A DNA stretch of 64,000 bases from Caulobacter sp. 602-2 (GTDB lineage: Bacteria > Pseudomonadota > Alphaproteobacteria > Caulobacterales > Caulobacteraceae): contig NZ_JAAKGT010000002.1 of NCBI RefSeq assembly GCF_011043625.1, positions 124,001 to 188,000 on the forward strand, in the 5' to 3' direction. Made by a program: the position numbers and the translations under genes. Under the pieces are notes generated by a model, which had not been told where the DNA came from, made no database searches, and was given only the letters and a program-made list of their open reading frames with translations. Below, in pieces: positions 1-64,000 of the stretch (position 1 is the stretch's first letter; every line of letters starts with the position of its first letter).

Positions 1-393
1 ATCGCCAGCGTCGTCACCGTGCCGGCCGGCTACGACACCATCTATGTCAGCGGCATGACCCCGCCGGTGGTCGACGCCAACGCCACGGGCGTGGCCAAGT
101 TCGGCGACACCAAGACCCAGACCATCGGCGTCATCAAGCGCCTGGAAGACGCGCTCAAGAGCCAGGGCGCCAGCCTGTCGGACGTGGTGATGATGCGCGT
201 GCTGCTGGTCGGCGACCCGGCCAAGGACGGCAAGATGGACTTCGCCGGCATGATGGAGGGCTACAAGACCTTCTTCGGCACCGCCGAGCAGCCCAACAAG
301 CCCTCGCGCATCACCAGCCAGGTCACCGCCCTGGTCGCCGACGGCATGCTGGTCGAGATCGAGGTCCAGGCCGCCCGCAAGCCGAAGAAGTAG
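1..393 (+). CDS. RidA/YjgF/UK114-family protein, 5' end outside the window
   Basis: The reading frame is open from base 1, so the true start lies upstream; an internal GTG at 19 is unlikely to be the start because the frame continues before it. The visible part (about 130 residues) has the RidA-family pattern: a strand reading YVSGMTPP, a helix with a TQTIGVIKRLEDALKSQG-type segment, then VVMMRVLLVGD and a C-terminal LVEIEVQAARK strand. RidA-like proteins are small trimeric enzymes; the classic members hydrolyse reactive enamine/imine intermediates released by PLP enzymes, but many paralogues have other or unknown roles. The ending in KPKK and the spaced layout are ordinary. Family assignment is firm, exact substrate is not. 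Confidence 0.85.
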   Translation: MASVVTVPAGYDTIYVSGMTPPVVDANATGVAKFGDTKTQTIGVIKRLEDALKSQGASLSDVVMMRVLLVGDPAKDGKMDFAGMMEGYKTFFGTAEQPNKPSRITSQVTALVADGMLVEIEVQAARKPKK

Positions 394-492
394 CCGCGGC
401 CGGCCAAGAAAGGGCCGGGAAACGCAAGCGCTCCGGGCGGTTTGGCGGCATGATCGCCCGATCGTCCGGACGCTGCGAGGAAGGCCGACCCG

Positions 493-801
493 ATGAGCTG
501 CACCCACCTGTCGACCATCGTCGTCGTGACGCCCAGCGCCGACGGCTGCGAGGAATGCCTCAAGACCGGCGGCTGGTGGGTGCACCTGCGCCTGTGCCGC
601 GCCTGCGGCCACGTCGGCTGCTGCGACCAGTCGCCCAGCCGCCACGCCAGCGCCCACTTCGCCGCTGCCCAGCACCCGATCATCGAAGGCTACGACCCGC
701 CCGAGGGCTGGGGCTGGTGCTATGTCGACGAGGTGATGTTCGACCTCACCGCCTACAAGACGCCCCACCCGCGCCCGATCAAGCGCTGGGTCGAGGGGTA
801 G
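493..801 (+). CDS. UBP-type zinc-finger domain protein (102 aa)
   Basis: The protein is essentially one ZnF-UBP domain: an N-terminal CTHL, then CEEC, LCRACGHVGCCD, and HASAHF followed by HPII, which is the usual order of cysteine and histidine zinc ligands. In eukaryotes the domain binds the free C-terminus of ubiquitin; bacterial stand-alone copies are common in Caulobacter and Actinobacteria but their ligand is not established. The ATG at 493 has a good Shine-Dalgarno (AGGAAGG at about 478-484). The stop codon TAG (799-801) lies inside the presumed CTAG-type target site of the mobile-element-like repeat that follows directly. Confidence 0.85.
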   Translation: MSCTHLSTIVVVTPSADGCEECLKTGGWWVHLRLCRACGHVGCCDQSPSRHASAHFAAAQHPIIEGYDPPEGWGWCYVDEVMFDLTAYKTPHPRPIKRWVEG

Positions 802-1006
802 AGGCTGGCCTCAATTGGCGTGCAAAGAAACGTGTCATCCCGGCCGGAGGAGCGCGTCAGCGATCCGTAGAGCCGGGATCTCCCACGTCGGCAGGTTCGA
901 AAACTGTGGGAGATCCCGGCGCTCCGCTGCGCTGCGGCCGGGATGACAACTGCTATAAGCTATTGAAACAGATAACCCATTGCCCTCGGCCAATTCAGTA
1001 CCGGCC
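802..1006. repeat. 205-bp MITE-like element, copy 1
   Basis: A 205-bp block that recurs with about a dozen mismatches and exactly the same length at 28599-28803. The left end reads AGGCTGGCCTCAATTGG; the right end (990-1006) is a degraded inverted copy of it. It is flanked by GTAG (798-801) and CTAG (1007-1010), so a 4-bp CTAG-like target duplication is likely. The interior contains a large dyad beginning GTCATCCCGGCCG and ending in CGGCCGGGATGAC. There is no room for a transposase. A non-autonomous element of IS5/IS427-like type (which favour CTAG-like targets) is the best reading; the family name is inference. Confidence 0.8.
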
Positions 1007-1085
1007 CTAGGCCGTAGCGCCTTCGCGCTCATGAGTGCTACAGCCCCCGCCCGCAACTCACTCCGCAATTCGAGACAAGCTGGCG

Positions 1086-1415
1086 ATGATTCAACCTGGC
1101 GCGACCTTCAAGGACAACCTTCAGCAACTGCCGGCCATCGAGGGGATCAGCCGCATCGACCTCGTCGATCCCGCCGGCGCCGTCGTCGCCAGCATCGAGA
1201 ACCAGCCGGGCAAGCAGGGCTCGCTGGCCGTCTACAACTATCTGAAGCAGGCGTTCGGCGCTCTGGACGCCAAGGCCGCCGAGCACGGCCTGGCCGTCTT
1301 CGCCGAGCACACGGCGGACGCCCGCCAGCGCCCCGGCGCGCACCCGAACGTCGACCGTCTGCTGGCCATCGTCGACGGCGGCGCGCCGCTGACCATCGAG
1401 GTGGTCGCCGGCTGA
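1086..1415 (+). CDS. Small conserved protein, DUF2322-like
   Basis: A 109-residue soluble protein starting MIQPGATFKDNLQQLP. An in-frame ATG at 1035 would add 17 residues, but that stretch is proline-rich and unlike the rest, so the start at 1086 is preferred. The segments GKQGSLAVYNYL and VFAEHTADARQRPGAHPNVDRLL resemble, from memory, the bacterial family DUF2322, whose function is unknown; this assignment is tentative. There is no signal peptide or membrane segment. It lies between the 205-bp repeat and a convergent flavoprotein gene, which gives no functional hint. Confidence 0.6.
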   Translation: MIQPGATFKDNLQQLPAIEGISRIDLVDPAGAVVASIENQPGKQGSLAVYNYLKQAFGALDAKAAEHGLAVFAEHTADARQRPGAHPNVDRLLAIVDGGAPLTIEVVAG

Positions 1416-1444
1416 TCCGAACCAGGGGCGCCGCCGCGGCGTCC

Positions 1445-3118
1445 CTACCCGGCCCGCAGGGCCTCCAGGTCGCGGTGGATCGCCGAGACCACCACCGAGC
1501 CCTCGCCCACCCCGGCCGCCACCCGCTTGATCGAGCCCGAGCGCACGTCGCCGACGGCGTAGACGCCCGGCCGTTCGGTCTCGTAGGCCGATCGGGCGCC
1601 GGGCGCGCGGCCGCTCTCGCCGGTCAGGACGAAACCGCTCTCGTCCAGGTCGATGCAGCCGCGCAGCCAGTCGGTGTTGGGCGCCGCGCCGATCATCACG
1701 AACAGGGCCCCGGCGTCGACCACCGTCTCCTGGCCGGTGCGATGGTTGGTCCAGCCGATCCGGTTCAGGGTGCGCTCGCCCTCCAGGCGGGTGACCTCGC
1801 AGAACGGGTGCAGGGTGATGCGGGCCGAGCCCTCGATGCGCTGGACCAGATAGTCCGACATCGTCGCCGCCAGCCCCTCGCCGCGCACCAGCATGTGCAC
1901 GTGGCCGACGGTGCGCGACAGGAACATCGCCGCCTGGCCGGCCGAGTTGCCCCCGCCGACCACCACCACCGCCTGACCCCGGCAGAGGTCCGACTCCATG
2001 GCCGTGGCCGCGTAGTGGATGGCCTGGCCATCGAAGCGGCCGTAGCCCTCGACGTCCAGCTTGCGGTAGCGGGCGCCCGAGGCGATCACCACCGCCCGCG
2101 CCAGCAAGGTCTGGCCGTCCTCCAGCTTCAGGCGGTAGGGGCGCTTTTCGCACTCGACCCCGACCACGGCCCGCGACACGGCCAGCCGCGCGCCGAACTT
2201 CTGGGCCTGCACCTGGGCGCGGCCGGCCAGGGCCTGGCCCGATATGCCGGTGGGAAAGCCCAGATAGTTCTCGATCTTCGAACTGGCCCCGGCCTGGCCG
2301 CCGGGCGCCAGCCCTTCCAGGATCACCGTCGCCAGGCCCTCGGACGCGGCGTAGGTCGCCGCCGACAGGCCCGCCGGCCCGGCCCCCACCACCGCCACGT
2401 CGAACACCGCCTGTGGGTCGAAGCGCTCGGTCATGCCCAGGCGGTCGGCCAGGGCCATGGTGTCGGGATTGAGCAGCAGGTTGCGGTCGGGCAGCACCAC
2501 CGCCGGCAGGTCGGCCACGTCCAGGCCGTGACGGCCCATGCAGCCGGAGGCGGCCTCGTCGTTCTCCACGTCGACCAGCCGCAGCGGATAGCCGTTGCGC
2601 ACGGCGAAGCGCTCGATGCGCAGGGTGTCGGGATCGTCGGGCCGGCCGATCAGCACGATCCCCGCCTCGCCGTGATGCAGGAACCCCATGCGGCGCAGGA
2701 TGAAGGCCCGCATGACGATCTCGCCGATGTCGGGCTCGGCCGCCATCATCCGCGGCACGTCCCTGTTGGCCACCCGCACCACCCGGCCGTCGGTCTGGGC
2801 CCGGGCGCTGACCAGCAGGGCGCGGGCGTTGATCTGGTCGAGCTCGCCGCTGAACTGGCCCGGGCCGTGGACGGTGAGGATCTCGTCGTCGCCCTCCTCG
2901 CCGCTGCGAGTGATGCCGACCTGCCCTTCCAGCACCAGGAAGAAGTCGGCGCGCCGGTCGCCACGGCGGAACAGCACCTGCCCCTGCGCGATCGCCTCCT
3001 CGACGCCGTAGCCCGAGAGGCGTCGCACCATCTCGGGCGACAGCACGGGAAAGATCTGGGCGGTGCGGGCGTAGGGGTCGTCGGCGGCGAGCGGCTTGGT
3101 CGCGATGATATCGGTCAC
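1445..3118 (-). CDS. Cyclic-nucleotide-binding domain fused to thioredoxin-reductase-like FAD oxidoreductase
   Basis: Three parts are visible in 557 residues. Residues ~20-130 form a cNMP-binding (CAP effector) fold with GQVLFRRGD and an FSGELDQI segment. Residues ~150-230 look like a thioredoxin/glutaredoxin-like spacer domain. From ~238 there is a pyridine-nucleotide-disulfide oxidoreductase: FAD-binding VVGAGPAG (244-251), GGQAGASSKIENYLGFP, the NAD(P)H-binding VVVGGGNSAGQAA and a C-terminal FAD motif ending in GVYAVGDVRSG. Where thioredoxin reductases carry the redox-active CxxC, this protein reads YAATAMESDLCRG, so it cannot reduce thioredoxin in the classical way. The family is widespread and usually annotated only as an FAD-dependent oxidoreductase; signal and electron acceptor are unknown. 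Confidence 0.88.
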   Translation of the reverse strand: MTDIIATKPLAADDPYARTAQIFPVLSPEMVRRLSGYGVEEAIAQGQVLFRRGDRRADFFLVLEGQVGITRSGEEGDDEILTVHGPGQFSGELDQINARALLVSARAQTDGRVVRVANRDVPRMMAAEPDIGEIVMRAFILRRMGFLHHGEAGIVLIGRPDDPDTLRIERFAVRNGYPLRLVDVENDEAASGCMGRHGLDVADLPAVVLPDRNLLLNPDTMALADRLGMTERFDPQAVFDVAVVGAGPAGLSAATYAASEGLATVILEGLAPGGQAGASSKIENYLGFPTGISGQALAGRAQVQAQKFGARLAVSRAVVGVECEKRPYRLKLEDGQTLLARAVVIASGARYRKLDVEGYGRFDGQAIHYAATAMESDLCRGQAVVVVGGGNSAGQAAMFLSRTVGHVHMLVRGEGLAATMSDYLVQRIEGSARITLHPFCEVTRLEGERTLNRIGWTNHRTGQETVVDAGALFVMIGAAPNTDWLRGCIDLDESGFVLTGESGRAPGARSAYETERPGVYAVGDVRSGSIKRVAAGVGEGSVVVSAIHRDLEALRAG

Positions 3119-3146
3119 GGCGGGCCTCCTGGCGGTCCTTCGAACC

Positions 3147-3293
3147 CTAGTTCACGGAACGTCGCGAGGCGATGTCTTGAACGGAAACGACGACGTGTTC
3201 GGGTGCGGCGCGGGGCGCGACGGCGGCGAAGGCGGTCAGGGCCAGCAGGGCGGCGGTCGCGGCGCTGAGGCACAGTTTCTGGAGGCCGGTCAC
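3147..3293 (-). CDS. Possible small exported peptide (48 aa)
   Basis: In the gap between the flavoprotein gene and dps, the minus strand holds a GTG-started frame of 48 codons ending at TAG (3147-3149). It encodes VTGLQKLCLSAATAALLALT, then an AVAPRAAPEHVVVS stretch and a charged SRRSVN tail, which has the shape of a signal peptide with an Ala-x-Ala-like cleavage region and a very short mature part. An AAGGGCG stretch lies about a dozen bases upstream as a weak ribosome site. It is too short to recognise and could be chance in such GC-rich DNA, though the hydrophobic pattern is better than expected from a shadow frame. Confidence 0.35.
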   Translation of the reverse strand: MTGLQKLCLSAATAALLALTAFAAVAPRAAPEHVVVSVQDIASRRSVN

Positions 3294-3417
3294 GAGGGGC
3301 GCCCTTGGTCTTGCGAAGGGGTCGGCCCCGCCGGCCGCCTGGGGGAGGCGCGGCGGGCGGGGCCTTGTGGGACCTTCGCCTGGGGGGAGAGCGGCGAGGT
3401 CCCGAGGGCGGCGGGCG

Positions 3418-3939
3418 TCAGGCCCGGTCGCGGCGGCCGGCCTCGAACAGGAACCAGACCCGCTTTTCGGTCTCGTCGATCCAGTTCTCCAGCAGGCTGG
3501 CGGTGGCGATGTCGCCGTGCTCGTCGCAGGCGGCGTGGGCGGCCCGCATGGCCGCGGCCAGGCCGCCGTTGTCGTCGCGCAGCTCGGCCAGCATGTCCTG
3601 CGGCTCCACGTAGTCGGCGTCGTTGTCGAGCACCCGCTGGGTGCGGGCGATGTGGCCGATCGAGCGCAGCGTGGTCCCGCCCAGCTTGCGCACCCGCTCG
3701 GCGATCGGGTCGGTCATGGCGTAGAGCTCGTCGCCCTGCTCGTCGAACATCAGGTGGTAGTCGCGGAAGTGCGGGCCAGAGACGTGCCAGTGGAAGTTCT
3801 TGGTCTTGATGTAGAGGGCGAAGACGTCGGCCAGCAGCGCGGTCAGGGCGGCCGAGATGTCCTTGGCCGCGGCCTCGCCCAGGCCCGTCGGCGTGGTCAG
3901 CGGGGCCAGGCGGCGGGCGCGGGCGGTTTCGATGTCCAT
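3418..3939 (-). CDS. dps: Dps/ferritin-like DNA-binding and iron-storage protein
   Basis: The 173-residue product shows the Dps ferroxidase-site signature NFHWHVSGPHFRDYH followed by MFDEQGDEL, with the inter-subunit ligands H, D and E in the expected spacing, and the family length of 150-180 residues. Dps proteins assemble into dodecamers that oxidise Fe(II) with hydrogen peroxide and store it, protecting DNA. The ATG at 3939 gives MDIETARARRLAPL; a much longer open frame continues upstream antisense to the histidine kinase and is an artefact. It sits with the AraC regulator on the same strand, and the window also encodes OxyR and KatG, so a stress role fits. Confidence 0.92.
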   Translation of the reverse strand: MDIETARARRLAPLTTPTGLGEAAAKDISAALTALLADVFALYIKTKNFHWHVSGPHFRDYHLMFDEQGDELYAMTDPIAERVRKLGGTTLRSIGHIARTQRVLDNDADYVEPQDMLAELRDDNGGLAAAMRAAHAACDEHGDIATASLLENWIDETEKRVWFLFEAGRRDRA

Positions 3940-4061
3940 GGGTCGTCTCCTGCGAAGGCGGGCCAGCGCCGCGCCGTTGAGAGTCATCTTGCTTGGCTGG
4001 CGGCCAAGGTGCTTGGCGCGAGACGCGCCGGCTTGAACGTCGGCGCCGTCGTGCGCGCGTC

Positions 4062-4649
4062 TCAGGCCCGCCGCAGCGAGCCCATGACCAGAGCCCGGCC
4101 CCAGGGGCGGTTCTCGCGCCGCCAGACGTTGGGGGTCTGGCCGGTGTAGCGGCGGAACAGGCGCGTCAGGTGGGCCTGGTCGGCCAGGCCGCAGACGGCG
4201 GCGATATGGGCCAGGCTCTCGTCGGTCTCCAGCATCATCGCCTGGGCGTGCTCCAGCCGCCGGCGCATGATGTAGGCGTGCGGCGTCTCGTCGGTGCTGA
4301 CCTTGAAGGCCCGGCAGAAATAGCTGGCCGACAGGCCCACGCGCGCGGCCAGCACGCCGACCGAGACGGTGTCGCCGATATTGGCCTCGACATGGGCCGC
4401 CACCGCCCGGATCTGCCAGCCCGCCAGTCCGCCGCGCGCCAGGCCCGCCCCGCGGGCCTGCGAGCCGGGCAGGAAGCTGCGCTCCTCGCGCCGGGCCGCG
4501 CTGCTCAGCACCACCGCCAGGCGGTCGAGCATCTCGCGGGCCGAGCCGAGATCGGCGTCGAGGGCGGCCAGGGCTTGCTCGACCAGCCAGATCGCCTGGG
4601 GCGCGTTGGAAGACGGCGTGGCCGCCTGCGTGTCGATGGATTGCAACAT
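4062..4649 (-). CDS. AraC-family transcriptional regulator
   Basis: A 195-residue regulator whose C-terminal ~100 residues carry the two AraC helix-turn-helix units: VGVLAARVGLSASYFCRAFK, then the second one reading IAAVCGLADQAHLTRLFRRYTGQTP, a very typical family ending. The N-terminal ~85 residues are helical and do not show a cupin sensor, so the inducer is not evident. It is divergently transcribed from the histidine kinase at 4798 (148-bp shared upstream region) and lies upstream of dps on the same strand; control of either neighbour is plausible but unproven. Confidence 0.9.
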   Translation of the reverse strand: MLQSIDTQAATPSSNAPQAIWLVEQALAALDADLGSAREMLDRLAVVLSSAARREERSFLPGSQARGAGLARGGLAGWQIRAVAAHVEANIGDTVSVGVLAARVGLSASYFCRAFKVSTDETPHAYIMRRRLEHAQAMMLETDESLAHIAAVCGLADQAHLTRLFRRYTGQTPNVWRRENRPWGRALVMGSLRRA

Positions 4650-4797
4650 GGCTTGGGCCTCCTGCCGCCTCGAATGACCGCAACCCTAGCGAGGGCTGCC
4701 CGCGCGACACACCGAACGGACGTTGACCGGGCGTATCGACTTGGTTGGCCCGCCCCAGACCTTGGTATGGGGTCCCGGCCCGGGGCAGGCTTGGGCT

Positions 4798-6720
4798 ATG
4801 AATCGCCTGATGCGCTTCTCGCCCTTTCCCGCCTCGCGCCCCTCGCCGCTCGGTCGCCGCCTGCGGCTGGCCAGCGCCGCCCTGATCGCCGCGGCCGTGT
4901 TCGTGATCGACACCTTCACCCCGCTGTCCAGCGCGGTGGCGGTGCTCTACGTGCTGGTGCTGCTGCTGGTCGGCGAGGAGCTGCCCGGCCGGCGGCTTTG
5001 GGTGGTCACCCTGGCCTGCGCGGCCATGGCCACGATCAGCTTCGGCTTCGCCCACGGCGAGGACCTGGAGCTGGCCCCCACCCTGCGGCTTATGGTCAGC
5101 CTGGCGGCGCTGGGCGTGGCCGCCTTCCTGACCGGCCGCAACCTGGCGGCCCGCGAGATCCTCCAGGCCCAGGCCCGGCTGCTGGACGTCACCTCCGACG
5201 CAATCTTCATCCGCGACGCGCAGGGCCGCATCACTTTCTGGAACCGCGGGGCCGAGCGCCTGTACGGCTGGACCCGCGACGAGGCCCTGGGCCGCGACTC
5301 CCACCGCCTGCTGGAGACCGCCCTGCCCGCCCCCTCGGAGGACATCGCCGCCCTGGTGGCCCGCGACGGCGCCTGGCAGGGCGAGATCGGCCAGCGCCGC
5401 AAGGACGGCGTCCGGCTGGTGGTGCTCAGCGAATGGATCCTCGAGCGCGACGCCGAGACCGGCGCCTGCGCCCTGCTGGAAAGCAACACCGACATCTCCG
5501 ACCTGCGCCGCGCCGACGAGGCCCTGCGCCGCAGCGAGGCCCGCTACCGCACCATCTTCAACACCCTGGCGGTGTCGATCTGGGAGCATGACTTCCGCCC
5601 GGTGAGGGCCGCGCTGGACGACCTGCGCGCCCAGGGCGTCGCCGACCTGGCCGACCACCTGGCCCGCCATCCCGAGGTCGCGCGCGAGATCAAGTCCAGG
5701 GTCGGCATCACCGACGTCAACGCCACCGCCCTGAAGATGATGGGCGTCGCCGACAAGGCCGGCTTCTTCCAGCGCCTGGACGAACTGCTGCCCGAGACCG
5801 ACGACAGCTTCGCCCAGTTCCTGGTCGCCTTCGACACCGGCGCGCCCCGCTTCGAGACCGAGACCACCGTGCGCAGCCGCACCGGCGAGATGATCCCGGT
5901 CATGGTCGCGCTGAACTTCCCGCCCGACGCCCAGGGGCTCGACCGCGTCCAGGCCTCGATCGTCGACCTCACCGAGCAGCGGCGGATGCAGGAGCGCCTC
6001 GATCGCGCCCGCGCCGAGCTGGAGCACGCCCTGCGCGCGGCCACGCTGGGGGTGCTGTCGGCCTCGATCGCCCATGAGGTCAACCAACCGCTGGCCGCCA
6101 TCTCCAACGCCGCCGGCGCGGCCCAGCGCTGGCTCGACCGCGAGACTCCCGATCTCGACGAGGCCAAGGAGGCCGTCGCCGACGTCGTCCACGCCGCCGC
6201 CCACGCCGCCGAGGTGGTGCGCGGCATCCGCGGCCTGATCGCCCAGACCCCAGCCGACCGCGCGGCCCTGCCGCTGGACAGCCTGCTGGCCGCCTCGGCC
6301 GGCTTCGTGCGGCGCGAGATCGCCGAGCACGGCGTCGAACTGCTCCTCGACCCGCAGGCGGCCGACACCGTGGTCCAGGGCGACCGCGTCGTGCTGCAGC
6401 AGGCCCTGGTCAACCTGATGCTCAACGGCGTCCAGGCCATGGCCGCCGTCCCGCGCGAGGCCCGCCGCCTGCACGTGCGCTCGCGCCGCGAGGGCGCCGA
6501 GGCCGTCGTCGAGATCGCCGACACCGGTCCGGGCTTCCCGCCCGACGCCGCCGACCGCGCCTTCGAGGCCTTCTTCACCACCAAGCCCGGCGGCATGGGG
6601 CTGGGCCTGGCCATCTGCCGCTCGGCGGTGGCCGCCCACGACGGCCGCATCGCCGTGCTGCCGCCGGCGGCGGGCGAGACCGGCGCGCGCATCGAGATCC
6701 GGCTGCCGGCGCAGGCCTGA
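4798..6720 (+). CDS. Membrane-bound PAS sensor histidine kinase
   Basis: A 640-residue kinase. Residues ~20-115 contain about three hydrophobic segments (for example [13 protein letters not shown]) forming an N-terminal membrane anchor. A PAS domain spans ~122-240 ([27 protein letters not shown]). A second PAS-like region spans ~248-393. The phosphoacceptor histidine is H426 in [17 protein letters not shown], the FixL/DctB-type H box, followed by an ATPase domain with [10 protein letters not shown] (N box), DTGPGFP (G1) and [11 protein letters not shown] (G2). The start at 4798 is preferred over an upstream in-frame codon at 4723 because the latter adds an unlikely non-helical leader. No cognate regulator is adjacent; the FixJ-like regulator at 11704 is a possible partner. 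Confidence 0.9.
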
Positions 6721-6732
6721 GCCCCCGTCATC

Positions 6733-6749
6733 GATGAGCCCTGCTCATC
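6733..6749. promoter_or_regulatory. LysR-type T-N11-A dyad, site 1
   Basis: GATGAGC-CCT-GCTCATC is a perfect 7-bp dyad with a 3-bp centre and contains T-N11-A, the classic LysR-type recognition pattern. The same TGAGC-N3-GCTCA core occurs at 8995-9013, on the other side of the LysR gene at 8079. It lies about 195 bp upstream of the chosen start of the cupin gene. Both sites are followed by a further GCTCATCACC stretch nearby. Binding by the local LysR protein is inferred. Confidence 0.5.
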
Positions 6750-6943
6750 ACCCCATGGAGCGCCGCGCCGCTAATCGGCCCGTCGGCCCGCTGCTAGATT
6801 GCGCGACCGTTTTCACCGCTCGGAGCGCTGCGATGCCGGATCGGCGAACCGTGTCGGCCCTTGGTTTCGGCGCCCTGTGCTGGAGCCTGCTGCCGACGCT
6901 CGCGGCCACATCGCCCCGCCGGGCGTCCTCGAAGGAGACAGCC

Positions 6944-7354
6944 ATGATCCTCAAGCGCGCAGGCAGCCAGCCGTCGCAGAAGGGCCCCGCCGACTGGTTC
7001 ACCGGCCAGGTGCGCCTCGATCCGCTGCACACCGCCGAGGCCCCGGCCCGGGTGTCGGCCGCCAGCGTCACCTTCGAGCCCGGCGCCCGCACGGCCTGGC
7101 ACACCCATCCGCTGGGCCAGATCCTGGTGGTCACCGCCGGCTGCGGCTGGACCCAGTGCGAGGGTGAGCCGATCGTCGAGATCCGCGCCGGCGACGTCGT
7201 CGTCTGCCCGCCCGGCCACCGCCACTGGCATGGCGCTTCGCCCACCACCTCGATGACCCACATCGCCATCCAGGAAGCGCTGAACGGCTCGCCGGTGACC
7301 TGGATGGAGCACGTGACCGACGCCCAGTACCTGGCCGGTCCGCCCAAGGCCTGA
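6944..7354 (+). CDS. Cupin-domain protein of the (R)-mandelonitrile-lyase-like type
   Basis: A 136-residue single-domain cupin. Motif 1 reads [16 protein letters not shown] and motif 2 reads [14 protein letters not shown], giving the histidine metal ligands of a manganese or iron cupin. The overall text closely follows the family in which a bacterial (Granulicella) hydroxynitrile lyase was found, but most members have unknown substrates, so the enzyme name should not be taken as the function. The ATG at 6944 has a strong AGGAGA ribosome site; an alternative ATG at 6833 would add a signal-peptide-like leader ([20 protein letters not shown]) and cannot be excluded. It is 3 bases from the next gene, so the two are co-transcribed. 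Confidence 0.85.
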
Positions 7355-7357
7355 CCC

Positions 7358-8053
7358 ATGCCCAAGCCCCACCTGATCTGCCACATGGCCGCCAGCATCG
7401 ACGGCCGCATCCTGCCCAGCCGCTGGCGGCCCGACCGCCCCTTCCCCGCGCTCTACGAGACGCTGCACGACAGGCTCGGCGGCGACGCCTGGATCGTCGG
7501 CCGCGTGACCGGCCAGGAGTTCGCCCGCGCCGACCGCTACCCCGAAGCCGCCACCGAGACCTTCCCCCGCGAGCCCTGGTTCGCCACCCGCGAGGCCGCG
7601 GCCTGGGGCGTGGTGCTGGACGCCCACGGCAAGATCGCCTGGGGCCGGGCCGACATCGGCGGCGACCCGATCCTGGTCGTGCTGACCCGGCAGGTGTCGG
7701 ACGCCTGCCTGGCGGGCCTGCGGGCCGACGGCGTGTCCTACGTCTTCGCCGGCGAGAGCGAGATCGACCTTGGCCTGGCGCTGGAGATCCTGGATCGCGA
7801 GCTCGGGATCCGTCGCCTGCTGCTGGAAGGCGGCGGCGTGATCAACGGGGCCTTCCTGCGGGCGGGACTGATCGACGAGGTCAGCCTGATCGTCTGGCCG
7901 GTGATCGACGGCGCGGCCGGCGCGCCCAGCGTGTTCGACTCCTCGCCGGCCGACGCCGACGCCGTCGCGCCGCTGACCGGCATGACGCTGAGCGCCTGCG
8001 AAACCCTGGAGGGCGGCGCGGTGTGGCTGCGCTATGCTCTGACCGCCGCCTGA
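7358..8053 (+). CDS. RibD C-terminal-domain / dihydrofolate-reductase-fold protein
   Basis: The 231-residue product begins PKPHLICHMAASIDGRI, the N-terminal strand-and-turn of the RibD C-terminal reductase fold, and has the LLLEGGGVINGAFLRAGLIDEVSLIVWPV segment that binds NADPH and forms the core in this family. RibD itself reduces a pyrimidine in riboflavin synthesis; stand-alone single-domain proteins like this one lack the deaminase half and are usually uncharacterised NADPH-dependent reductases. It follows the cupin gene after 3 bases and precedes the LysR gene by 25 bases, suggesting a cupin-reductase-LysR operon. Confidence 0.85.
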   Translation: MPKPHLICHMAASIDGRILPSRWRPDRPFPALYETLHDRLGGDAWIVGRVTGQEFARADRYPEAATETFPREPWFATREAAAWGVVLDAHGKIAWGRADIGGDPILVVLTRQVSDACLAGLRADGVSYVFAGESEIDLGLALEILDRELGIRRLLLEGGGVINGAFLRAGLIDEVSLIVWPVIDGAAGAPSVFDSSPADADAVAPLTGMTLSACETLEGGAVWLRYALTAA

Positions 8054-8078
8054 CCCCCGGCGCCGCCGGGAGGCGACG

Positions 8079-8987
8079 ATGCAGTTCCGACGATCCGACG
8101 TCGCCGACCTGACCTATTTCCTCGAGATCGCCCGCCAGCGCAGCTTTCGCCGCGCTGGCCTGGAACTGGGCGTCAGCGCCTCGGCCCTCAGCCACTCCCT
8201 GCGGGGTCTGGAGGAGCGCCTGGGCGTGCGCCTGCTCAACCGCACCAGCCGAAGCGTCACCCTGACGGCCGCCGGCGAGGCCCTGCGGGCGGCCGTCGCC
8301 GAGCCCTTCGAGGCCATCGGCGCGGGGCTGGACGTGGTCAACCGCTTCCGCGACGCCCCGATGGGCCGCGTGCGCATCAACGTGCCGACCGAAGCGGCCG
8401 CGCACCTGGTCTCGCCCGTGCTGCCGGAGTTCCTGCGGCGCTACCCCGAGGTCGAGATCGAGATCTCGGTCAGCAACCGCATGATCGACGTGATCGAGGG
8501 CGGCTACGACGCCGGCATCCGCTACGGCGGCACCGTGCCCGAGGACATGATCGCCCAGCGCCTGTCGGCCGACATCCGCTGGCTGGTCGTCGCCTCGCCC
8601 GGCTATGTCGAGCAGCACGGCGCGCCCGCCCACCCCGACGACCTGCTCGCCCATCGCTGCATCAGGATCCGCATCGGCGACGACAGCATCTATCGCTGGG
8701 AGTTCGAGAGGGGCGACGAGGCCGTGGCGGTCAACGTCACCGGCGGCGTCACCGTCGACCAGGGCGAGGTCGCCATGGAGGCGGTCCGGCAGGGCGCGGG
8801 CCTGTTCTACGTCGCCGAGCCGATGGTCCGCAGCGACCTCGACGCAGGCCGCCTGGTCACCGTGCTGGACGACTGGGCGCCGCTGGGCCCTGGCCTGTTC
8901 ATCTACTACTCCGGCCGCCGCCAGTTGCCGGCGGCCCTGCGGCTGTTCATCGACCTCGTCCGGGAACTGAAGCCGCTGGGGCTCTAG
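8079..8987 (+). CDS. LysR-family transcriptional regulator (first of three)
   Basis: A 302-residue LysR protein. The N-terminal winged helix reads LTYFLEIARQRSFRRAGLELGVSASALSHSLRGLEERLG, followed by LLNRTSRSVTLTAAGE, and the effector-binding domain contains VRINVPTEAAAHLV and a GYDAGIRYGG loop. The sequence resembles the group that also includes regulators of MFS or oxidoreductase genes, with unknown co-inducers. The start has a GGGAGG ribosome site. T-N11-A dyads flank its operon at 6733-6749 and 8995-9013, so it likely controls both the cupin/reductase genes and the MFS exporter. Confidence 0.92.
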   Translation: MQFRRSDVADLTYFLEIARQRSFRRAGLELGVSASALSHSLRGLEERLGVRLLNRTSRSVTLTAAGEALRAAVAEPFEAIGAGLDVVNRFRDAPMGRVRINVPTEAAAHLVSPVLPEFLRRYPEVEIEISVSNRMIDVIEGGYDAGIRYGGTVPEDMIAQRLSADIRWLVVASPGYVEQHGAPAHPDDLLAHRCIRIRIGDDSIYRWEFERGDEAVAVNVTGGVTVDQGEVAMEAVRQGAGLFYVAEPMVRSDLDAGRLVTVLDDWAPLGPGLFIYYSGRRQLPAALRLFIDLVRELKPLGL

Positions 8988-8994
8988 AGCCGAT

Positions 8995-9013
8995 CGTTGA
9001 GCCGCGCTCAACG
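8995..9013. promoter_or_regulatory. LysR-type T-N11-A dyad, site 2
   Basis: CGTTGAGC-CGC-GCTCAACG is a perfect 8-bp dyad with a 3-bp centre immediately after the LysR gene and about 105 bp before the MFS gene. Its core TGAGC-N3-GCTCA is identical to the dyad at 6733. No T-run follows, which argues against it being a terminator, and the shared core argues for an operator. Confidence 0.5.
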
Positions 9014-9118
9014 CCTCATGCCGTAGAACCCGGCTCATCACCGGCCGTCCGGATCGCTACCTCGAAAGCTCGAAACGCCGCGTGACGCCGTCGTCGCGGA
9101 CAGAGCCACGAGGCCCCC

Positions 9119-10306
9119 TTGTCGATCGAAATCGCCGCGCCGGCCAAGGCCCGCGCGCCCCGCTCCGCCTGGAACGCCGTCGGCGCCCTGACCCTCTGCG
9201 TGTCGACCCTGATCGCCTCGGAGTTCATGCCGGTCAGCCTGCTGACCCCGATCGCCGCCGACCTGCACGTCACCGAAGGCCAGGCCGGCCAGGCCATCGC
9301 GGTATCGGGCCTGTTCGCCGTCGTCACCAGCCTGTGCATCTCGCCCCTGACCCGCCGCATCGACCGCAAGCAGGTGCTGCTGGGCCTGACGGTGGCGATG
9401 ATCGTCTCGGGCCTGATGGTGTCGCTGGCTCCCAACGCCGCGGTGTTCATGGCCGGCCGGGCGCTGATCGGCGTCGTCGTCGGCGGCTTCTGGTCGATGT
9501 CGGCCGCGACGGTGATGCGGCTCGTGCCGCCGCACGAGACGCCGCGCGCGCTGGGCCTGCTGAACGGCGGCAACGCCCTGGCCACGACCATCGCCGCCCC
9601 CCTGGGCAGCTTTCTTGGCCAGTACATCGGCTGGCGGGGCGCCTTCTTCGCCGTCGTGCCGCTGGGCGTGCTGACCCTGGCCTGGCAGCACCTGGCCCTT
9701 CCGGCCCTGCCCTCGGAAGGCGAAGCCCGAACCGGCGGCGTCTTCCGCGTCCTGCGCCGTCCCGGCGTCGCCGTGGGCATGGCCGCCGTCGCCGTGCTGT
9801 TCGCCGGCCAGTTCGCGCTGTTCACCTACATCCGCCCGTTCCTGGAGACGGTGACCCGGGTCGATGTCTCGTCGCTGTCCTTGATCCTGCTGGCGCTCGG
9901 CGCGGCCGGTCTCGTGGGGACGTGGCTCATCGGCCGGCTGCTGCGGCGAGGCCTGCACGCCCTGCTGGTCGGCCCGCCGCTGGTCCTGGCGCTCATCGCC
10001 CTGGCCTTGCCGGCCTTCGGCGCCCTGCCCGCGCCCACCGCTCTGCTGCTGGCCGGCTGGGGGCTGGTGGCCACCGCAGCCCCCGTCGCCTGGTGGACCT
10101 GGCTGGCCAGGACCCTGCCCGACGACGCCGAGGCCGGCGGCGGCCTGCTGGTGGCGGTCGTGCAGTTGGCCATCACCGCCGGCGCCTCGATCGGCGGCCT
10201 GCTGGTCGACGCCAGCGGCTATCGCGCCGCCTTCGCCGCCAGCGCCGCCCTGCTCTGCGGCGCGGCTTTGCTGGCCGCCCAGGGCGCTCGCGCCGCCCGT
10301 CGCTGA
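9119..10306 (+). CDS. MFS transporter, drug/sugar-exporter type
   Basis: A 395-residue inner-membrane protein with about twelve hydrophobic segments. It has the DHA1/AraJ-SotB-like pattern: ALTLCVSTLIASEFMPVSLL in helix 1, then the loop TRRIDRKQVLLG between helices 2 and 3, and GVVVGGFWSMSAATVMRL. Such proteins are proton-driven exporters, often of sugars or drugs. The start is a TTG at 9119 giving SIEIAAPAKARAPRSAW; no better ATG precedes the first helix. It is preceded by the LysR-type dyad at 8995 and followed by an exported hydrolase, which suggests a single detoxification or export unit. Confidence 0.9.
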   Translation: MSIEIAAPAKARAPRSAWNAVGALTLCVSTLIASEFMPVSLLTPIAADLHVTEGQAGQAIAVSGLFAVVTSLCISPLTRRIDRKQVLLGLTVAMIVSGLMVSLAPNAAVFMAGRALIGVVVGGFWSMSAATVMRLVPPHETPRALGLLNGGNALATTIAAPLGSFLGQYIGWRGAFFAVVPLGVLTLAWQHLALPALPSEGEARTGGVFRVLRRPGVAVGMAAVAVLFAGQFALFTYIRPFLETVTRVDVSSLSLILLALGAAGLVGTWLIGRLLRRGLHALLVGPPLVLALIALALPAFGALPAPTALLLAGWGLVATAAPVAWWTWLARTLPDDAEAGGGLLVAVVQLAITAGASIGGLLVDASGYRAAFAASAALLCGAALLAAQGARAARR

Positions 10307-10344
10307 GACGCGCTCTTACCTCCCCGTCCCACGGAGTTTCCCCG

Positions 10345-11433
10345 ATGTCCAAGACCCCCGAACCCGGCCTCGATCGCCGCGACCTGCTGGCCGGCGCGGC
10401 CGCCCTCGGCCTCGCCGCCGTTCCCCTCGCAACCGCAAAGGCCCAAGCCATGCCCGCCGCAAAGCCCGACGACGGCGACAATTTCTACAAGAGCGACCAG
10501 GTCGCCATGCAGGCCGTCACCTTCCCCAACCAGTTCGGAATGAACGTCGCCGGCGCCCTCTTCCTGCCCACGGCCCTCGACCGCGCCGCCCGTCATCCGG
10601 CGATCGTCGTCGGTCACCCGATGGGGGCGGTGAAGGAGCAGAGCGCCAACCTCTATGCGACGAAGATGGCCGAGCGCGGCTTCGTGGCCCTGTCGATCGA
10701 CCTGTCGTTCTGGGGCGCCAGCGAGGGCCGGCCGCGCAACGCCGTCGCGCCCGAGATCTACGCCGAGGACTTCAGCGCCGCCGTCGACTTCCTGCGCGCC
10801 CAGGCCTTCGTCGACCGCGAGCGCATCGGCGCGATCGGGGTGTGCGGCAGCGGCAGCTTCGTGATCAGCGCCGCCAAGATCGATCCGCGCATCAAGGCCG
10901 TGGCCACGGTCAGCATGTACGACATGGGCTCGGCCGCCCGGAACGGCCTGCGTCACGGCCAGTCGCTGCAGCAGCGCAAGGCGCTGATCGCTGCGGCCGC
11001 CCAGCAGCGCGACGTCGAGTACGCGGGCGGCAAGACCGAGTATGTGGGCGGCACCACCCACCAGCTGACGGCGCAGACCGATCCGATCCAGCGCGAGTTC
11101 TTCGACTTCTACCGCACCCCGCGCGGCGAGTTCACGCCCGCCGGCTCGACGCCCCTGCTGACCACCCACCCCACGCTCAGCAGCATGGGCAAGTTCATGA
11201 ACTTCTATCCGTTCAACGACATCGAGACGATCTCGCCGCGCCCGCTGATGTTCGTCACTGGCGACGTCGCCCACTCGCGCGAGTTCAGCGAGGACGCCTA
11301 CAAGCGTGCGGCCGAGCCCAAGGACCTGGTGATCGTGCCCGGCGCCGGCCACGTCGACCTCTACGACCGCATCGGCCTGATCCCCTGGGACAGGCTGCAG
11401 GGCTTCTTCGCCAAGGCCCTGGCCTCCAGCTGA
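10345..11433 (+). CDS. Tat-exported alpha/beta hydrolase with probable cysteine nucleophile
   Basis: A 362-residue enzyme. The N-terminus DRRDLLAGAAALGLAAVPLA is a twin-arginine signal peptide, so it acts outside the cytoplasm. The fold has the HPAIVVGHPMGAVKEQ oxyanion segment, a nucleophile elbow IGVCGSGSF, an acid in MFVTGDVAHS and a base in PGAGHVDLYD. The elbow places a cysteine where most hydrolases have serine, as in dienelactone-hydrolase relatives. It lies 38 bases after the MFS gene on the same strand and probably shares its transcript. The substrate is unknown. Confidence 0.85.
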   Translation: MSKTPEPGLDRRDLLAGAAALGLAAVPLATAKAQAMPAAKPDDGDNFYKSDQVAMQAVTFPNQFGMNVAGALFLPTALDRAARHPAIVVGHPMGAVKEQSANLYATKMAERGFVALSIDLSFWGASEGRPRNAVAPEIYAEDFSAAVDFLRAQAFVDRERIGAIGVCGSGSFVISAAKIDPRIKAVATVSMYDMGSAARNGLRHGQSLQQRKALIAAAAQQRDVEYAGGKTEYVGGTTHQLTAQTDPIQREFFDFYRTPRGEFTPAGSTPLLTTHPTLSSMGKFMNFYPFNDIETISPRPLMFVTGDVAHSREFSEDAYKRAAEPKDLVIVPGAGHVDLYDRIGLIPWDRLQGFFAKALASS

Positions 11434-11492
11434 CCGCCCACGCTCCTGGACCGGATCGACATTCAGGCGGCCTGCCCCGCTTACCGCCGCAC

Positions 11493-11587
11493 GCCCCCGC
11501 GAAGGCGGGGGCCCAAGCCCCCTTTTCGGGGACAGGCTGGGCCGCGGACAGCCCGCAGACCCCGCTTGGGTCCCCGCCTTCGCGGGG
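11493..11587. repeat. GC-rich inverted repeat
   Basis: Arms of about 24 bp, each containing CCCCGCGAAGGCGGGG next to CCCAAGC, face each other at ~11493-11518 and 11564-11587. The arm type is a common intergenic palindrome in Caulobacter-like genomes. It lies between the exported hydrolase gene and the convergent regulator pair and may end transcription from both sides; it lacks a T-run. Confidence 0.7.
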
Positions 11588-11629
11588 AAGAACGGGGTCT
11601 GGGCGACGCCTGTGGGGTCGCCCCAGAAC

Positions 11630-11669
11630 TGTCATCCCGGCCCTGGCGAAGCGGCGCGTCGGGATGACA
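11630..11669. repeat. REP-like hairpin with GTCATCCCG ends
   Basis: TGTCATCCCG at 11630-11639 pairs with CGGGATGACA at 11660-11669 around a short GC-rich centre. The same terminal sequences bound the cores of the repeats at 802-1006 and 51635-51747, so these belong to one palindromic family. Confidence 0.7.
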
Positions 11670-11703
11670 CGCCTTTTGCCGCCCCTGATCGGGCGCGGAT
11701 CAG

Positions 11704-12360
11704 CTAGCCGCCCGCCCGTTCCCGCTCCAGGGCCTCGGCCATCCGCACCAGTTCGGCGAAGGATCCCGCGCGCATCTTCTTCATCAGGCTGCCGCGGTGC
11801 AGCTTGACGGTGATCTCCTGCAGGCCGAGTTCGCCGGCCACCTGCTTGTTGAGCAGGCCGGCGGTGACCAGGGTCATCACCTGCTGCTCGCGCGGCGTCA
11901 GGGCGTCGAAGCGGGCCTTCACCTCGGCGACGTCGCGGGCCAGTTCGCGGCGCTTTCCGTCCTTGGCGAGCGCGGCGGTGACGGCGTCGATCATGTCCTG
12001 GTCGCGGAACGGCTTGGCCAGGAAGTCGACCGCGCCGGCCTTCATCGCCCGCACCGTCATCGGCACGTCGGCGTGGCCGGTCATGACGATCACCGGGGCC
12101 CGCACGCCGCGCGCGGCCAGCGTCTCCTGCAGGTCAAGGCCGCTCATCTTGGGCATGCGCACGTCCACCAGGATGCAGCAGGGCGTGTCGGGCAGGGGCG
12201 CGTCCAGCAGCGCCTGGGCCGAGCCGTAAAGCGCCGTGCGCAGCCCCACCGACCGGAACAGCTTGTCCATCGAGCCGCGGAACATCTCGTTGTCGTCGAC
12301 GACCAGCACGGTCTGCACCGTCTCGTCGATCGCGCTCTCGGCCTTGCCCGGCATCCCCAT
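11704..12360 (-). CDS. FixJ/NarL-type two-component response regulator
   Basis: The 218-residue protein has a receiver domain (about 16-135) with acidic pair DD at 22-23, phosphoacceptor D66 in [12 protein letters not shown], the MTGHADV segment and the conserved lysine in AKPF. The C-terminal domain (about 148-212) is a LuxR/FixJ helix-turn-helix: [43 protein letters not shown]. That is the FixJ subclass, which responds to redox or oxygen kinases in alphaproteobacteria. It follows a stand-alone receiver gene with a 24-base gap, so they form an operon. No histidine kinase is adjacent; the FixL-like kinase at 4798 is a candidate partner only by type. Confidence 0.92.
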
Positions 12361-12384
12361 ATCCCCTTTCCCCAGACCCTCGGG

Positions 12385-12765
12385 TCACGCCTCGTCGAGC
12401 ATCCGCCTCAGGGTCGCCTCGATCCGGTCGGGCGCACAGGGCTTTTCGAGAAAATCCCGCGCCCCGGCCGCCATCGCCTGGTCGCGCATGTCCGGAAAGG
12501 CCGTGACCACCACCACCGGCAGGTCCGGATGGTCGACCTGCAGGCGGCGCAGCAGATCAAGGCCCGAGATCTCGGGCATGTGGATGTCGGTGACCACGCA
12601 GCCCCAGGCCCGCGGACCCGAGGCCAGGAAACTGGCCGCCGAGGCGAAGACGCCGACCTCCAGCCCGAACGAGCGGATCAGTCGCGCGAGGCCGGAACGG
12701 ACGAGGGCGTCGTCGTCGATGACGGCGATGGTGCGCCGACGGGACATGGCGTTTGCTCTAAACAC
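12385..12765 (-). CDS. Single-domain response regulator (receiver only)
   Basis: A 126-residue protein consisting of one receiver domain: acidic residues in AVIDDDALVRSGL, phosphoacceptor D60 in VVTDIHMPEISGLDLL, T in VVTAFPD and the lysine in LEKPC. There is no output domain, so it either works by binding a partner or serves as a phosphate sink. An alternative start six codons in (MSRRRTIAV, at 12747) is equally reasonable. Its receiver is of the FixJ type like that of the downstream regulator, and the pair is probably co-transcribed. Confidence 0.88.
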   Translation of the reverse strand: MFRANAMSRRRTIAVIDDDALVRSGLARLIRSFGLEVGVFASAASFLASGPRAWGCVVTDIHMPEISGLDLLRRLQVDHPDLPVVVVTAFPDMRDQAMAAGARDFLEKPCAPDRIEATLRRMLDEA

Positions 12766-12834
12766 GCCCGTTACATGGACGCTGACGGGACTGGATTAGA
12801 CCACCGGCCCGCGCCCCGACACCCATACGCTGGT

Positions 12835-13260
12835 TTATCCCCCGCCGGCGTCGCGGCGCATGACCACCACCACCTCCACCCCGCCCGGCCGCCTGGCCAG
12901 GGCGTCGCGCAGCATCGCCAGCAGGGTCTCGGGCGAGACGTGCAGGTCGACGATCCGCGCGGTCTCCTCGTAGATCAGGTGGAAGTGCGGCTCGGGCTGG
13001 GTGTCGAACACCGGCTCGGCCGTGGTGGTCGGCAGGCGTCCGACCAGGCCATGGTCGGCGAAGGCCTCGACCTGGCGGGCGATCTCGGCCGGCGACATGG
13101 CCAGGCCTTCCTGCGCCGCCAGCTCGGCGATCTCGTGCGCCGTCAGGTGCGTCTCCTCGGAGTCGCGCAGCAGCGCCAGCAGGCGCGCGGTCGGCCCGCG
13201 AAAAGGCAGGCCCGCGCGACGCAGCTCGTCCTGCAGGACGGCGTCCACGGCATGAGGCAT
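12835..13260 (-). CDS. Fur-superfamily regulator, Irr/PerR-like, lacking the CxxC site
   Basis: The 141-residue product has a Fur-type winged helix (GPTARLLALLRDSEETHLTAHEIAELAAQEGLAMSPAEIARQVEAFADHGLVGRL) and a short dimerisation half containing PHFHLIYEETARIVDLHV. Canonical Fur and PerR have HHxH followed by CxxC at this point; here the cysteines are absent and only an HxH remains, as in Irr-like proteins. Iron, haem or peroxide sensing is possible but the ligand cannot be read from sequence. It is divergent from oxyR with 162 bases between start codons, and the OxyR-type site lies in that interval, so it may be part of the peroxide circuit. Confidence 0.8.
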   Translation of the reverse strand: MPHAVDAVLQDELRRAGLPFRGPTARLLALLRDSEETHLTAHEIAELAAQEGLAMSPAEIARQVEAFADHGLVGRLPTTTAEPVFDTQPEPHFHLIYEETARIVDLHVSPETLLAMLRDALARRPGGVEVVVVMRRDAGGG

Positions 13261-13377
13261 CGAAGGCGTCCTCCCGGGGGCGAGGACGATCGCGATCGTT
13301 GCAGCGTCGCGACCTGTTCCCGCGTCCGTTCCGCGCGAGCTTCGCCCAGGCCACTCTTGAAATGAAGCGCCAAAGAT

Positions 13378-13403
13378 CAATGATATCGATAGGCAGTCCC
13401 TAT
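13378..13403. promoter_or_regulatory. OxyR-type binding site upstream of oxyR
   Basis: CAAT-N7-ATAG-N7-CTAT. The E. coli OxyR consensus is ATAG-N7-CTAT-N7-ATAG-N7-CTAT, so three of the four tetramers are present, two of them perfect and all with exact 7-base spacing. It ends 19 bases before the oxyR start and lies in the shared region with the Fur-like gene. It suggests autoregulation. Confidence 0.65.
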
Positions 13404-13422
13404 CACGATCGGTGAGCGCGGC

Positions 13423-14328
13423 ATGAACCTGCGAGACCTCCGCTACCTGCTGGCCGTGGCCGAGCACGAGCACTTCGGCCGCGCCGCCCGCGCCTGCGGC
13501 GTCAGCCAGCCCACCCTGTCGGTGCAGATCCGCAAGCTGGAGGACGTGCTGGGGGTCGTCCTGTTCGAGCGCGGCGGCAAGACCGCGACGCCGACCGTCG
13601 CCTGCCGCCAGCTGCTCGCCCACGCCCGCGCGGCGGTGACCGCGGCCGAGGGCGTGCTGGCCACCGCCCGCAGCCTGCGCGACCCGCTGGCCGGCCGCTT
13701 TCGCCTGGGGATCATCCCCACCCTCGCCCCCTACCTGCTGCCGCTGATCTTCGGCCCGCTGCGCGAGGCCCTGCCGTCGCTGGACCTGGAGCCGTGGGAG
13801 GACCAGACCGCCGCCCTGCTGGAGCGCCTGCGCGCCCACGAACTGGACGCCGTGCTGCTGGCCACCGACGAGACCGCGCCCGATCTCGTGGGCGTGCCGC
13901 TGTTCGCCGAGCCGTTCCTGGCCGCCCTGCCGCCCGAGCATCCGCTGGCCGCGCGCGAGGCGGTGGCCGAGACCGACCTCGCCCGCGACATCCTCGTGCT
14001 GTCCGACGGCCACTGCCTGCGCGACCAGGCCCTGGAGGCCTGCGGCCAAACCACCGCGCTCGGCGCGGCCCTGCGGGCCTCCAGCCTGCCGACCCTGCTC
14101 AACATGGTCGCCGCCGGCTACGGCACCACCCTGATCCCGGGCCTGGCGGCCGGCGCGGCCCAGGACGCCGGCATCGTGCTGCGCCCCCTGTCCACCTGGA
14201 CCGGCCGCACCATCCGCATCGTCTGGCGCGCCCACTATCCCCAGCGCCCCGCCGCCGAGGCCGTCGGCGAGATCATCGCCCGGCGCCTGCGGGGCTACAC
14301 CGAGAGCACGGCCGCGAGCGCCGCCTAG
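13423..14328 (+). CDS. oxyR: OxyR, hydrogen-peroxide-sensing LysR regulator
   Basis: A 301-residue LysR protein whose DNA-binding domain (LRDLRYLLAVAEHEHFGRAARACGVSQPTLSVQIRKLEDVLG) and effector domain match OxyR. The two redox cysteines are present as C198 and C207 in the segment SDGHCLRDQALEACGQ, with the same spacing as C199 and C208 of E. coli OxyR, whose disulfide forms on reaction with peroxide. It lies 179 bases upstream of katG on the same strand, and both genes carry ATAG/CTAT operator elements. The role as activator of katG is therefore well supported. Confidence 0.95.
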   Translation: MNLRDLRYLLAVAEHEHFGRAARACGVSQPTLSVQIRKLEDVLGVVLFERGGKTATPTVACRQLLAHARAAVTAAEGVLATARSLRDPLAGRFRLGIIPTLAPYLLPLIFGPLREALPSLDLEPWEDQTAALLERLRAHELDAVLLATDETAPDLVGVPLFAEPFLAALPPEHPLAAREAVAETDLARDILVLSDGHCLRDQALEACGQTTALGAALRASSLPTLLNMVAAGYGTTLIPGLAAGAAQDAGIVLRPLSTWTGRTIRIVWRAHYPQRPAAEAVGEIIARRLRGYTESTAASAA

Positions 14329-14398
14329 CCCGGCCCGCGCGAGCAAGGACGGGGACGGACGGAAATCTCGCGTCCTGATCGCCCGGGGTTGGCTGCGT

Positions 14399-14424
14399 CT
14401 ATCGAAGCGATAGGAACAATCAAT
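14399..14424. promoter_or_regulatory. OxyR-type binding site upstream of katG
   Basis: CTAT-N7-ATAG-N7-CAAT, with exact 7-base spacing. It is the reverse arrangement of the site upstream of oxyR and contains the ATAG/CTAT tetramers of the OxyR consensus. It lies about 83 bases before the katG start, a suitable place for activation. Confidence 0.65.
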
Positions 14425-14456
14425 TGTACCAATGGCGGAAAGGGCGCGTTGACTAG

Positions 14457-16682
<2,226 letters not shown>

Positions 16683-16712
16683 CCGACCGGGCGAGGGCCG
16701 AGCGCCCCGCCG

Positions 16713-17222
16713 TCAGCCGCCGGCGCTTCGGCGTCGGCGGCTTTTCTCTTTCTGGGCCTCGGCGTCGTCGTCTTCGCCGACCTTCTCCTCGACGGCGGCC
16801 GAGAACCGCTGATAGGCGCCCAGGCCCACCAGCACCAGCACGGCCGCGACCAGCAGCAGGGTCGGATAGACCAGCTGGGCGACGTCGCCGCGGGCGGTCT
16901 TGAACACCACCACCAGCGCCTCCAGGAACAGGGCGATGACGATGGTCGACAGGAACTTGGTCAGGCTGCGCCTGGCCTCGGCGGCGCTGCGTTTCTCCTC
17001 GCCGCGCCGCACCTCGTCCTCGAACAGGTACTTGGCCACGTCGAACACGGCGATGGCCACGATGATGTAGCCCAGCACGTCGAGCACCGCCTCGGCGCTG
17101 GATTGATCGGGATTGCGCAGGCTGGCCAGCGCCTCGTTGATCCCCAGGGCGATCAGGCTCATGGCCGCCAGCGCCAGCAGCAGGCTGGCGCCGGCGAAGA
17201 TGGCGCGGGTCACATAGTTCAC
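16713..17222 (-). CDS. Small integral membrane protein, function unknown
   Basis: A 169-residue protein starting at GTG 17222 (NYVTRAIFAGASLLLALAAM). It has four hydrophobic segments: two in the first ~60 residues (the second reading LGYIIVAIAVFDVAKYLF), then FLSTIVIALFLEALVVVF and TLLLVAAVLVLVGLGAYQ. The C-terminus is charged, rich in E, D, K and R, and ends in RRRRSAGG. I do not recognise the family. It follows the large gluzincin-like gene by 83 bases on the same strand. Its last codons form one arm of the katG terminator on the other strand. Confidence 0.75.
   Translation of the reverse strand: MNYVTRAIFAGASLLLALAAMSLIALGINEALASLRNPDQSSAEAVLDVLGYIIVAIAVFDVAKYLFEDEVRRGEEKRSAAEARRSLTKFLSTIVIALFLEALVVVFKTARGDVAQLVYPTLLLVAAVLVLVGLGAYQRFSAAVEEKVGEDDDAEAQKEKSRRRRSAGG
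16715..16751 (+). terminator. Rho-independent terminator of katG, inside the convergent gene
   Basis: AGCCGCCGGCGC, a TTCG loop and GCGTCGGCGGCT form a 12-bp stem with one mismatch, followed by TTTTCTCTTT. It is read on the plus strand, 33 bases after the katG stop. It lies within the last dozen codons of the minus-strand membrane-protein gene, starting at its stop codon. Confidence 0.8.
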
Positions 17223-17305
17223 GGCTGGCTCCCGGAAGGCCCGGCCCAAGCGGGGCCGGTCGCGGGGCTTCAACGTCCGCCGAGGCGTCCGGTTCGCCCC
17301 GCCGG

Positions 17306-20254
17306 TCAGCAGCAGCCGCCCTTGTCCTTCATCTCCAGGTCGATGGTGATGCGGCGCACCTTCACGCTCTTGAGGTCCTCGCCGGGCAGGTCCAGGCAGT
17401 CGAGCAGCCGCGCGGCCTGCTCGACGCAGGCGTCGGACTTGCGCTCGCCCTTGCCCTCGTTGAACGGCGTCTCGATGTCGGGGTCGATCTTGTAGACCAT
17501 GCCGCCTATGACCTCGCCGCCGGCCTTGGCCGTCACGACGATGTCGCGCTCGCCCGCCTCGGCCGCGTCGGAGGCCGTGAAGGCGGTTCCGGCCTGGACG
17601 TCGAAGGTCACCGCGCGCTGCTCTCCGGGCTTCAGCCGCGCGCCTTCGGCCGGCAGGCCCTTGACCTCGACCCGCCATCCGCGCCGCGCCAGCAGCGGCG
17701 GCAGCGACACCGAGACCTCGACCAGGGCCGAGACCCTCTGCGGGTTGCCCACCCAGAAGCCCTTGCCGTGCAAGCCCGCCATCAGGCCGCGCACGCCGCC
17801 GCCGCCCGGCACCAGGGTGACGTTGCGCTGGGCGACGTTGTTGTCGTTGGGCACCAGCCGCCAGTCCTGCACGACCTCGCCGGCCGTGAACTTGTCGACA
17901 TTGCTGGGATCCCCCGTCGCCGAGACGATCATCAGCATGCAGTCGTGGCCCCAGGTGTTGGTCACCGGCGTCCAGGAGAACGGGCCGACGATCTTCTCCT
18001 CGGTGTCGTTGGCCGCCAGCGAGCCTACCGCCAGCTGCGGCGTCGTCATCGGCTGCAGGTCGTTGGGCCACAGCACGCCGGCCGAGGGCTTGCAGTGGTA
18101 GGCCTTGACCACGACGTTGCTGGCCGGCGAGGTCCCGCGATTGCGGACCTTCACATAGGCGTAGTTGGTCTCGTCCAGCGCCGGCTCCTGGTGCCCGGCC
18201 AGGCCGTCCGCGCTGCGCCGGTTCCAGATCGTGGTCGTCGCCCAGTGCACCGGCAGATAGGGCAGGTACTCGCCGCTGCGGCCGTCGTCGATATAGACGT
18301 CGACGGCCGGCGGGGCGCCGCCGTTCAGGTTCTGCTTCTCGAACGCCCAGGTCAGCACCTTGCCGTAGGCCCCGCCGTACAGCCCCTCGGACGTCCAGTC
18401 GCCGGCGTCGGCGGCCAGCAGGGCGTCCAGGAACAGCGCGGCCGAGGCCGGGTTGCTGGCCGGGGTCAGCGTTCCGACCGCGCGCAGGATCAGATAGGCC
18501 ATGCAGCGGGCCGCGAACTTGCGACGGCCCAGGTCGGGGGAGTCGCCGCCGATCGAGCGATAGGCCCGAAAATGGCTGGTCGCCAGGATCTGCTCGCTCG
18601 CATAGCCGCCGATGTCGCTGGCCCCGCCCCATCCCCAGCCCGCCGCGACGGTTCGGTCGTGACGCCGGCCGATGAAACTGACCCACGGATACGACTCGAA
18701 CCGGTCGGTGGCCGCCGTCTCGGGGTCGTTGAGGATCACCGCCAGGCTGTCGCCGGCACTGTGCGCGAAGCCGAAATTGGCGGTGTTCACGTGGTCATAG
18801 AGAATGCCGTGGCCGCCCAGCTCGTGCAGCACCACGCGCCAGTCGGCGGCGATGCCGATCGGATTGGCCAGGTCGCCCATGTCGGCCAGCTCGAAATCGA
18901 CGCTGGCGATCCCGTCGCCATCGCCGCTGCACGAGGCGTTGCGCTCGATGCCGTCGGTCGTTCCGTAGCGTCCGCGGTGATCGACCGGGATCGGAAAGGT
19001 CGTGCCGCCGAAATAGCTGCTGATCGTGAAGCCCAGGTCCTCGCAGAGCCTGAAGAACCGGTCGCAGTGATAGTAGGCGTTGACCGCCGCGAAGTTGTTG
19101 GTGCGCGAGTCGTAGTCGAAATTGCTGCCGACGGGCCGGGTCGGGGGCGCGACGGTCGCCTGCTCGAAGTCGGAGATCCGCACGAAGTTGCCGCTCAGCG
19201 CCTGCTCCAGGCCCGGTCCCGGCGCGGTCAGGCCAGGCAGGGTCACGCTGGTTCGCAGCGCGGCCGCGCTCAGCGTGGCGTTGTTGGCCGAGGGGCCGTT
19301 GGCGGCGTTGCCCGAGGTGGTGATCGGGTCGCGATCGAACACCAGCCCGTTGACGTTCGAGGTCAGGCCCCGAAGGTAGAGAACCGCGCCGGTCTCGACC
19401 TCGACCAGCGCCCGCCAGTTGATCAGCTGGCCGTTCCAGGGCGCGCGGAGGATCAGTTCCGCCACCAGGTACCAGTGCCCCGGCCGGATGGAGGTGGGAA
19501 CCTCGGGCAGGGGCAGGGTCGGGTGCGCGTCGACGTGCGCGCCGGCCGCCGTCAGCCGGGGGATCTCGCCGTTGGTGTGGTCGTGCTCCTGCGGGAAATC
19601 GTCCAGACGGGTCCTGGGGTCGTAGCGATGGACGTAGAACCGGCCCCGGATCAGCTTCGCCGCGGTCTTGCCGGTGGTCGCGCCCTTGGCCTCGGCGCCC
19701 AGCACCTCGGCCAGGCCGATGGGTTCGGCCGCCTTGGCCTGCCTGGCCTTGGCCTCCTCGGCCGTCTTGGCCGGCGCGAGGAGCTCGGGATCGACCTTCT
19801 CGCCGGTGCGGAACAGCTCCCGGAAGCGCTCGATGGCCTTGGCCGACGGCAGCTTGGCGTCGATGTCGCCCTCGCTGGTGTTTGTCGCCGCCAGCACCCG
19901 CGCGGGCCCGTGCTTGAGCGTGGCCGTCAGTCCCGCGCCCCAGACCGGCACGTTCAGATAGGTCTGCCGCCAGCCATAGGTCGTGGTGTCGAAGTTCGCC
20001 TTCTCGTCGCCGAACCGGTACTCGGCCTTCTGGTCGCGCGGGTCGTGATAGCCCACCGGCTGGTCCATGCCGCGCAGGGTCTCCGCGCCGATCCCCAGGT
20101 TCGGGGCCAGCTCGCGCAGGTGCGTCGCGGCCGCCTCGCGTCCTCGCAGCTTTTCCGCCGCGGGATATTCGTCGACATAGCTGACGCCGCGGATCTGATC
20201 CCTTGGATCGATCGTGATATTGGCGCCGAAATTCGGATCATAAGCCCGTGTCAT
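17306..20254 (-). CDS. Large gluzincin-like (M4/M36-type) protein with altered zinc motif
   Basis: A 982-residue protein with no signal peptide, starting MTRAYDPNFGANITIDP. Residues ~75-300 resemble a thermolysin/fungalysin pro-domain. The catalytic-type region reads VVLHELGGHGILYDHV, that is H477-E478-x3-H482 instead of HExxH. The helix that in thermolysin supplies the third ligand reads AHSAGDSLAV, with H498 four residues before D502, where thermolysin has E. After it come about 400 residues of beta-rich sequence (for example VVVKAYHCKPSAG and TLVPGGGGVRG). The chain ends GGCC. Peptidase activity is doubtful until the metal site is tested. Family-level similarity is inferred from motifs only. 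Confidence 0.7.
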   Translation of the reverse strand: MTRAYDPNFGANITIDPRDQIRGVSYVDEYPAAEKLRGREAAATHLRELAPNLGIGAETLRGMDQPVGYHDPRDQKAEYRFGDEKANFDTTTYGWRQTYLNVPVWGAGLTATLKHGPARVLAATNTSEGDIDAKLPSAKAIERFRELFRTGEKVDPELLAPAKTAEEAKARQAKAAEPIGLAEVLGAEAKGATTGKTAAKLIRGRFYVHRYDPRTRLDDFPQEHDHTNGEIPRLTAAGAHVDAHPTLPLPEVPTSIRPGHWYLVAELILRAPWNGQLINWRALVEVETGAVLYLRGLTSNVNGLVFDRDPITTSGNAANGPSANNATLSAAALRTSVTLPGLTAPGPGLEQALSGNFVRISDFEQATVAPPTRPVGSNFDYDSRTNNFAAVNAYYHCDRFFRLCEDLGFTISSYFGGTTFPIPVDHRGRYGTTDGIERNASCSGDGDGIASVDFELADMGDLANPIGIAADWRVVLHELGGHGILYDHVNTANFGFAHSAGDSLAVILNDPETAATDRFESYPWVSFIGRRHDRTVAAGWGWGGASDIGGYASEQILATSHFRAYRSIGGDSPDLGRRKFAARCMAYLILRAVGTLTPASNPASAALFLDALLAADAGDWTSEGLYGGAYGKVLTWAFEKQNLNGGAPPAVDVYIDDGRSGEYLPYLPVHWATTTIWNRRSADGLAGHQEPALDETNYAYVKVRNRGTSPASNVVVKAYHCKPSAGVLWPNDLQPMTTPQLAVGSLAANDTEEKIVGPFSWTPVTNTWGHDCMLMIVSATGDPSNVDKFTAGEVVQDWRLVPNDNNVAQRNVTLVPGGGGVRGLMAGLHGKGFWVGNPQRVSALVEVSVSLPPLLARRGWRVEVKGLPAEGARLKPGEQRAVTFDVQAGTAFTASDAAEAGERDIVVTAKAGGEVIGGMVYKIDPDIETPFNEGKGERKSDACVEQAARLLDCLDLPGEDLKSVKVRRITIDLEMKDKGGCC

Positions 20255-20420
20255 GCGGAACAACCTTTCCGGCTGAAGTCCAGGCAAGATTGGTGCTGTT
20301 GGGAAACGCGCCCAGCTGACATCTGCAGGTCTGGGATGACGGGCGCGACCATATCTCAGGACGACGCCTATCGCAACCATTGCGTGTATTTACAGAAATG
20401 CACCTGAGTTTCGGCGATCG

Positions 20421-20459
20421 CGCAAAAGAAAGGGGGCGCCCGCCATGCGGACGCCCCCT
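20421..20459 (-). terminator. Rho-independent terminator after the DUF885 gene
   Basis: Read on the minus strand, GGGGGCGTCCGC, a short loop and GGGCGCCCCC are followed by TTTCTTTTG. It starts about 40 bases after the stop of the DUF885 gene, which is also on the minus strand. Confidence 0.75.
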
Positions 20460-20498
20460 CGCCTCTTTCCGTCCCTTTCGGGCCGGGTCGGCCGTGAT

Positions 20499-22334
20499 CT
20501 ACTTTCCGGCCTTGGCGGCGGCGACGTAGTCGTCGACCACGCGGTCCAGCACGGTCAGCGGGGTCATGCCCGACAGCAGGCCCGCATCGTGGAACTTCTT
20601 GATGTCGAACTTCTTGCCCAGGGCCTTCTTGGCGCGCTCGCGGGCGCGCAGCCAGGTGATCTTGCCGATCATGTACGAGCAGGCCTGGCCCGGCCACACG
20701 ACGTAGCGTTCGATCTCGGTGACCGTGCCGCTTTCCTCGTCGCCCATGGTTTCGGCCATGTACTTGATGGCCTGTTCGCGGGTCCACTTCTTGTAGTGCA
20801 TGCCGCTGTCGACCACCAGGCGCACGGCGCGGAACAGGGCGTCGTGCAGCATGCCGATGTGGCCGCGCGGGTCGTTCTTGTAGATGCCCATCTCGACGGC
20901 CAGCTCTTCCGAATAGAGCGCCCAGCCCTCGGCGTAGCCCGAGAAGCCGATGACCTTGCGGATCAGCGGCAGGCCTTGCGCCTCATTCGACAGCGACAGT
21001 TGCAGGTGGTGGCCCGGAACGCCTTCGTGCACCGTCAGCGTGGTCAGGGTGTACTTGGCCTGCTCGGCCGTGTCGCGCAGGTTGATCCAGTAGATCCCCG
21101 GGCGCTTGCCGTCGAGCGAGGGCGAGTTGTAGTAGCCGCCCGGCGCGCCGGCCTCGATGGCCTTGGGCACGCGGCGGATTTCCAGCGGGGCCTTGGGCAG
21201 CTGGCCGAAATAGGCCGGCAGCTGCTTTTCGATCCACTTGGCCTTCTCGTTCAGGTCGGCGATCAGCTTTTCCTTGGACGGGTCGGTGTTCTCGTAGATG
21301 TCCTTGCCCAGCTCGGCCATGCGCTCGCCGACCGTGCCCTTGCTCATGCCGATCGACTTGAACAGCTTGTCGGCCTCGGCCGAGATCGACTTCACCAGGT
21401 CCAGGCCCAGCTGGTGGATCTCTTCGGGGGCGATGGTGGCGGTCGTGTAGTTCTTCAGCGACACGGCGTAGTAGTCGCCGCCGTCCTTCAGGCGCCACAC
21501 GCCGGCGTCGTGGTTGGCCTTCGGGCGCACGCTTTCCAGCAGCGCGATCTGGCGCTTCAGCGCCGGCAGCACCGAGTTTTCATAGACCTTCGAAGCCTCG
21601 CCCGCCCAGTCGCCGGCGATGTTCTTTTCCTTGGTGCGGCGGGCCACCGACTTGACCAGGGTGGTGTCGGCCGTCGGGGTGTCGGCGAAGGCCTTCATCT
21701 GGATGAGGGCCTTGTCGATGATGAAGTCGGGCGGGATCACGCCGTCGGCGTAGTCGCGCTTGGCGATCAGGGTCTCCTGATCCATCAGGCGGGCGAAGCC
21801 TTCCATGCGCTGCAGGTAGGCGTCGGCGTCGGACTTGGTCTCGATGCTGTGCTGCGTGTCGAGGAAGTCGGGCATCTGCTGGTAGCTGCCGGTCAGCTGG
21901 CTCAGCACGTAGGGCGCGCCCGAACCGCCGCCGGCGTAGGTGAACTTGCGGTTGCCTTCGTCCTGCACCGCCAGGGTGAACTCGACGGTGTCGTAGTTGA
22001 CGGCGTCCATGCCCGACAGCTGCTTGCGGTCGATCGAGCGCAGCTCGGCCAGCTGGGCGCTGGTCTGGGCGGCGCCGGCGGCGATCGCCTCGAACGAGCG
22101 GTCCGACAGCAGGCCCTTGGTCCAGGCCAGGTCGTCCTTGTCGAGGCCCAGGCCGGTGGTCAGCTCGGGCGCCTGGCGCATCAGCTTGGCCATCGCCACG
22201 TCGAAGAACGCGTTCATCTTGGCGGCTTCGCCAGAGGCCGAGGCGGCCGGCTGGGCGAAGCCCAGCGACGGGGCGGCGGCGGCGGCCAGGCCTGCGGCCA
22301 CGGTCGACAGCAGGAGTTCGCGGCGGTTTTGCAA
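20499..22334 (-). CDS. DUF885-family exported protein, putative metallo-hydrolase
   Basis: A 611-residue protein. I place the start at the TTG at 22334, which gives MQNRRELLLSTVAAGLAAAA, a twin-arginine-like signal peptide ending in SLGFAQ, with an AAGGGGA ribosome site. DUF885 proteins are a large bacterial family with helical folds and a zinc-like motif; here it reads TVHEGVPGHHLQ (H436, E437 and H442), followed by FSGYAEGWALYSEELA, which supplies further acidic ligands. The family is often annotated as peptidase-like, though the substrate is unknown. The C-terminus shows RYVVWPGQACSYMIGKITWL, typical of the family. Confidence 0.88.
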   Translation of the reverse strand: MQNRRELLLSTVAAGLAAAAAPSLGFAQPAASASGEAAKMNAFFDVAMAKLMRQAPELTTGLGLDKDDLAWTKGLLSDRSFEAIAAGAAQTSAQLAELRSIDRKQLSGMDAVNYDTVEFTLAVQDEGNRKFTYAGGGSGAPYVLSQLTGSYQQMPDFLDTQHSIETKSDADAYLQRMEGFARLMDQETLIAKRDYADGVIPPDFIIDKALIQMKAFADTPTADTTLVKSVARRTKEKNIAGDWAGEASKVYENSVLPALKRQIALLESVRPKANHDAGVWRLKDGGDYYAVSLKNYTTATIAPEEIHQLGLDLVKSISAEADKLFKSIGMSKGTVGERMAELGKDIYENTDPSKEKLIADLNEKAKWIEKQLPAYFGQLPKAPLEIRRVPKAIEAGAPGGYYNSPSLDGKRPGIYWINLRDTAEQAKYTLTTLTVHEGVPGHHLQLSLSNEAQGLPLIRKVIGFSGYAEGWALYSEELAVEMGIYKNDPRGHIGMLHDALFRAVRLVVDSGMHYKKWTREQAIKYMAETMGDEESGTVTEIERYVVWPGQACSYMIGKITWLRARERAKKALGKKFDIKKFHDAGLLSGMTPLTVLDRVVDDYVAAAKAGK

Positions 22335-22534
22335 GAGAAAGTCCCCTTCCCTTGGACCCTCCCCCTCCGGTCGGGCCCTATCGTGAGTTCCGGCGGTTTT
22401 CGACTCCGCGCCGGAAAGGCTGGGCGAAGGCGTAAATGTCCCCGGCTGGCGGGGCAACCGGGGACGGATTAATTCCGTGTCATTCGAGCTTGGAATAATC
22501 CGCCCCGGCTCCTGCCGCCCCCTGGGCGGGCGCC

Positions 22535-23503
22535 TCAGCGCTCGCCCTTGTACAGACGCCAGGCGGCCGCGCCGATCTGGCAGGCGAAGGTGATGCCGGC
22601 GACCAGCATCGTCACGTGGAAGCCCAGGCCGATCACGTGCTCCAGGCGGGCGACCTCGGCGCTCGAGGCGGTCAGCGGCTGCAGGGTGAACAGCGGCAGC
22701 GACTTCCACATCACCGTGGTCAGGGCCATGCCGCCCGCCGCCAGGACCAGTTCGAAGGCCGCCCGCAGCCGCACCCGGCCCGGCTGGACCAGCGTGACCA
22801 GGGCCGAGACCAGCTGCACCGCCGCCCAGGCCAGGATCGGCCAGAACAGGGTCTGCCAGATCGCCGACGGCTGCAGCGCCACGGTCCCCTTCACCGTCAG
22901 GTCGCCCACGTCCACCTTCCACAGGCCCGTCCACCACAGGATGAACAGCGCCACCACGACCATCTCGAACACCGCGTTGAAGCGGGTCTCGAACAGGCCC
23001 TTCTTAGTGCTCGCCACCGGCAGGTCGCTGACCTTCCATTCGGTCAGGCCCGTCAGCGGCACCCAGCCGCGCTCGATGCCGGCCGCCACCAGCGTGACCA
23101 GGCCCGTCAGCATCAGGGCCGAGCTCGGGAAGTGGTCGAAGGCGGCGTCGGCGATCAGCCGGGCCGGATTGCCGTCGCCCAGGAAGACCGCGGCCAGGGC
23201 CGGGATCAGCGAGATCGCCGCCGCCACGGCCAGCGCGATCTTCAGCGCGAACACGTAGAACGGATAGAGCGTCGGGCCGATCAGGCTCTGCTGGGGGCCG
23301 TAGCGGCCGGCCACCGCCAGCGGGTGGCCGAAGTCCTTGAGCACCGCCTCGCGCTCCTTGTCGGTCAGGGGGCGGCCCAGCGCCTCCTCCTTCTCCTCGA
23401 AGCGGTTGAGCAGCAGGTCGCGCAGTTCGGCGACGATGTCCTCGCGCTGGGCCTTGGGCAGCAGGGCGGCGACGGCGGTGAGATAGCGGTCGAGCAGGTT
23501 CAT
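22535..23503 (-). CDS. HAAS-domain membrane protein, partner of PadR
   Basis: A 322-residue protein. The first ~70 residues (MNLLDRYLTAVAALLPKAQREDIVAELRDLLLNRFEEKEEALGRPLTDKE) match the HAAS or permease-prefix helical domain found in proteins encoded next to PadR regulators. The remainder contains about six hydrophobic segments (for example FALKIALAVAAAISLIPALAAVF). It follows the PadR gene after 12 bases on the same strand, so the pair forms the usual PadR-HAAS operon. Such pairs are thought to sense or adjust the membrane, but the function of this one is not known. Confidence 0.85.
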   Translation of the reverse strand: MNLLDRYLTAVAALLPKAQREDIVAELRDLLLNRFEEKEEALGRPLTDKEREAVLKDFGHPLAVAGRYGPQQSLIGPTLYPFYVFALKIALAVAAAISLIPALAAVFLGDGNPARLIADAAFDHFPSSALMLTGLVTLVAAGIERGWVPLTGLTEWKVSDLPVASTKKGLFETRFNAVFEMVVVALFILWWTGLWKVDVGDLTVKGTVALQPSAIWQTLFWPILAWAAVQLVSALVTLVQPGRVRLRAAFELVLAAGGMALTTVMWKSLPLFTLQPLTASSAEVARLEHVIGLGFHVTMLVAGITFACQIGAAAWRLYKGER

Positions 23504-23515
23504 GATCCAGTCCCC

Positions 23516-23845
23516 TCAGATCAGATTTTGCAGGGTGTCGTTGATGGCGCGCCACTCGGCGGCCAGGCGTTCGAGGACGGTCTCGCCCTCGGTGGAGAGG
23601 CGGTAGAAGCGCTTCTTGCGCTTCTCCTCCTCGCGCCATTCGGAAGTCAGCAGGCCCTGGCCCTCGAGCCGGCGCAGCATCGGGTAGAGCGCGCCTTCGT
23701 CGATCTCCAGGCCGACCTCCGCCAGGGCCTGGCGCAGGCTGTAGCCGTAGCGCTCGACCTTCAGCTGGGCGAGCACGGCCAGGATCAGCGTCCCGCGACG
23801 CAGCTCCTGGCGGAGGGATTCGAAGATGTCCGTGTCTGTCGGCAT
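23516..23845 (-). CDS. PadR-family transcriptional regulator
   Basis: A 109-residue winged-helix protein with the PadR signature: ELRRGTLILAVLAQLKVERYGYSLRQALAEVGLEIDEGALYPMLRRLEGQGLLTSEWREEEKRKKRFYRLSTEGE. The start at 23845 gives MPTDTDIFESL. Two overlapping palindromes (AGTGTG-N5-CACACT and CTGTGTG-T-CACACAG) lie about 43-73 bases upstream and are likely its operators, so autorepression is expected. It is the first gene of the operon with the HAAS protein. Confidence 0.93.
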   Translation of the reverse strand: MPTDTDIFESLRQELRRGTLILAVLAQLKVERYGYSLRQALAEVGLEIDEGALYPMLRRLEGQGLLTSEWREEEKRKKRFYRLSTEGETVLERLAAEWRAINDTLQNLI

Positions 23846-23888
23846 TGGCGTGACCGGTTTGGTGTGCGGCGCATGGTGTGCAGCACAT

Positions 23889-23918
23889 AGTGTGCGATAC
23901 ACACTGTGTGTCACACAG
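23889..23918. promoter_or_regulatory. Overlapping palindromes, probable PadR operator
   Basis: AGTGTG-CGATA-CACACT (23889-23905) overlaps CTGTGTG-T-CACACAG (23904-23918), a perfect 15-bp dyad. Further GGTGTG and GCACAT halves lie toward the gene. The sequence is in the region upstream of the PadR start. TG/CA-rich dyads of this kind are typical of PadR operators; binding is inferred. Confidence 0.55.
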
Positions 23919-24038
23919 TAGATGAGCGGGTCAACCGGCGTTCGCTGAATTCTTCGTAATGAAAAAGGGGCGCGACCCGCCGGCCGCGCCCCCTTCCCTT
24001 CGTCTTCGTCCTGCGCCCGCGCGACGGCGGGCGGCCGA

Positions 24039-24776
24039 TCAGATGATGCCGCCGTTGGCCCGCAGCACCTGGCCATTGATCCAGGCGCCGTCCGGCCCCG
24101 CCAGGAAGGCCACGGCGGCGGCGATGTCCTCCGGCTGGCCCAGCCGCTCCAGCGGCGCGGCCTTGGCCAGGCGCTCGACCAGCTCCGGCGACTTGCCCTC
24201 CAGGAACAGCGGCGTGGCCGTCGGTCCCGGCGCGATGACGTTGGCGGTGATCTCGCGGCCGCGCAGCTCGCGGGCCAGGATCTGGGTCAGGGTCTCCACC
24301 GCCGCCTTCGAGGCCGCATAGGCGCCGTAGGTCGGCAGCAGCAGGCCCACCACGCTGGTCGAGACGCTGACGATCCGTCCGCCCGCGCGCACCTGGCGGG
24401 CGGCCTCGCGCAGCACGTTGAACGCGCCCTTCAGATTGATCGCGATGGTCCGGTCGAACAGCGCGTCGTCGGTCTCGGCGATCGGCGCCAGCTCCAGCAC
24501 GCCGGCGTTGGCGACCACGACGTCGATCCCGCCGAACGCCGCCTGGCCCGCCGCGAACATCGCCGCCACCGCCGCCGGATCGGCCACGTCGGCCTGCACG
24601 GTGATCGCCCGGCCGCCCGCGGCCTCGATCTCGGCGGCCAGCGCCTGCGCCGGCTGGGCCCGGCCGCCATAGTGGACGACCACCGCGAAACCGTCTTGCG
24701 CCAGGCGCCGCGCGGTCGCCGCGCCGATGCCGCCGGAGGCCCCGGTCACCAGGGCGGTCTTGAGGGTCGTGGTCAT
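24039..24776 (-). CDS. Short-chain dehydrogenase/reductase (classical SDR)
   Basis: A 245-residue SDR. The cofactor motif is TGASGGIG, with VVVHYGG at the end of strand two and NAGV at the substrate loop. The catalytic residues are S in VSVSTS, and Y and K in YGAYAASKAA. The C-terminal AWINGQVLRANGGII is typical of 3-oxoacyl-ACP-reductase-like members. Substrate is unknown. It is divergent from the LysR gene at 24875 with a 98-base shared region holding a dyad, so it is probably the regulated target. Confidence 0.9.
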   Translation of the reverse strand: MTTTLKTALVTGASGGIGAATARRLAQDGFAVVVHYGGRAQPAQALAAEIEAAGGRAITVQADVADPAAVAAMFAAGQAAFGGIDVVVANAGVLELAPIAETDDALFDRTIAINLKGAFNVLREAARQVRAGGRIVSVSTSVVGLLLPTYGAYAASKAAVETLTQILARELRGREITANVIAPGPTATPLFLEGKSPELVERLAKAAPLERLGQPEDIAAAVAFLAGPDGAWINGQVLRANGGII

Positions 24777-24856
24777 GGGGATCTCCTTGCGGCGTCGAAC
24801 GTCGCGCACTGTGGCCCATCGCCGGATTTGAATAATTACCGCATCTTCGGCATCAC

Positions 24857-24874
24857 TATTCGAACCAGCGAATA
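24857..24874. promoter_or_regulatory. TATTCG-N6-CGAATA dyad between SDR and LysR genes
   Basis: A perfect 6-bp inverted repeat with a 6-bp centre that ends immediately before the ATG of the LysR gene (24875). A related TTGAATAATT stretch lies upstream at about 24828-24838. The place is suited to autorepression and divergent control of the SDR gene. Confidence 0.5.
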
Positions 24875-25774
24875 ATGGAGCCCGCCGTGGACCGCTTCGA
24901 CGCCATGCGCCTCTTCGCCCGCATCGTCGAGCGCCGCAGCTTCACCCAGGCCGCCGCCGACCTTTCCCTGCCCCGCTCCACCGCTACCGAGGCCGTGCAG
25001 CAGCTGGAAGCGCGCCTGGGCGTGCGGCTCCTGCAGCGCACCACCCGCAGCGTCGCCCCCACCCTCGACGGCGAGGCCTACTACCGGCGCTGCCTGACGC
25101 TGCTCGACGCGCTCGACGAGACCGAGAACGCCTTTCGCCGCGCCAGCCCGCGCGGCGAGCTTCGCGTCGACGTCCAGGGCGCCCTGGCCCGCCGCTTCCT
25201 GCTGCCCGGCCTGCCCGCGTTCCTGGCGGCCTATCCCGAGCTTCGCCTGCGCATGACCGAGGGCGACCGGCTGATCGACCTGGTGGCCGAGGGCGTCGAC
25301 TGCGTGCTGCGCCTGGGAACGCCCGCCGACGGCGCGATGGCCGCCCGCCGCGTGGCCCTGCTGCCCGAGGCCACCTGCGCGGCCCCCGCCTATATCGAGC
25401 GCCACGGCGCGCCCGAGACGCCCGCAGATCTAGCCCGCCACCACATGGTCGGCTTTTCCCGCCCCGACGGCGGCTGGCACCCGCTGGAAGTCACCGAGGC
25501 CGGCGCCGTCCGCCAGATCCCCGTCCGCGCCGAGGTCGTGGTCTCCAGCGCCGAAAGCTCGCTGGCCATGGGCCTCTTGGGCCTGGGCCTGATCCAGCTG
25601 CCCCGCTATCGCGCCGAGGAGCACCTGGCTTCGGGCGCCCTGGTCGAGGTGCTGAAAGACCATGCGCCCACGCCCACCCCGGTGAACCTGCTCTGGCCCC
25701 GCGACCGCCAGCTCTCGGCCAGGACGCGGGTGTTCATCGACTGGGCGGCGTCGCGGTTCGCCGGTGTGGGGTGA
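24875..25774 (+). CDS. LysR-family transcriptional regulator (divergent from SDR gene)
   Basis: A 299-residue LysR protein of the group beginning DRFDAMRLFARIVERRSFTQAAADLSLPRSTATEAVQQLEARLGVRLLQRTTRSVAPTLDGE. These regulators are typically encoded next to, and divergent from, an SDR or other oxidoreductase gene, as here. The effector domain contains GVDCVLRLG and VSSAESSLAMGLLGLGLIQLP. Its ATG is just after a TATTCG-N6-CGAATA dyad, so it would repress itself when bound. The inducer is unknown. Confidence 0.93.
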   Translation: MEPAVDRFDAMRLFARIVERRSFTQAAADLSLPRSTATEAVQQLEARLGVRLLQRTTRSVAPTLDGEAYYRRCLTLLDALDETENAFRRASPRGELRVDVQGALARRFLLPGLPAFLAAYPELRLRMTEGDRLIDLVAEGVDCVLRLGTPADGAMAARRVALLPEATCAAPAYIERHGAPETPADLARHHMVGFSRPDGGWHPLEVTEAGAVRQIPVRAEVVVSSAESSLAMGLLGLGLIQLPRYRAEEHLASGALVEVLKDHAPTPTPVNLLWPRDRQLSARTRVFIDWAASRFAGVG

Positions 25775-25958
25775 GCCCAGCCCGCCCAGCCGCCTCAAGA
25801 TCAGCAGCAGGCCGTCAAGCGACTATCGCAAGGGTGGTTAATTGACGCCGGAAAACCCATTGCGATAGCCTCGCTGGCGTTGGGGTGTCGAGGAGCGGCT
25901 GGGGAGCCGGGCGACGGGGCGAGACCCTTCGCCCGCCCGCGCCGCGCGCCGTCGGGGG

Positions 25959-27488
25959 ATGTCGAGCATGCTGAGATCAATGGCGGCCGCCTGCGCCGCG
26001 ATCTGCCTGGCCGTGACGGTCAGCGGATGCGCCGCGCCCAGCGCCTGGCGGCCGGAGGGCCTCCGCAATACCGCCCGGAACCTGCTGGCGCCGAAAAAGC
26101 CGGTCTTCTATTTCGATCGCGTCAGCCCCGATCCGTACGAGGCCGTGAAGGTCTATGTCGACAGCCGGGGGGACCTCTACCCGGAAGACCGTCCGGGCGT
26201 GGCGGGCGGCCTGCCTCGCGCCTTCGTCCCGAGCGGCTATCGGCCCAACTGGTGGTCGCTGCGCACGCTGATGAACGATCGCTCGACGCGTAGCCCCCAG
26301 CCTGCGGTCGGCACGCTCCTCTGCGGCCGCGTCGCGCGGGGGTCGACCGCCGAACGCATGTGCGAGGCCGCACCCGACTATAGCCGCTGGAAGTCCCTGC
26401 AGGCCGAGCTCTGGCGCGACAAGGCCCGCTCCGTCGTGGCCGGCGCTGACGACGACACCGTCTTCGTCGTGCTGCTCCATGGCTTCAACGTCGCGCGGGG
26501 CGACGCCGACTACGCCTATGCCAAGGCCAGCCTGTCCGCCGCGAGCCGAAGGCCCGGAACGCTGCGCTTCATCGAGGTGCACTGGGACGGCGGCGACACC
26601 ACCTCGGCCTGGAACCGAGCCCAGTACAGCGGCCAGTTCGTGGGCCTGGGCGTGCGCCAGCTGCTGTCGGAGATCCGGGCGGCGGATCCCAAGGGCGCGG
26701 CCCGGCCCATCCGGATCGTCACCCACAGTTCCGGCGCCTTCGTGGCCGGCGGCCTGCTGGGCGACTCCCGCCTGCCCAACGGCACGTTCTGGCGCACGTT
26801 CAGCGGCAGTTGCGCGGGCAGGCCCGCGAGCCTCGACGCGGCGATCAAGGACCGGATGCCCGAATGCGCCGACAATGTCTGGGCGCGCCTGCAACTGGCG
26901 CAACAGGTCGAGCCCGGCGGCCCGCCGCTCATCCCGCCGCCCGCCTATGACGACATCCGCATCCTGATGCTCGCCGCCGCCACGCCGGCCCAGACGTTCA
27001 CGGGCGGTGGACCTCCCAAGGCCGCCGGCCTGATGGCCCCCAACGTCCAGCTGTTCGTGTCGGTGAACCGCTCCGACGAGGCGATCAACAAGAGCGGGTT
27101 TGGTCCGACGACGCCGTTCACCAGCGACACGACCCTCGGCGCCCTGAAGGACGACTACTGCAGCCTGCAGCGGAATCTCGATCAGCGGCGGAGCCAAAAC
27201 CCGGCCGATAAACACCGCGCCTATGGGTTCGAGTTCACGCGCGAAGACCCGATACCACGCGGCTGGTGGCGCAGGCCCACGGGCGAGGGCAAGGCCTGGA
27301 TGGCGGCCCGCGCCAGCGAGGACGAACGCCAGGCCCACAGCCTGCCGCTCTATCTGGATCAGGCCGCTTTCGACCGCTACGACGTGCTGAACCTCTTCAT
27401 GAACTATTCGGGCGCCGACGACCCGGCGTTCCTGGCGCGCCTGAAGGCCAACACGACGCGCTTGCCCTGCGACGGGGACGCCGAATGA
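25959..27488 (+). CDS. Exported lipoprotein of the alpha/beta-hydrolase (DUF900-like) type
   Basis: A 509-residue protein whose N-terminus (MLRSMAAACAAICLAVTVSGC) ends in a lipobox with the cysteine at residue 24 of the long form; an ATG at 25968 is an equally good start. The core includes VFVVLLHGFNVARGDADYAYA (strand and oxyanion loop) and PIRIVTHSSGAFVAGGLL, where the nucleophile elbow reads THSSG rather than GxSxG. It resembles DUF900-type esterases, with long insertions and a C-terminal tail of about 150 residues. Its stop overlaps the start of the next gene (ATGA), so the two are translationally coupled. The substrate is unknown. Confidence 0.75.
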   Translation: MSSMLRSMAAACAAICLAVTVSGCAAPSAWRPEGLRNTARNLLAPKKPVFYFDRVSPDPYEAVKVYVDSRGDLYPEDRPGVAGGLPRAFVPSGYRPNWWSLRTLMNDRSTRSPQPAVGTLLCGRVARGSTAERMCEAAPDYSRWKSLQAELWRDKARSVVAGADDDTVFVVLLHGFNVARGDADYAYAKASLSAASRRPGTLRFIEVHWDGGDTTSAWNRAQYSGQFVGLGVRQLLSEIRAADPKGAARPIRIVTHSSGAFVAGGLLGDSRLPNGTFWRTFSGSCAGRPASLDAAIKDRMPECADNVWARLQLAQQVEPGGPPLIPPPAYDDIRILMLAAATPAQTFTGGGPPKAAGLMAPNVQLFVSVNRSDEAINKSGFGPTTPFTSDTTLGALKDDYCSLQRNLDQRRSQNPADKHRAYGFEFTREDPIPRGWWRRPTGEGKAWMAARASEDERQAHSLPLYLDQAAFDRYDVLNLFMNYSGADDPAFLARLKANTTRLPCDGDAE

Positions 27489-28555
27489 CGCCCCGCCTGA
27501 AGAGCGCCCGCAACCTCGCCGGCGCGTTCATCTCGGCGGCGCTGGCCATGCTGGCCGCGCCGACCGTCGGGCTCGCCCAGGAGCGGGTCGCGGGCTGCGT
27601 CCTGGACGCCCAGACCCCGCCCCCCGTCGAGGCGCGGTCCATCACCGTCACCTTCTACGGCGTCAGCACCCTGATGTTCGACGACGGCGAGAGCCGCCTG
27701 CTCATCGACGGCTTCTTCAGCCGCCCCGAAACCCTGGCGGGCCGGCTGTGGAGCAAGCCCGGCCTCGTCGCCGACCGGATGACGGGCGCCTTGCCCGTCA
27801 GCGCCGTCCTGTTCGCCCACGCCCACCACGACCACGCGATGGATCTGGAAGCCGTGGCCCAGGCCGCGCCGGAAGCGGTCATCGTCGGCACGCCCGCCGT
27901 CGGCCTGCTCGCCGCGTCCCGCCACGTCGCGCACGAACGGATCTGCGCGCCGACGTCTCCTGGCCCGAACGCCATGCGTTATGGCCGCTATCGCGTCACC
28001 GCCTTCGACACGCCCCACGGCGACAGCCCGTTCTATATCCGCTGGTTCATCGACCATGAACCGAAGGCCGCGCCCAAGGACGGCGACCGGTTCTGGAGCT
28101 TCAAGGACGGCAAGAACCGCTCCTACCTGATCGAGAACGGGTCCACGAAGATCCTGATCCACCCCAGCGCAAGCCCGGCGCAGCTGGGCGGGCTGGGCGC
28201 CCAGGTCGTGTTCATGGGCATCGGCCGGCTGGGATCGATGCCCGACAAGGCGTTTGGTCCGGTCCTGACCAGCGTGCTGGGCGACAGGCCGGCGACGGTG
28301 ATCCCCATCCACTGGGACAGCTTCGCCCGCTCGCTCGACAAGCCCCTGGTCAACACGCCATGGCCCGGCGACAAGGTCCCGCTCGGGTTCGAGCGCCTGT
28401 GCGCCTACACCGGGCCGAAACGGTGGCCGGTGCGCCGCATGGAAGCCCTCTCGGCCGTGCGGATCACGCCGGCCGGCGAGGTCGAGCCCGTGACGGGAAT
28501 GATCCGAGACGGCTGCGACCCCGCCACCTGGCCAAAAAAGCAGAAGGGGAAGTAG
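27485..28555 (+). CDS. Exported metallo-beta-lactamase-fold hydrolase
   Basis: A 356-residue protein with a signal peptide (LAGAFISAALAMLAAPTVGLAQ). The metallo-hydrolase fold is shown by VTFYGVSTLMFDDGESRLLIDGF and the metal motif FAHAHHDHAMD (HxHxDH). A further histidine lies in FDTPHGDSPF and the last in IPIHWDSFA. UlaG/YhfI-like proteins share this arrangement; the natural substrate is not evident. It overlaps the preceding hydrolase lipoprotein gene by ATGA, so both probably serve one pathway in the periplasm. Confidence 0.85.
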   Translation: MTPRLKSARNLAGAFISAALAMLAAPTVGLAQERVAGCVLDAQTPPPVEARSITVTFYGVSTLMFDDGESRLLIDGFFSRPETLAGRLWSKPGLVADRMTGALPVSAVLFAHAHHDHAMDLEAVAQAAPEAVIVGTPAVGLLAASRHVAHERICAPTSPGPNAMRYGRYRVTAFDTPHGDSPFYIRWFIDHEPKAAPKDGDRFWSFKDGKNRSYLIENGSTKILIHPSASPAQLGGLGAQVVFMGIGRLGSMPDKAFGPVLTSVLGDRPATVIPIHWDSFARSLDKPLVNTPWPGDKVPLGFERLCAYTGPKRWPVRRMEALSAVRITPAGEVEPVTGMIRDGCDPATWPKKQKGK

Positions 28556-28598
28556 CACCGGCGATCGACCACGGCCCTTTGGCGTATGCTGTCCCTAG

Positions 28599-28803
28599 GG
28601 TCTGGACTCAATTGGCGTGCAAAGAAACGTGTCTTCCCGGCCGGAGGAGCGCGTCAGCGATCCGTAGAGCCGGGATCTCCCACGTCGGCAGGTTCGAAAA
28701 CTGTGCGAGATCCCGGCGCTCCGCTGCGCTACGGCCGGGATGACAACTACTATAAGCTATTGATTCAGATAACTAATTACCCTCGCCCAATTGAGTACAG
28801 ACC
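28599..28803. repeat. 205-bp MITE-like element, copy 2
   Basis: It is the same length as copy 1 at 802-1006 and nearly identical. The ends form a 17-bp terminal inverted repeat with one mismatch: GGTCTGGACTCAATTGG (28599-28615) and the reverse complement of CCAATTGAGTACAGACC (28787-28803). It is flanked on both sides by CTAG (28595-28598 and 28804-28807), a clean 4-bp target duplication. The remaining sequence between the metallo-hydrolase and Het-C-like genes (28556-28926) shows nothing else I can support. Confidence 0.85.
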
Positions 28804-28926
28804 CTAGGCCCGCTTCCTCAACGCCTTGGACGCCCCTGGCGCGGCTGTGACATTCGGCACACCGGGCCTTAAGGGAATCCCCGACAGATGTGACCTTCGG
28901 TTGTCGCGTTCGAGGGGTTCAGCGTC

Positions 28927-29853
28927 ATGTCCAAGTCCGTCCGTTCGCGCCTGGTGGCCGCCGGCGTCGTCGCCGCGACGCTCGCCTCGGTCCTCGCGCC
29001 CCAGGCGCTGGCCTTCGGCACGGTGCGCAAGCTGGGCCAGAACGCCGAGCACGAGCGGATCACCCGCCGGGCGCTGGAGCCGGTCGGCTTCGAGCGGCTG
29101 ACCCTCAACCAGCTGGCTGGCACGAGCCTGATGGTCGGCGCCGGCAGCTTCGGCGCGGTCGGCGCGCCCGACCGGCCGTTCCGCGGGCTGATCAGCGTCA
29201 CCGAGGCCCATTGCGACGACGGCGACTGGTTCGACGCCCGCGACTACGCCCAGAGCCGCGGCAAGGCCGACCAGGCCCTGCGCGCCTGCCGCGACCTGAT
29301 GTACCGCAATCTCGACGAGGCCCTGCGCCGGGCCGGCGACCTGGTGCGCCCCGACCTGTCGCTGGGCCAGGTTTCTGTCAGCTCGGGCTGCAAGTTCGAC
29401 GAGGACGACAAGGACACCGCCAAGTGCCGGGTGCTGGAATATTTCGGCCTGGCCCTGCACGCCGCCCAGGACTTCTACTCGCACACCAACTGGGTCGACG
29501 CGCCCCGCGCCAGCCCGACGGTGAAGAACCCGCAAGGCCTGAACCACGACGCCCCCGCCGAATGGCTCGGCCCCGCCCTGCCCGCCGAGGTTCCCGCCGG
29601 CCTGATCAGCGGCTGCTACGGCTTTCCCGAATGGGCCAGCTGCGGCGGCCGCATCAAGCACGACTACCTCAACAAGGACACCGTCCACACCGATCGCGGC
29701 GGCTACGAGAAGGCCATGGCCGTCGCCGCCGCCGACACCCGCCTCAAGTGGGACCAGTTCTCCGACAAGGTCCGCCGGCAGTACGGCGAGACCCGGGGAA
29801 ACAAGATCCTGTGCGTGATCAAGGCGGACGATCCGGCCAAGGCCTGCGCCTGA
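28927..29853 (+). CDS. Exported Het-C/CinY-like protein
   Basis: A 308-residue protein with a signal peptide (SRLVAAGVVAATLASVLAPQALAFG). The central text EYFGLALHAAQDFYSHTNWVD is the hallmark of a zinc phospholipase C-like helical fold shared with the Het-C and CinY-type families. The mature protein also has C-rich stretches (HCDDGDW, SSGCKFDED, GCYGFPEWASCGG) that may form disulfides in the periplasm. Enzyme activity is not established for this group. It precedes two tandem paralogues of unknown function by 63 bases on the same strand and may be co-transcribed with them. Confidence 0.75.
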   Translation: MSKSVRSRLVAAGVVAATLASVLAPQALAFGTVRKLGQNAEHERITRRALEPVGFERLTLNQLAGTSLMVGAGSFGAVGAPDRPFRGLISVTEAHCDDGDWFDARDYAQSRGKADQALRACRDLMYRNLDEALRRAGDLVRPDLSLGQVSVSSGCKFDEDDKDTAKCRVLEYFGLALHAAQDFYSHTNWVDAPRASPTVKNPQGLNHDAPAEWLGPALPAEVPAGLISGCYGFPEWASCGGRIKHDYLNKDTVHTDRGGYEKAMAVAAADTRLKWDQFSDKVRRQYGETRGNKILCVIKADDPAKACA

Positions 29854-29916
29854 TCCGGGACCGTTGCGAAGCAAGCGGCCGCGTGATCTTAGTCGGCGGG
29901 TGACCGGGGGCCCTGA

Positions 29917-31455
29917 ATGATCTTGAGACTGGAACTCGTCGCCCTGGCCGCGGCGCTGTCCCTGGCCGCCGTCCCGGCGCAGGCCGCCCCGACCAAGGGG
30001 GGCGAGGACCTGGCGCGCGACGCCGACGCGGCGATCGCCCGGATGCTGGACCTGTCGAAGCCCAAGGCCTCCGCCGCCGGCGAGCAGTGCCCGACCGCCC
30101 TGGCCGACCAGGTCGACGCCCTGGTGGCCCGGCGCGGCTTCGACGCCCTCGACACCTTCCGCCGCGACGCGGTGTTGTACGCCGTCGTCGTCTGCCGGCC
30201 GTTCGACGATCCGCGCGCGGTGGCCGCCGCCCGTCGCCTCGACCGGGACGACGTCGCCCCGCCGATCTTGGCCTCGGCCAACATGGTGCTGCTGGCCGAC
30301 GCGGCCATGCGCAACGACGGCAAGGGCGAGCTGGCGGCGCTGGAGCGCGCCGTGGCCGCCGACGCCGCCCAGGTCACCGCCCTGCCGCCCGAGATGTACG
30401 GCCAGACGGTCGAGGACCTGAAAGGCGACCCGGCCGCCCGGGTCCGCGCGCTCGACCTGCTGCGCGGCCTGGACTGGCCTACCGAGGACGGCCACGACCA
30501 GGTCGACAACGACTGGGCCCTGGTCCGCGCCGAACTGGCCGCCGACGACGGCGACATGACCCGCGCCGGCGCCGTGCTCGATCGCGCCAGCAGCCTGCAC
30601 GTGCTGCTGGCCGTGGCCCAGGATAAGCGCTTCGCGCCGCTGTGGCCGCAGCTGGAGGCCGCCGGCCGCTTCGATTGGAAGGCCGTGCTCGAGGCCGATC
30701 TGGCCCGGGTCGAGGAGCAGTCCCGGCGCGAACCGGCCAATCTCAAGCGCATCGCCTATCGCGTGGACCACCTGCGCTCGCTGGGCCGGCGCGACGAGGC
30801 GATCGCCCTGGGCGGCGACTATGTCGGCCGCCTGCAGCGCGGCGAGGCCTTCGACGACGCCGAGCTTTCGGGCCCGATGCTGGTCGTCATCCAGGCCGCC
30901 GCGCTGAGCGAGGTCGGCCGCTTCGACGAGGCCGACGCCGCGCTGGTCAAGCCCGTGGCCCAGGACAAGCTGACCCAGAGCACCGCCCGCGCCGCCCTGC
31001 TGCTGGCCCTCGACCGCCCGACCGAGGTGCTCAAGGTGGTCGACGCCGCCGACACCGCGATCGCCTCGCCGTTCGGCCTGATGTGGCTGGACGAGCTGCG
31101 CGCCTGCGCCCGCCACCAGCTGGGCGACGAGGGCGCGGCCGGCAAGGCGCTCGACAAGCTGCGCAAGGCCTGGCGCGACAATCCCTACGCCCTTTCCGGC
31201 GCCCTGCTGTGCACCGGCCGCGACGACGAGGCCGCCCAGCTGATGATCCGCCGCCTGCGCGACCCGCCCCTGCGCGGCGACGCCCTCAAGGCCTTCCGCG
31301 ACGGCCCGGCGCCGCCCGTGGTCACCCCGCGCGACGCCGAGATCGACGCCCGCCGCCGCGCCCTGGTCGCCCGTCCCGAGGTGGTCGCGGTGATGCAGGA
31401 ATACGGCCGCGCGATCACCGTGCCGCTCAGCGGCGACTACGCGGGCGGGTACTAG
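29917..31455 (+). CDS. Exported helical-repeat protein, paralogue A
   Basis: A 512-residue protein with a signal peptide (ILRLELVALAAALSLAAVPAQAA). The rest is made of alternating helices rich in A, L, D and R (for example YRVDHLRSLGRRDEAIALGGDY and LLLALDRPTEVLKVVD), consistent with TPR-like repeats. Distinct motifs shared with the next gene are DQVDNDWAL, DKRFAPLWPQLEAAGRFDW and GRDDEAAQLMIRRLRDPPLRGDALKAF. The two are therefore a tandem duplication. No catalytic motif is visible. I do not recognise a named family; a periplasmic scaffolding or binding role is only a guess. Confidence 0.75.
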   Translation: MILRLELVALAAALSLAAVPAQAAPTKGGEDLARDADAAIARMLDLSKPKASAAGEQCPTALADQVDALVARRGFDALDTFRRDAVLYAVVVCRPFDDPRAVAAARRLDRDDVAPPILASANMVLLADAAMRNDGKGELAALERAVAADAAQVTALPPEMYGQTVEDLKGDPAARVRALDLLRGLDWPTEDGHDQVDNDWALVRAELAADDGDMTRAGAVLDRASSLHVLLAVAQDKRFAPLWPQLEAAGRFDWKAVLEADLARVEEQSRREPANLKRIAYRVDHLRSLGRRDEAIALGGDYVGRLQRGEAFDDAELSGPMLVVIQAAALSEVGRFDEADAALVKPVAQDKLTQSTARAALLLALDRPTEVLKVVDAADTAIASPFGLMWLDELRACARHQLGDEGAAGKALDKLRKAWRDNPYALSGALLCTGRDDEAAQLMIRRLRDPPLRGDALKAFRDGPAPPVVTPRDAEIDARRRALVARPEVVAVMQEYGRAITVPLSGDYAGGY

Positions 31456-31476
31456 GTTACGATCGGAAAGACAGTG

Positions 31477-33003
31477 ATGACCCGCCTTACCGCCCGCGCG
31501 GCCCTGCTGGCCGCGGCCGGCCTCTCGTCGATCGCCCTGGCCCGCCCCGCCCTCGCCAGGACAGCCGAGACGGCGGCGTTCGGCGTCCAGGCGCAGCAGC
31601 TCGCCGACGCCGCCGGCGCCCAGGGCGGGCGCGCCTGCGAAGCCCCCATGATCGGCCAGGTGGCGGCGACGACCGACGCCGCCGGCTTCGACCAGCTGGA
31701 CGTCGCCCCGCGCGAGGTCCTGCTCCAGATCCGGATGAACTGCGCCGCGCGCGCCGGAGGCCGCCCGACCGCCACGGCCGCCGCCCGCCGCCTGACCGCC
31801 GGCGAGTTCCAGCCCGAGGTGCGCGGCGGGGCCGCTCTCCAGGTCGCCCTGGACGATCTCGCCAGGTCCGACACCCGTTCGTTGGCCCAGAACATCCGCA
31901 TCGTGCTGGAAACCACGCCCGACAGGGCCGTCGCCCTGCCGCTGCAGCTGTACGCCTTGGTCCTCAGCGACCGGGACCTCGACCCGGCCTTCATCACCGC
32001 CCTGCGGCGCGCGCCCTGGACCACCGAGGAGGCCCACAGCAAGGTCGACAACGACTGGGCCCTGCGCGAGGCCGTCCAGGCCGCCGACGCCGGCGACATG
32101 ACCCGGGCCTCGGCCGCGCTGTCGCGCGCCAGCGAGCCCTCGGTCCTGATGGCCGTCTACCAGGATCGCCGCTTCGAGCGGCTGTGGCCGCAGATGCAGG
32201 CCGAGGGCCGCTTCGACTGGCGCGCAAAGGAAACCGCCCGCCTGGCCGGGATCGACGAGCGCATCGCCCGCGAGCCCCGCCGCCTGGAGCTGGTCGTCCA
32301 GCGCATCCAGGCCCTGCGCTATCTCGAGCGCTACGACGAGGCCCGAGCGGTCGGCGCCGACTACGCCAGGCGCCTCGAGAAGGACAACGCTTTCGACGAC
32401 CAGAACGACCAGAAGGCCTGGGTGCTCTACGCCTATGCCAGCGTGCTCGACGACCTCGGCGAGACGGCCCCGGCCGACGCGGCCCTCGTCACCGCCGCCG
32501 ACGGATCCGACAAGATCAGCCAGCACGTCAACCGCGCCGCCCTTCTGGTGCAGCAGGGGCGCGCGGCGGAGGCTCTGGAAACCCTCGACAAGATTCCGCC
32601 AGGCTACGGCTCGCCCTACGGCCGCATGGTGACCGCCAGCAACAGGCTGTGCGCCCTGGCCCTGCTCGACCGCCGCCAGGAGGCCGAGGCCGAGCTGGCC
32701 AAGCTGACGTCCAACTGGCGCGACGAGCCGGGCTCCGCGGTCCACGGCCTAGCCTGCCTGCAGCGCGACGACGAGGCCGCCGCCCTGCTGATCCACTGGC
32801 TGGAGGACCCGGGCCTGCGCGGCGACGCCCTGGCCTGGTTCCGCACCGGTCGCCAGCCGCCCGGCGCCAAGGCCGCCGCGGACAAGACCCCGCCGATCCT
32901 CCGCCGCGCTTCCCAGCTGGGCGCGCGCCCCGACGTCCAGGCCGCCCTCGCCAAGGTCGGCCGCCCCCTCGACTACGACCTGGCCAGCCAGTACGGCAGC
33001 TGA
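31477..33003 (+). CDS. Exported helical-repeat protein, paralogue B
   Basis: A 508-residue protein with a signal peptide (TRLTARAALLAAAGLSSIALARPALA). ATG at 31477 is chosen, next to a GTG at 31474 in the same frame. It follows paralogue A after 21 bases. Shared motifs are SKVDNDWAL, DRRFERLWPQMQAEGRFDW and QRDDEAAALLIHWLEDPGLRGDALAWF, with the same order and spacing. Helical pairs such as LRYLERYDEARAVGADYARRLE again suggest TPR-like repeats. The sequences have diverged considerably elsewhere, so the duplication is not recent. Confidence 0.75.
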   Translation: MTRLTARAALLAAAGLSSIALARPALARTAETAAFGVQAQQLADAAGAQGGRACEAPMIGQVAATTDAAGFDQLDVAPREVLLQIRMNCAARAGGRPTATAAARRLTAGEFQPEVRGGAALQVALDDLARSDTRSLAQNIRIVLETTPDRAVALPLQLYALVLSDRDLDPAFITALRRAPWTTEEAHSKVDNDWALREAVQAADAGDMTRASAALSRASEPSVLMAVYQDRRFERLWPQMQAEGRFDWRAKETARLAGIDERIAREPRRLELVVQRIQALRYLERYDEARAVGADYARRLEKDNAFDDQNDQKAWVLYAYASVLDDLGETAPADAALVTAADGSDKISQHVNRAALLVQQGRAAEALETLDKIPPGYGSPYGRMVTASNRLCALALLDRRQEAEAELAKLTSNWRDEPGSAVHGLACLQRDDEAAALLIHWLEDPGLRGDALAWFRTGRQPPGAKAAADKTPPILRRASQLGARPDVQAALAKVGRPLDYDLASQYGS

Positions 33004-33027
33004 GCGCCCTGGCGCCACTTCCCGCCA

Positions 33028-33052
33028 CCTGCTGACACCGGCTGTCAGCAGG
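33028..33052. promoter_or_regulatory. Perfect 10-bp dyad before uvrB
   Basis: CCTGCTGACA-CCGGC-TGTCAGCAGG lies 24 bases after paralogue B and 40 bases before uvrB. No T-run follows on the plus strand. It may be a terminator stem for the upstream genes or an operator for uvrB; nothing in the sequence decides. Confidence 0.5.
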
Positions 33053-33092
33053 CCCTCTGGTCTTCGCCGGCGCGGGCGCCTAGATTTGGCCC

Positions 33093-35360
<2,268 letters not shown>

Positions 35361-35368
35361 GGGTGCTT

Positions 35369-37489
35369 TCACTTAGCCCGCATCAGAATTTCCACATTTT
35401 CTCTAACGCCGCCTTGGGGTAACGACGCCGCCCTGGACGCAACCACTCGAGTGCGAATTATTTTTCTCAGACTTAGAATAGAAAAATTTTCTATAATTCT
35501 ATTTGAAAGGGAATAGATAGCGATCGCACTTACGCAAATCCAAACGAAAACTTTAACATATATATTTATTTGTATTGAATTTAAAAACACAGAAGCCATG
35601 GCTGTTATTGAAATAGCGCAAAACAATATAGTCACGATCAGCCAATACGAATCCGCCTCCCGATGCCATTGACCAATCAAAACGGCAGCCGTTTCTCGCG
35701 CCTCCACAGCGCCCCTCTGCAACTGAAGACCGGCCTTAGCTGCATCTAGGCGTGCCCGCTCACTATCAGCCAGCGCTGCCCCCATGGCCTCCTCATGCCG
35801 GATCGACACCGCCAGACGCTCACGCTGCGCCTTTAGGCGCTCATCTTTAGCCGCAGCCTCACGGATAATGCGCGCAACCTCCGAAGCATTCTCAGCGGTT
35901 ACGACCTCCGGATCATTCCCCGTCGCTATCGTGATTTCGCGCAACGCCACCGGATCACCCATTACAGCGTCCAGCTGCTCCGTCGAAAACAGAGAAAGCT
36001 GCTCGACCGTTTCCCTCACTCTCTTAATAACTAGAGGGGAGGTTTTAAGCACCAACTCACACGATGATAGCAATTCGCCGCGACTTATCCTTTCCCCCTC
36101 AGATGTCCCATAAGCCAAGAGAAATAGCGTCGAAAAATGCCTCATTTCGACAGCCGGCGGTATGGCGTACGATGGCCACCCATCCACCTTTCGACGACAA
36201 TAGACATCTGAATACCGAACAAGAACAGAACTTCTCGTTAGGAATAGAAATTTTGACGAGAAAGCATCGGATGTATAATTTCCACCTCGACGCCTAATTA
36301 TATAGGCTATAGATTTCGCATCCCTAGCCTTTCTATTCCCAACCATGGACTCATAGTATGGAAGACCAGATGCAAAACGCTCAATTTCCGAATCATTGAA
36401 AATTTCTTTTGACTGTATAGAACTCAATATATTTGCATTTAGGATCTGAATACCAAGCCCTTTCACCTCCTGATCCGGCTTTGCTACAAAATTGGAAGCA
36501 CGCCTCTCAGATACGATGTTTCCGCGAATTGTATCCGCGACCATCCCATACCTTTGACCAGGAGCCTTTCCGAGAACAGCCTGGACAATTTCCTTAGCCT
36601 CTTCGATAGAGTGCTGAAGAGCCACAACTCCAATTCCGTGCTTCTTACACAGACTCAGCACGGAAGAAGCGGCCTGCGCTCGCCCAACCCCCATTAAACC
36701 GACCGCATCCAGCAGCAATGGCCCATCAAACACAACTGTAAGGTCTATCTTTTGAGGCGCAGGCTTGACCGGATCCCTAAGCTCAGACACCAGATCCATA
36801 AGGAACCCAATTTCCGCTAAAGTTGCGACTTTTGCAAATAAATCTATACGCTCACGCGATAACCACTGAGAAAAAGACGCAAACAATACGACAATATGTT
36901 TATCGATTCCAAAAAATCTCTCTTCAGCGTCCATATTTCCCGATATGGATAACCTTTCTTTTTTATTACCATCAACAATAGAATCTACCCAAATTTTCAG
37001 TTCATCTTTATCATTAACGTCGACATTAGTCGCCCACTGTATAAACAGATTTTTCCATTCTTCGAAATTATATTCCGCCCTAAATATAGGAGAAGTAGCT
37101 TCCAAAAATTGTAAAAATTCCTCAATTATTATTGATATATCCCTCTCAGCCTCAAGTACAGACTCATCAACTCTTAGCTCATCAACCTTCTCCGTATAAA
37201 AGTATAGTGCACCATCTCCGTTTCGCGCGCCCTCCCGAAGATACCCTTCAGCCAAGAGGCCCAGCGACAGCGCCTCAGCCGCATAAGCGGTAAATTGGGA
37301 GCCAAATATGGGTTGCAGAGAAGTAGCGAGAGCGTCCGGTAAAAATTGTTGCCCCGATTTCCCGATTAAAAAGGGAAGCACAAGCGGGACAAGCGCATGC
37401 TGGGGCGACTGGCCACGCTGTCTGGCGTTATCGAAAAGCGCGTATGAAGCAAGGGTTTGACGTGCATACTGTCGAGTAGTCATCTGCAC
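35369..37489 (-). CDS. AT-rich island gene: putative PIN-like nuclease with coiled coil and two membrane segments
   Basis: A 706-residue protein in a segment clearly richer in A and T, with different codon use from its neighbours, so probably acquired. Residues ~1-245 are helical and unrecognised. Residues ~248-425 resemble a PIN domain: D255 and D261 in TVVFDGPLLLDAVGLMG, E296/E297/E300 in LQHSIEEAKEIV, D390 in RKARDAKSIAYIIRRRGG and T418 in KFLFLTRSSVLV. These are the expected places for the acidic and Thr/Ser metal-site residues. Residues ~540-608 are a charged coiled coil (RLKAQRERLAVSIRHEEAMG). Two hydrophobic segments follow (~615-636 and ~641-663), leaving the nuclease part in the cytoplasm. 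Function is inferred; a defence or toxin role is possible. Confidence 0.6.
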   Translation of the reverse strand: MQMTTRQYARQTLASYALFDNARQRGQSPQHALVPLVLPFLIGKSGQQFLPDALATSLQPIFGSQFTAYAAEALSLGLLAEGYLREGARNGDGALYFYTEKVDELRVDESVLEAERDISIIIEEFLQFLEATSPIFRAEYNFEEWKNLFIQWATNVDVNDKDELKIWVDSIVDGNKKERLSISGNMDAEERFFGIDKHIVVLFASFSQWLSRERIDLFAKVATLAEIGFLMDLVSELRDPVKPAPQKIDLTVVFDGPLLLDAVGLMGVGRAQAASSVLSLCKKHGIGVVALQHSIEEAKEIVQAVLGKAPGQRYGMVADTIRGNIVSERRASNFVAKPDQEVKGLGIQILNANILSSIQSKEIFNDSEIERFASGLPYYESMVGNRKARDAKSIAYIIRRRGGNYTSDAFSSKFLFLTRSSVLVRYSDVYCRRKVDGWPSYAIPPAVEMRHFSTLFLLAYGTSEGERISRGELLSSCELVLKTSPLVIKRVRETVEQLSLFSTEQLDAVMGDPVALREITIATGNDPEVVTAENASEVARIIREAAAKDERLKAQRERLAVSIRHEEAMGAALADSERARLDAAKAGLQLQRGAVEARETAAVLIGQWHREADSYWLIVTILFCAISITAMASVFLNSIQINIYVKVFVWICVSAIAIYSLSNRIIENFSILSLRKIIRTRVVASRAASLPQGGVRENVEILMRAK

Positions 37490-38169
37490 TTCGATTCTTT
37501 ATTCTTGGACCGTAAATCGGAACAGAAATTTGAATGTGATGCAAGACGGACGCTCTTCAACATCATCCCCCTCAAAATCGCTTCAAATGCCGTGCCCGAG
37601 CAACAATGTAATTCCATGACGCGGGCCTCAATCCCCATCCCCCGCCGCACAAACCCCAACCCAATCAACGCCCTAGACAAAAACGCACGTTTCCCATCCG
37701 ACAGCTCCAAACCGCCCGCATAATCCTCTCCATCCCGTCGCGGGGAGAGGGCGCTAGGATCCGGCCCGATGCGTGCGGCGGGGTGCGATCGAGCGGGGCC
37801 TCCTGGAGCGGCGTGAGCCGGGCCGGCGGGGCTTGAACGGAGGGCGGGGGACGTAAACCCGCCTATCGGGGGCTTGCCTGTCATGGGCTCCCGCCCGCCC
37901 GAGGGTCCGCGCCATACGCGCCTCCCGGCCGTCAAGAAACGGGGAGCCTGCGCGGTGGAAGGGGTAAAGGGCGGAAGAGGCCCGCGCGCCCCGGCCTGAG
38001 GTCAAACGATCGCGCGGGGCGTCAAGGCTTCGTCGAAACGGTAACCACACACAGCTTCCGGACGCGGTCCGGACGCCCCGCGCCCTCTCCATTCCCTTCG
38101 CAGCGAAAGCGCGAGGCCGATTTCCCGCACCCTCTCCCATGGGGAGAGGTTTGAGGAGGCACGCCCCCC
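37490..38169. other. Intergenic transition from AT-rich island to normal GC; no gene supported
   Basis: The first ~200 bases remain AT-rich and belong to the island's right end. From about 37730 the base composition returns to normal. Palindromes with CTCTCC arms occur near 37729-37750 and as CCTCTCCC-ATG-GGGAGAGG at 38131-38149, just before the next gene. Open frames here lack any recognisable protein pattern, although the minus-strand frame ending near 37480 might be the remains of something lost. No insertion-sequence ends were found. Confidence 0.5.
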
Positions 38170-38538
38170 ATGGCCAAGCGCCGCAACGCCCTCCCCGTCC
38201 GCCCGCACCGCAAGCGCGGCCTGCCCGACGCCGACGGAAACGTCGTCTGCAAGGCCGAGCGCCGATGGCGCATGCGCCGGGCCGTCGGGCTGATCGCCGA
38301 CAAGTTCAGGGCCCACCGGCCCGGCGAGAGCGACTACGAAAAGCAGAAGCGCGCGGAACCCGGCCAGGAGGGCTATCTCGGCTGGTGGTGGGATCCCCAG
38401 TGGGACGCCTACTGCACGCCCGAGGCGCGCCGCTGGCAATGGCCGCAGGATCGCCTGCGGGGGTCGTCGCTCCCCGATCGCCGCGACCCGAAGGTGGCGG
38501 AGCTCTGGCCGTGGGAGGCCGTGGACATCGACTGGTAG
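38170..38538 (+). CDS. Hypothetical protein, basic and tryptophan-rich (122 aa)
   Basis: A short basic protein beginning MAKRRNALPVRPHRKRGLPD. Towards the end it has many tryptophans (GYLGWWWDPQWDAY, RRWQWPQDRL, AELWPWEAVDIDW). No domain, signal peptide or membrane segment is recognisable. The ATG follows a GGAGG ribosome site (38155-38159). It might be translated as an independent small gene; its neighbours give no functional hint. Confidence 0.55.
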   Translation: MAKRRNALPVRPHRKRGLPDADGNVVCKAERRWRMRRAVGLIADKFRAHRPGESDYEKQKRAEPGQEGYLGWWWDPQWDAYCTPEARRWQWPQDRLRGSSLPDRRDPKVAELWPWEAVDIDW

Positions 38539-38642
38539 CCTGGCGCCGGCTCAGGGCGACGGCCTCCGCGAAAATCAACAAGACTGCGCACGTCCGCCGT
38601 GGGAGGACTGCTCTCACGCAACAAGCCTGCCGGAGCCCTCCC

Positions 38643-39536
38643 ATGATCGACCTCGTCATCGACGCCCGCCGCCGCGACATCGGCGGTTTCGAGGTCGGGC
38701 GGGTGCTGCCCTTCGCCAAGCGGCGCATGGTCGGGCCGTTCGTGTTCCTCGACCACATGGGCCCGGCCAGCTTCGACCCGAACTTCCCCCAGAGCGTCGA
38801 CGTGCGGCCCCACCCGCATATCGGCCTGTCGACCCTGAGCTACCTGTTCGAAGGGGCCATGACCCACCGCGACAGCGTCGGCTCGGAGATCGAGATCGTG
38901 CCCGGCGAGGTCAACTGGATGACGGCCGGGTCGGGCATCACCCACTCCGAACGCTTCGAGACCCTGCGCAGCCAGGGCGGGGTGATGAACGGCATGCAGG
39001 CCTGGATCGCCCTGCCCAAGGAATTCGAGGAGATGGATCCCGGCTTCAGCCACCACGCCGGCTCGGCCGACCTGCCCTACTACGAAGGCGCGGGCCTCAA
39101 GGCGCGGCTGATCGCCGGCGAGGCCTTTGGCGCCAAGGCCAGCGTGCCGGTGCACTCGCCGCTGTTCTACGTCCACTGGGAACTGGCGGCCGGGGCCAAG
39201 GCGGCCCTGCCGGCCGAATATTCCGAGCGCGCGGCCTATGTCTCCAGCGGCCGCGTGGAAGTGGCCGGCCGCGAGCTGGGCGCGGCCCAGATGGCCGTGT
39301 TCGCCCCGGGCGAGACCGTGGTGTTCGAGGCCCTGGAGCCGTCGGTGGTCATGCTGCTGGGCGGCGAGCCGATCGGCCCGCGCTTCATCGAGTGGAACTT
39401 CGTCTCCTCGTCGAAGGACCGCATCGAGCAGGCCAAGGCCGACTGGCGCGCCGGCCGCATGAAGCTGCCCGACCTCGACGACGGCGAGTTCATCCCCCTG
39501 CCGGAGGACTACACGCCGCCGGCTTCGCCGCTCTAA
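38643..39536 (+). CDS. Pirin-family protein (bicupin)
   Basis: A 297-residue pirin. The N-terminal cupin carries the typical metal ligands in VRPHPHIGLSTLSYLFEGAMTHRDS and SGITHSERF (H, H, H and E). The C-terminal half has the second cupin (VHWELAAGAKAALP) and the typical FIEWNFVSSSKDRIEQAKADWRAGRM near the end. Bacterial pirins such as YhhW have quercetinase activity, and others bind regulators; the role here is not known. The start at 38643 gives MIDLVIDARRRDIGGFEVGR, the expected family N-terminus. Confidence 0.93.
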   Translation: MIDLVIDARRRDIGGFEVGRVLPFAKRRMVGPFVFLDHMGPASFDPNFPQSVDVRPHPHIGLSTLSYLFEGAMTHRDSVGSEIEIVPGEVNWMTAGSGITHSERFETLRSQGGVMNGMQAWIALPKEFEEMDPGFSHHAGSADLPYYEGAGLKARLIAGEAFGAKASVPVHSPLFYVHWELAAGAKAALPAEYSERAAYVSSGRVEVAGRELGAAQMAVFAPGETVVFEALEPSVVMLLGGEPIGPRFIEWNFVSSSKDRIEQAKADWRAGRMKLPDLDDGEFIPLPEDYTPPASPL

Positions 39537-39544
39537 GACGAGAC

Positions 39545-39705
39545 CCTTCTCCCCTTGCGGGAGAAGGTGTCAGCGACGCTGACGGATGAGGGGTCGATAG
39601 GCCTGTCCACTGCGAAAGCGGAACGACCGGATGCGGCGGCTGAAGGATCTGAGAGACCCCTCATCCGTCGCCTGCGGCGCCACCTTCTCCCGCAAGGGGA
39701 GAAGG
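39545..39705. repeat. Long inverted repeat with CCTTCTCCCC arms
   Basis: Two arms of 25 bp (39545-39569 and 39681-39705) are perfectly complementary, with core CCTTCTCCCCTTGCGG. A further 15-bp pair, GACGGATGAGGGGTC (39581-39595), matches 39655-39669. The whole forms a hairpin-like dyad between the convergent pirin and serine-hydrolase genes and could stop transcription from either side. Confidence 0.75.
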
Positions 39706-39712
39706 ACGTCTT

Positions 39713-40936
39713 TCAAGCCGCCTCCTCGAACGCCGCGTAGACCAGCGTGCGCAGCTCCCGCCGGATGGGATAGACGCTCGACGGCATCAGCTGGGTCATG
39801 AACACCACCGCCAGGTCTTCCACCGGGTCGACCCAGAAGGCGGTCGAGGCCATGCCGCCCCAGAAGGCCTCGCCCAGGCTGCCGATGGTGCGGGTGCGGG
39901 CCAGATCGGTGGTCACCGCGAAGCCGAGGCCGAAGCCGACGCCGTCATAGACGCTCTCGCTGAACAGCGACTTCGACATCTCGGTCAGTTCGCGGCCGCC
40001 CGGAAGGTGATTGAGCATCATCGCCTTCAGCGTCTTGGGGCTGACGATGCGGGCGCCGTCCAGCTGGCCGCCGTTCAGGATCATGCGGCAGAAGCGCATA
40101 TAGTCGGCGGCGGTGGAGACGAGGCCCCCGCCGCCCGACTTGAACAGCGGGTCCTTGAGGAACGGGCTCTGGGTCGGATCGTCCTGCAGCACGACCTTGC
40201 CCTTGGGGTCCAGGCTGTAGCAGGCGGCGAAGCGACCCTGGTCGGCTTCGGGAACGAAGAAGCCGGTGTCGACCATCTTCAGCGGGTCGAAGATGCGGTC
40301 TTTCAGGAACTGGTCGAACGGCTGGCCCGAAATGACCTGGACGAGGTAGCCCAGCACGTCGGTGCAGACCGAATAGTTCCAGGCCTCGCCGGGGCTGAAC
40401 TCCAGCGGCAGCTTGGCCAGCTCGGCGATGAAGCCGTCGAGGTCGCGCGGGCCCGGCAGGTCGTCGAGGTGCAGCTTGCGATAGGCCGCGTCGATATTGC
40501 CGCGCTGCTGGAAGCCGTAGGTGAAGCCGGCCGTGTGGCGCAACAGGTCGATCATCCGCATCGGCTCGGCCAGCGGCTTGGTCTGGAACATGCCCAGGCT
40601 GCCGGCGGCGAACACGCCCAGGTCCTTGAAGGCCGGGATGAAGCGATGGACGGGGTCCTCGAGGGCGACGCGGCCCTCCTCGACCAGCATCATGAAGGCG
40701 ATCGAGGTGATCGGCTTGGTCATCGAGTAGATGCGGTACAGCGTGTCGGACTTCAGCGCCGTTCCGCGCTCGCGGTCGGCCAGGCCCAGCACGGTCTCAT
40801 GGGCCAGCTGGCCCCTGCGCCAGACCTGCAGCTGGGCGCCGGGCAGAAGGCCGGGCTCGACATACTTGGCCTGCAGGAACGTATCGATGCGCTTCAGGCG
40901 CTGCGACGACAGGCCGACGGCTTCGGGCGTGCTCAA
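39713..40936 (-). CDS. Serine hydrolase of the class C beta-lactamase family
   Basis: A 407-residue protein without a signal peptide. It shows the SxxK active-site motif SMTK in DTLYRIYSMTKPITSIAFM, YSV in WNYSVCTDVLGYLVQ in the second motif position, and a typical GSLGEAFWGGMASTAFWVDP near the C-terminus. These proteins include esterases and D-aminopeptidases rather than true beta-lactamases, so antibiotic resistance should not be inferred. It is divergent from the hybrid kinase with a 129-base shared region. Confidence 0.9.
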   Translation of the reverse strand: MSTPEAVGLSSQRLKRIDTFLQAKYVEPGLLPGAQLQVWRRGQLAHETVLGLADRERGTALKSDTLYRIYSMTKPITSIAFMMLVEEGRVALEDPVHRFIPAFKDLGVFAAGSLGMFQTKPLAEPMRMIDLLRHTAGFTYGFQQRGNIDAAYRKLHLDDLPGPRDLDGFIAELAKLPLEFSPGEAWNYSVCTDVLGYLVQVISGQPFDQFLKDRIFDPLKMVDTGFFVPEADQGRFAACYSLDPKGKVVLQDDPTQSPFLKDPLFKSGGGGLVSTAADYMRFCRMILNGGQLDGARIVSPKTLKAMMLNHLPGGRELTEMSKSLFSESVYDGVGFGLGFAVTTDLARTRTIGSLGEAFWGGMASTAFWVDPVEDLAVVFMTQLMPSSVYPIRRELRTLVYAAFEEAA

Positions 40937-41065
40937 ACGGGAATCCCCCTTTACTGGCGCGACCTTCAGTCACGGTCGCCTTATTATCGCGGATCGAATA
41001 GGCGGTACGGGAAACGCAACCTTTACCCCATCCTGCGTTGATCGATTGAAGACGAGGGGAGCGCG

Positions 41066-42970
41066 ATGGGCAAGCGTCCCGAGGGCGAGACGGCCTCGAA
41101 CATCGATCGGGCGGCGGCCGACTGGTTTTTCCAGAACAGCCTCGACATGTTCGTGGTGCTGCAGGACCGCGCCATCGTGCGGGTCAATCCGGCCTGGAGC
41201 GCGATCGCCGGCTGGACCGCCGACGAGACGCTGGGCCGCTCGATCCGCGACTTTCTGCACCTGCACGACACCGAGGTGCTGGAACAGGCCGGCCGGGTGC
41301 TGCGGGCCGAGGGCCAGGTGCAGTCCGAGCACCGGCTGGCGCGCAAGGGCGGCGGCTGGCTGTGGGTGCGATCGCGCTCGAAGATCCTGCCCGACGGCGC
41401 GCTGCTGATCGTCTTCCAGGACTTTTCCGAGGAGCGCCTGCGCCGCCTCCAGCGCCAGCAGGCCGAGCGCGCCAACGAGATGCTGCGCAACGCCGCCGGC
41501 GTCTATGTCTGGCGCTTCGAGACCGGCAAGGGGATCTACTATTTCGAGCAGGACATCACGACCCTGGCCGCCCCGCTGGGCGACGCGCGGCAGATGACGG
41601 TGTCGGAGATGCTGACCGCCATCCATCCCGACGACCGCCATGCCATGACCCGCGCCTTCCTGCGCACCCAGGAGACCGGCGAGCACGCCCAGCTGGTCTA
41701 TCGTCACGCCGACCCCTCCCGCGAGGGCTGGAGCTGGATGCGCACCGACTGGCGCGGCGTGCGGGCCGGGGCGGGCGAGCTGTTCGACGTCATCGGCATC
41801 AGCCAGGACGTCACCGAGCTGCTGGTCGCCCGCGACGCGGCCCTGGCCGCCACCGCGGCCAAGTCGCAGTTCCTGGCCAATATGAGCCACGAGATCCGCA
41901 CCCCGATGAACGGCGTGCTCGGGGTCCTGCACCTCCTCAAGCACGAGCCGCTGTCGGCCGACGGCCGCCGCCTGCTGGCCGAGGCCCTGGGCTGCGGCGC
42001 CATGCTGTCGGAGCTGCTCAACGACATCATCGACTTCTCCAAGGTCGAGGCCGGCAAGCTGGAGCTCTCTTCCGAGGCGCTGGATCCGTCGGCCCTGCTG
42101 CGCAGCGTCGCCGACCTGCTGGAGCCCCAGGCCGAGGCCAAGGGCCTGGCCATCCGTGTCGAGGCCCCGCCGGCGGGCCAGGCCTTCGTCGCCGCCGATC
42201 CGGTCCGCCTGCGCCAGGCGCTGTTCAACCTGATCGGCAACGCCGTGAAGTTCACCCTGGCCGGCCAGGTGACCGCCCGCCTGTCCGTCGCGCCCGCCGA
42301 GAAGGCCCTGCGCCTGCGCTTCGAGGTCGAGGACACCGGCGTCGGCATCCCGCTCGACGCCCAGGCGAGCCTGTTCGAGCGCTTCAGCCAGGCCGACGGC
42401 TCGACCACCCGGCGGTTCGGCGGGGCGGGCCTTGGCCTGTCGATCACCCGCCGCCTGGCCCAGCTGATGGGCGGCGACATCGGCTTTTCCAGCACGCCGG
42501 GCCAGGGCTCCACCTTCTGGCTCGAGGTCCTCGCCCCCGCCGCCCAGGCTCCGGCCGCTGCCGGCGACGAGGCCGACGCCCCGATGCTCGACGGGCTCAA
42601 GGTGCTGCTGGTCGAGGACAACGCGGTCAACCGCCTGATCGCCACCCGCATGCTGGAAGCCCTCGGCGCCCGCGTGGCGACGGCCGAGGACGGCCAGGCC
42701 GGCATCGTCGCGGCCGCGCGCGGCTACGACCTGATCTTCATGGACATCCAGATGCCGATCATGGACGGGGTCGAGGCGACGCGCGCCATCCGCGCCCTGC
42801 CCGGCCCGGCCGGCGCCGCGCCGATCGTGGCCATGACCGCCAACGCCCTGGCCCACCAGACCGCCGCCTATGCCGAGGCCGGCATGAACGGCTCGGTGGC
42901 CAAGCCGCTGTCGCCCGCCGCCCTGGTCCGCGCCGTGGTCGACGCCCTGCCCGCCCGCCGCCCTCACTGA
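41066..42970 (+). CDS. Hybrid histidine kinase with two PAS domains and receiver
   Basis: A 634-residue soluble hybrid kinase. PAS 1 spans ~20-125 (SLDMFVVLQDRAIVRVNPAWSAIAGW), and PAS 2 spans ~140-255 (YVWRFETGKGIYYFEQDI), then the phosphoacceptor H275 in FLANMSHEIRTPMNGVLG. The ATPase domain has FNLIGNAVKFT, EDTGVGIP and GAGLGLSI. The C-terminal receiver (~510-630) has phosphoacceptor D560 in LIFMDIQMPIMDGVEATRAI. No membrane segment is present, so it senses an internal signal. No partner regulator is adjacent; the nearest is the TetR gene, which is unrelated. Confidence 0.95.
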   Translation: MGKRPEGETASNIDRAAADWFFQNSLDMFVVLQDRAIVRVNPAWSAIAGWTADETLGRSIRDFLHLHDTEVLEQAGRVLRAEGQVQSEHRLARKGGGWLWVRSRSKILPDGALLIVFQDFSEERLRRLQRQQAERANEMLRNAAGVYVWRFETGKGIYYFEQDITTLAAPLGDARQMTVSEMLTAIHPDDRHAMTRAFLRTQETGEHAQLVYRHADPSREGWSWMRTDWRGVRAGAGELFDVIGISQDVTELLVARDAALAATAAKSQFLANMSHEIRTPMNGVLGVLHLLKHEPLSADGRRLLAEALGCGAMLSELLNDIIDFSKVEAGKLELSSEALDPSALLRSVADLLEPQAEAKGLAIRVEAPPAGQAFVAADPVRLRQALFNLIGNAVKFTLAGQVTARLSVAPAEKALRLRFEVEDTGVGIPLDAQASLFERFSQADGSTTRRFGGAGLGLSITRRLAQLMGGDIGFSSTPGQGSTFWLEVLAPAAQAPAAAGDEADAPMLDGLKVLLVEDNAVNRLIATRMLEALGARVATAEDGQAGIVAAARGYDLIFMDIQMPIMDGVEATRAIRALPGPAGAAPIVAMTANALAHQTAAYAEAGMNGSVAKPLSPAALVRAVVDALPARRPH

Positions 42971-43042
42971 ACGGCCCCAGGACAGCCGCTGGACGGACGA
43001 AAACACGTCCGGGCCTTTCTGCGGCCTCGTTCCAGGCCTAGA

Positions 43043-43060
43043 TTGGACCCTTGAGTCCAA
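43043..43060. promoter_or_regulatory. TTGGAC-N6-GTCCAA dyad before the double-TetR gene
   Basis: A perfect 6-bp inverted repeat with a 6-bp centre, about 50 bases before the ATG at 43109. Its size and place are typical of a TetR operator, so it may be the site through which the protein represses itself. Confidence 0.45.
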
Positions 43061-43108
43061 CGCCGGGCCTTCTGACAGCAGGGGGCCAGCGTTGCAGGGG
43101 ACCTGATC

Positions 43109-44338
43109 ATGGACGACGGCCGGACCGTCACCGCGGCAACCGCGCGCTACGCGCAGAAGAAGGAAGCCATCCTGGCGGCCGCCACCGCCGTGCTCAATCG
43201 CCAGGGCGTCAAGGGCATGACCCTGGCCGACGTCGCCGCCAAGGTCGGGCTGATCACCACCAGCGTCACCTACTACTACCGCAAGAAGGACGACCTGGCC
43301 GCCGCCTGCTTCATCCGCGGACTGGAGCGGCTGGACGCGATGATCGACGAGGCGGCCTCAGAGCCCGACGCCGCCGGCCGCATCCGCAAGTTCCTGACCC
43401 TCTATCTCGACCTGTCGCGCCGGGTGCGCGCGGGACAAGACGCGCCGCTGGCCAGCTTCACCGAGATCCGCGCGCTGAAGGAGCCGATGCGCGCTTCGGT
43501 GCAGGCGGCCTTCGCCGACATCTTCCGCCGGGTGCGCGGCTTCTTCGACGGCGAGGCCTTCGCCCACCTCGACAAGGCCGAGCGCAACGCCCGCGCCCAC
43601 CTGCTGCTCGAACAGGTCTTCTGGACCGGCGCCTGGCTGCGCCGCTTCGACCTCGACGACTACGAGCGGGTGCGCGAGCGGATGTACGACATTCTCGTGG
43701 GCGGCATCGCCGGCGCCGGTCGCGACTGGACGCCGCCGGCCCTGCCCGACCCGACCCCGGCCTCCGACGAAGGCCAGGAATGGCGCGAGACCTTCCTGGT
43801 GGCCGCCACCCGCCTGATCAACCAGCGCGGCTATCGCGGCGCCTCGGTCGAGGACATCTCGGCGGCGCTGAACGTCACCAAGGGCTCGTTCTACCACCAC
43901 CACGAGGACAAGGACGCCCTGGTGGTCGAGTGCTTCCAGCGCACCTTCTCGGTCACCCGCCGCGCCCAGCTGTCGGCTCGCGCCCTTCCGGGCGACGGCT
44001 GGACGGCGGTGTCGGCGGCGACGGCCGCCCTGGTCGAGTACCAGCTGTCGGACCACGGCCCGCTCTTACGCGCCTCGTCGATGGGCGCCCTGCCGATCGA
44101 GATCCGCCACGAGATGAGCGACGGCTACGCCCGCGGCTCCAACCGCTTCGCCGGCATGATCGCCGACGGCATCGCCGACGGCTCGGTGCGCGCGGTCGAC
44201 CCGCTGGTCGCCGCCCATATGATCAACTCGATGCTGAACGCCGCGGCCTCGCTGCAGGCCTGGGCCCCGGGCGTCACCCGCGAAGACGCCGCGCGGCTGT
44301 TCGCAAGGCCTCTGCTGATGGGCCTGATGGCGCGGTAA
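43109..44338 (+). CDS. Double-TetR regulator: two TetR domains in one chain
   Basis: The 409-residue protein has two TetR DNA-binding domains. The first (~15-70) reads EAILAAATAVLNRQGVKGMTLADVAAKVGLITTSVTYYYRKKDDL; the second (~224-275) reads RETFLVAATRLINQRGYRGASVEDISAALNVTKGSFYHHHEDKDAL. Each is followed by its own C-terminal helical ligand domain (~75-205 and ~276-405). TetR proteins normally dimerise, so this chain may be a covalent pseudo-dimer with two different half-site preferences and ligands. It is not followed by an obvious target gene; the dyad at 43043 suggests autoregulation. Confidence 0.88.
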   Translation: MDDGRTVTAATARYAQKKEAILAAATAVLNRQGVKGMTLADVAAKVGLITTSVTYYYRKKDDLAAACFIRGLERLDAMIDEAASEPDAAGRIRKFLTLYLDLSRRVRAGQDAPLASFTEIRALKEPMRASVQAAFADIFRRVRGFFDGEAFAHLDKAERNARAHLLLEQVFWTGAWLRRFDLDDYERVRERMYDILVGGIAGAGRDWTPPALPDPTPASDEGQEWRETFLVAATRLINQRGYRGASVEDISAALNVTKGSFYHHHEDKDALVVECFQRTFSVTRRAQLSARALPGDGWTAVSAATAALVEYQLSDHGPLLRASSMGALPIEIRHEMSDGYARGSNRFAGMIADGIADGSVRAVDPLVAAHMINSMLNAAASLQAWAPGVTREDAARLFARPLLMGLMAR

Positions 44339-44360
44339 ACGGCCGTTCAGCGGCTGCGGA

Positions 44361-44984
44361 TCACCATTCGGCCTTGCAGCGCGGCGACATCAGGTGGCGC
44401 TCGGCTTCCCGGGTCCGGCAGATGGTCTGCATCCGGCATACGGCGGGCAGATAGCTCCCGAAGTTCGGGCTTGGTCCGAGCGAGAACCTTCCGGTTTGCG
44501 CCAGCTCGACATAGGACGTCTGATTGAGCGACGATTTCAGCAGTTCGGCGCTTTCGCCGACGACATCGCCCTTACCCCGCTTGATCCGCGACACGTGATA
44601 GTGGCGCATCGCCGCGTCGGCGAGTTCGCGCGAAAAGTTGTGGGCCTCGCCCACGTCTTTCACGCTCTCGGCATAGTACGGACCGCCAGGCAGGATTTCC
44701 TCGTAGAGATCGACGGTCTCGGCCGTCTCCTCATTGAGGGCGAAGCTCCTTTTCTGGGCCAGGTTATCGTGCGCGGTCACGGCGCTGAACACCTTGCAGT
44801 TCTCCGCCAGGCTGGAGGACGAGACGCCGTAGGTCGACGTGACGTCGGCCGTGTTTGCGCTACATCCCGCCATCACCGCGAACACGGCGATGGCGAACAC
44901 CCCTCGGCTCAGACCGCCAGAAGCGACGCGATCGCCCGCCTTCCCGTTTCCGCCCGCGTCACAGTCGATCATTGCCCGTCTCAT
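44361..44984 (-). CDS. Putative lipoprotein, function unknown
   Basis: A 207-residue product beginning RRAMIDCDAGGNGKAGD, with a hydrophobic stretch GVFAIAVFAVMAGC that ends in a lipobox. The mature part has a helical pattern (AETVDLYEEILPGG; HNFSRELADAAMRHYHVSRIKRG) and four further cysteines, two of them near the end in CRMQTICRTRE. The start is uncertain, as ATG codons at 44984 and 44972 are both in frame, and the N-terminal region before the hydrophobic stretch is unusually long for a lipoprotein. No family recognised. Confidence 0.6.
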   Translation of the reverse strand: MRRAMIDCDAGGNGKAGDRVASGGLSRGVFAIAVFAVMAGCSANTADVTSTYGVSSSSLAENCKVFSAVTAHDNLAQKRSFALNEETAETVDLYEEILPGGPYYAESVKDVGEAHNFSRELADAAMRHYHVSRIKRGKGDVVGESAELLKSSLNQTSYVELAQTGRFSLGPSPNFGSYLPAVCRMQTICRTREAERHLMSPRCKAEW

Positions 44985-45042
44985 CAAGATGCCCCGCCCC
45001 ACACTCAACCTGGCGAAGTGCGGGGCGGGCGACAAGCCGTGC

Positions 45043-46062
45043 TCAGATCCCCGCCACGTAGGCGTCCACCTGCGCCAGCCGCCGCGCCTTTTCGGCCTCG
45101 TCGAGGAACGAGCCTTCGAAGCTGTTCCTGGCCAGCACCACCAAGTCCTCGCGCGTCAGGTCCACGGCCTTGGCGGTCTCCAGGTAATTGTCGAGCAGGT
45201 AGCCGCCGAAATAGGCCGGGTCGTCGGAGTTCACCGTGGCCTTGAGGCCCAGGTCCAGCATCTTGCGCATCGGGTGCGCAGTCAGGTCGGGCACCACGCA
45301 GAGCTTCAGGTTCGACAGCGGGCACACCGTCAGCGTCACGCCGTCGGCCACCAGACGGGCGGTCAGCCCCTCGTCTTCCAGCGCCCGGTTGCCGTGGTCG
45401 ATGCGGTCGACGCCGACGAGGTCGATGGCTTCCCAGACGTATTCCGGCGGCCCCTCCTCGCCCGCGTGGGCGACGATCTTGAGGCCAAGCTCGCGGGCGG
45501 CCTTGAACACCCGGGCGAACTTGGCCGGCGGATGGCCGACCTCCGAAGAGTCCAGGCCCACGCCGGCGATCTTCGCCAGATGCGGCTTGGCCTGCTCAAG
45601 GGTCTCGAAAGCGCTTTCTTCCGACAGGTGACGCAGGAAGCAGAGGATCAGCTTGGAGGTCACCCCCAGGCGCTCCTCGGCTTCCTTCATGCCGTCCAGC
45701 AGGCCGTCGATCACCGTCTCGAAGGCGATCCCCCGCTCAGTGTGGGTCTGCGGGTCGAAGAAGATCTCGGCGTGCACACCGCCATCGGCGGCCAGGCGCT
45801 CGAAATAGGCCAGCGCCAGGTCCTTGAAGTCGGCCCGCGTGATCAGCACGCCCGCACCCTGGTAGTAGATGTCCAGGAAGTCCTGCAGGTTCGAGAAGGC
45901 GTAGGCCGCGCGGATCTCCTCCACCGACTTGTACGGCAGCGAGATCCCGTTGCGTTCGGCCAGGGCGAACATCAGTTCCGGTTCGAGGCTGCCCTCGATG
46001 TGCATGTGCAGTTCGGCCTTGGGCAGGCCGCGGGCGAAGGCTTCGAGCGTGGTGTCGGTCAT
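45043..46062 (-). CDS. Adenine deaminase (adenosine-deaminase superfamily, type 2)
   Basis: A 339-residue amidohydrolase. Zinc ligands appear as HMHIEGS (HxH), the H in VAHAGEEGPPEY, and the D pair in VNSDDPAYFGGYL. The segments NLQDFLDIYYQGAGVLI, FFDPQTHTERGI, FLRHLSEESAFETLEQA and GVGLDSSEVGHPP, as well as CPLSNLKLCVV, match bacterial adenine deaminases rather than true adenosine deaminases. It converts adenine to hypoxanthine in purine salvage. It lies alone on the minus strand, with an exclusive 459-base upstream region. Confidence 0.88.
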   Translation of the reverse strand: MTDTTLEAFARGLPKAELHMHIEGSLEPELMFALAERNGISLPYKSVEEIRAAYAFSNLQDFLDIYYQGAGVLITRADFKDLALAYFERLAADGGVHAEIFFDPQTHTERGIAFETVIDGLLDGMKEAEERLGVTSKLILCFLRHLSEESAFETLEQAKPHLAKIAGVGLDSSEVGHPPAKFARVFKAARELGLKIVAHAGEEGPPEYVWEAIDLVGVDRIDHGNRALEDEGLTARLVADGVTLTVCPLSNLKLCVVPDLTAHPMRKMLDLGLKATVNSDDPAYFGGYLLDNYLETAKAVDLTREDLVVLARNSFEGSFLDEAEKARRLAQVDAYVAGI

Positions 46063-46521
46063 CGCAATTCCATCGGCTCGCGAGGCGCCAGGGTCAAGCC
46101 CGCACGTCGCGCCCGCACAAGGCGGCGCGGGAGCCTGGCCCCCGCGCCGAGGTGCGCTTCACCTCTAAGTTTCGACGCGTCGTATGCACCGCGTCGCGCC
46201 CGCGCCGGAATCGGTCTTGGAATATTCCGCACGCCTGCAAGCGGCGGCGGACGGCCGGTCCTGGTGCGAACTCCCTCCCCAGTCTGGTCGATTGTGTTTG
46301 GGAACCGAAGGCTTACGCGCCGACGCGATGTCACGTCGGCCCGCGCCGGCAGGCGCCATCTCGACCGAAACTGAACCCTTCGAATGTCCAGTACGACGCC
46401 TTGAACGTCAACCTGCGGCGCCCGAAAAAGCGGCGCCGGCCGCGCCCTCTGGACTCTCGCGCGCCATCGTGCTGGCTTTAGTCAAACAAGCGTTCAAACG
46501 AACCGAGAAGGGTGGAACCGC
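46063..46521. other. Divergent upstream region between adenine deaminase and beta-oxidation genes
   Basis: No supported gene. It holds the promoters for both neighbours. Just before the beta-oxidation gene, TCAAACAAGCGTTCAAACG (46482-46500) contains CAAAC-N4-GTT, half of the CAAAC-N(2-4)-GTTTG pattern recognised by fatty-acid TetR regulators such as PsrA; the second half is poor, so this is only a hint. Confidence 0.4.
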
Positions 46522-48600
<2,079 letters not shown>

Positions 48601-48615
48601 CCGCCGCTGCGCGAC

Positions 48616-48717
48616 GGCCCCCTCCGGCCCTCCGGGCCACCTCCCCCAGATGGGGAGGATCTGAGGCGCAAGATGCTCCCCCTCTGGGGGAGCTGTCGCG
48701 AAGCGACTGAGGGGGCC
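48616..48717. repeat. Palindromic repeat, family B, copy 1
   Basis: A 102-bp block with ends GGCCCCCTC and GAGGGGGCC, and inner arms CACCTCCCCCAGATGGGGAGG and GCTCCCCCTCTGGGGGAGC. It also contains CTGTCGCGAAGCGACTGAG. A close copy lies at 61193-61292. It sits between the beta-oxidation gene and the acyl-CoA ligase gene. Confidence 0.75.
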
Positions 48718-48748
48718 TGCGCCGCCCCGCCAAGTGCAAGGAGTCCCC

Positions 48749-50299
48749 ATGCCCAGCATCCCCTCCATGATCGCCGCCGACTACGGCGTGATGGGCGACA
48801 TCCTGCGCGAGCGGGCCGCCGAGGCGCCCGACCGCCCGGCCGTGATCATGGAAACCGGCGAAGCGGTCACCTACGCCGCCTTCGACGCCCTGGCCGACCG
48901 CGTCGCCGCCGCCCTGCAGCGCGACGGCGTGGCGCCAGGCGAAGCGGTCGCCGTCTGCGCGCTGTCGTCGATCCCCTACGCCGCGGTGTTCCTGGGCGGC
49001 CTGCGCGCGGGCGTCGCCGTCGCGCCGCTGGCCCCTTCATCGACGCCGCAGGCCATCGCCGGCATGGTCGCCGACTGCGGCGCGAAACTGTTCTTCGTCG
49101 ACGCCGGCGTCGCCGAAGCGCAAAAGCCCGCCCCCGTCGCCGCCCGCACCATCGCGCTGGACGGCTCGGCCGCCGGCGAGGCTTTCGAGGCCTGGCTAGC
49201 CCCCGAAGGCGCGAGGTCGGCGCCGGTCGAGATCGGCCCCGAGCATCCGTTCAACATCATCTATTCCAGCGGCACCACCGGCGCGCCCAAGGGCATCGTC
49301 CAGTCGCACGGCATGCGCTGGAAGCACGTCTTCCGCGGCGACGCCGTCGGCTACGGGCCCGACGCGGTCAGCCTGCTGTCGACCCCGCTCTATTCCAACA
49401 CCACGCTGGTCTGCTTCTTCCCCACCCTGGCGGGCGGCGGAACCGTCGTGCTGATGAAGAAGTTCGACGCCGGCCGCTTCCTGCAACTGGCCCAGGACCA
49501 CCGCATGACCCACGCCATGCTGGTGCCGGTGCAATACCGCCGCCTACTGGCGCACCCCGATTTCGACGCCTTCGACCTGTCGACCACCCGCCTGAAGTTC
49601 TGCACCAGCGCGCCCTTCGCGCCCGAACTGAAGGCCGAGGTCCTCAAGCGCTGGCCCGGCGGTCTGGTCGAGTACTTCGGCATGACCGAGGGCGGCGGCA
49701 CCTGCATCCTCATGGCCCACGAACACCCCGACAAGCTGCATACGGTGGGCCAGCCCGCCCCCGGCCACGACATCCGCCTGATCGACGAGGACGGCGTCGA
49801 GGTCCCGACCGGCGAGATCGGCGAGATCGTCGGCTGCTCGCCCGCCACCATGAGCGGCTACCACGGCCAGCCGGGCAAGACGGCCGACGCCATCTGGACC
49901 AGCCCCGACGGCCGCCGCTTCGTGCGCACCGGCGATGTCGGCCGCTTCGACGCCGAGGGCTTCCTGACGCTGATGGACCGCAAGAAGGACATGATCATCA
50001 GCGGCGGCTTCAACATCTATCCCAGCGACCTGGAGGCCGTGGTCGCCGCCCACCCCGACGTGCTTGAGGCCGCCGTGGTCGGCGTTCCGTCGCAGGACTG
50101 GGGCGAGACCCCGGTCGCCTTCGTCGCCCTCAAGCCCGGCGCCGCGGCCAGCGCCGAGACCGTCCGCGCCTTCGCCAACGAACGCCTGGGCAAGACCCAG
50201 CGCCTTTCCGACCTCGTCCTCGTCGACGCCCTGCCCCGCAGCCACATCGGCAAGGTGCTCAAGCGCGACCTGCGGGACGGGTGGACGGCGAAGGGGTAA
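48749..50299 (+). CDS. Acyl-CoA ligase (AMP-forming synthetase family)
   Basis: A 516-residue ANL-superfamily enzyme. The AMP-binding P-loop-like motif is IIYSSGTTGAPKGIVQ; A4/A5 motifs include VEYFGMTEGGG; the A7 motif reads RFVRTGDVGRFD; the catalytic lysine lies in PRSHIGKVLKRDLR at the C-terminus. These activate a carboxylic acid with ATP and CoA; the chain length cannot be read from sequence. The ATG at 48749 has an AGGAG ribosome site. It lies downstream of the beta-oxidation enzyme, so fatty- or aromatic-acid activation for that pathway is likely. Confidence 0.93.
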   Translation: MPSIPSMIAADYGVMGDILRERAAEAPDRPAVIMETGEAVTYAAFDALADRVAAALQRDGVAPGEAVAVCALSSIPYAAVFLGGLRAGVAVAPLAPSSTPQAIAGMVADCGAKLFFVDAGVAEAQKPAPVAARTIALDGSAAGEAFEAWLAPEGARSAPVEIGPEHPFNIIYSSGTTGAPKGIVQSHGMRWKHVFRGDAVGYGPDAVSLLSTPLYSNTTLVCFFPTLAGGGTVVLMKKFDAGRFLQLAQDHRMTHAMLVPVQYRRLLAHPDFDAFDLSTTRLKFCTSAPFAPELKAEVLKRWPGGLVEYFGMTEGGGTCILMAHEHPDKLHTVGQPAPGHDIRLIDEDGVEVPTGEIGEIVGCSPATMSGYHGQPGKTADAIWTSPDGRRFVRTGDVGRFDAEGFLTLMDRKKDMIISGGFNIYPSDLEAVVAAHPDVLEAAVVGVPSQDWGETPVAFVALKPGAAASAETVRAFANERLGKTQRLSDLVLVDALPRSHIGKVLKRDLRDGWTAKG

Positions 50300-50322
50300 G
50301 CGCGCCCTCTCGCCCCTTTCTT

Positions 50323-50457
50323 CCCGTCATTCCCGCCCTTGTGGCGGGAAACCCTCTGTCAGCCGCAAGAGCAGGAGGGGCGGACCGCCAGCGGTCCGCT
50401 TGCATTGCCCGTGCGAACGGAACCAGGGCTTCCCGCCACAAGGGCGGGAATGACGGG
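50323..50457. repeat. Perfect 28-bp inverted repeat with inner hairpin
   Basis: Arms 50323-50350 and 50430-50457 are exact reverse complements over 28 bp (starting CCCGTCATTCCCGCCC). Between them, GCGGACCGC-CA-GCGGTCCGC (50380-50399) forms a second perfect 9-bp stem. It lies in the gap (50300-50614) between the acyl-CoA ligase gene and the DegT-like gene. Nothing else is seen in that gap. Confidence 0.85.
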
Positions 50458-50614
50458 CGGATTGGGAGACGATCCCCCGCAAATCCCGGAAAAACCGCAA
50501 TCTCCGCCGCGACGGCGCGCCGCATCTGGACAGGCCGAGTCACTCGATACGTTCGATTAACCATAAAGGCGCTGTCGGGGTTGTCGGCGCCGGTTCGTTG
50601 CGGAAGCGTCTCGC

Positions 50615-51595
50615 ATGTCCAGCCTTTCAGCCGCCGTCCTGGCGTCGCAGCCGAAGTCCGCTCCCGCCTCTGCGGCGCCGCTCGACTTCGACGCCCTGGC
50701 CAAAGCCTTCGGCGGCCCGGCCTGCGACGACCTGAACGGCCGCCTGGCCCAGCGCTTCTCCCGCACCACCGCTGTGCGCGCCTGCGCCGACCGCGCCGCC
50801 GCCACCGCCGATCTCCTGGCCGCCCAGGGCGCGCGCCCCGGCGGCGTCTGCATCGTCTCGGCCCTGGCCGGCCGCGAGACCCTGGAAGGCGTCGCCGCCG
50901 CCGGCCTGACGCCGTGGCTGGTCGACGTCGATCCCTTCACTTGGATGGTCGACACCGCCCACCTGCGCGAGCGCCTGGCCGAGGCGCCCTGCCCGCTGGA
51001 GGCCATCGTCACCACCTGCGCCTTCGGTCGCGCCCCCGACCTGCTGGCCCTGGCCGCCTTCCAGGCCGAGACCGGCCTGCCGATCGTGGTCGACGCCGCC
51101 TTCGGCTTCGACGTGATCATGGACGCCCCGGTTCCCGTGGTCGTCGGCCTGCCGGGTGGAAGCGGCGTGTTCGTCGCCGCCGAGGACGCCGAGCTGATCG
51201 GCCGCCTCTCGGCCCCCGCCTTCGAGGGCGACGACGGCCTCGACGGCTGGACCCTCAAGCGCCAGCAGCTGGCCACCAACGCTCAGCGCCTGCGCATGCT
51301 GCTGCTGGGCTCGCCCGTCGCCTTCCAGCCCGGCTGGGGCCTGTCGTGGGTGTCCAGCGCCTGCGTGGTCAGCGTCGCCGAAGGCGGCGCCCCGGCCGTC
51401 GCCGCCCTGCTGGCCGTCGAGGGCCGCTTCGTCACCTGCGTCGGCGTGCGCGATCCCGACGTTCAGGCCGACGTCGTGCCGGTCGTCGACCACCTGGCCG
51501 GCAAGATGCTGGGCCTGCCCTTCGCCGCCGACCTCGACATCGCCGACCTCGACGACCTGGCCGAAGCCGTGCGCCGGGCCGTGGCCCAGATCTGA
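50615..51595 (+). CDS. DegT/DnrJ-like protein without the catalytic lysine
   Basis: A 326-residue protein resembling PLP-dependent sugar aminotransferases of the DegT family in its large domain: GGVCIVSALAGRETLEGVAAAGLTPWLVDVDPFTWMVD (strand and helix of the fold), EAIVTTCAFGRAPDLLALAAFQAETGLPIVVDAAFGF with D160 in the pyridine-nitrogen-binding place. In active enzymes the PLP lysine follows in an SxHxxK-like stretch; here the corresponding text is VPVVVGLPGGSGVFVAAED, with no lysine. The chain is also shorter than usual (~370-400). It is therefore probably not an aminotransferase and may be a binding or regulatory relic. It stands alone, without sugar-pathway neighbours. Confidence 0.65.
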   Translation: MSSLSAAVLASQPKSAPASAAPLDFDALAKAFGGPACDDLNGRLAQRFSRTTAVRACADRAAATADLLAAQGARPGGVCIVSALAGRETLEGVAAAGLTPWLVDVDPFTWMVDTAHLRERLAEAPCPLEAIVTTCAFGRAPDLLALAAFQAETGLPIVVDAAFGFDVIMDAPVPVVVGLPGGSGVFVAAEDAELIGRLSAPAFEGDDGLDGWTLKRQQLATNAQRLRMLLLGSPVAFQPGWGLSWVSSACVVSVAEGGAPAVAALLAVEGRFVTCVGVRDPDVQADVVPVVDHLAGKMLGLPFAADLDIADLDDLAEAVRRAVAQI

Positions 51596-51634
51596 GCCGG
51601 CCGAAGCCCCCACTCCCAATCGCTCATCTCATCT

Positions 51635-51747
51635 CGTCATCCCGGGCGGAAGTTCGCGGAGCGAACTGTAGACCCGGGACCCAGGGGCGACCGCAATGCA
51701 CCGGCCCCTGGGTCCCGGCTCTCCGCTACGCTGCGGCCGGGATGACG
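51635..51747. repeat. REP-like palindrome with nested stem
   Basis: CGTCATCCCG (51635-51644) pairs with CGGGATGACG (51738-51747). Inside, CCGGGACCCAGGGGC (51674-51688) pairs perfectly with 51704-51718. The outer ends match those of the repeats at 802-1006 and 11630-11669. It lies between the DegT-like gene and the 3' end of the TonB-receptor gene. Confidence 0.75.
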
Positions 51748-51881
51748 AAGAATTTCGGGTCACGAAGAGCCGCCAACAGAAAGGCCGAAGCCTGCCTGGC
51801 GCGGAGGGCGGCCAAGCGGGCTCCGGCCCAGAACGACCGGCAGGAGGATGGCCGGCCGCCAGTTCCCCGAGGCGGGGATCC

Positions 51882-54872
51882 CTAGAACTTCTTGCGCAGG
51901 CTGAACTTGTAGGTCCGGCCCAGCGGGTCGCCGGTGAACGGGTCGTAGCCCAGGTCGAGCCGGGCGTAGGACGGGTCCTGGTCGAACAGGTTGGTGATCG
52001 CCACCGTCGCCGTCGTCTCGCGCGGCAGCTGGATGCGATAGGCCAGGTCGGTCAGCACCTGGGCGTCGATGGTCTTGCCCTTCGACACCGTCACGGCCGC
52101 GCCCGTGGTGTCCTTGTAGGCCCCGGTCGCGAACGGCGCGGTGCGCTGGTCGTCGTACTTGCCGATGTAGTGCACGGTCAGGCGCAGATTGTGGACGCCC
52201 CGGCTCCACTCGGCGAACATGTCGCCCTTCCATTCCGGGATCGGCACGACGGTGGTCTGGTAGTTCAGCAGGCCCACCGCGTCGAAGGCCTTCTCGACCA
52301 CGACGCCCTCGACCGTGGTCGCGCCGACCTCGTACTTCTGCACCCAGGTGGCCGTGCCGCCGACGGCCAGGTCTCCGCCCAGCACGCCGGTGAAGGTGTA
52401 GTCGGCCGAGAAGTCGAAGCCCGAGTTCTCCACCGGCGCGCCGTTGATGTAGAAGGTCTTCAGCCGCGCGATGTTGGCCGGCGAGCCGCAGGCGCCGTTG
52501 AAGGTGAAGCGCGCCACCAGCGCGGCATAGGCCGGGTCGGCGCAGTTGTTGGCCCCGGCCACCCCGTTCGGATAGATCGCGTTGGTGATGCCGGCCACCG
52601 GCTCGGCCACGATCGGGTTTTTGAAGTCGAACCGGAAGTAGTCGACGCTGGCCTTGAAGGCGCCGGCCTTGAACAGCAGGCCCACGTTGTAGGTGTTGGC
52701 CTTCTCGGGCTTCAGGTTCGGATTGCCGAAGATGTCGACCGCCCGGAAGACGCCCAGAATGCCCTGCAGCGAGGTCACCGAGGTCGTGGTGGTCAGGGGA
52801 TCGGGCGGCCCGCGGAAGGTCGAGCCCGCCGAGGCCCGCACCGCCATCCACGGCAGGGCCTGCCAGCGGACCGAGGCCTTGGGATTGAAGGTCGAGCCCA
52901 CCGCCCCGCCATAGTCCTCGTAGCGCGCCGCCAGCTGGGCCTGCACCGTTTCGGTGATCGGCAGGCTGAGCTCGCCGAAGCCGGCCACGACGTCGCTCTG
53001 ATTGTCGGACGGCGTGCCCACGCCCAGGAACATGAACGGCCCGTTCCGCGCCGAGCCGGTGCAGGTGGTCACCCCGAAGTCGGGCGTGTTGACGCACGGA
53101 TTGATCAGGGCGTTGGAGATGTCGTTGTAGGTCGCGGTGAAATAGCTGCGGCGGTACTGCACCCCGGCCGCCCAGGCGATGTCGCCGCCCGGCAGGGTGA
53201 TGGCCGTCTTGCCGTTCAGCACCGCCTCGGCCACGAACAGCCGCGAGGTCTGCTTGGTCGACAGCTTCTGGAAGAACCAGTCGGTCAGCTCCTTGCTGTT
53301 GGCCAGGGTGGAGACGTAGCCGGGATTGGCCACGCCGGTGATGGCGTTGCTGGGCAGGGCGCTGGCGAACGGGTTGAAGTACAGGCAGCCGCCGACGCCG
53401 GGCGTGCCCTGGATGCCGGGGGTCGAGGGATTGGTGTCGCAGTTGGGCCCGCCCAGTCCGCGCAGCGCCAGGGCGTAGCGGTTGACCAGCGTGTCGTAGC
53501 CCGTGCGGATGCCCACCTCCTGCGAGTAGGTCACCGCCGCCTCCCAGCCGATCCCGTTGCCGAACTCGCCCTTCAGGTCGGCCGAGACGCGGTAGGCGTC
53601 GAACGAGCGCGAGCCGATCGACGGGCCGTAGCCGAAGGCCGGGTTGCCGCCGATCCCGAACGGCCGGTTGGCGACGTTCAGCGCGCCGCCGGCGAAGATC
53701 GCGCCGGGCACGGTGGTCTGGGCCCCGGTGCCCAGGTTGGTCAGCACCACCGTCGGATTGCCGGCGATGAAGGCGGCCAGGCCCGGATTGGTCGCCGGCA
53801 CGAAATAGCGCCCGGCCAGCTGCGGGATCGGCGCCACCTCGGCGGTCGGCACGGCCAGCGCCGCATAGGACGGCGAGGTGTTCCAGTCGGGCACGTCGGT
53901 GTGGGCGTACAGCGCCTCGACGTGGAACTTGGTGGTCTCGTTCAGTTGAGCGTTGATCTCGCCGTAGACCTGCACGGCGTTGGACTTTTCCACCAGGTTG
54001 TCGAACGGCGTGTAGTGCCAGTAGCAGACCGGCGTCAGGCCGCTAAAGCCGGGATAGCCGCCCAGCCCCGCGCACGCCGGGTCCCGCATGCCGCTGGTGG
54101 TGCTGGCCACCGGGATGAAGCTCGACGGGCTGCCCGCCGCCGACCACCCCGCCTCGGGATTGGACAGGTAGGGCTGGTTGGCCCAGTCGCGTTCGGCGAC
54201 GCTGAGTTTGGAGCGATGCTGCCAGCCCACGCTGACCAGCATATCGCCATGATCCCACCGCTTGCCGTAGGTCAGGTTCAGGCCGTAGTCGCCGTCCGAG
54301 CCGTCGATGGCGCGGTAGTCGGCCCCGACCTCCAGCCCGTCGACGTTCTTCTTGGTGATGAAGTTGACCACGCCGGCGATGGCGTCCGAGCCGTAGGTCG
54401 CCGCGGCCCCGTCCTTCAGCACCTCCAGCCGGCCGATGGCGGCCGCGGGAATGATGTTGGTGTCGACGATGCCGGCCCCGGCTGAGGCCAGCGGGTTGAT
54501 CGCCAGCCGCCGGCCGTTCAGCAGCACCAGGGTGCGCTGCGAACCCAGCCCCCGCAGGTTCACCGAGCCCGAGCCCTCCGAGCCCTGGGCACGGCTGTCG
54601 AACTGGTTGGTGTCGCCCAGCACCCCGCTCGACACCGACAGCGACTTGATCAGCTCCACCGTCGAGGGCGAGCCGCGCTTCTGCAGTTCCTCGGCCCCGA
54701 TCACGTCGACCGGCAGGGCCGCGTCCTCGGGCGTGCCGCGGATGAAGGAGCCGGTGACCACCACCTCCTCGACCTGCGTGCTGTCCTGAGCGCTGGCCGC
54801 CCCCGCCGTCGCGGCGAGCGCCGCCGCCAGCGCGCAGGCCGAGCCCGCGCGCAGATAGGTCTTCCTGGTCAT
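51882..54872 (-). CDS. TonB-dependent outer-membrane receptor
   Basis: A 996-residue receptor. It starts with a signal peptide (LRAGSACALAAALAATAGAASAQ), then a TonB box-like EEVVVTG, a plug domain (~35-150) with SVNLRGLGSQRTLVLLNGRRL, and a beta barrel ending in the typical aromatic terminus FSLRKKF. No N-terminal STN domain is present, so it should not signal through a sigma/anti-sigma pair by itself. The family is expanded in Caulobacter and takes up siderophores, vitamins or carbohydrates; no ligand can be assigned. It lies alone, divergent from the RND efflux operon. Confidence 0.93.
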   Translation of the reverse strand: MTRKTYLRAGSACALAAALAATAGAASAQDSTQVEEVVVTGSFIRGTPEDAALPVDVIGAEELQKRGSPSTVELIKSLSVSSGVLGDTNQFDSRAQGSEGSGSVNLRGLGSQRTLVLLNGRRLAINPLASAGAGIVDTNIIPAAAIGRLEVLKDGAAATYGSDAIAGVVNFITKKNVDGLEVGADYRAIDGSDGDYGLNLTYGKRWDHGDMLVSVGWQHRSKLSVAERDWANQPYLSNPEAGWSAAGSPSSFIPVASTTSGMRDPACAGLGGYPGFSGLTPVCYWHYTPFDNLVEKSNAVQVYGEINAQLNETTKFHVEALYAHTDVPDWNTSPSYAALAVPTAEVAPIPQLAGRYFVPATNPGLAAFIAGNPTVVLTNLGTGAQTTVPGAIFAGGALNVANRPFGIGGNPAFGYGPSIGSRSFDAYRVSADLKGEFGNGIGWEAAVTYSQEVGIRTGYDTLVNRYALALRGLGGPNCDTNPSTPGIQGTPGVGGCLYFNPFASALPSNAITGVANPGYVSTLANSKELTDWFFQKLSTKQTSRLFVAEAVLNGKTAITLPGGDIAWAAGVQYRRSYFTATYNDISNALINPCVNTPDFGVTTCTGSARNGPFMFLGVGTPSDNQSDVVAGFGELSLPITETVQAQLAARYEDYGGAVGSTFNPKASVRWQALPWMAVRASAGSTFRGPPDPLTTTTSVTSLQGILGVFRAVDIFGNPNLKPEKANTYNVGLLFKAGAFKASVDYFRFDFKNPIVAEPVAGITNAIYPNGVAGANNCADPAYAALVARFTFNGACGSPANIARLKTFYINGAPVENSGFDFSADYTFTGVLGGDLAVGGTATWVQKYEVGATTVEGVVVEKAFDAVGLLNYQTTVVPIPEWKGDMFAEWSRGVHNLRLTVHYIGKYDDQRTAPFATGAYKDTTGAAVTVSKGKTIDAQVLTDLAYRIQLPRETTATVAITNLFDQDPSYARLDLGYDPFTGDPLGRTYKFSLRKKF

Positions 54873-55434
54873 TCTTCCCTCTCCCGGTCTGTCTCTTCTT
54901 TTTCGGAGCGCTTGGGCGAGGACGGATCTCTCTCAGGTCTCGGCGAAATCCTCCGCGCGCGACGACGACGCACGGCCGCCCGCCGCGCCATGGTCACGCT
55001 TTTCGAATTTGGAAGATGCGAACATGAATGCCGACAACCTTGGGATCCCCCTCTCGCCGGATACTTTGTACGCAAAGCTTTTCAACTGCTCGACCTCTGG
55101 GCGAGCCGCCTCGCCGGCAAGAGTCGAACGAATGTTTCGATGATTGAGTATGTTTTTCGAAAACGTCAACCGCCCGTAACGGCGTGGCAATGAAAGCGCC
55201 CTTCGACCAGGATCGAAAAACCGTCGCGTCCGGCTGCCAGGCTGCTGACAGATTTGGGTGGTCGCCGTGCGAGCAAAGAGGCGGCCGTCCTACGTAGTGA
55301 CCGCAACCATGGGAGAATCCGCTTACGTCTTGGCGAGACGGGCTTTTTTCTTGTGGGTAGTCGCCCTAATTGAGCGAACGACGGTCCAGTTCGTCCGTTA
55401 TGGGGCGGTCGTCCGGAAGTGGGGTAGGTTCTTG
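54873..55434. other. Divergent upstream region between TonB receptor and RND efflux operon
   Basis: No supported gene in 562 bases. The sequence is somewhat richer in A and T than the coding parts, as expected of promoters. A CGAAC-N9-GTTCG inverted repeat is seen near 55376-55394, about 40 bases before the efflux operon start. No regulator gene lies next to the operon on this side. An upstream start at 55258 for the efflux outer-membrane gene is rejected since its leader is not signal-peptide-like. Confidence 0.4.
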
Positions 55435-56979
55435 ATGAGTTTCGACGCGACCGCCGATCGCCGACGCCCGGCCGCGCGCCTGATCGCGCTCGGCGGCGCG
55501 GGCCTGGCCGCCCTGGCCCTGGTCGGCTGCAACGCCACCGCGCCCCGCACGCCCGACACCCGCCTGCCCGCCGCCTTCGAGGCCCCGGCCGGAGCGTCCC
55601 TGCCCACCGCCGCCCTCGACCAGTGGTGGACGCAGTTCAACGATCCGCAGCTGAACGGCCTGATCGCCACGGCGCTGGAAAAGAGCCCCGACGCCCGCAG
55701 CGCCGCGGCCGTGCTGGAAGAGGCCCGAGCCGTCCGCAAGGGCCAGATCCGCCAGCTGTTCATCCCGTCGGGCCAGATCAAGGGCGCGGCCAGCCGCCAG
55801 CACACCGACATCCTCGACCAGAGCGGCCAGGGCTTCACGCTGGGCGGCGACACCGACAACTACAGCGCCGGCTTCGACGTCTCGTGGGAGCTCGACTATC
55901 TGGGCCGCCGCAAGGCCGGCCTGCAGGTCGTGAACAACGACCTGGCCGCCGCCCGCTTCGCCTATGAGGGCGCCCGCGCCGCGCTGGCCGCCAACGTCGC
56001 CCAGTCGTATTTCGAGGCCAAGGGCCTGGCCGTGCAGCTGGAAGACGCCCGCCAGAGCGCCCGCATCAGCCAGGGCCTGCTCGACCTCGCCGCCGAGAAG
56101 GCCCGCCGCGGCCTGTCGGCCGGGTCGGAGGCCGACAGCGCCGCCGCCACCCTCGCCCAGTCGGAAGCGCAGGCGGCCGACCTGGAAGGCCAGCTGCAGG
56201 CCGCCCGCCGCAGCCTGCTGATCCTGGTCGGGCGCGGGATCGACCCGCTGGCCAGCCTCACCGTCGACGCCGCCCTGGCGCAGCCGCCGGCGATCCCCGC
56301 GGCCGTGCCCGGCGAACTACTGGCCCGCCGTCCCGACGTGCGCGAGGCCCAGGCGCGCCTCGCCTCGGCGGCCGGCAACCTCAAGGTCAACCAGAAGGCC
56401 CTGTTCCCGACCTTCACCCTGACGCCCGGCGTCGGCTGGGCCAAGAGCGTCTCGCCCGCCTTCAACTTCGGCCAGGGCGGCGCCGGGGGCGGCACGGTCT
56501 CGACCACCACCGGAACCTGGACGCTGGGCGGCAACGTCTCGATCCCGCTGCTCAACATTCCCCAGTTGCTGGCCGAGATCGACGCCCAGGACGCCCGCAC
56601 CGAACAGGCCGCCGTCGCCTACGAGAAGTCGGTGCAGACCGCCTATGGCGAGGTCGAGAACGCCATGGCCCAGCTGGCGTCCGACCAGCGCCGCGTCACT
56701 CTGCTGAAGGCCGGCGAGGCCCGCGCGGCCAACGCCTACGCCGCCAGCCGCAAGGGCTATGCCGCCGGCCTCACCGACCAGACCACCAACCTGCAGAACG
56801 AGCAGAGCTGGCGCACCGCCCGCACCGCCCTGACCAGCGCCCAGACCCAGGCCCTGCTGCGTGCGGTGCAGACCTACAAGGCGCTGGGCGGCGGCTGGTC
56901 TCCGGACACGCCCGCGCCCCTGCCTCCACGGGCCGCCAGCCAGCCCGCCGAAACCGCTTCCGAACGCGCCTCGCGATGA
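55435..56979 (+). CDS. RND efflux outer-membrane lipoprotein (NodT/OprM type)
   Basis: A 514-residue outer-membrane factor. The signal peptide (LIALGGAGLAALALVGC) ends in a lipobox. The mature part has the OEP/TolC repeats: WWTQFNDPQLNGLIATALEKSPDARSAAAVLEEARA, the VAQSYFEAKGLAVQLEDARQSARISQGLLDLAAEKARRGLSAGSEADSA segment, and the LLARRPDVREAQARLASAAGNLKVNQKALFPTF repeat start. It forms a trimeric channel through which the pump ejects substrate. It begins the efflux operon; its stop overlaps the adaptor start (ATGA). Confidence 0.93.
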   Translation: MSFDATADRRRPAARLIALGGAGLAALALVGCNATAPRTPDTRLPAAFEAPAGASLPTAALDQWWTQFNDPQLNGLIATALEKSPDARSAAAVLEEARAVRKGQIRQLFIPSGQIKGAASRQHTDILDQSGQGFTLGGDTDNYSAGFDVSWELDYLGRRKAGLQVVNNDLAAARFAYEGARAALAANVAQSYFEAKGLAVQLEDARQSARISQGLLDLAAEKARRGLSAGSEADSAAATLAQSEAQAADLEGQLQAARRSLLILVGRGIDPLASLTVDAALAQPPAIPAAVPGELLARRPDVREAQARLASAAGNLKVNQKALFPTFTLTPGVGWAKSVSPAFNFGQGGAGGGTVSTTTGTWTLGGNVSIPLLNIPQLLAEIDAQDARTEQAAVAYEKSVQTAYGEVENAMAQLASDQRRVTLLKAGEARAANAYAASRKGYAAGLTDQTTNLQNEQSWRTARTALTSAQTQALLRAVQTYKALGGGWSPDTPAPLPPRAASQPAETASERASR

Positions 56980-58055
56980 GAACCCAAGCCATGACGATGA
57001 CTTCCGCCCGCGCGCTCGCCCTGCTGACCGCGTCCGCCCTGGCCCTGACCGCCTGCGGCGGCAAGGAAAAGGAAAAGGCCGCCCCCGCCAGCCAGGCCCG
57101 CGCCGTCAGCGTCGGCCAGATCGAGACCCGCCCGCTGGGCGGCGGCATCGAGGCCTCCGGCGTGCTGCTGGCCCGTGACGAGGCCGTGGTCGGCTCGGAA
57201 CTGTCGGGCTATCGCGTCGCCCGCATCTACGCCGACGAGGGCGACTACGTCCGCGCCGGCCAGCCGCTGGTGCAGCTGGACGCCACCCTGCTGCGCGCCC
57301 AGATCGACCAGCAGGCCGCCGTCGCCGCCCAGGCCCAGGCCGAGGCCGCCCGCGTCTCCGGCCTCGACGGCCAGGGCGTGCTCAGCCAGGAACAGATCGA
57401 GAGCCGCCGCTACACCGCCAAGGCCCAGGCCGCCTCGCTGAACGAGCTGAAGACCCGCCAGAGCCGCATGACCATCGTCGCCCCGGTCGGCGGCCGGGTA
57501 ATCGAGCGCGGCGTCAAGCCGGGCGAGATCTCCGGCGGCGGCACGACGCCGTGGTTCCGCATCGTCCGCGACGGCCTCGTCGAGCTGGAAGCCGACGTCA
57601 ACGAGCAGGACCTGGCCGGTCTGTCGGTGGGCCAGCCGGCCACCGTCACCCTGCCCGGCGGCCAGCAGGTCTCCGGCGCCATCCGCCTGGTCAGCCCGCG
57701 CGTCAACGCCGACACCCGCCTTGGCAAGGTCCGCATCCGCCTGCCGGTGCGCGAGGACCTGCGGGCCGGCGGCTTCGGCAAGGCGACCTTCGGCGCCTCG
57801 GGCCAGGCGGTCACCGCCGTGCCGGAAAGCGCGATCCGCTACGACGCCTCGGGCCTGTCTGTGGTCACCGTCGATGCGAACAACCGCGCCAAGCAGGTTC
57901 CCGTGCGCACCGGCCGCCGCGGCGGCGGCTGGGTCGAACTGGTGCAGGGCCCCGCCCCCGGCACGCGCGTGATCATCGGCTCGGCCGCCTTCGCCGGCGA
58001 CGGCGACCTGGTGAAGCCCCAGCCCGTCCAGGCCGCCCAGAAGGCCGCCAACTGA
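56976..58055 (+). CDS. RND efflux periplasmic adaptor (membrane-fusion protein)
   Basis: A 359-residue adaptor with a lipobox signal (ALLTASALALTACG). Barrel-sandwich halves appear as VSVGQIETRPLGGGIEASGVLLARDEAVVGSELSGYRVARIYADEGDYVRAGQPLVQLDATLLRA and MTIVAPVGGRVIERGVKPGEI. A beta-barrel domain follows (LVELEADVNEQDLAGLSVGQPATVTLPGG). The hairpin is short, typical of adaptors for smaller tripartite pumps. It overlaps both neighbours by a few bases (ATGA and TGATG), so the three genes are one operon. Confidence 0.95.
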   Translation: MRTQAMTMTSARALALLTASALALTACGGKEKEKAAPASQARAVSVGQIETRPLGGGIEASGVLLARDEAVVGSELSGYRVARIYADEGDYVRAGQPLVQLDATLLRAQIDQQAAVAAQAQAEAARVSGLDGQGVLSQEQIESRRYTAKAQAASLNELKTRQSRMTIVAPVGGRVIERGVKPGEISGGGTTPWFRIVRDGLVELEADVNEQDLAGLSVGQPATVTLPGGQQVSGAIRLVSPRVNADTRLGKVRIRLPVREDLRAGGFGKATFGASGQAVTAVPESAIRYDASGLSVVTVDANNRAKQVPVRTGRRGGGWVELVQGPAPGTRVIIGSAAFAGDGDLVKPQPVQAAQKAAN

Positions 58056-61000
58056 TGTCCGAGCTTCGCATCTCAGCCTGGTCGATCAGGAACCCGATCC
58101 CGGTCGCGGTCCTGTTCATCGCCCTGATCATCGCCGGCGTCGGGGCCTACCTGTCGCTGCCGGTCAAGCAGTTCCCGAACGTCACCTTTCCGGCCGTGAC
58201 CGTCTCGGTCACCCAGAGCGGCGCGGCGCCCGGCGAGCTTGAGACCCAGGTCACCCGCCCCATCGAGGACGCGGTCTCGGGCATCTCCAACATCAAGACC
58301 ATCCGCTCGTCCGTCACCCAGGGCGCCTCGACCACCACCATCGAATTCGAGCTCGGCGAAGACCTGCAGAAGGTCACCGACGAGGTGCGCTCCAAGGTCG
58401 ACCAGGCCCGCGCCAGCCTGCCCAAGGAGATCGACGAGCCGATTGTCCAGCGGCTCGAGATCGACAGCGCCCCGATCATCACCTACGCCGTCTCGGCCCC
58501 GGCGATGAGCACGGCCGAACTGTCCTGGTTCGTCGACGACACCGTCACCCGCGCCCTGCAGGGCGAAAAGGGCGTGGCCCAGGTGGCCCGCGTCGGCGGC
58601 GCCGAGCGCGAGATCAACGTCATCATCGACCCGGCCCGCATGGCCGCCTTCGGGGTGACGGCGCCGCAGCTGAACCAGGCCCTGGCCAATTTCAGCCTCG
58701 ACGCGCCCGGCGGCCGGGCCACGGTCGGCGGCCGCGAGCAGACCCTGCGGGTGCTGGGCGCGGCCAACACGCTGGACCAGCTCAAGCAGATCACCATCCC
58801 GGTCGGCTCGCGCTACGTGAAGCTGACCGACGTGGCCGATGTCGGCCAGGGCGCCGGCGAGGAGCGCGGCTTCGCCCGCCTCGACGGCAAGCCGGTCGTG
58901 GCCTTCCAGGTGATGAAGACCCGCGAGTCCAGCGACGTGCAGGTCGAGGACCGCGTGAAGGCGGCCGTGCTGGCCCTTGAGCAGAAGAGCGCCGGCGTCG
59001 CCTTCACCAAGATCTACTCGACGGTCGACGAGACCCGCGCCAGCTTCAAGGCCACCGAGCACACCCTGCTGGAAGGCATGCTGCTGGCCTCGCTGGTGGT
59101 GTTCCTGTTCCTGCGCGAATGGCGCGCCACCCTGATCACCGCCATCGCCATGCCGGTGTCGCTGATCCCGACCTTCGCCTTCATGGCCATGGTCGGCTTC
59201 TCGCTGAACGTCGTCACCCTGCTGGCCCTGACCCTGGTCATCGGCATCCTGGTCGACGACGCCATCGTCGAGATCGAGAATATCGAGAAACGGGTCTCCA
59301 AGGGCGAGAGGCCCTACCAGGCGGCCATGGAAGGCGCCGACGCCATCGGCCTGGCGGTCGTGGCCACCACCTTCACCATCGTCGCGGTGTTCGTGCCGGT
59401 GTCGTACATGCCCGGCATCCCCGGCCAGTTCTTCAAGGAATTCGGCCTGACCGTCGCGGTCTCGGTGCTGTTCTCGCTGGTCGTGGCTCGCCTGCTGACG
59501 CCGCTGCTGGCCGCCTACTTCCTCAAGCCGTCGAAGGACCCGCACCCGCGCAAGCCGTTCGAGGGCTTCTACCGCAAGAGCCTCGACTGGGCGCTGGACC
59601 ACCGGATCATCAGCTTCATCCTCGGCGGCGCCCTGACCGTCGGCTCGCTGGTCGGTGCCGGCTTCCTGGCCTCGATCGGCGTGCTGGCGGTCGGCTTCCA
59701 GCCGCCCGGCAACGCCAACTACTACTACATCAAGCTGCAAGGCCCGCCCGGCGCGACCGTCACCGACATGGACCGCACCGTCCAGGCCGTGACCAAGATG
59801 TTCAAGGCCCGCCCCGAGACCGAGCACGTCTTCGTCCAGGTCGGCTCCAACATCGCCAGCGGCTTCGGCGGCCAGAGCGGCGCCGACGTCCGCGACGGCA
59901 CCGTCACCGTGGTCCTCAAGGGCGACCGCAAGCTGACCGTCACCGAGATCAAGCAGGAGATCCGCGCCGGCCTGCGCGACATCCCCGACGCCCGCGTCAA
60001 CCTGCAGAGCGACTGGGGCTCGGCCGACATCCAGAACATCCTCACCTCCGAGGACGGCGAGGCCCTGGACAAGGCCGCGCTGCAGATCGAGCGCGAGATG
60101 CGTTCGCTGAAGACCGTGGCCGACCCGCGTCCCTCCTCGCCGCCCAGCGGCCCGGAGATCGTCATCCGGCCGCGCGCCGACGAGGCCGCCCGCCTGGGCG
60201 TCAGCGTCGCCGACATCGCCGCCATCGCCCGCGTGGCCACGGTGGGCGACATCGACGCCAACGTCGCCAAGATGACCCAGGGCGAGCGCCGCATCCCGAT
60301 CCGCATCCGCCTGCCCGACGGCGCGCGCTCGGACCTGGCGGCGATCGGCGCCCTGCAGGTGCCCACCGCCAGCGGCGGCGTCACCCGCCTCGACAGCGTC
60401 GCCGACATCGACTTCCAGGCCGGTCCGGCCAAGATCGACCGCTTCGGCCGCAAGCGGCAGCTGACCATCGAGGGCGACCTCAACGGCGGCGCCCAGCTGG
60501 GTCAGGCCCTGGCCGAGATCAACGAACTGCCGTCGATGAAGAAGATGCCCGCCGGCGTCACCCCGGCCTCGGCCGGCGACCAGGAGGCGTTCACCGAGCT
60601 GTTCAGCGGATTCGCCGTCGCCATCCTGTCGGCGATCGGCCTGGTGTTCGGCGTGCTCGTCCTGCTGTTCCGCAGCTTCTTCAAGCCGATCACCATCATC
60701 TCGGCCCTGCCGCTGGCGATCAGCGGCGCCCTGGTGGCGCTGGTGGTCTGCGGCCAGCCGCTGTCGATGCCGTCGCTTATCGGCTTCCTGATGCTGATGG
60801 GCCTGGCGGCCAAGAACTCGATCCTCCTGGTCGAGTACGCCATCGAGCAGGAGCGCGCCGGCATGACCCAGCGCGAGGCCCTGATCGACGCCTGCCACGA
60901 ACGCGCCCGCCCGATCGTCATGACCACCCTGGCCATGATGGCCGGCATGCTGCCCACCGCCCTGGGCCTTGGCCAAGGCTCGGAGTTCCGCCAGCCCATG

Positions 61001-61174
61001 GCCGTGGCCGTGATCGGCGGCCTGATCACCTCGACCATCCTGTCGCTGGTGCTGGTGCCGGTGGTCTACGAGGTCATCGACGACTTCGAGCGCTGGATCA
61101 CCCCCAAGCTCTCGCGCCTGACCACCCCGCGCGAAGCCCCGGGGGCTGCGGCCTCGCCGGTCGATCGGCTGTAA
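58055..61174 (+). CDS. RND-family efflux pump (inner-membrane permease)
   Basis: A 1039-residue RND permease of the AcrB/HAE class. The N-terminal [43 protein letters not shown] is the first membrane helix and start of the porter region. The proton-relay aspartates of helix 4 are the DD in [20 protein letters not shown]. The later repeat includes [28 protein letters not shown], with the helix-10 lysine. Substrate range cannot be read from sequence. No transcription regulator is embedded in the operon. Confidence 0.96.
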
Positions 61175-61192
61175 TCGAAGAGGGCCGGAGAA

Positions 61193-61292
61193 GACCCCCT
61201 CCGGCCCTCTGGGCCACCTCCCCCAGAGGGGGAGGATCTAAATCCAGATGCTCCCCCTCTGGGGAGCTGTCGCGAAGCGACTGAGGGGCCCC
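61193..61292. repeat. Palindromic repeat, family B, copy 2
   Basis: A near copy of the block at 48616-48717, with the ends CCCCCTCCGG and GAGGGGCC, inner arms of CTCCCCCAGAGGGGGAGG, and the same TGTCGCGAAGCGACTGAG. It lies between the convergent efflux-pump and double-HxlR genes and may stop transcription. Confidence 0.75.
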
Positions 61293-61302
61293 GCGCCGGC
61301 CT

Positions 61303-62244
61303 CTAAGCCAGCACCGTCGTCTCCGGGCCGACCACTCCGCCGCAGGCCGCGCAGCGCACCTCCGATTCCAGCCGCTGGCCGCACGGCGTGTGGGTCAGCA
61401 CCTCCGGCGGCCCTTCCGGCCCCGCCAGCCAACGGTCGCCCCAGGCCATCAGCGCCACGATCAGCGGGAACAGCTCCCGCCCCTCGTCGGTCAGCCGGTA
61501 TTCCCAGCGCTCGGGCCGCTCCTGGTAGCGCACGCGGTCCAGCACCCCCAGGCTGACCAGCCGCGCCAGGCGATCCGACAGGATGTTGCTGGCCGCGCCC
61601 AGTTCGGACTGCAGGTCGGCGAACCGGCGCAGGCCGTAGAAGCTGGCGGCGACCAGATGCGAGGTCCAGCGGTCGCCCAGCACGGCGATGGCCCGCTCGG
61701 CCACCGGCGGGATCCCGCCCTCGCTCTCGACGATCGAACGTCGCTGGGCGCGTGGTCCCGGCGCGGGATCCAGCCCCGCCCCCGGGCCCGGCGCGACGGT
61801 CGTGTTGCGCGCGGTCACCGCCTGCCCGCAGGCCTTGCAGGCCAGCTGCGCCACCAGTTCGCAGCCGCAGGTGCGGTGCATGACGCGATGGGCCGGATCG
61901 CCCGGCGCGTCGGCAGGCGCAGCGCTGCGCTTCTGGTCCCAGCGCAAGATCATCAGCGCCGCATCGAACAGGTCCAGCCCCTTGGCGGTCAGGTGATAGC
62001 CGTGCCGCACGGGTCGCTCCTGATAGGGCCGCCGCGCCAGGAGCCCCGCGCCTTCCAGCCGGCCCAGCCGGTCGGTCAGCAGCGAGCGGGCCATGCCGGT
62101 ATGCGCCACGAAGCCGTCGAATCGGCTGACGCCGCGGAACGCCGCGTACAACACCAGCAGCGTCCAGCGATCGCCGATCAGGTTGAGCGCCCGCGCCGCC
62201 GAACTGGCGCGCACCATGCGGAAACTGTGGTTTTCGGGCGACAT
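61303..62244 (-). CDS. Double-HxlR regulator: two HxlR domains, each with a cysteine cluster
   Basis: The 313-residue protein contains two winged-helix HxlR domains. The first (~14-102) reads ALNLIGDRWTLLVLYAAFRGVSRFDGFVAHTGMARSLLTDRLGRLEGAGLLARRPYQERPVRHGYHLTAKG; the second (~183-275) reads AIAVLGDRWTSHLVAASFYGLRRFADLQSELGAASNILSDRLARLVSLGVLDRVRYQERPERWEYRLTDEG. Each is followed by a zinc-ribbon-like cluster: C126, C128, C136 and C139 after the first; C288, C298 and C301 after the second. HxlR proteins usually are single-domain dimers, so this is probably a fused pseudo-dimer. It is divergent from the thiolase gene with a 125-base shared region, a probable target. Confidence 0.9.
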   Translation of the reverse strand: MSPENHSFRMVRASSAARALNLIGDRWTLLVLYAAFRGVSRFDGFVAHTGMARSLLTDRLGRLEGAGLLARRPYQERPVRHGYHLTAKGLDLFDAALMILRWDQKRSAAPADAPGDPAHRVMHRTCGCELVAQLACKACGQAVTARNTTVAPGPGAGLDPAPGPRAQRRSIVESEGGIPPVAERAIAVLGDRWTSHLVAASFYGLRRFADLQSELGAASNILSDRLARLVSLGVLDRVRYQERPERWEYRLTDEGRELFPLIVALMAWGDRWLAGPEGPPEVLTHTPCGQRLESEVRCAACGGVVGPETTVLA

Positions 62245-62369
62245 CTTCCCCTTGGTGCGAGCGTTCGCGGCCGCCTGTCAATCTTGGCCGATTGCCTCGC
62301 CCTTCCGTAACTTTTATAACGAGACTAACAAGAGCGGGGACGGGTAATCTCGCCGGCGCGGAGGCAGCC

Positions 62370-63602
62370 ATGGTCTACATCCTGGGGGGATGGCAGAGCG
62401 ACTTCTCCGCGAACTGGTCGCGCCGGGGCTGGGGCCTGGCCGACGCGTTTGGCGAGGCGGTGGCGCAGGGACTTGCGGCCACCGGCCTCGCCCCTTCCGA
62501 CATCGAGACCGGCCACGTCGGCAACTTCGCCGGCGAGCTGTTCGCGGGCCAGGGCCTGCTGGGCGGCTTCTTCGGCCTCGTCCACCCCGACCTCGACGGC
62601 CTGCCGACCATGCGCCACGAGGCCGCCTGCGCTTCGGGCAGCGTCGCCATCCTGGCCGCCGCCGCCGAGATTGAAGCCGGCCGCTACGGTCTCGCCTGCG
62701 TCGTCGGCATCGAGCAGATGCGCAACGTCCCCGGCCAGCAGGCCGCCGCCAACCTGGGCGCCGCCGCCTGGACCGGCCACGAGTTCCAGGACGCCCGCTT
62801 CCTGTGGCCCGCGGCCTTCTCCGATCTGGCCGAGGTCTACGACCAGCGCTTCGGCCTGCGCTACGAACACCTGATGGCGATCTCGGAGCAGAACTTCGCC
62901 AACGCCCGCCGCAACCCCAACGCCCAGACCCGCGACTGGCGCTTTCCGCCTGAGGCCTTCACCGCCGACGACGTCGCCAATCCGGTGGTCGAGGGCCGCA
63001 CCCGCAAGCAGGACTGCGGCCAGGTCACCGACGGAACGGCGGTGCTGTTCCTGGCCTCGCCCGAGCGCGCCAAGGCCTATGCCGACGCCCGCGGGTTCCC
63101 GCTCGAACTCCTGCCGCGCATCAAGGGCTGGGGCCACCGCTCGGCCCCCATCCCCCTCGACCGCAAGCTGGCGGCGAGCCGTGAGGGCGGCCCAGAGGGG
63201 GGACACGTCTTCCCGCAGGTGCGCCGCGCCGTCGAGGACGCCCGCGCCCGGGCCGGGATCGCCCACCTGTCGGAGATCCACGCCATCGAGACCCACGACT
63301 GCTTCGCCATCACCCAGTACATGGCCATCGACCATCTGGGCCTGACCGCGCCGGGCCAGGCCTGGAAGGCGATCGAGGCCGGCGACACCAGCGTCGACGG
63401 CAAGCTGCCGATCAATCCGTCCGGCGGCCTGATCGGCGCCGGTCATCCGGTCGGCGCGACGGGAGTGCGCATGGCGCTCGACGCCTTCAAGCAGACGACG
63501 GGAACGGCCGGCGACTATCAGGTCGGCGACGCCCGCACCGTCCAGACCCTCAACATCGGCGGCTCGACCACCACAACGGTCAGCCTGGTGATCGGAACCT
63601 GA
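62370..63602 (+). CDS. Thiolase-superfamily acetyl-CoA acetyltransferase, SCP2-type
   Basis: A 410-residue thiolase. The nucleophilic cysteine lies in MRHEAACASGSVAILAAAAEI. The later catalytic motifs are HDCF in AIETHDCFAITQYMAIDHLGL and GHPVGATG in GGLIGAGHPVGATGVRMA. HDCF instead of CxGxG near the end marks the SCP2-thiolase group, members of which cleave branched or steroid-like 3-ketoacyl-CoA or have unknown roles. The ATG at 62370 follows a GGAGG site. The next gene starts 1 base after its stop. The divergent neighbour is the double-HxlR regulator. Confidence 0.9.
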   Translation: MVYILGGWQSDFSANWSRRGWGLADAFGEAVAQGLAATGLAPSDIETGHVGNFAGELFAGQGLLGGFFGLVHPDLDGLPTMRHEAACASGSVAILAAAAEIEAGRYGLACVVGIEQMRNVPGQQAAANLGAAAWTGHEFQDARFLWPAAFSDLAEVYDQRFGLRYEHLMAISEQNFANARRNPNAQTRDWRFPPEAFTADDVANPVVEGRTRKQDCGQVTDGTAVLFLASPERAKAYADARGFPLELLPRIKGWGHRSAPIPLDRKLAASREGGPEGGHVFPQVRRAVEDARARAGIAHLSEIHAIETHDCFAITQYMAIDHLGLTAPGQAWKAIEAGDTSVDGKLPINPSGGLIGAGHPVGATGVRMALDAFKQTTGTAGDYQVGDARTVQTLNIGGSTTTTVSLVIGT

Positions 63603-63603
63603 C

Positions 63604-64000
63604 ATGCTGCAAATCCTGCTGGTCGACGCCGCCGTCTCGGCCGCCGCCTTCCTGGCGCTGTGGCTGGTCAGCTTGCGGATCCGCGACGTCAGCTTCATCG
63701 ACGCCTGGTGGGGGCTGGGCATGGGGCTGATCGCCTGGACCGCCTTCCTGCAGGGCCTGCCCACGCCGCGCGGCATGCTGCTGACGACGATCGGCACCGT
63801 CTGGGCCCTGCGCCTGGGCGGCTACCTGTTGTGGCGCTGGCGCAAGCACGGCGCCGACCGCCGCTACGTCGCCATGCTGGCCCATGCCGAGAAGGAACGC
63901 GGCTGGAGCTTCGCCAAGACCTCGCTGCTGCTGGTCTTTTCCCTGCAGTACGTCATGCAGTTCGTCGTCGCCCTGCCGGTGCAGCTGGGCCAGGCGCCCG
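63604..64000 (+). CDS. DUF1295-family membrane protein, 3' end outside the window
   Basis: The first 132 residues of a protein with the DUF1295 pattern: a first hydrophobic segment (LLVDAAVSAAAFLALWLVSL), then RIRDVSFIDAWWGLGMGLIAW, GTVWALRLGGYLLWRWRKHGADRRYVAML, and the start of a further membrane segment (LLLVFSLQYVMQFVVALP). The family resembles steroid 5-alpha-reductases and methyltransferases of the ICMT type, with an unknown substrate. It follows the thiolase after 1 base, suggesting a shared operon and hence a role in lipid or steroid-like metabolism. Confidence 0.85.
   Translation, partial: MLQILLVDAAVSAAAFLALWLVSLRIRDVSFIDAWWGLGMGLIAWTAFLQGLPTPRGMLLTTIGTVWALRLGGYLLWRWRKHGADRRYVAMLAHAEKERGWSFAKTSLLLVFSLQYVMQFVVALPVQLGQAP

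Follow-up and report, generated by a model that had tools for sequence, protein, structure and literature searches.

DS-3, found with DefensePredictor, is a one-protein PIN defense system in which catalytic mutants lose protection. Its authors suggest that the protein may be auto-inhibited until infection, and their report notes that a PIN domain had already been validated in defense by other work (PMC13092281). Defense genes are also known to gather in hotspots bounded by core genes; the portions of the two reports consulted describe cDHS1 and cDHS2 of Pseudomonas aeruginosa, often without a mobility gene (PMC10250203), and hotspot #37 of E. coli (PMC10121019). The string "uvr" is absent from the main text of the E. 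coli report (PMC10121019). In a 64-kb window, by which we mean the whole stretch of DNA that was analyzed, the locus described here is a slot for foreign cargo at the uvrB 3' end. As far as the consulted text goes, it shares with cDHS1, cDHS2 and hotspot #37 fixed core flanks, varied cargo and the frequent lack of a mobility gene (PMC10250203, PMC10121019), and with cDHS1 a lower GC content (PMC10250203). It differs from all three, as they are described there, in being small, in usually holding one module, in its near base-precise borders and in beginning at the uvrB stop codon.

The gene in the slot, hereafter the PIN gene, resembles the VapC toxins (the PIN ribonucleases of VapBC) in its predicted fold and in its D, E, D and T residues. 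VapC proteins are about 130 aa long and of a single domain, whereas the PIN gene encodes 704 aa in several predicted regions, with extra N-terminal domains, a coiled coil and two membrane helices, and it has no adjacent antitoxin gene either in the slot or in the neighbor comparison of 15 loci given below. Like DS-3, it is one gene without an antitoxin, here with a predicted PIN nuclease; the PIN domain of DS-3 is split between the N and C termini, while that of the PIN gene forms one block at residues 245-460, a comparison made by description only from part of that report (PMC13092281). The SLATT effectors of conflict systems carry two membrane helices, as does the PIN protein, in which a predicted PIN nuclease precedes them; this is judged from a portion of the SLATT report (PMC7159879). 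A SLATT profile had no Pfam match up to E 10 in the window protein, though a distant relation may exist. The literature searched, mostly outside subscription journals, yielded no description of a uvrB slot, and no membrane-anchored PIN defense gene was evident in it. We therefore take the predicted PIN effectors to be a new family, in a slot for which we met no earlier description, with DS-3 compared by description; a published relative may exist, and core-gene defense hotspots and PIN defense are already known.

The GC content of the window averaged 69.6% (sd 4.8, 1-kb windows), and every 1-kb window below 60% lay within 35001-38000, the lowest at 44.9%. In 500-bp windows, GC fell from about 68% to 39-55% inside 35364-37625. 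Third-position GC was 0.44 for the PIN gene compared to 0.96 for uvrB and 0.94 for the gene at 39713. We compared the locus with eight near relatives, all members of the genus with UvrB 93-99% identical. By blastn, homology stopped at 35351-35363 on the left, where the uvrB stop codon ends at 35360, and was back at 37626-37632 on the right in all 8, so that the borders spread over only 13 and 7 bp, respectively. uvrB (33093..35360, plus strand) is the left anchor of the slot and is convergent with the PIN gene (35369..37483, minus strand), which lies 8 bp away and is the sole cargo. The slot (35364..37625, about 2.26 kb) has no mobility gene of its own, and a scan for promoters and terminators gave a signal no higher than in shuffled sequences. 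The interval 35364-37625 is a foreign single-gene cargo slot with fixed borders. The original prediction of an AT-rich island beside uvrB, with a sharp left border at the uvrB stop, was confirmed by these measurements; its extent of 35369..37700 proved slightly too long, the comparison with the eight relatives placing the island at 35364 to about 37625.

The original prediction also gave the island one gene of 706 residues, and a single gene it is. The 706-residue form starts at a GTG at 37489 (ORF 35369-37489). Seven close homologues (45-57% identity) share a start region and begin near an in-frame ATG at 37483, which is therefore the most likely start and gives 704 aa. Residues are numbered here by the 704-aa form; numbers in the 706-aa form are higher by 2. 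All regions lie on the minus strand. Residues 3-104 (37172..37477) form a predicted N-terminal domain that is mainly helical and weakly winged-helix-like, and a modeled helical region follows at 105-236 (36776..37171), which could be a sensor or inhibitor. The predicted PIN-fold nuclease domain spans residues 245-460 (36104..36751) in the structure model, extending beyond the limit of about 425 first proposed. The model then has a long helix at 530-634, of which residues 530-614 (35642..35896) are a probable coiled coil. The predicted membrane helices occupy residues 615-633 (35585..35641; Kyte-Doolittle 2.44) and 641-659 (35507..35563; Kyte-Doolittle 2.03). Model and hydrophobicity thus support the anticipated coiled coil and two C-terminal membrane helices, as predicted features.

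The top structural matches to modeled residues 245-460 were mostly VapC-type or other PIN proteins, and mostly RNA-cutting ones; for some, we took the PDB title to denote a PIN protein. These matches bear out the expectation of a PIN-like fold, and a PIN nuclease fold is what we predict for residues 245-460. Foldseek against the PDB returned nothing at E ≤ 0.001 (best 1.1e-2) and the whole-chain model had a pTM of 0.45; the fold assignment therefore depends on the structural aligner and on the active-site residues. Searches of the window protein against Pfam, NCBIfam and PADLOC profiles and PDB sequences gave no meaningful match, and no family fits.

Conservation was followed in two overlapping alignments of 48 and 18 members, the 48 being a chosen subset, with identity down to 15%. 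D253 (36725..36727), E295 (36599..36601) and D388 (36320..36322), all on the minus strand, were invariant in 48/48 and 18/18 members. They correspond to D255, E297 and D390 of the 706-residue form, the residues whose loss in homologues was to count against the PIN assignment. T416 (36236..36238, minus strand; T418 in the longer form) was T in 45/48 and 17/18, in agreement with the residue first named. From the acidic set E296/E297/E300, E297 was conserved; E300 (706 numbering) was not conserved beyond the close clade. The PIN protein therefore combines the predicted fold with the active-site pattern of PIN nucleases, conserved D, E and D plus a D, N, T or S, which here is T. Two C-terminal hydrophobic peaks were present in 46 of the 48 members; the other 2 had no two clear ones.

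The PIN gene is sporadic. Within the genus it was matched in 1 of 75 genomes, its own, and in none of the 74 others, some of which are incomplete; the same site in relatives holds other cargo, which agrees with a foreign gene as opposed to one of normal composition at this locus in all relatives. With the own genome included, profile matches occurred in 3 of 385 genomes of the class, and matches over the PIN domain in 7/398 genomes of the order and 3/398 of the phylum. Matches to the coiled-coil and membrane tail only (12 of 19 at the order level and 2 of 5 at the phylum level) were left out as relatives. A protein search from one distant relative reached a sister family of at least 112 further proteins, which are labeled hypothetical or uncharacterized where the source labels them; a wider profile search added one partial match, and all protein counts for the family are lower bounds. 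No homologue was found in plasmid and phage records at E 1e-5, and the alignment of close homologues likewise found none when genome contigs and viral contigs were scanned once each. A scan of genome contigs with the sister family found seven loci.

We compared 15 family loci, the window and 14 others. At the 14 others, GC was 0.42-0.54 for the PIN-family genes in surroundings of 0.53-0.68. Five of the 15 lie directly at the uvrB 3' end, at distances of 8 bp (window), 21 bp (L137), 30 bp (L110, Devosia), 141 bp (L108) and 178 bp (L139); the identity of uvrB was confirmed at L137, L139 and L108. These five represent four lineages, since L137 and L139 belong to one genus. The UvrB proteins of L137 and L139 are 92% identical and the PIN proteins only 21% alike, and in L137 (G678) and L139 (G498) the PIN-family genes stand at the same 3' end in opposite orientations to uvrB, as if this site had been reached on two separate occasions. 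The PIN proteins of the window, L137, L139 and L108 were 20-27% alike in all pairs compared. The copy of the sister gene that L110 (Devosia sp. A8/3-2, 9989-12065) carries at the uvrB 3' end is split into three ORFs and is apparently decaying.

The remaining 10 of the 15 loci are away from uvrB. Members sit beyond gyrB, ettA, rplS and nrdA, and one beyond a GcrA-like gene whose score was under its cut-off; the gene of L105 follows an SDR gene, that of L107 is next to where minC starts, and no clear 3'-end neighbor gene was seen at L104, L106 or L109. No widely shared partner gene except uvrB was found among the 15 loci (frames of at least 50 codons within 3 kb, E ≤ 1e-6), consistent with the earlier statement that the gene has no partner. 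L137 and L139 have more flanking sequence in common than uvrB and its antisense frames. The weak general-enzyme pairs L109/L140, L136/L138 and L139/window were set aside in this comparison.

In all 8 near relatives, the same core genes surround variable cargo, and the gene content between the borders differs in each. Their slots measure about 2.0-3.4 kb and usually hold one module. The conserved right-hand neighbor gene (38640..39536, plus strand), which we take to be pirin-like, is 87-100% identical in 7 of the 8, the contig of the eighth ending before it; variation is therefore confined to the slot. An empty site, with uvrB directly followed by the gene at 38170, had been proposed as a comparison and was not seen in the eight.

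We scanned 10 cargo ORFs singly out of 16 listed, covering every slot but that of L042, and 5 of these 7 slots had PADLOC matches at E ≤ 1e-5 (L036, L039, L040, L041 and L043). The slot of L036 (G393; 10623-12702) matched the reverse transcriptase (5.5e-73) and the NDT partner (7.1e-16) of a type II-A retron. That of L039 holds an AAA protein like HEC-01A (5.6e-33), that of L040 an NsnB-like AAA protein (1.2e-44), and those of L041 and L043 RelA/SpoT proteins, the latter matching PDC-S33 (2e-56), where PDC presumably stands for phage-defense candidate. L038 carries a NACHT protein (PADLOC 4.5e-4). The two cargo genes of L037 (G458; 9961-12377) had no PADLOC match and one Mrr_cat match of 20.0 bits with a cut-off of 21; they are a candidate new defense pair. 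In L036, the apparent type II-A retron, with a further small ORF, is alone in the uvrB slot. L042 (G413) and L081 (G416) have the same 421-aa protein in the slot, 78% identical and AAA-like by eye.

The survey of the slot was extended to 58 of the 74 other genomes of the genus, one of which had less than 1 kb after uvrB. At least one low-GC ORF started within 5 kb of uvrB in 43 of the 58 loci. These 43 loci held 72 low-GC cargo ORFs with only two similar pairs, the L042/L081 pair being the only close match. The first 500 bases after uvrB were below 60% GC in 22/57 loci. As a control we used a different core gene at a distance of about 13 kb, which we assume to be FadB-like, and looked at its 3' end. 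Low GC followed uvrB in 14 of 30 genus loci (window included) and the control gene in 0 of 27; the 30 uvrB and 30 control loci came from the best-matching genomes for each gene and not from one common set, and 3 of the 30 control loci were left out for too little sequence after the gene. At the class level, low GC followed uvrB in 8 of 28 loci, drawn from the best 29 of 108 matching genomes (window aside), 1 of the 29 having too little sequence.

Ten pieces from the eight low-GC class slots were scanned, and two loci, both in other families, look defensive: L172 (G140) has a HEPN/NsnA-like pair in its uvrB slot and L178 (G003) an OLD-like ATPase-nuclease, the label OLD being our own assumption. 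The remaining pieces were a ParA-like ATPase (weak PADLOC match), an HD-associated region, a CAAX-protease-like gene, an EamA transporter, or nothing recognized. No integrase was seen among the first 25 cargo families listed for the genus slots or among the near-slot ORFs scanned singly. By profile match, then, the cargo of the near relatives is mostly defense-like, and the uvrB 3' site is probably a defense hot spot, given the differing cargo of the eight relatives, the low GC after uvrB but not after the control gene, and the five family loci at this gene end. The genus puts unrelated defense modules there, so a landing site is a better reading of the link to uvrB than a functional partnership.

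The right border of the slot is marked by a 40-bp sequence (37632..37671, plus strand) that occurs once in its own genome and forms the right edge in 8/8 near relatives. Among 58 relatives, it was found only in these eight and in one match with 9 mismatches (L083), taken as chance. A copy of a dispersed repeat of about 360 bp (37733..38092, plus strand) lies outside the cargo and has 12 other long copies in the genome (74-84% identity). An RNA gene as the landing site was dropped because 34500-39500, the repeat included, matched nothing in Rfam up to E 1 and the 64-kb window contained neither a tRNA nor a tmRNA. Exact 8- to 12-base pieces of the uvrB end (about 35331-35372) were absent from 37480-37760 on both strands; a classical att duplication is therefore unsupported for the window copy. 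A diverged second uvrB 3' end is present downstream of uvrB in L040 (G455), L055 (G437), L084 (G439) and L088 (G417), and in L040 it lies between two cargo units, as if the cargo brings one along.

A slot among interchangeable defense modules, a conserved active site, a predicted anchor and the absence of any antitoxin together argue for a one-gene, self-inhibited effector. We consider it fairly probable that this uvrB-3' cargo slot, with its one foreign gene, encodes a predicted membrane-anchored PIN nuclease and that this nuclease, from a single gene, defends against phages by abortive infection. Through the two membrane helices, the catalytic domain would be tethered to the inner membrane on its cytoplasmic side, and the N-terminal helical domains would keep the nuclease off, without an antitoxin, until infection is sensed. 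The trigger could be either a product of the phage or its entry at the membrane. The PIN domain would then cut cellular RNA (tRNA, rRNA or mRNA), and growth would stop ahead of any production of phage progeny. The gene seems to spread by inserting at the 3' end of uvrB and at the ends of other genes. RNA cleavage, self-inhibition and phage protection are thus what we infer for this protein, and a defense role, as suspected from a lone foreign gene of this shape, is suggested by position, structure and precedent. Evenly balanced, in our judgment, is the broader proposal that an unnamed family in Alphaproteobacteria consists of one-gene, membrane-anchored, self-restrained PIN ribonuclease immune effectors, spreading via an integrase-free uvrB-3' "defense socket" in which single modules are swapped at near base-precise borders.

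Other readings of the same gene were weighed. PIN-like folds include DNA flap nucleases, and the predicted anchoring would place a nuclease where DNA enters, so the protein could be a membrane-anchored PIN-fold DNase that degrades entering phage DNA at the inner membrane, clearing the phage while the cell survives. The RNA-cutting PIN proteins that dominate the top structural matches speak against this, and we regard it as unlikely. A selfish, VapC-like addiction gene of the toxin-antitoxin type, with no role against phages, would agree with the predicted fold and with a low-GC, sporadic and solitary gene. Yet the slot has only 142 + 8 bases beyond the PIN gene, which leaves no space for a separate antitoxin, and its other ORFs of at least 80 aa are antisense to the gene or cross the borders. 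The protein is about 5 times the length of VapC with its extra regions conserved, and the same slot in near relatives has recognized defense modules; an addiction gene is accordingly quite improbable.

Decaying foreign cargo with no selected function is a reading that the broken Devosia copy brings to mind, but the window copy is open over 704 codons with all invariant residues intact, and the active site is kept across the family down to 15% identity, making decay very improbable. Hardly credible is a cellular RNA-processing or DNA-repair helper of UvrB with low GC by chance. It would account for uvrB being nearby at 5/15 loci, but not for a gene present in 1/75 genomes of the genus, for unrelated genes at the same site in relatives, for an orientation to uvrB that varies among loci, or for the 10/15 loci elsewhere, such as beside gyrB, ettA, rplS and nrdA.

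If the abortive-infection reading is true, the family would represent a compact class of nuclease immunity that has no antitoxin and carries its own membrane anchor, and the restraint and triggering of a PIN ribonuclease within a single polypeptide would become testable. With borders this precise and no mobility gene in sight, one may ask by what means single modules move. The slot would also serve as a discovery tool, in that the few kb after uvrB in the genus and in related Alphaproteobacteria should yield defense genes, some of them expected to be without a known family.
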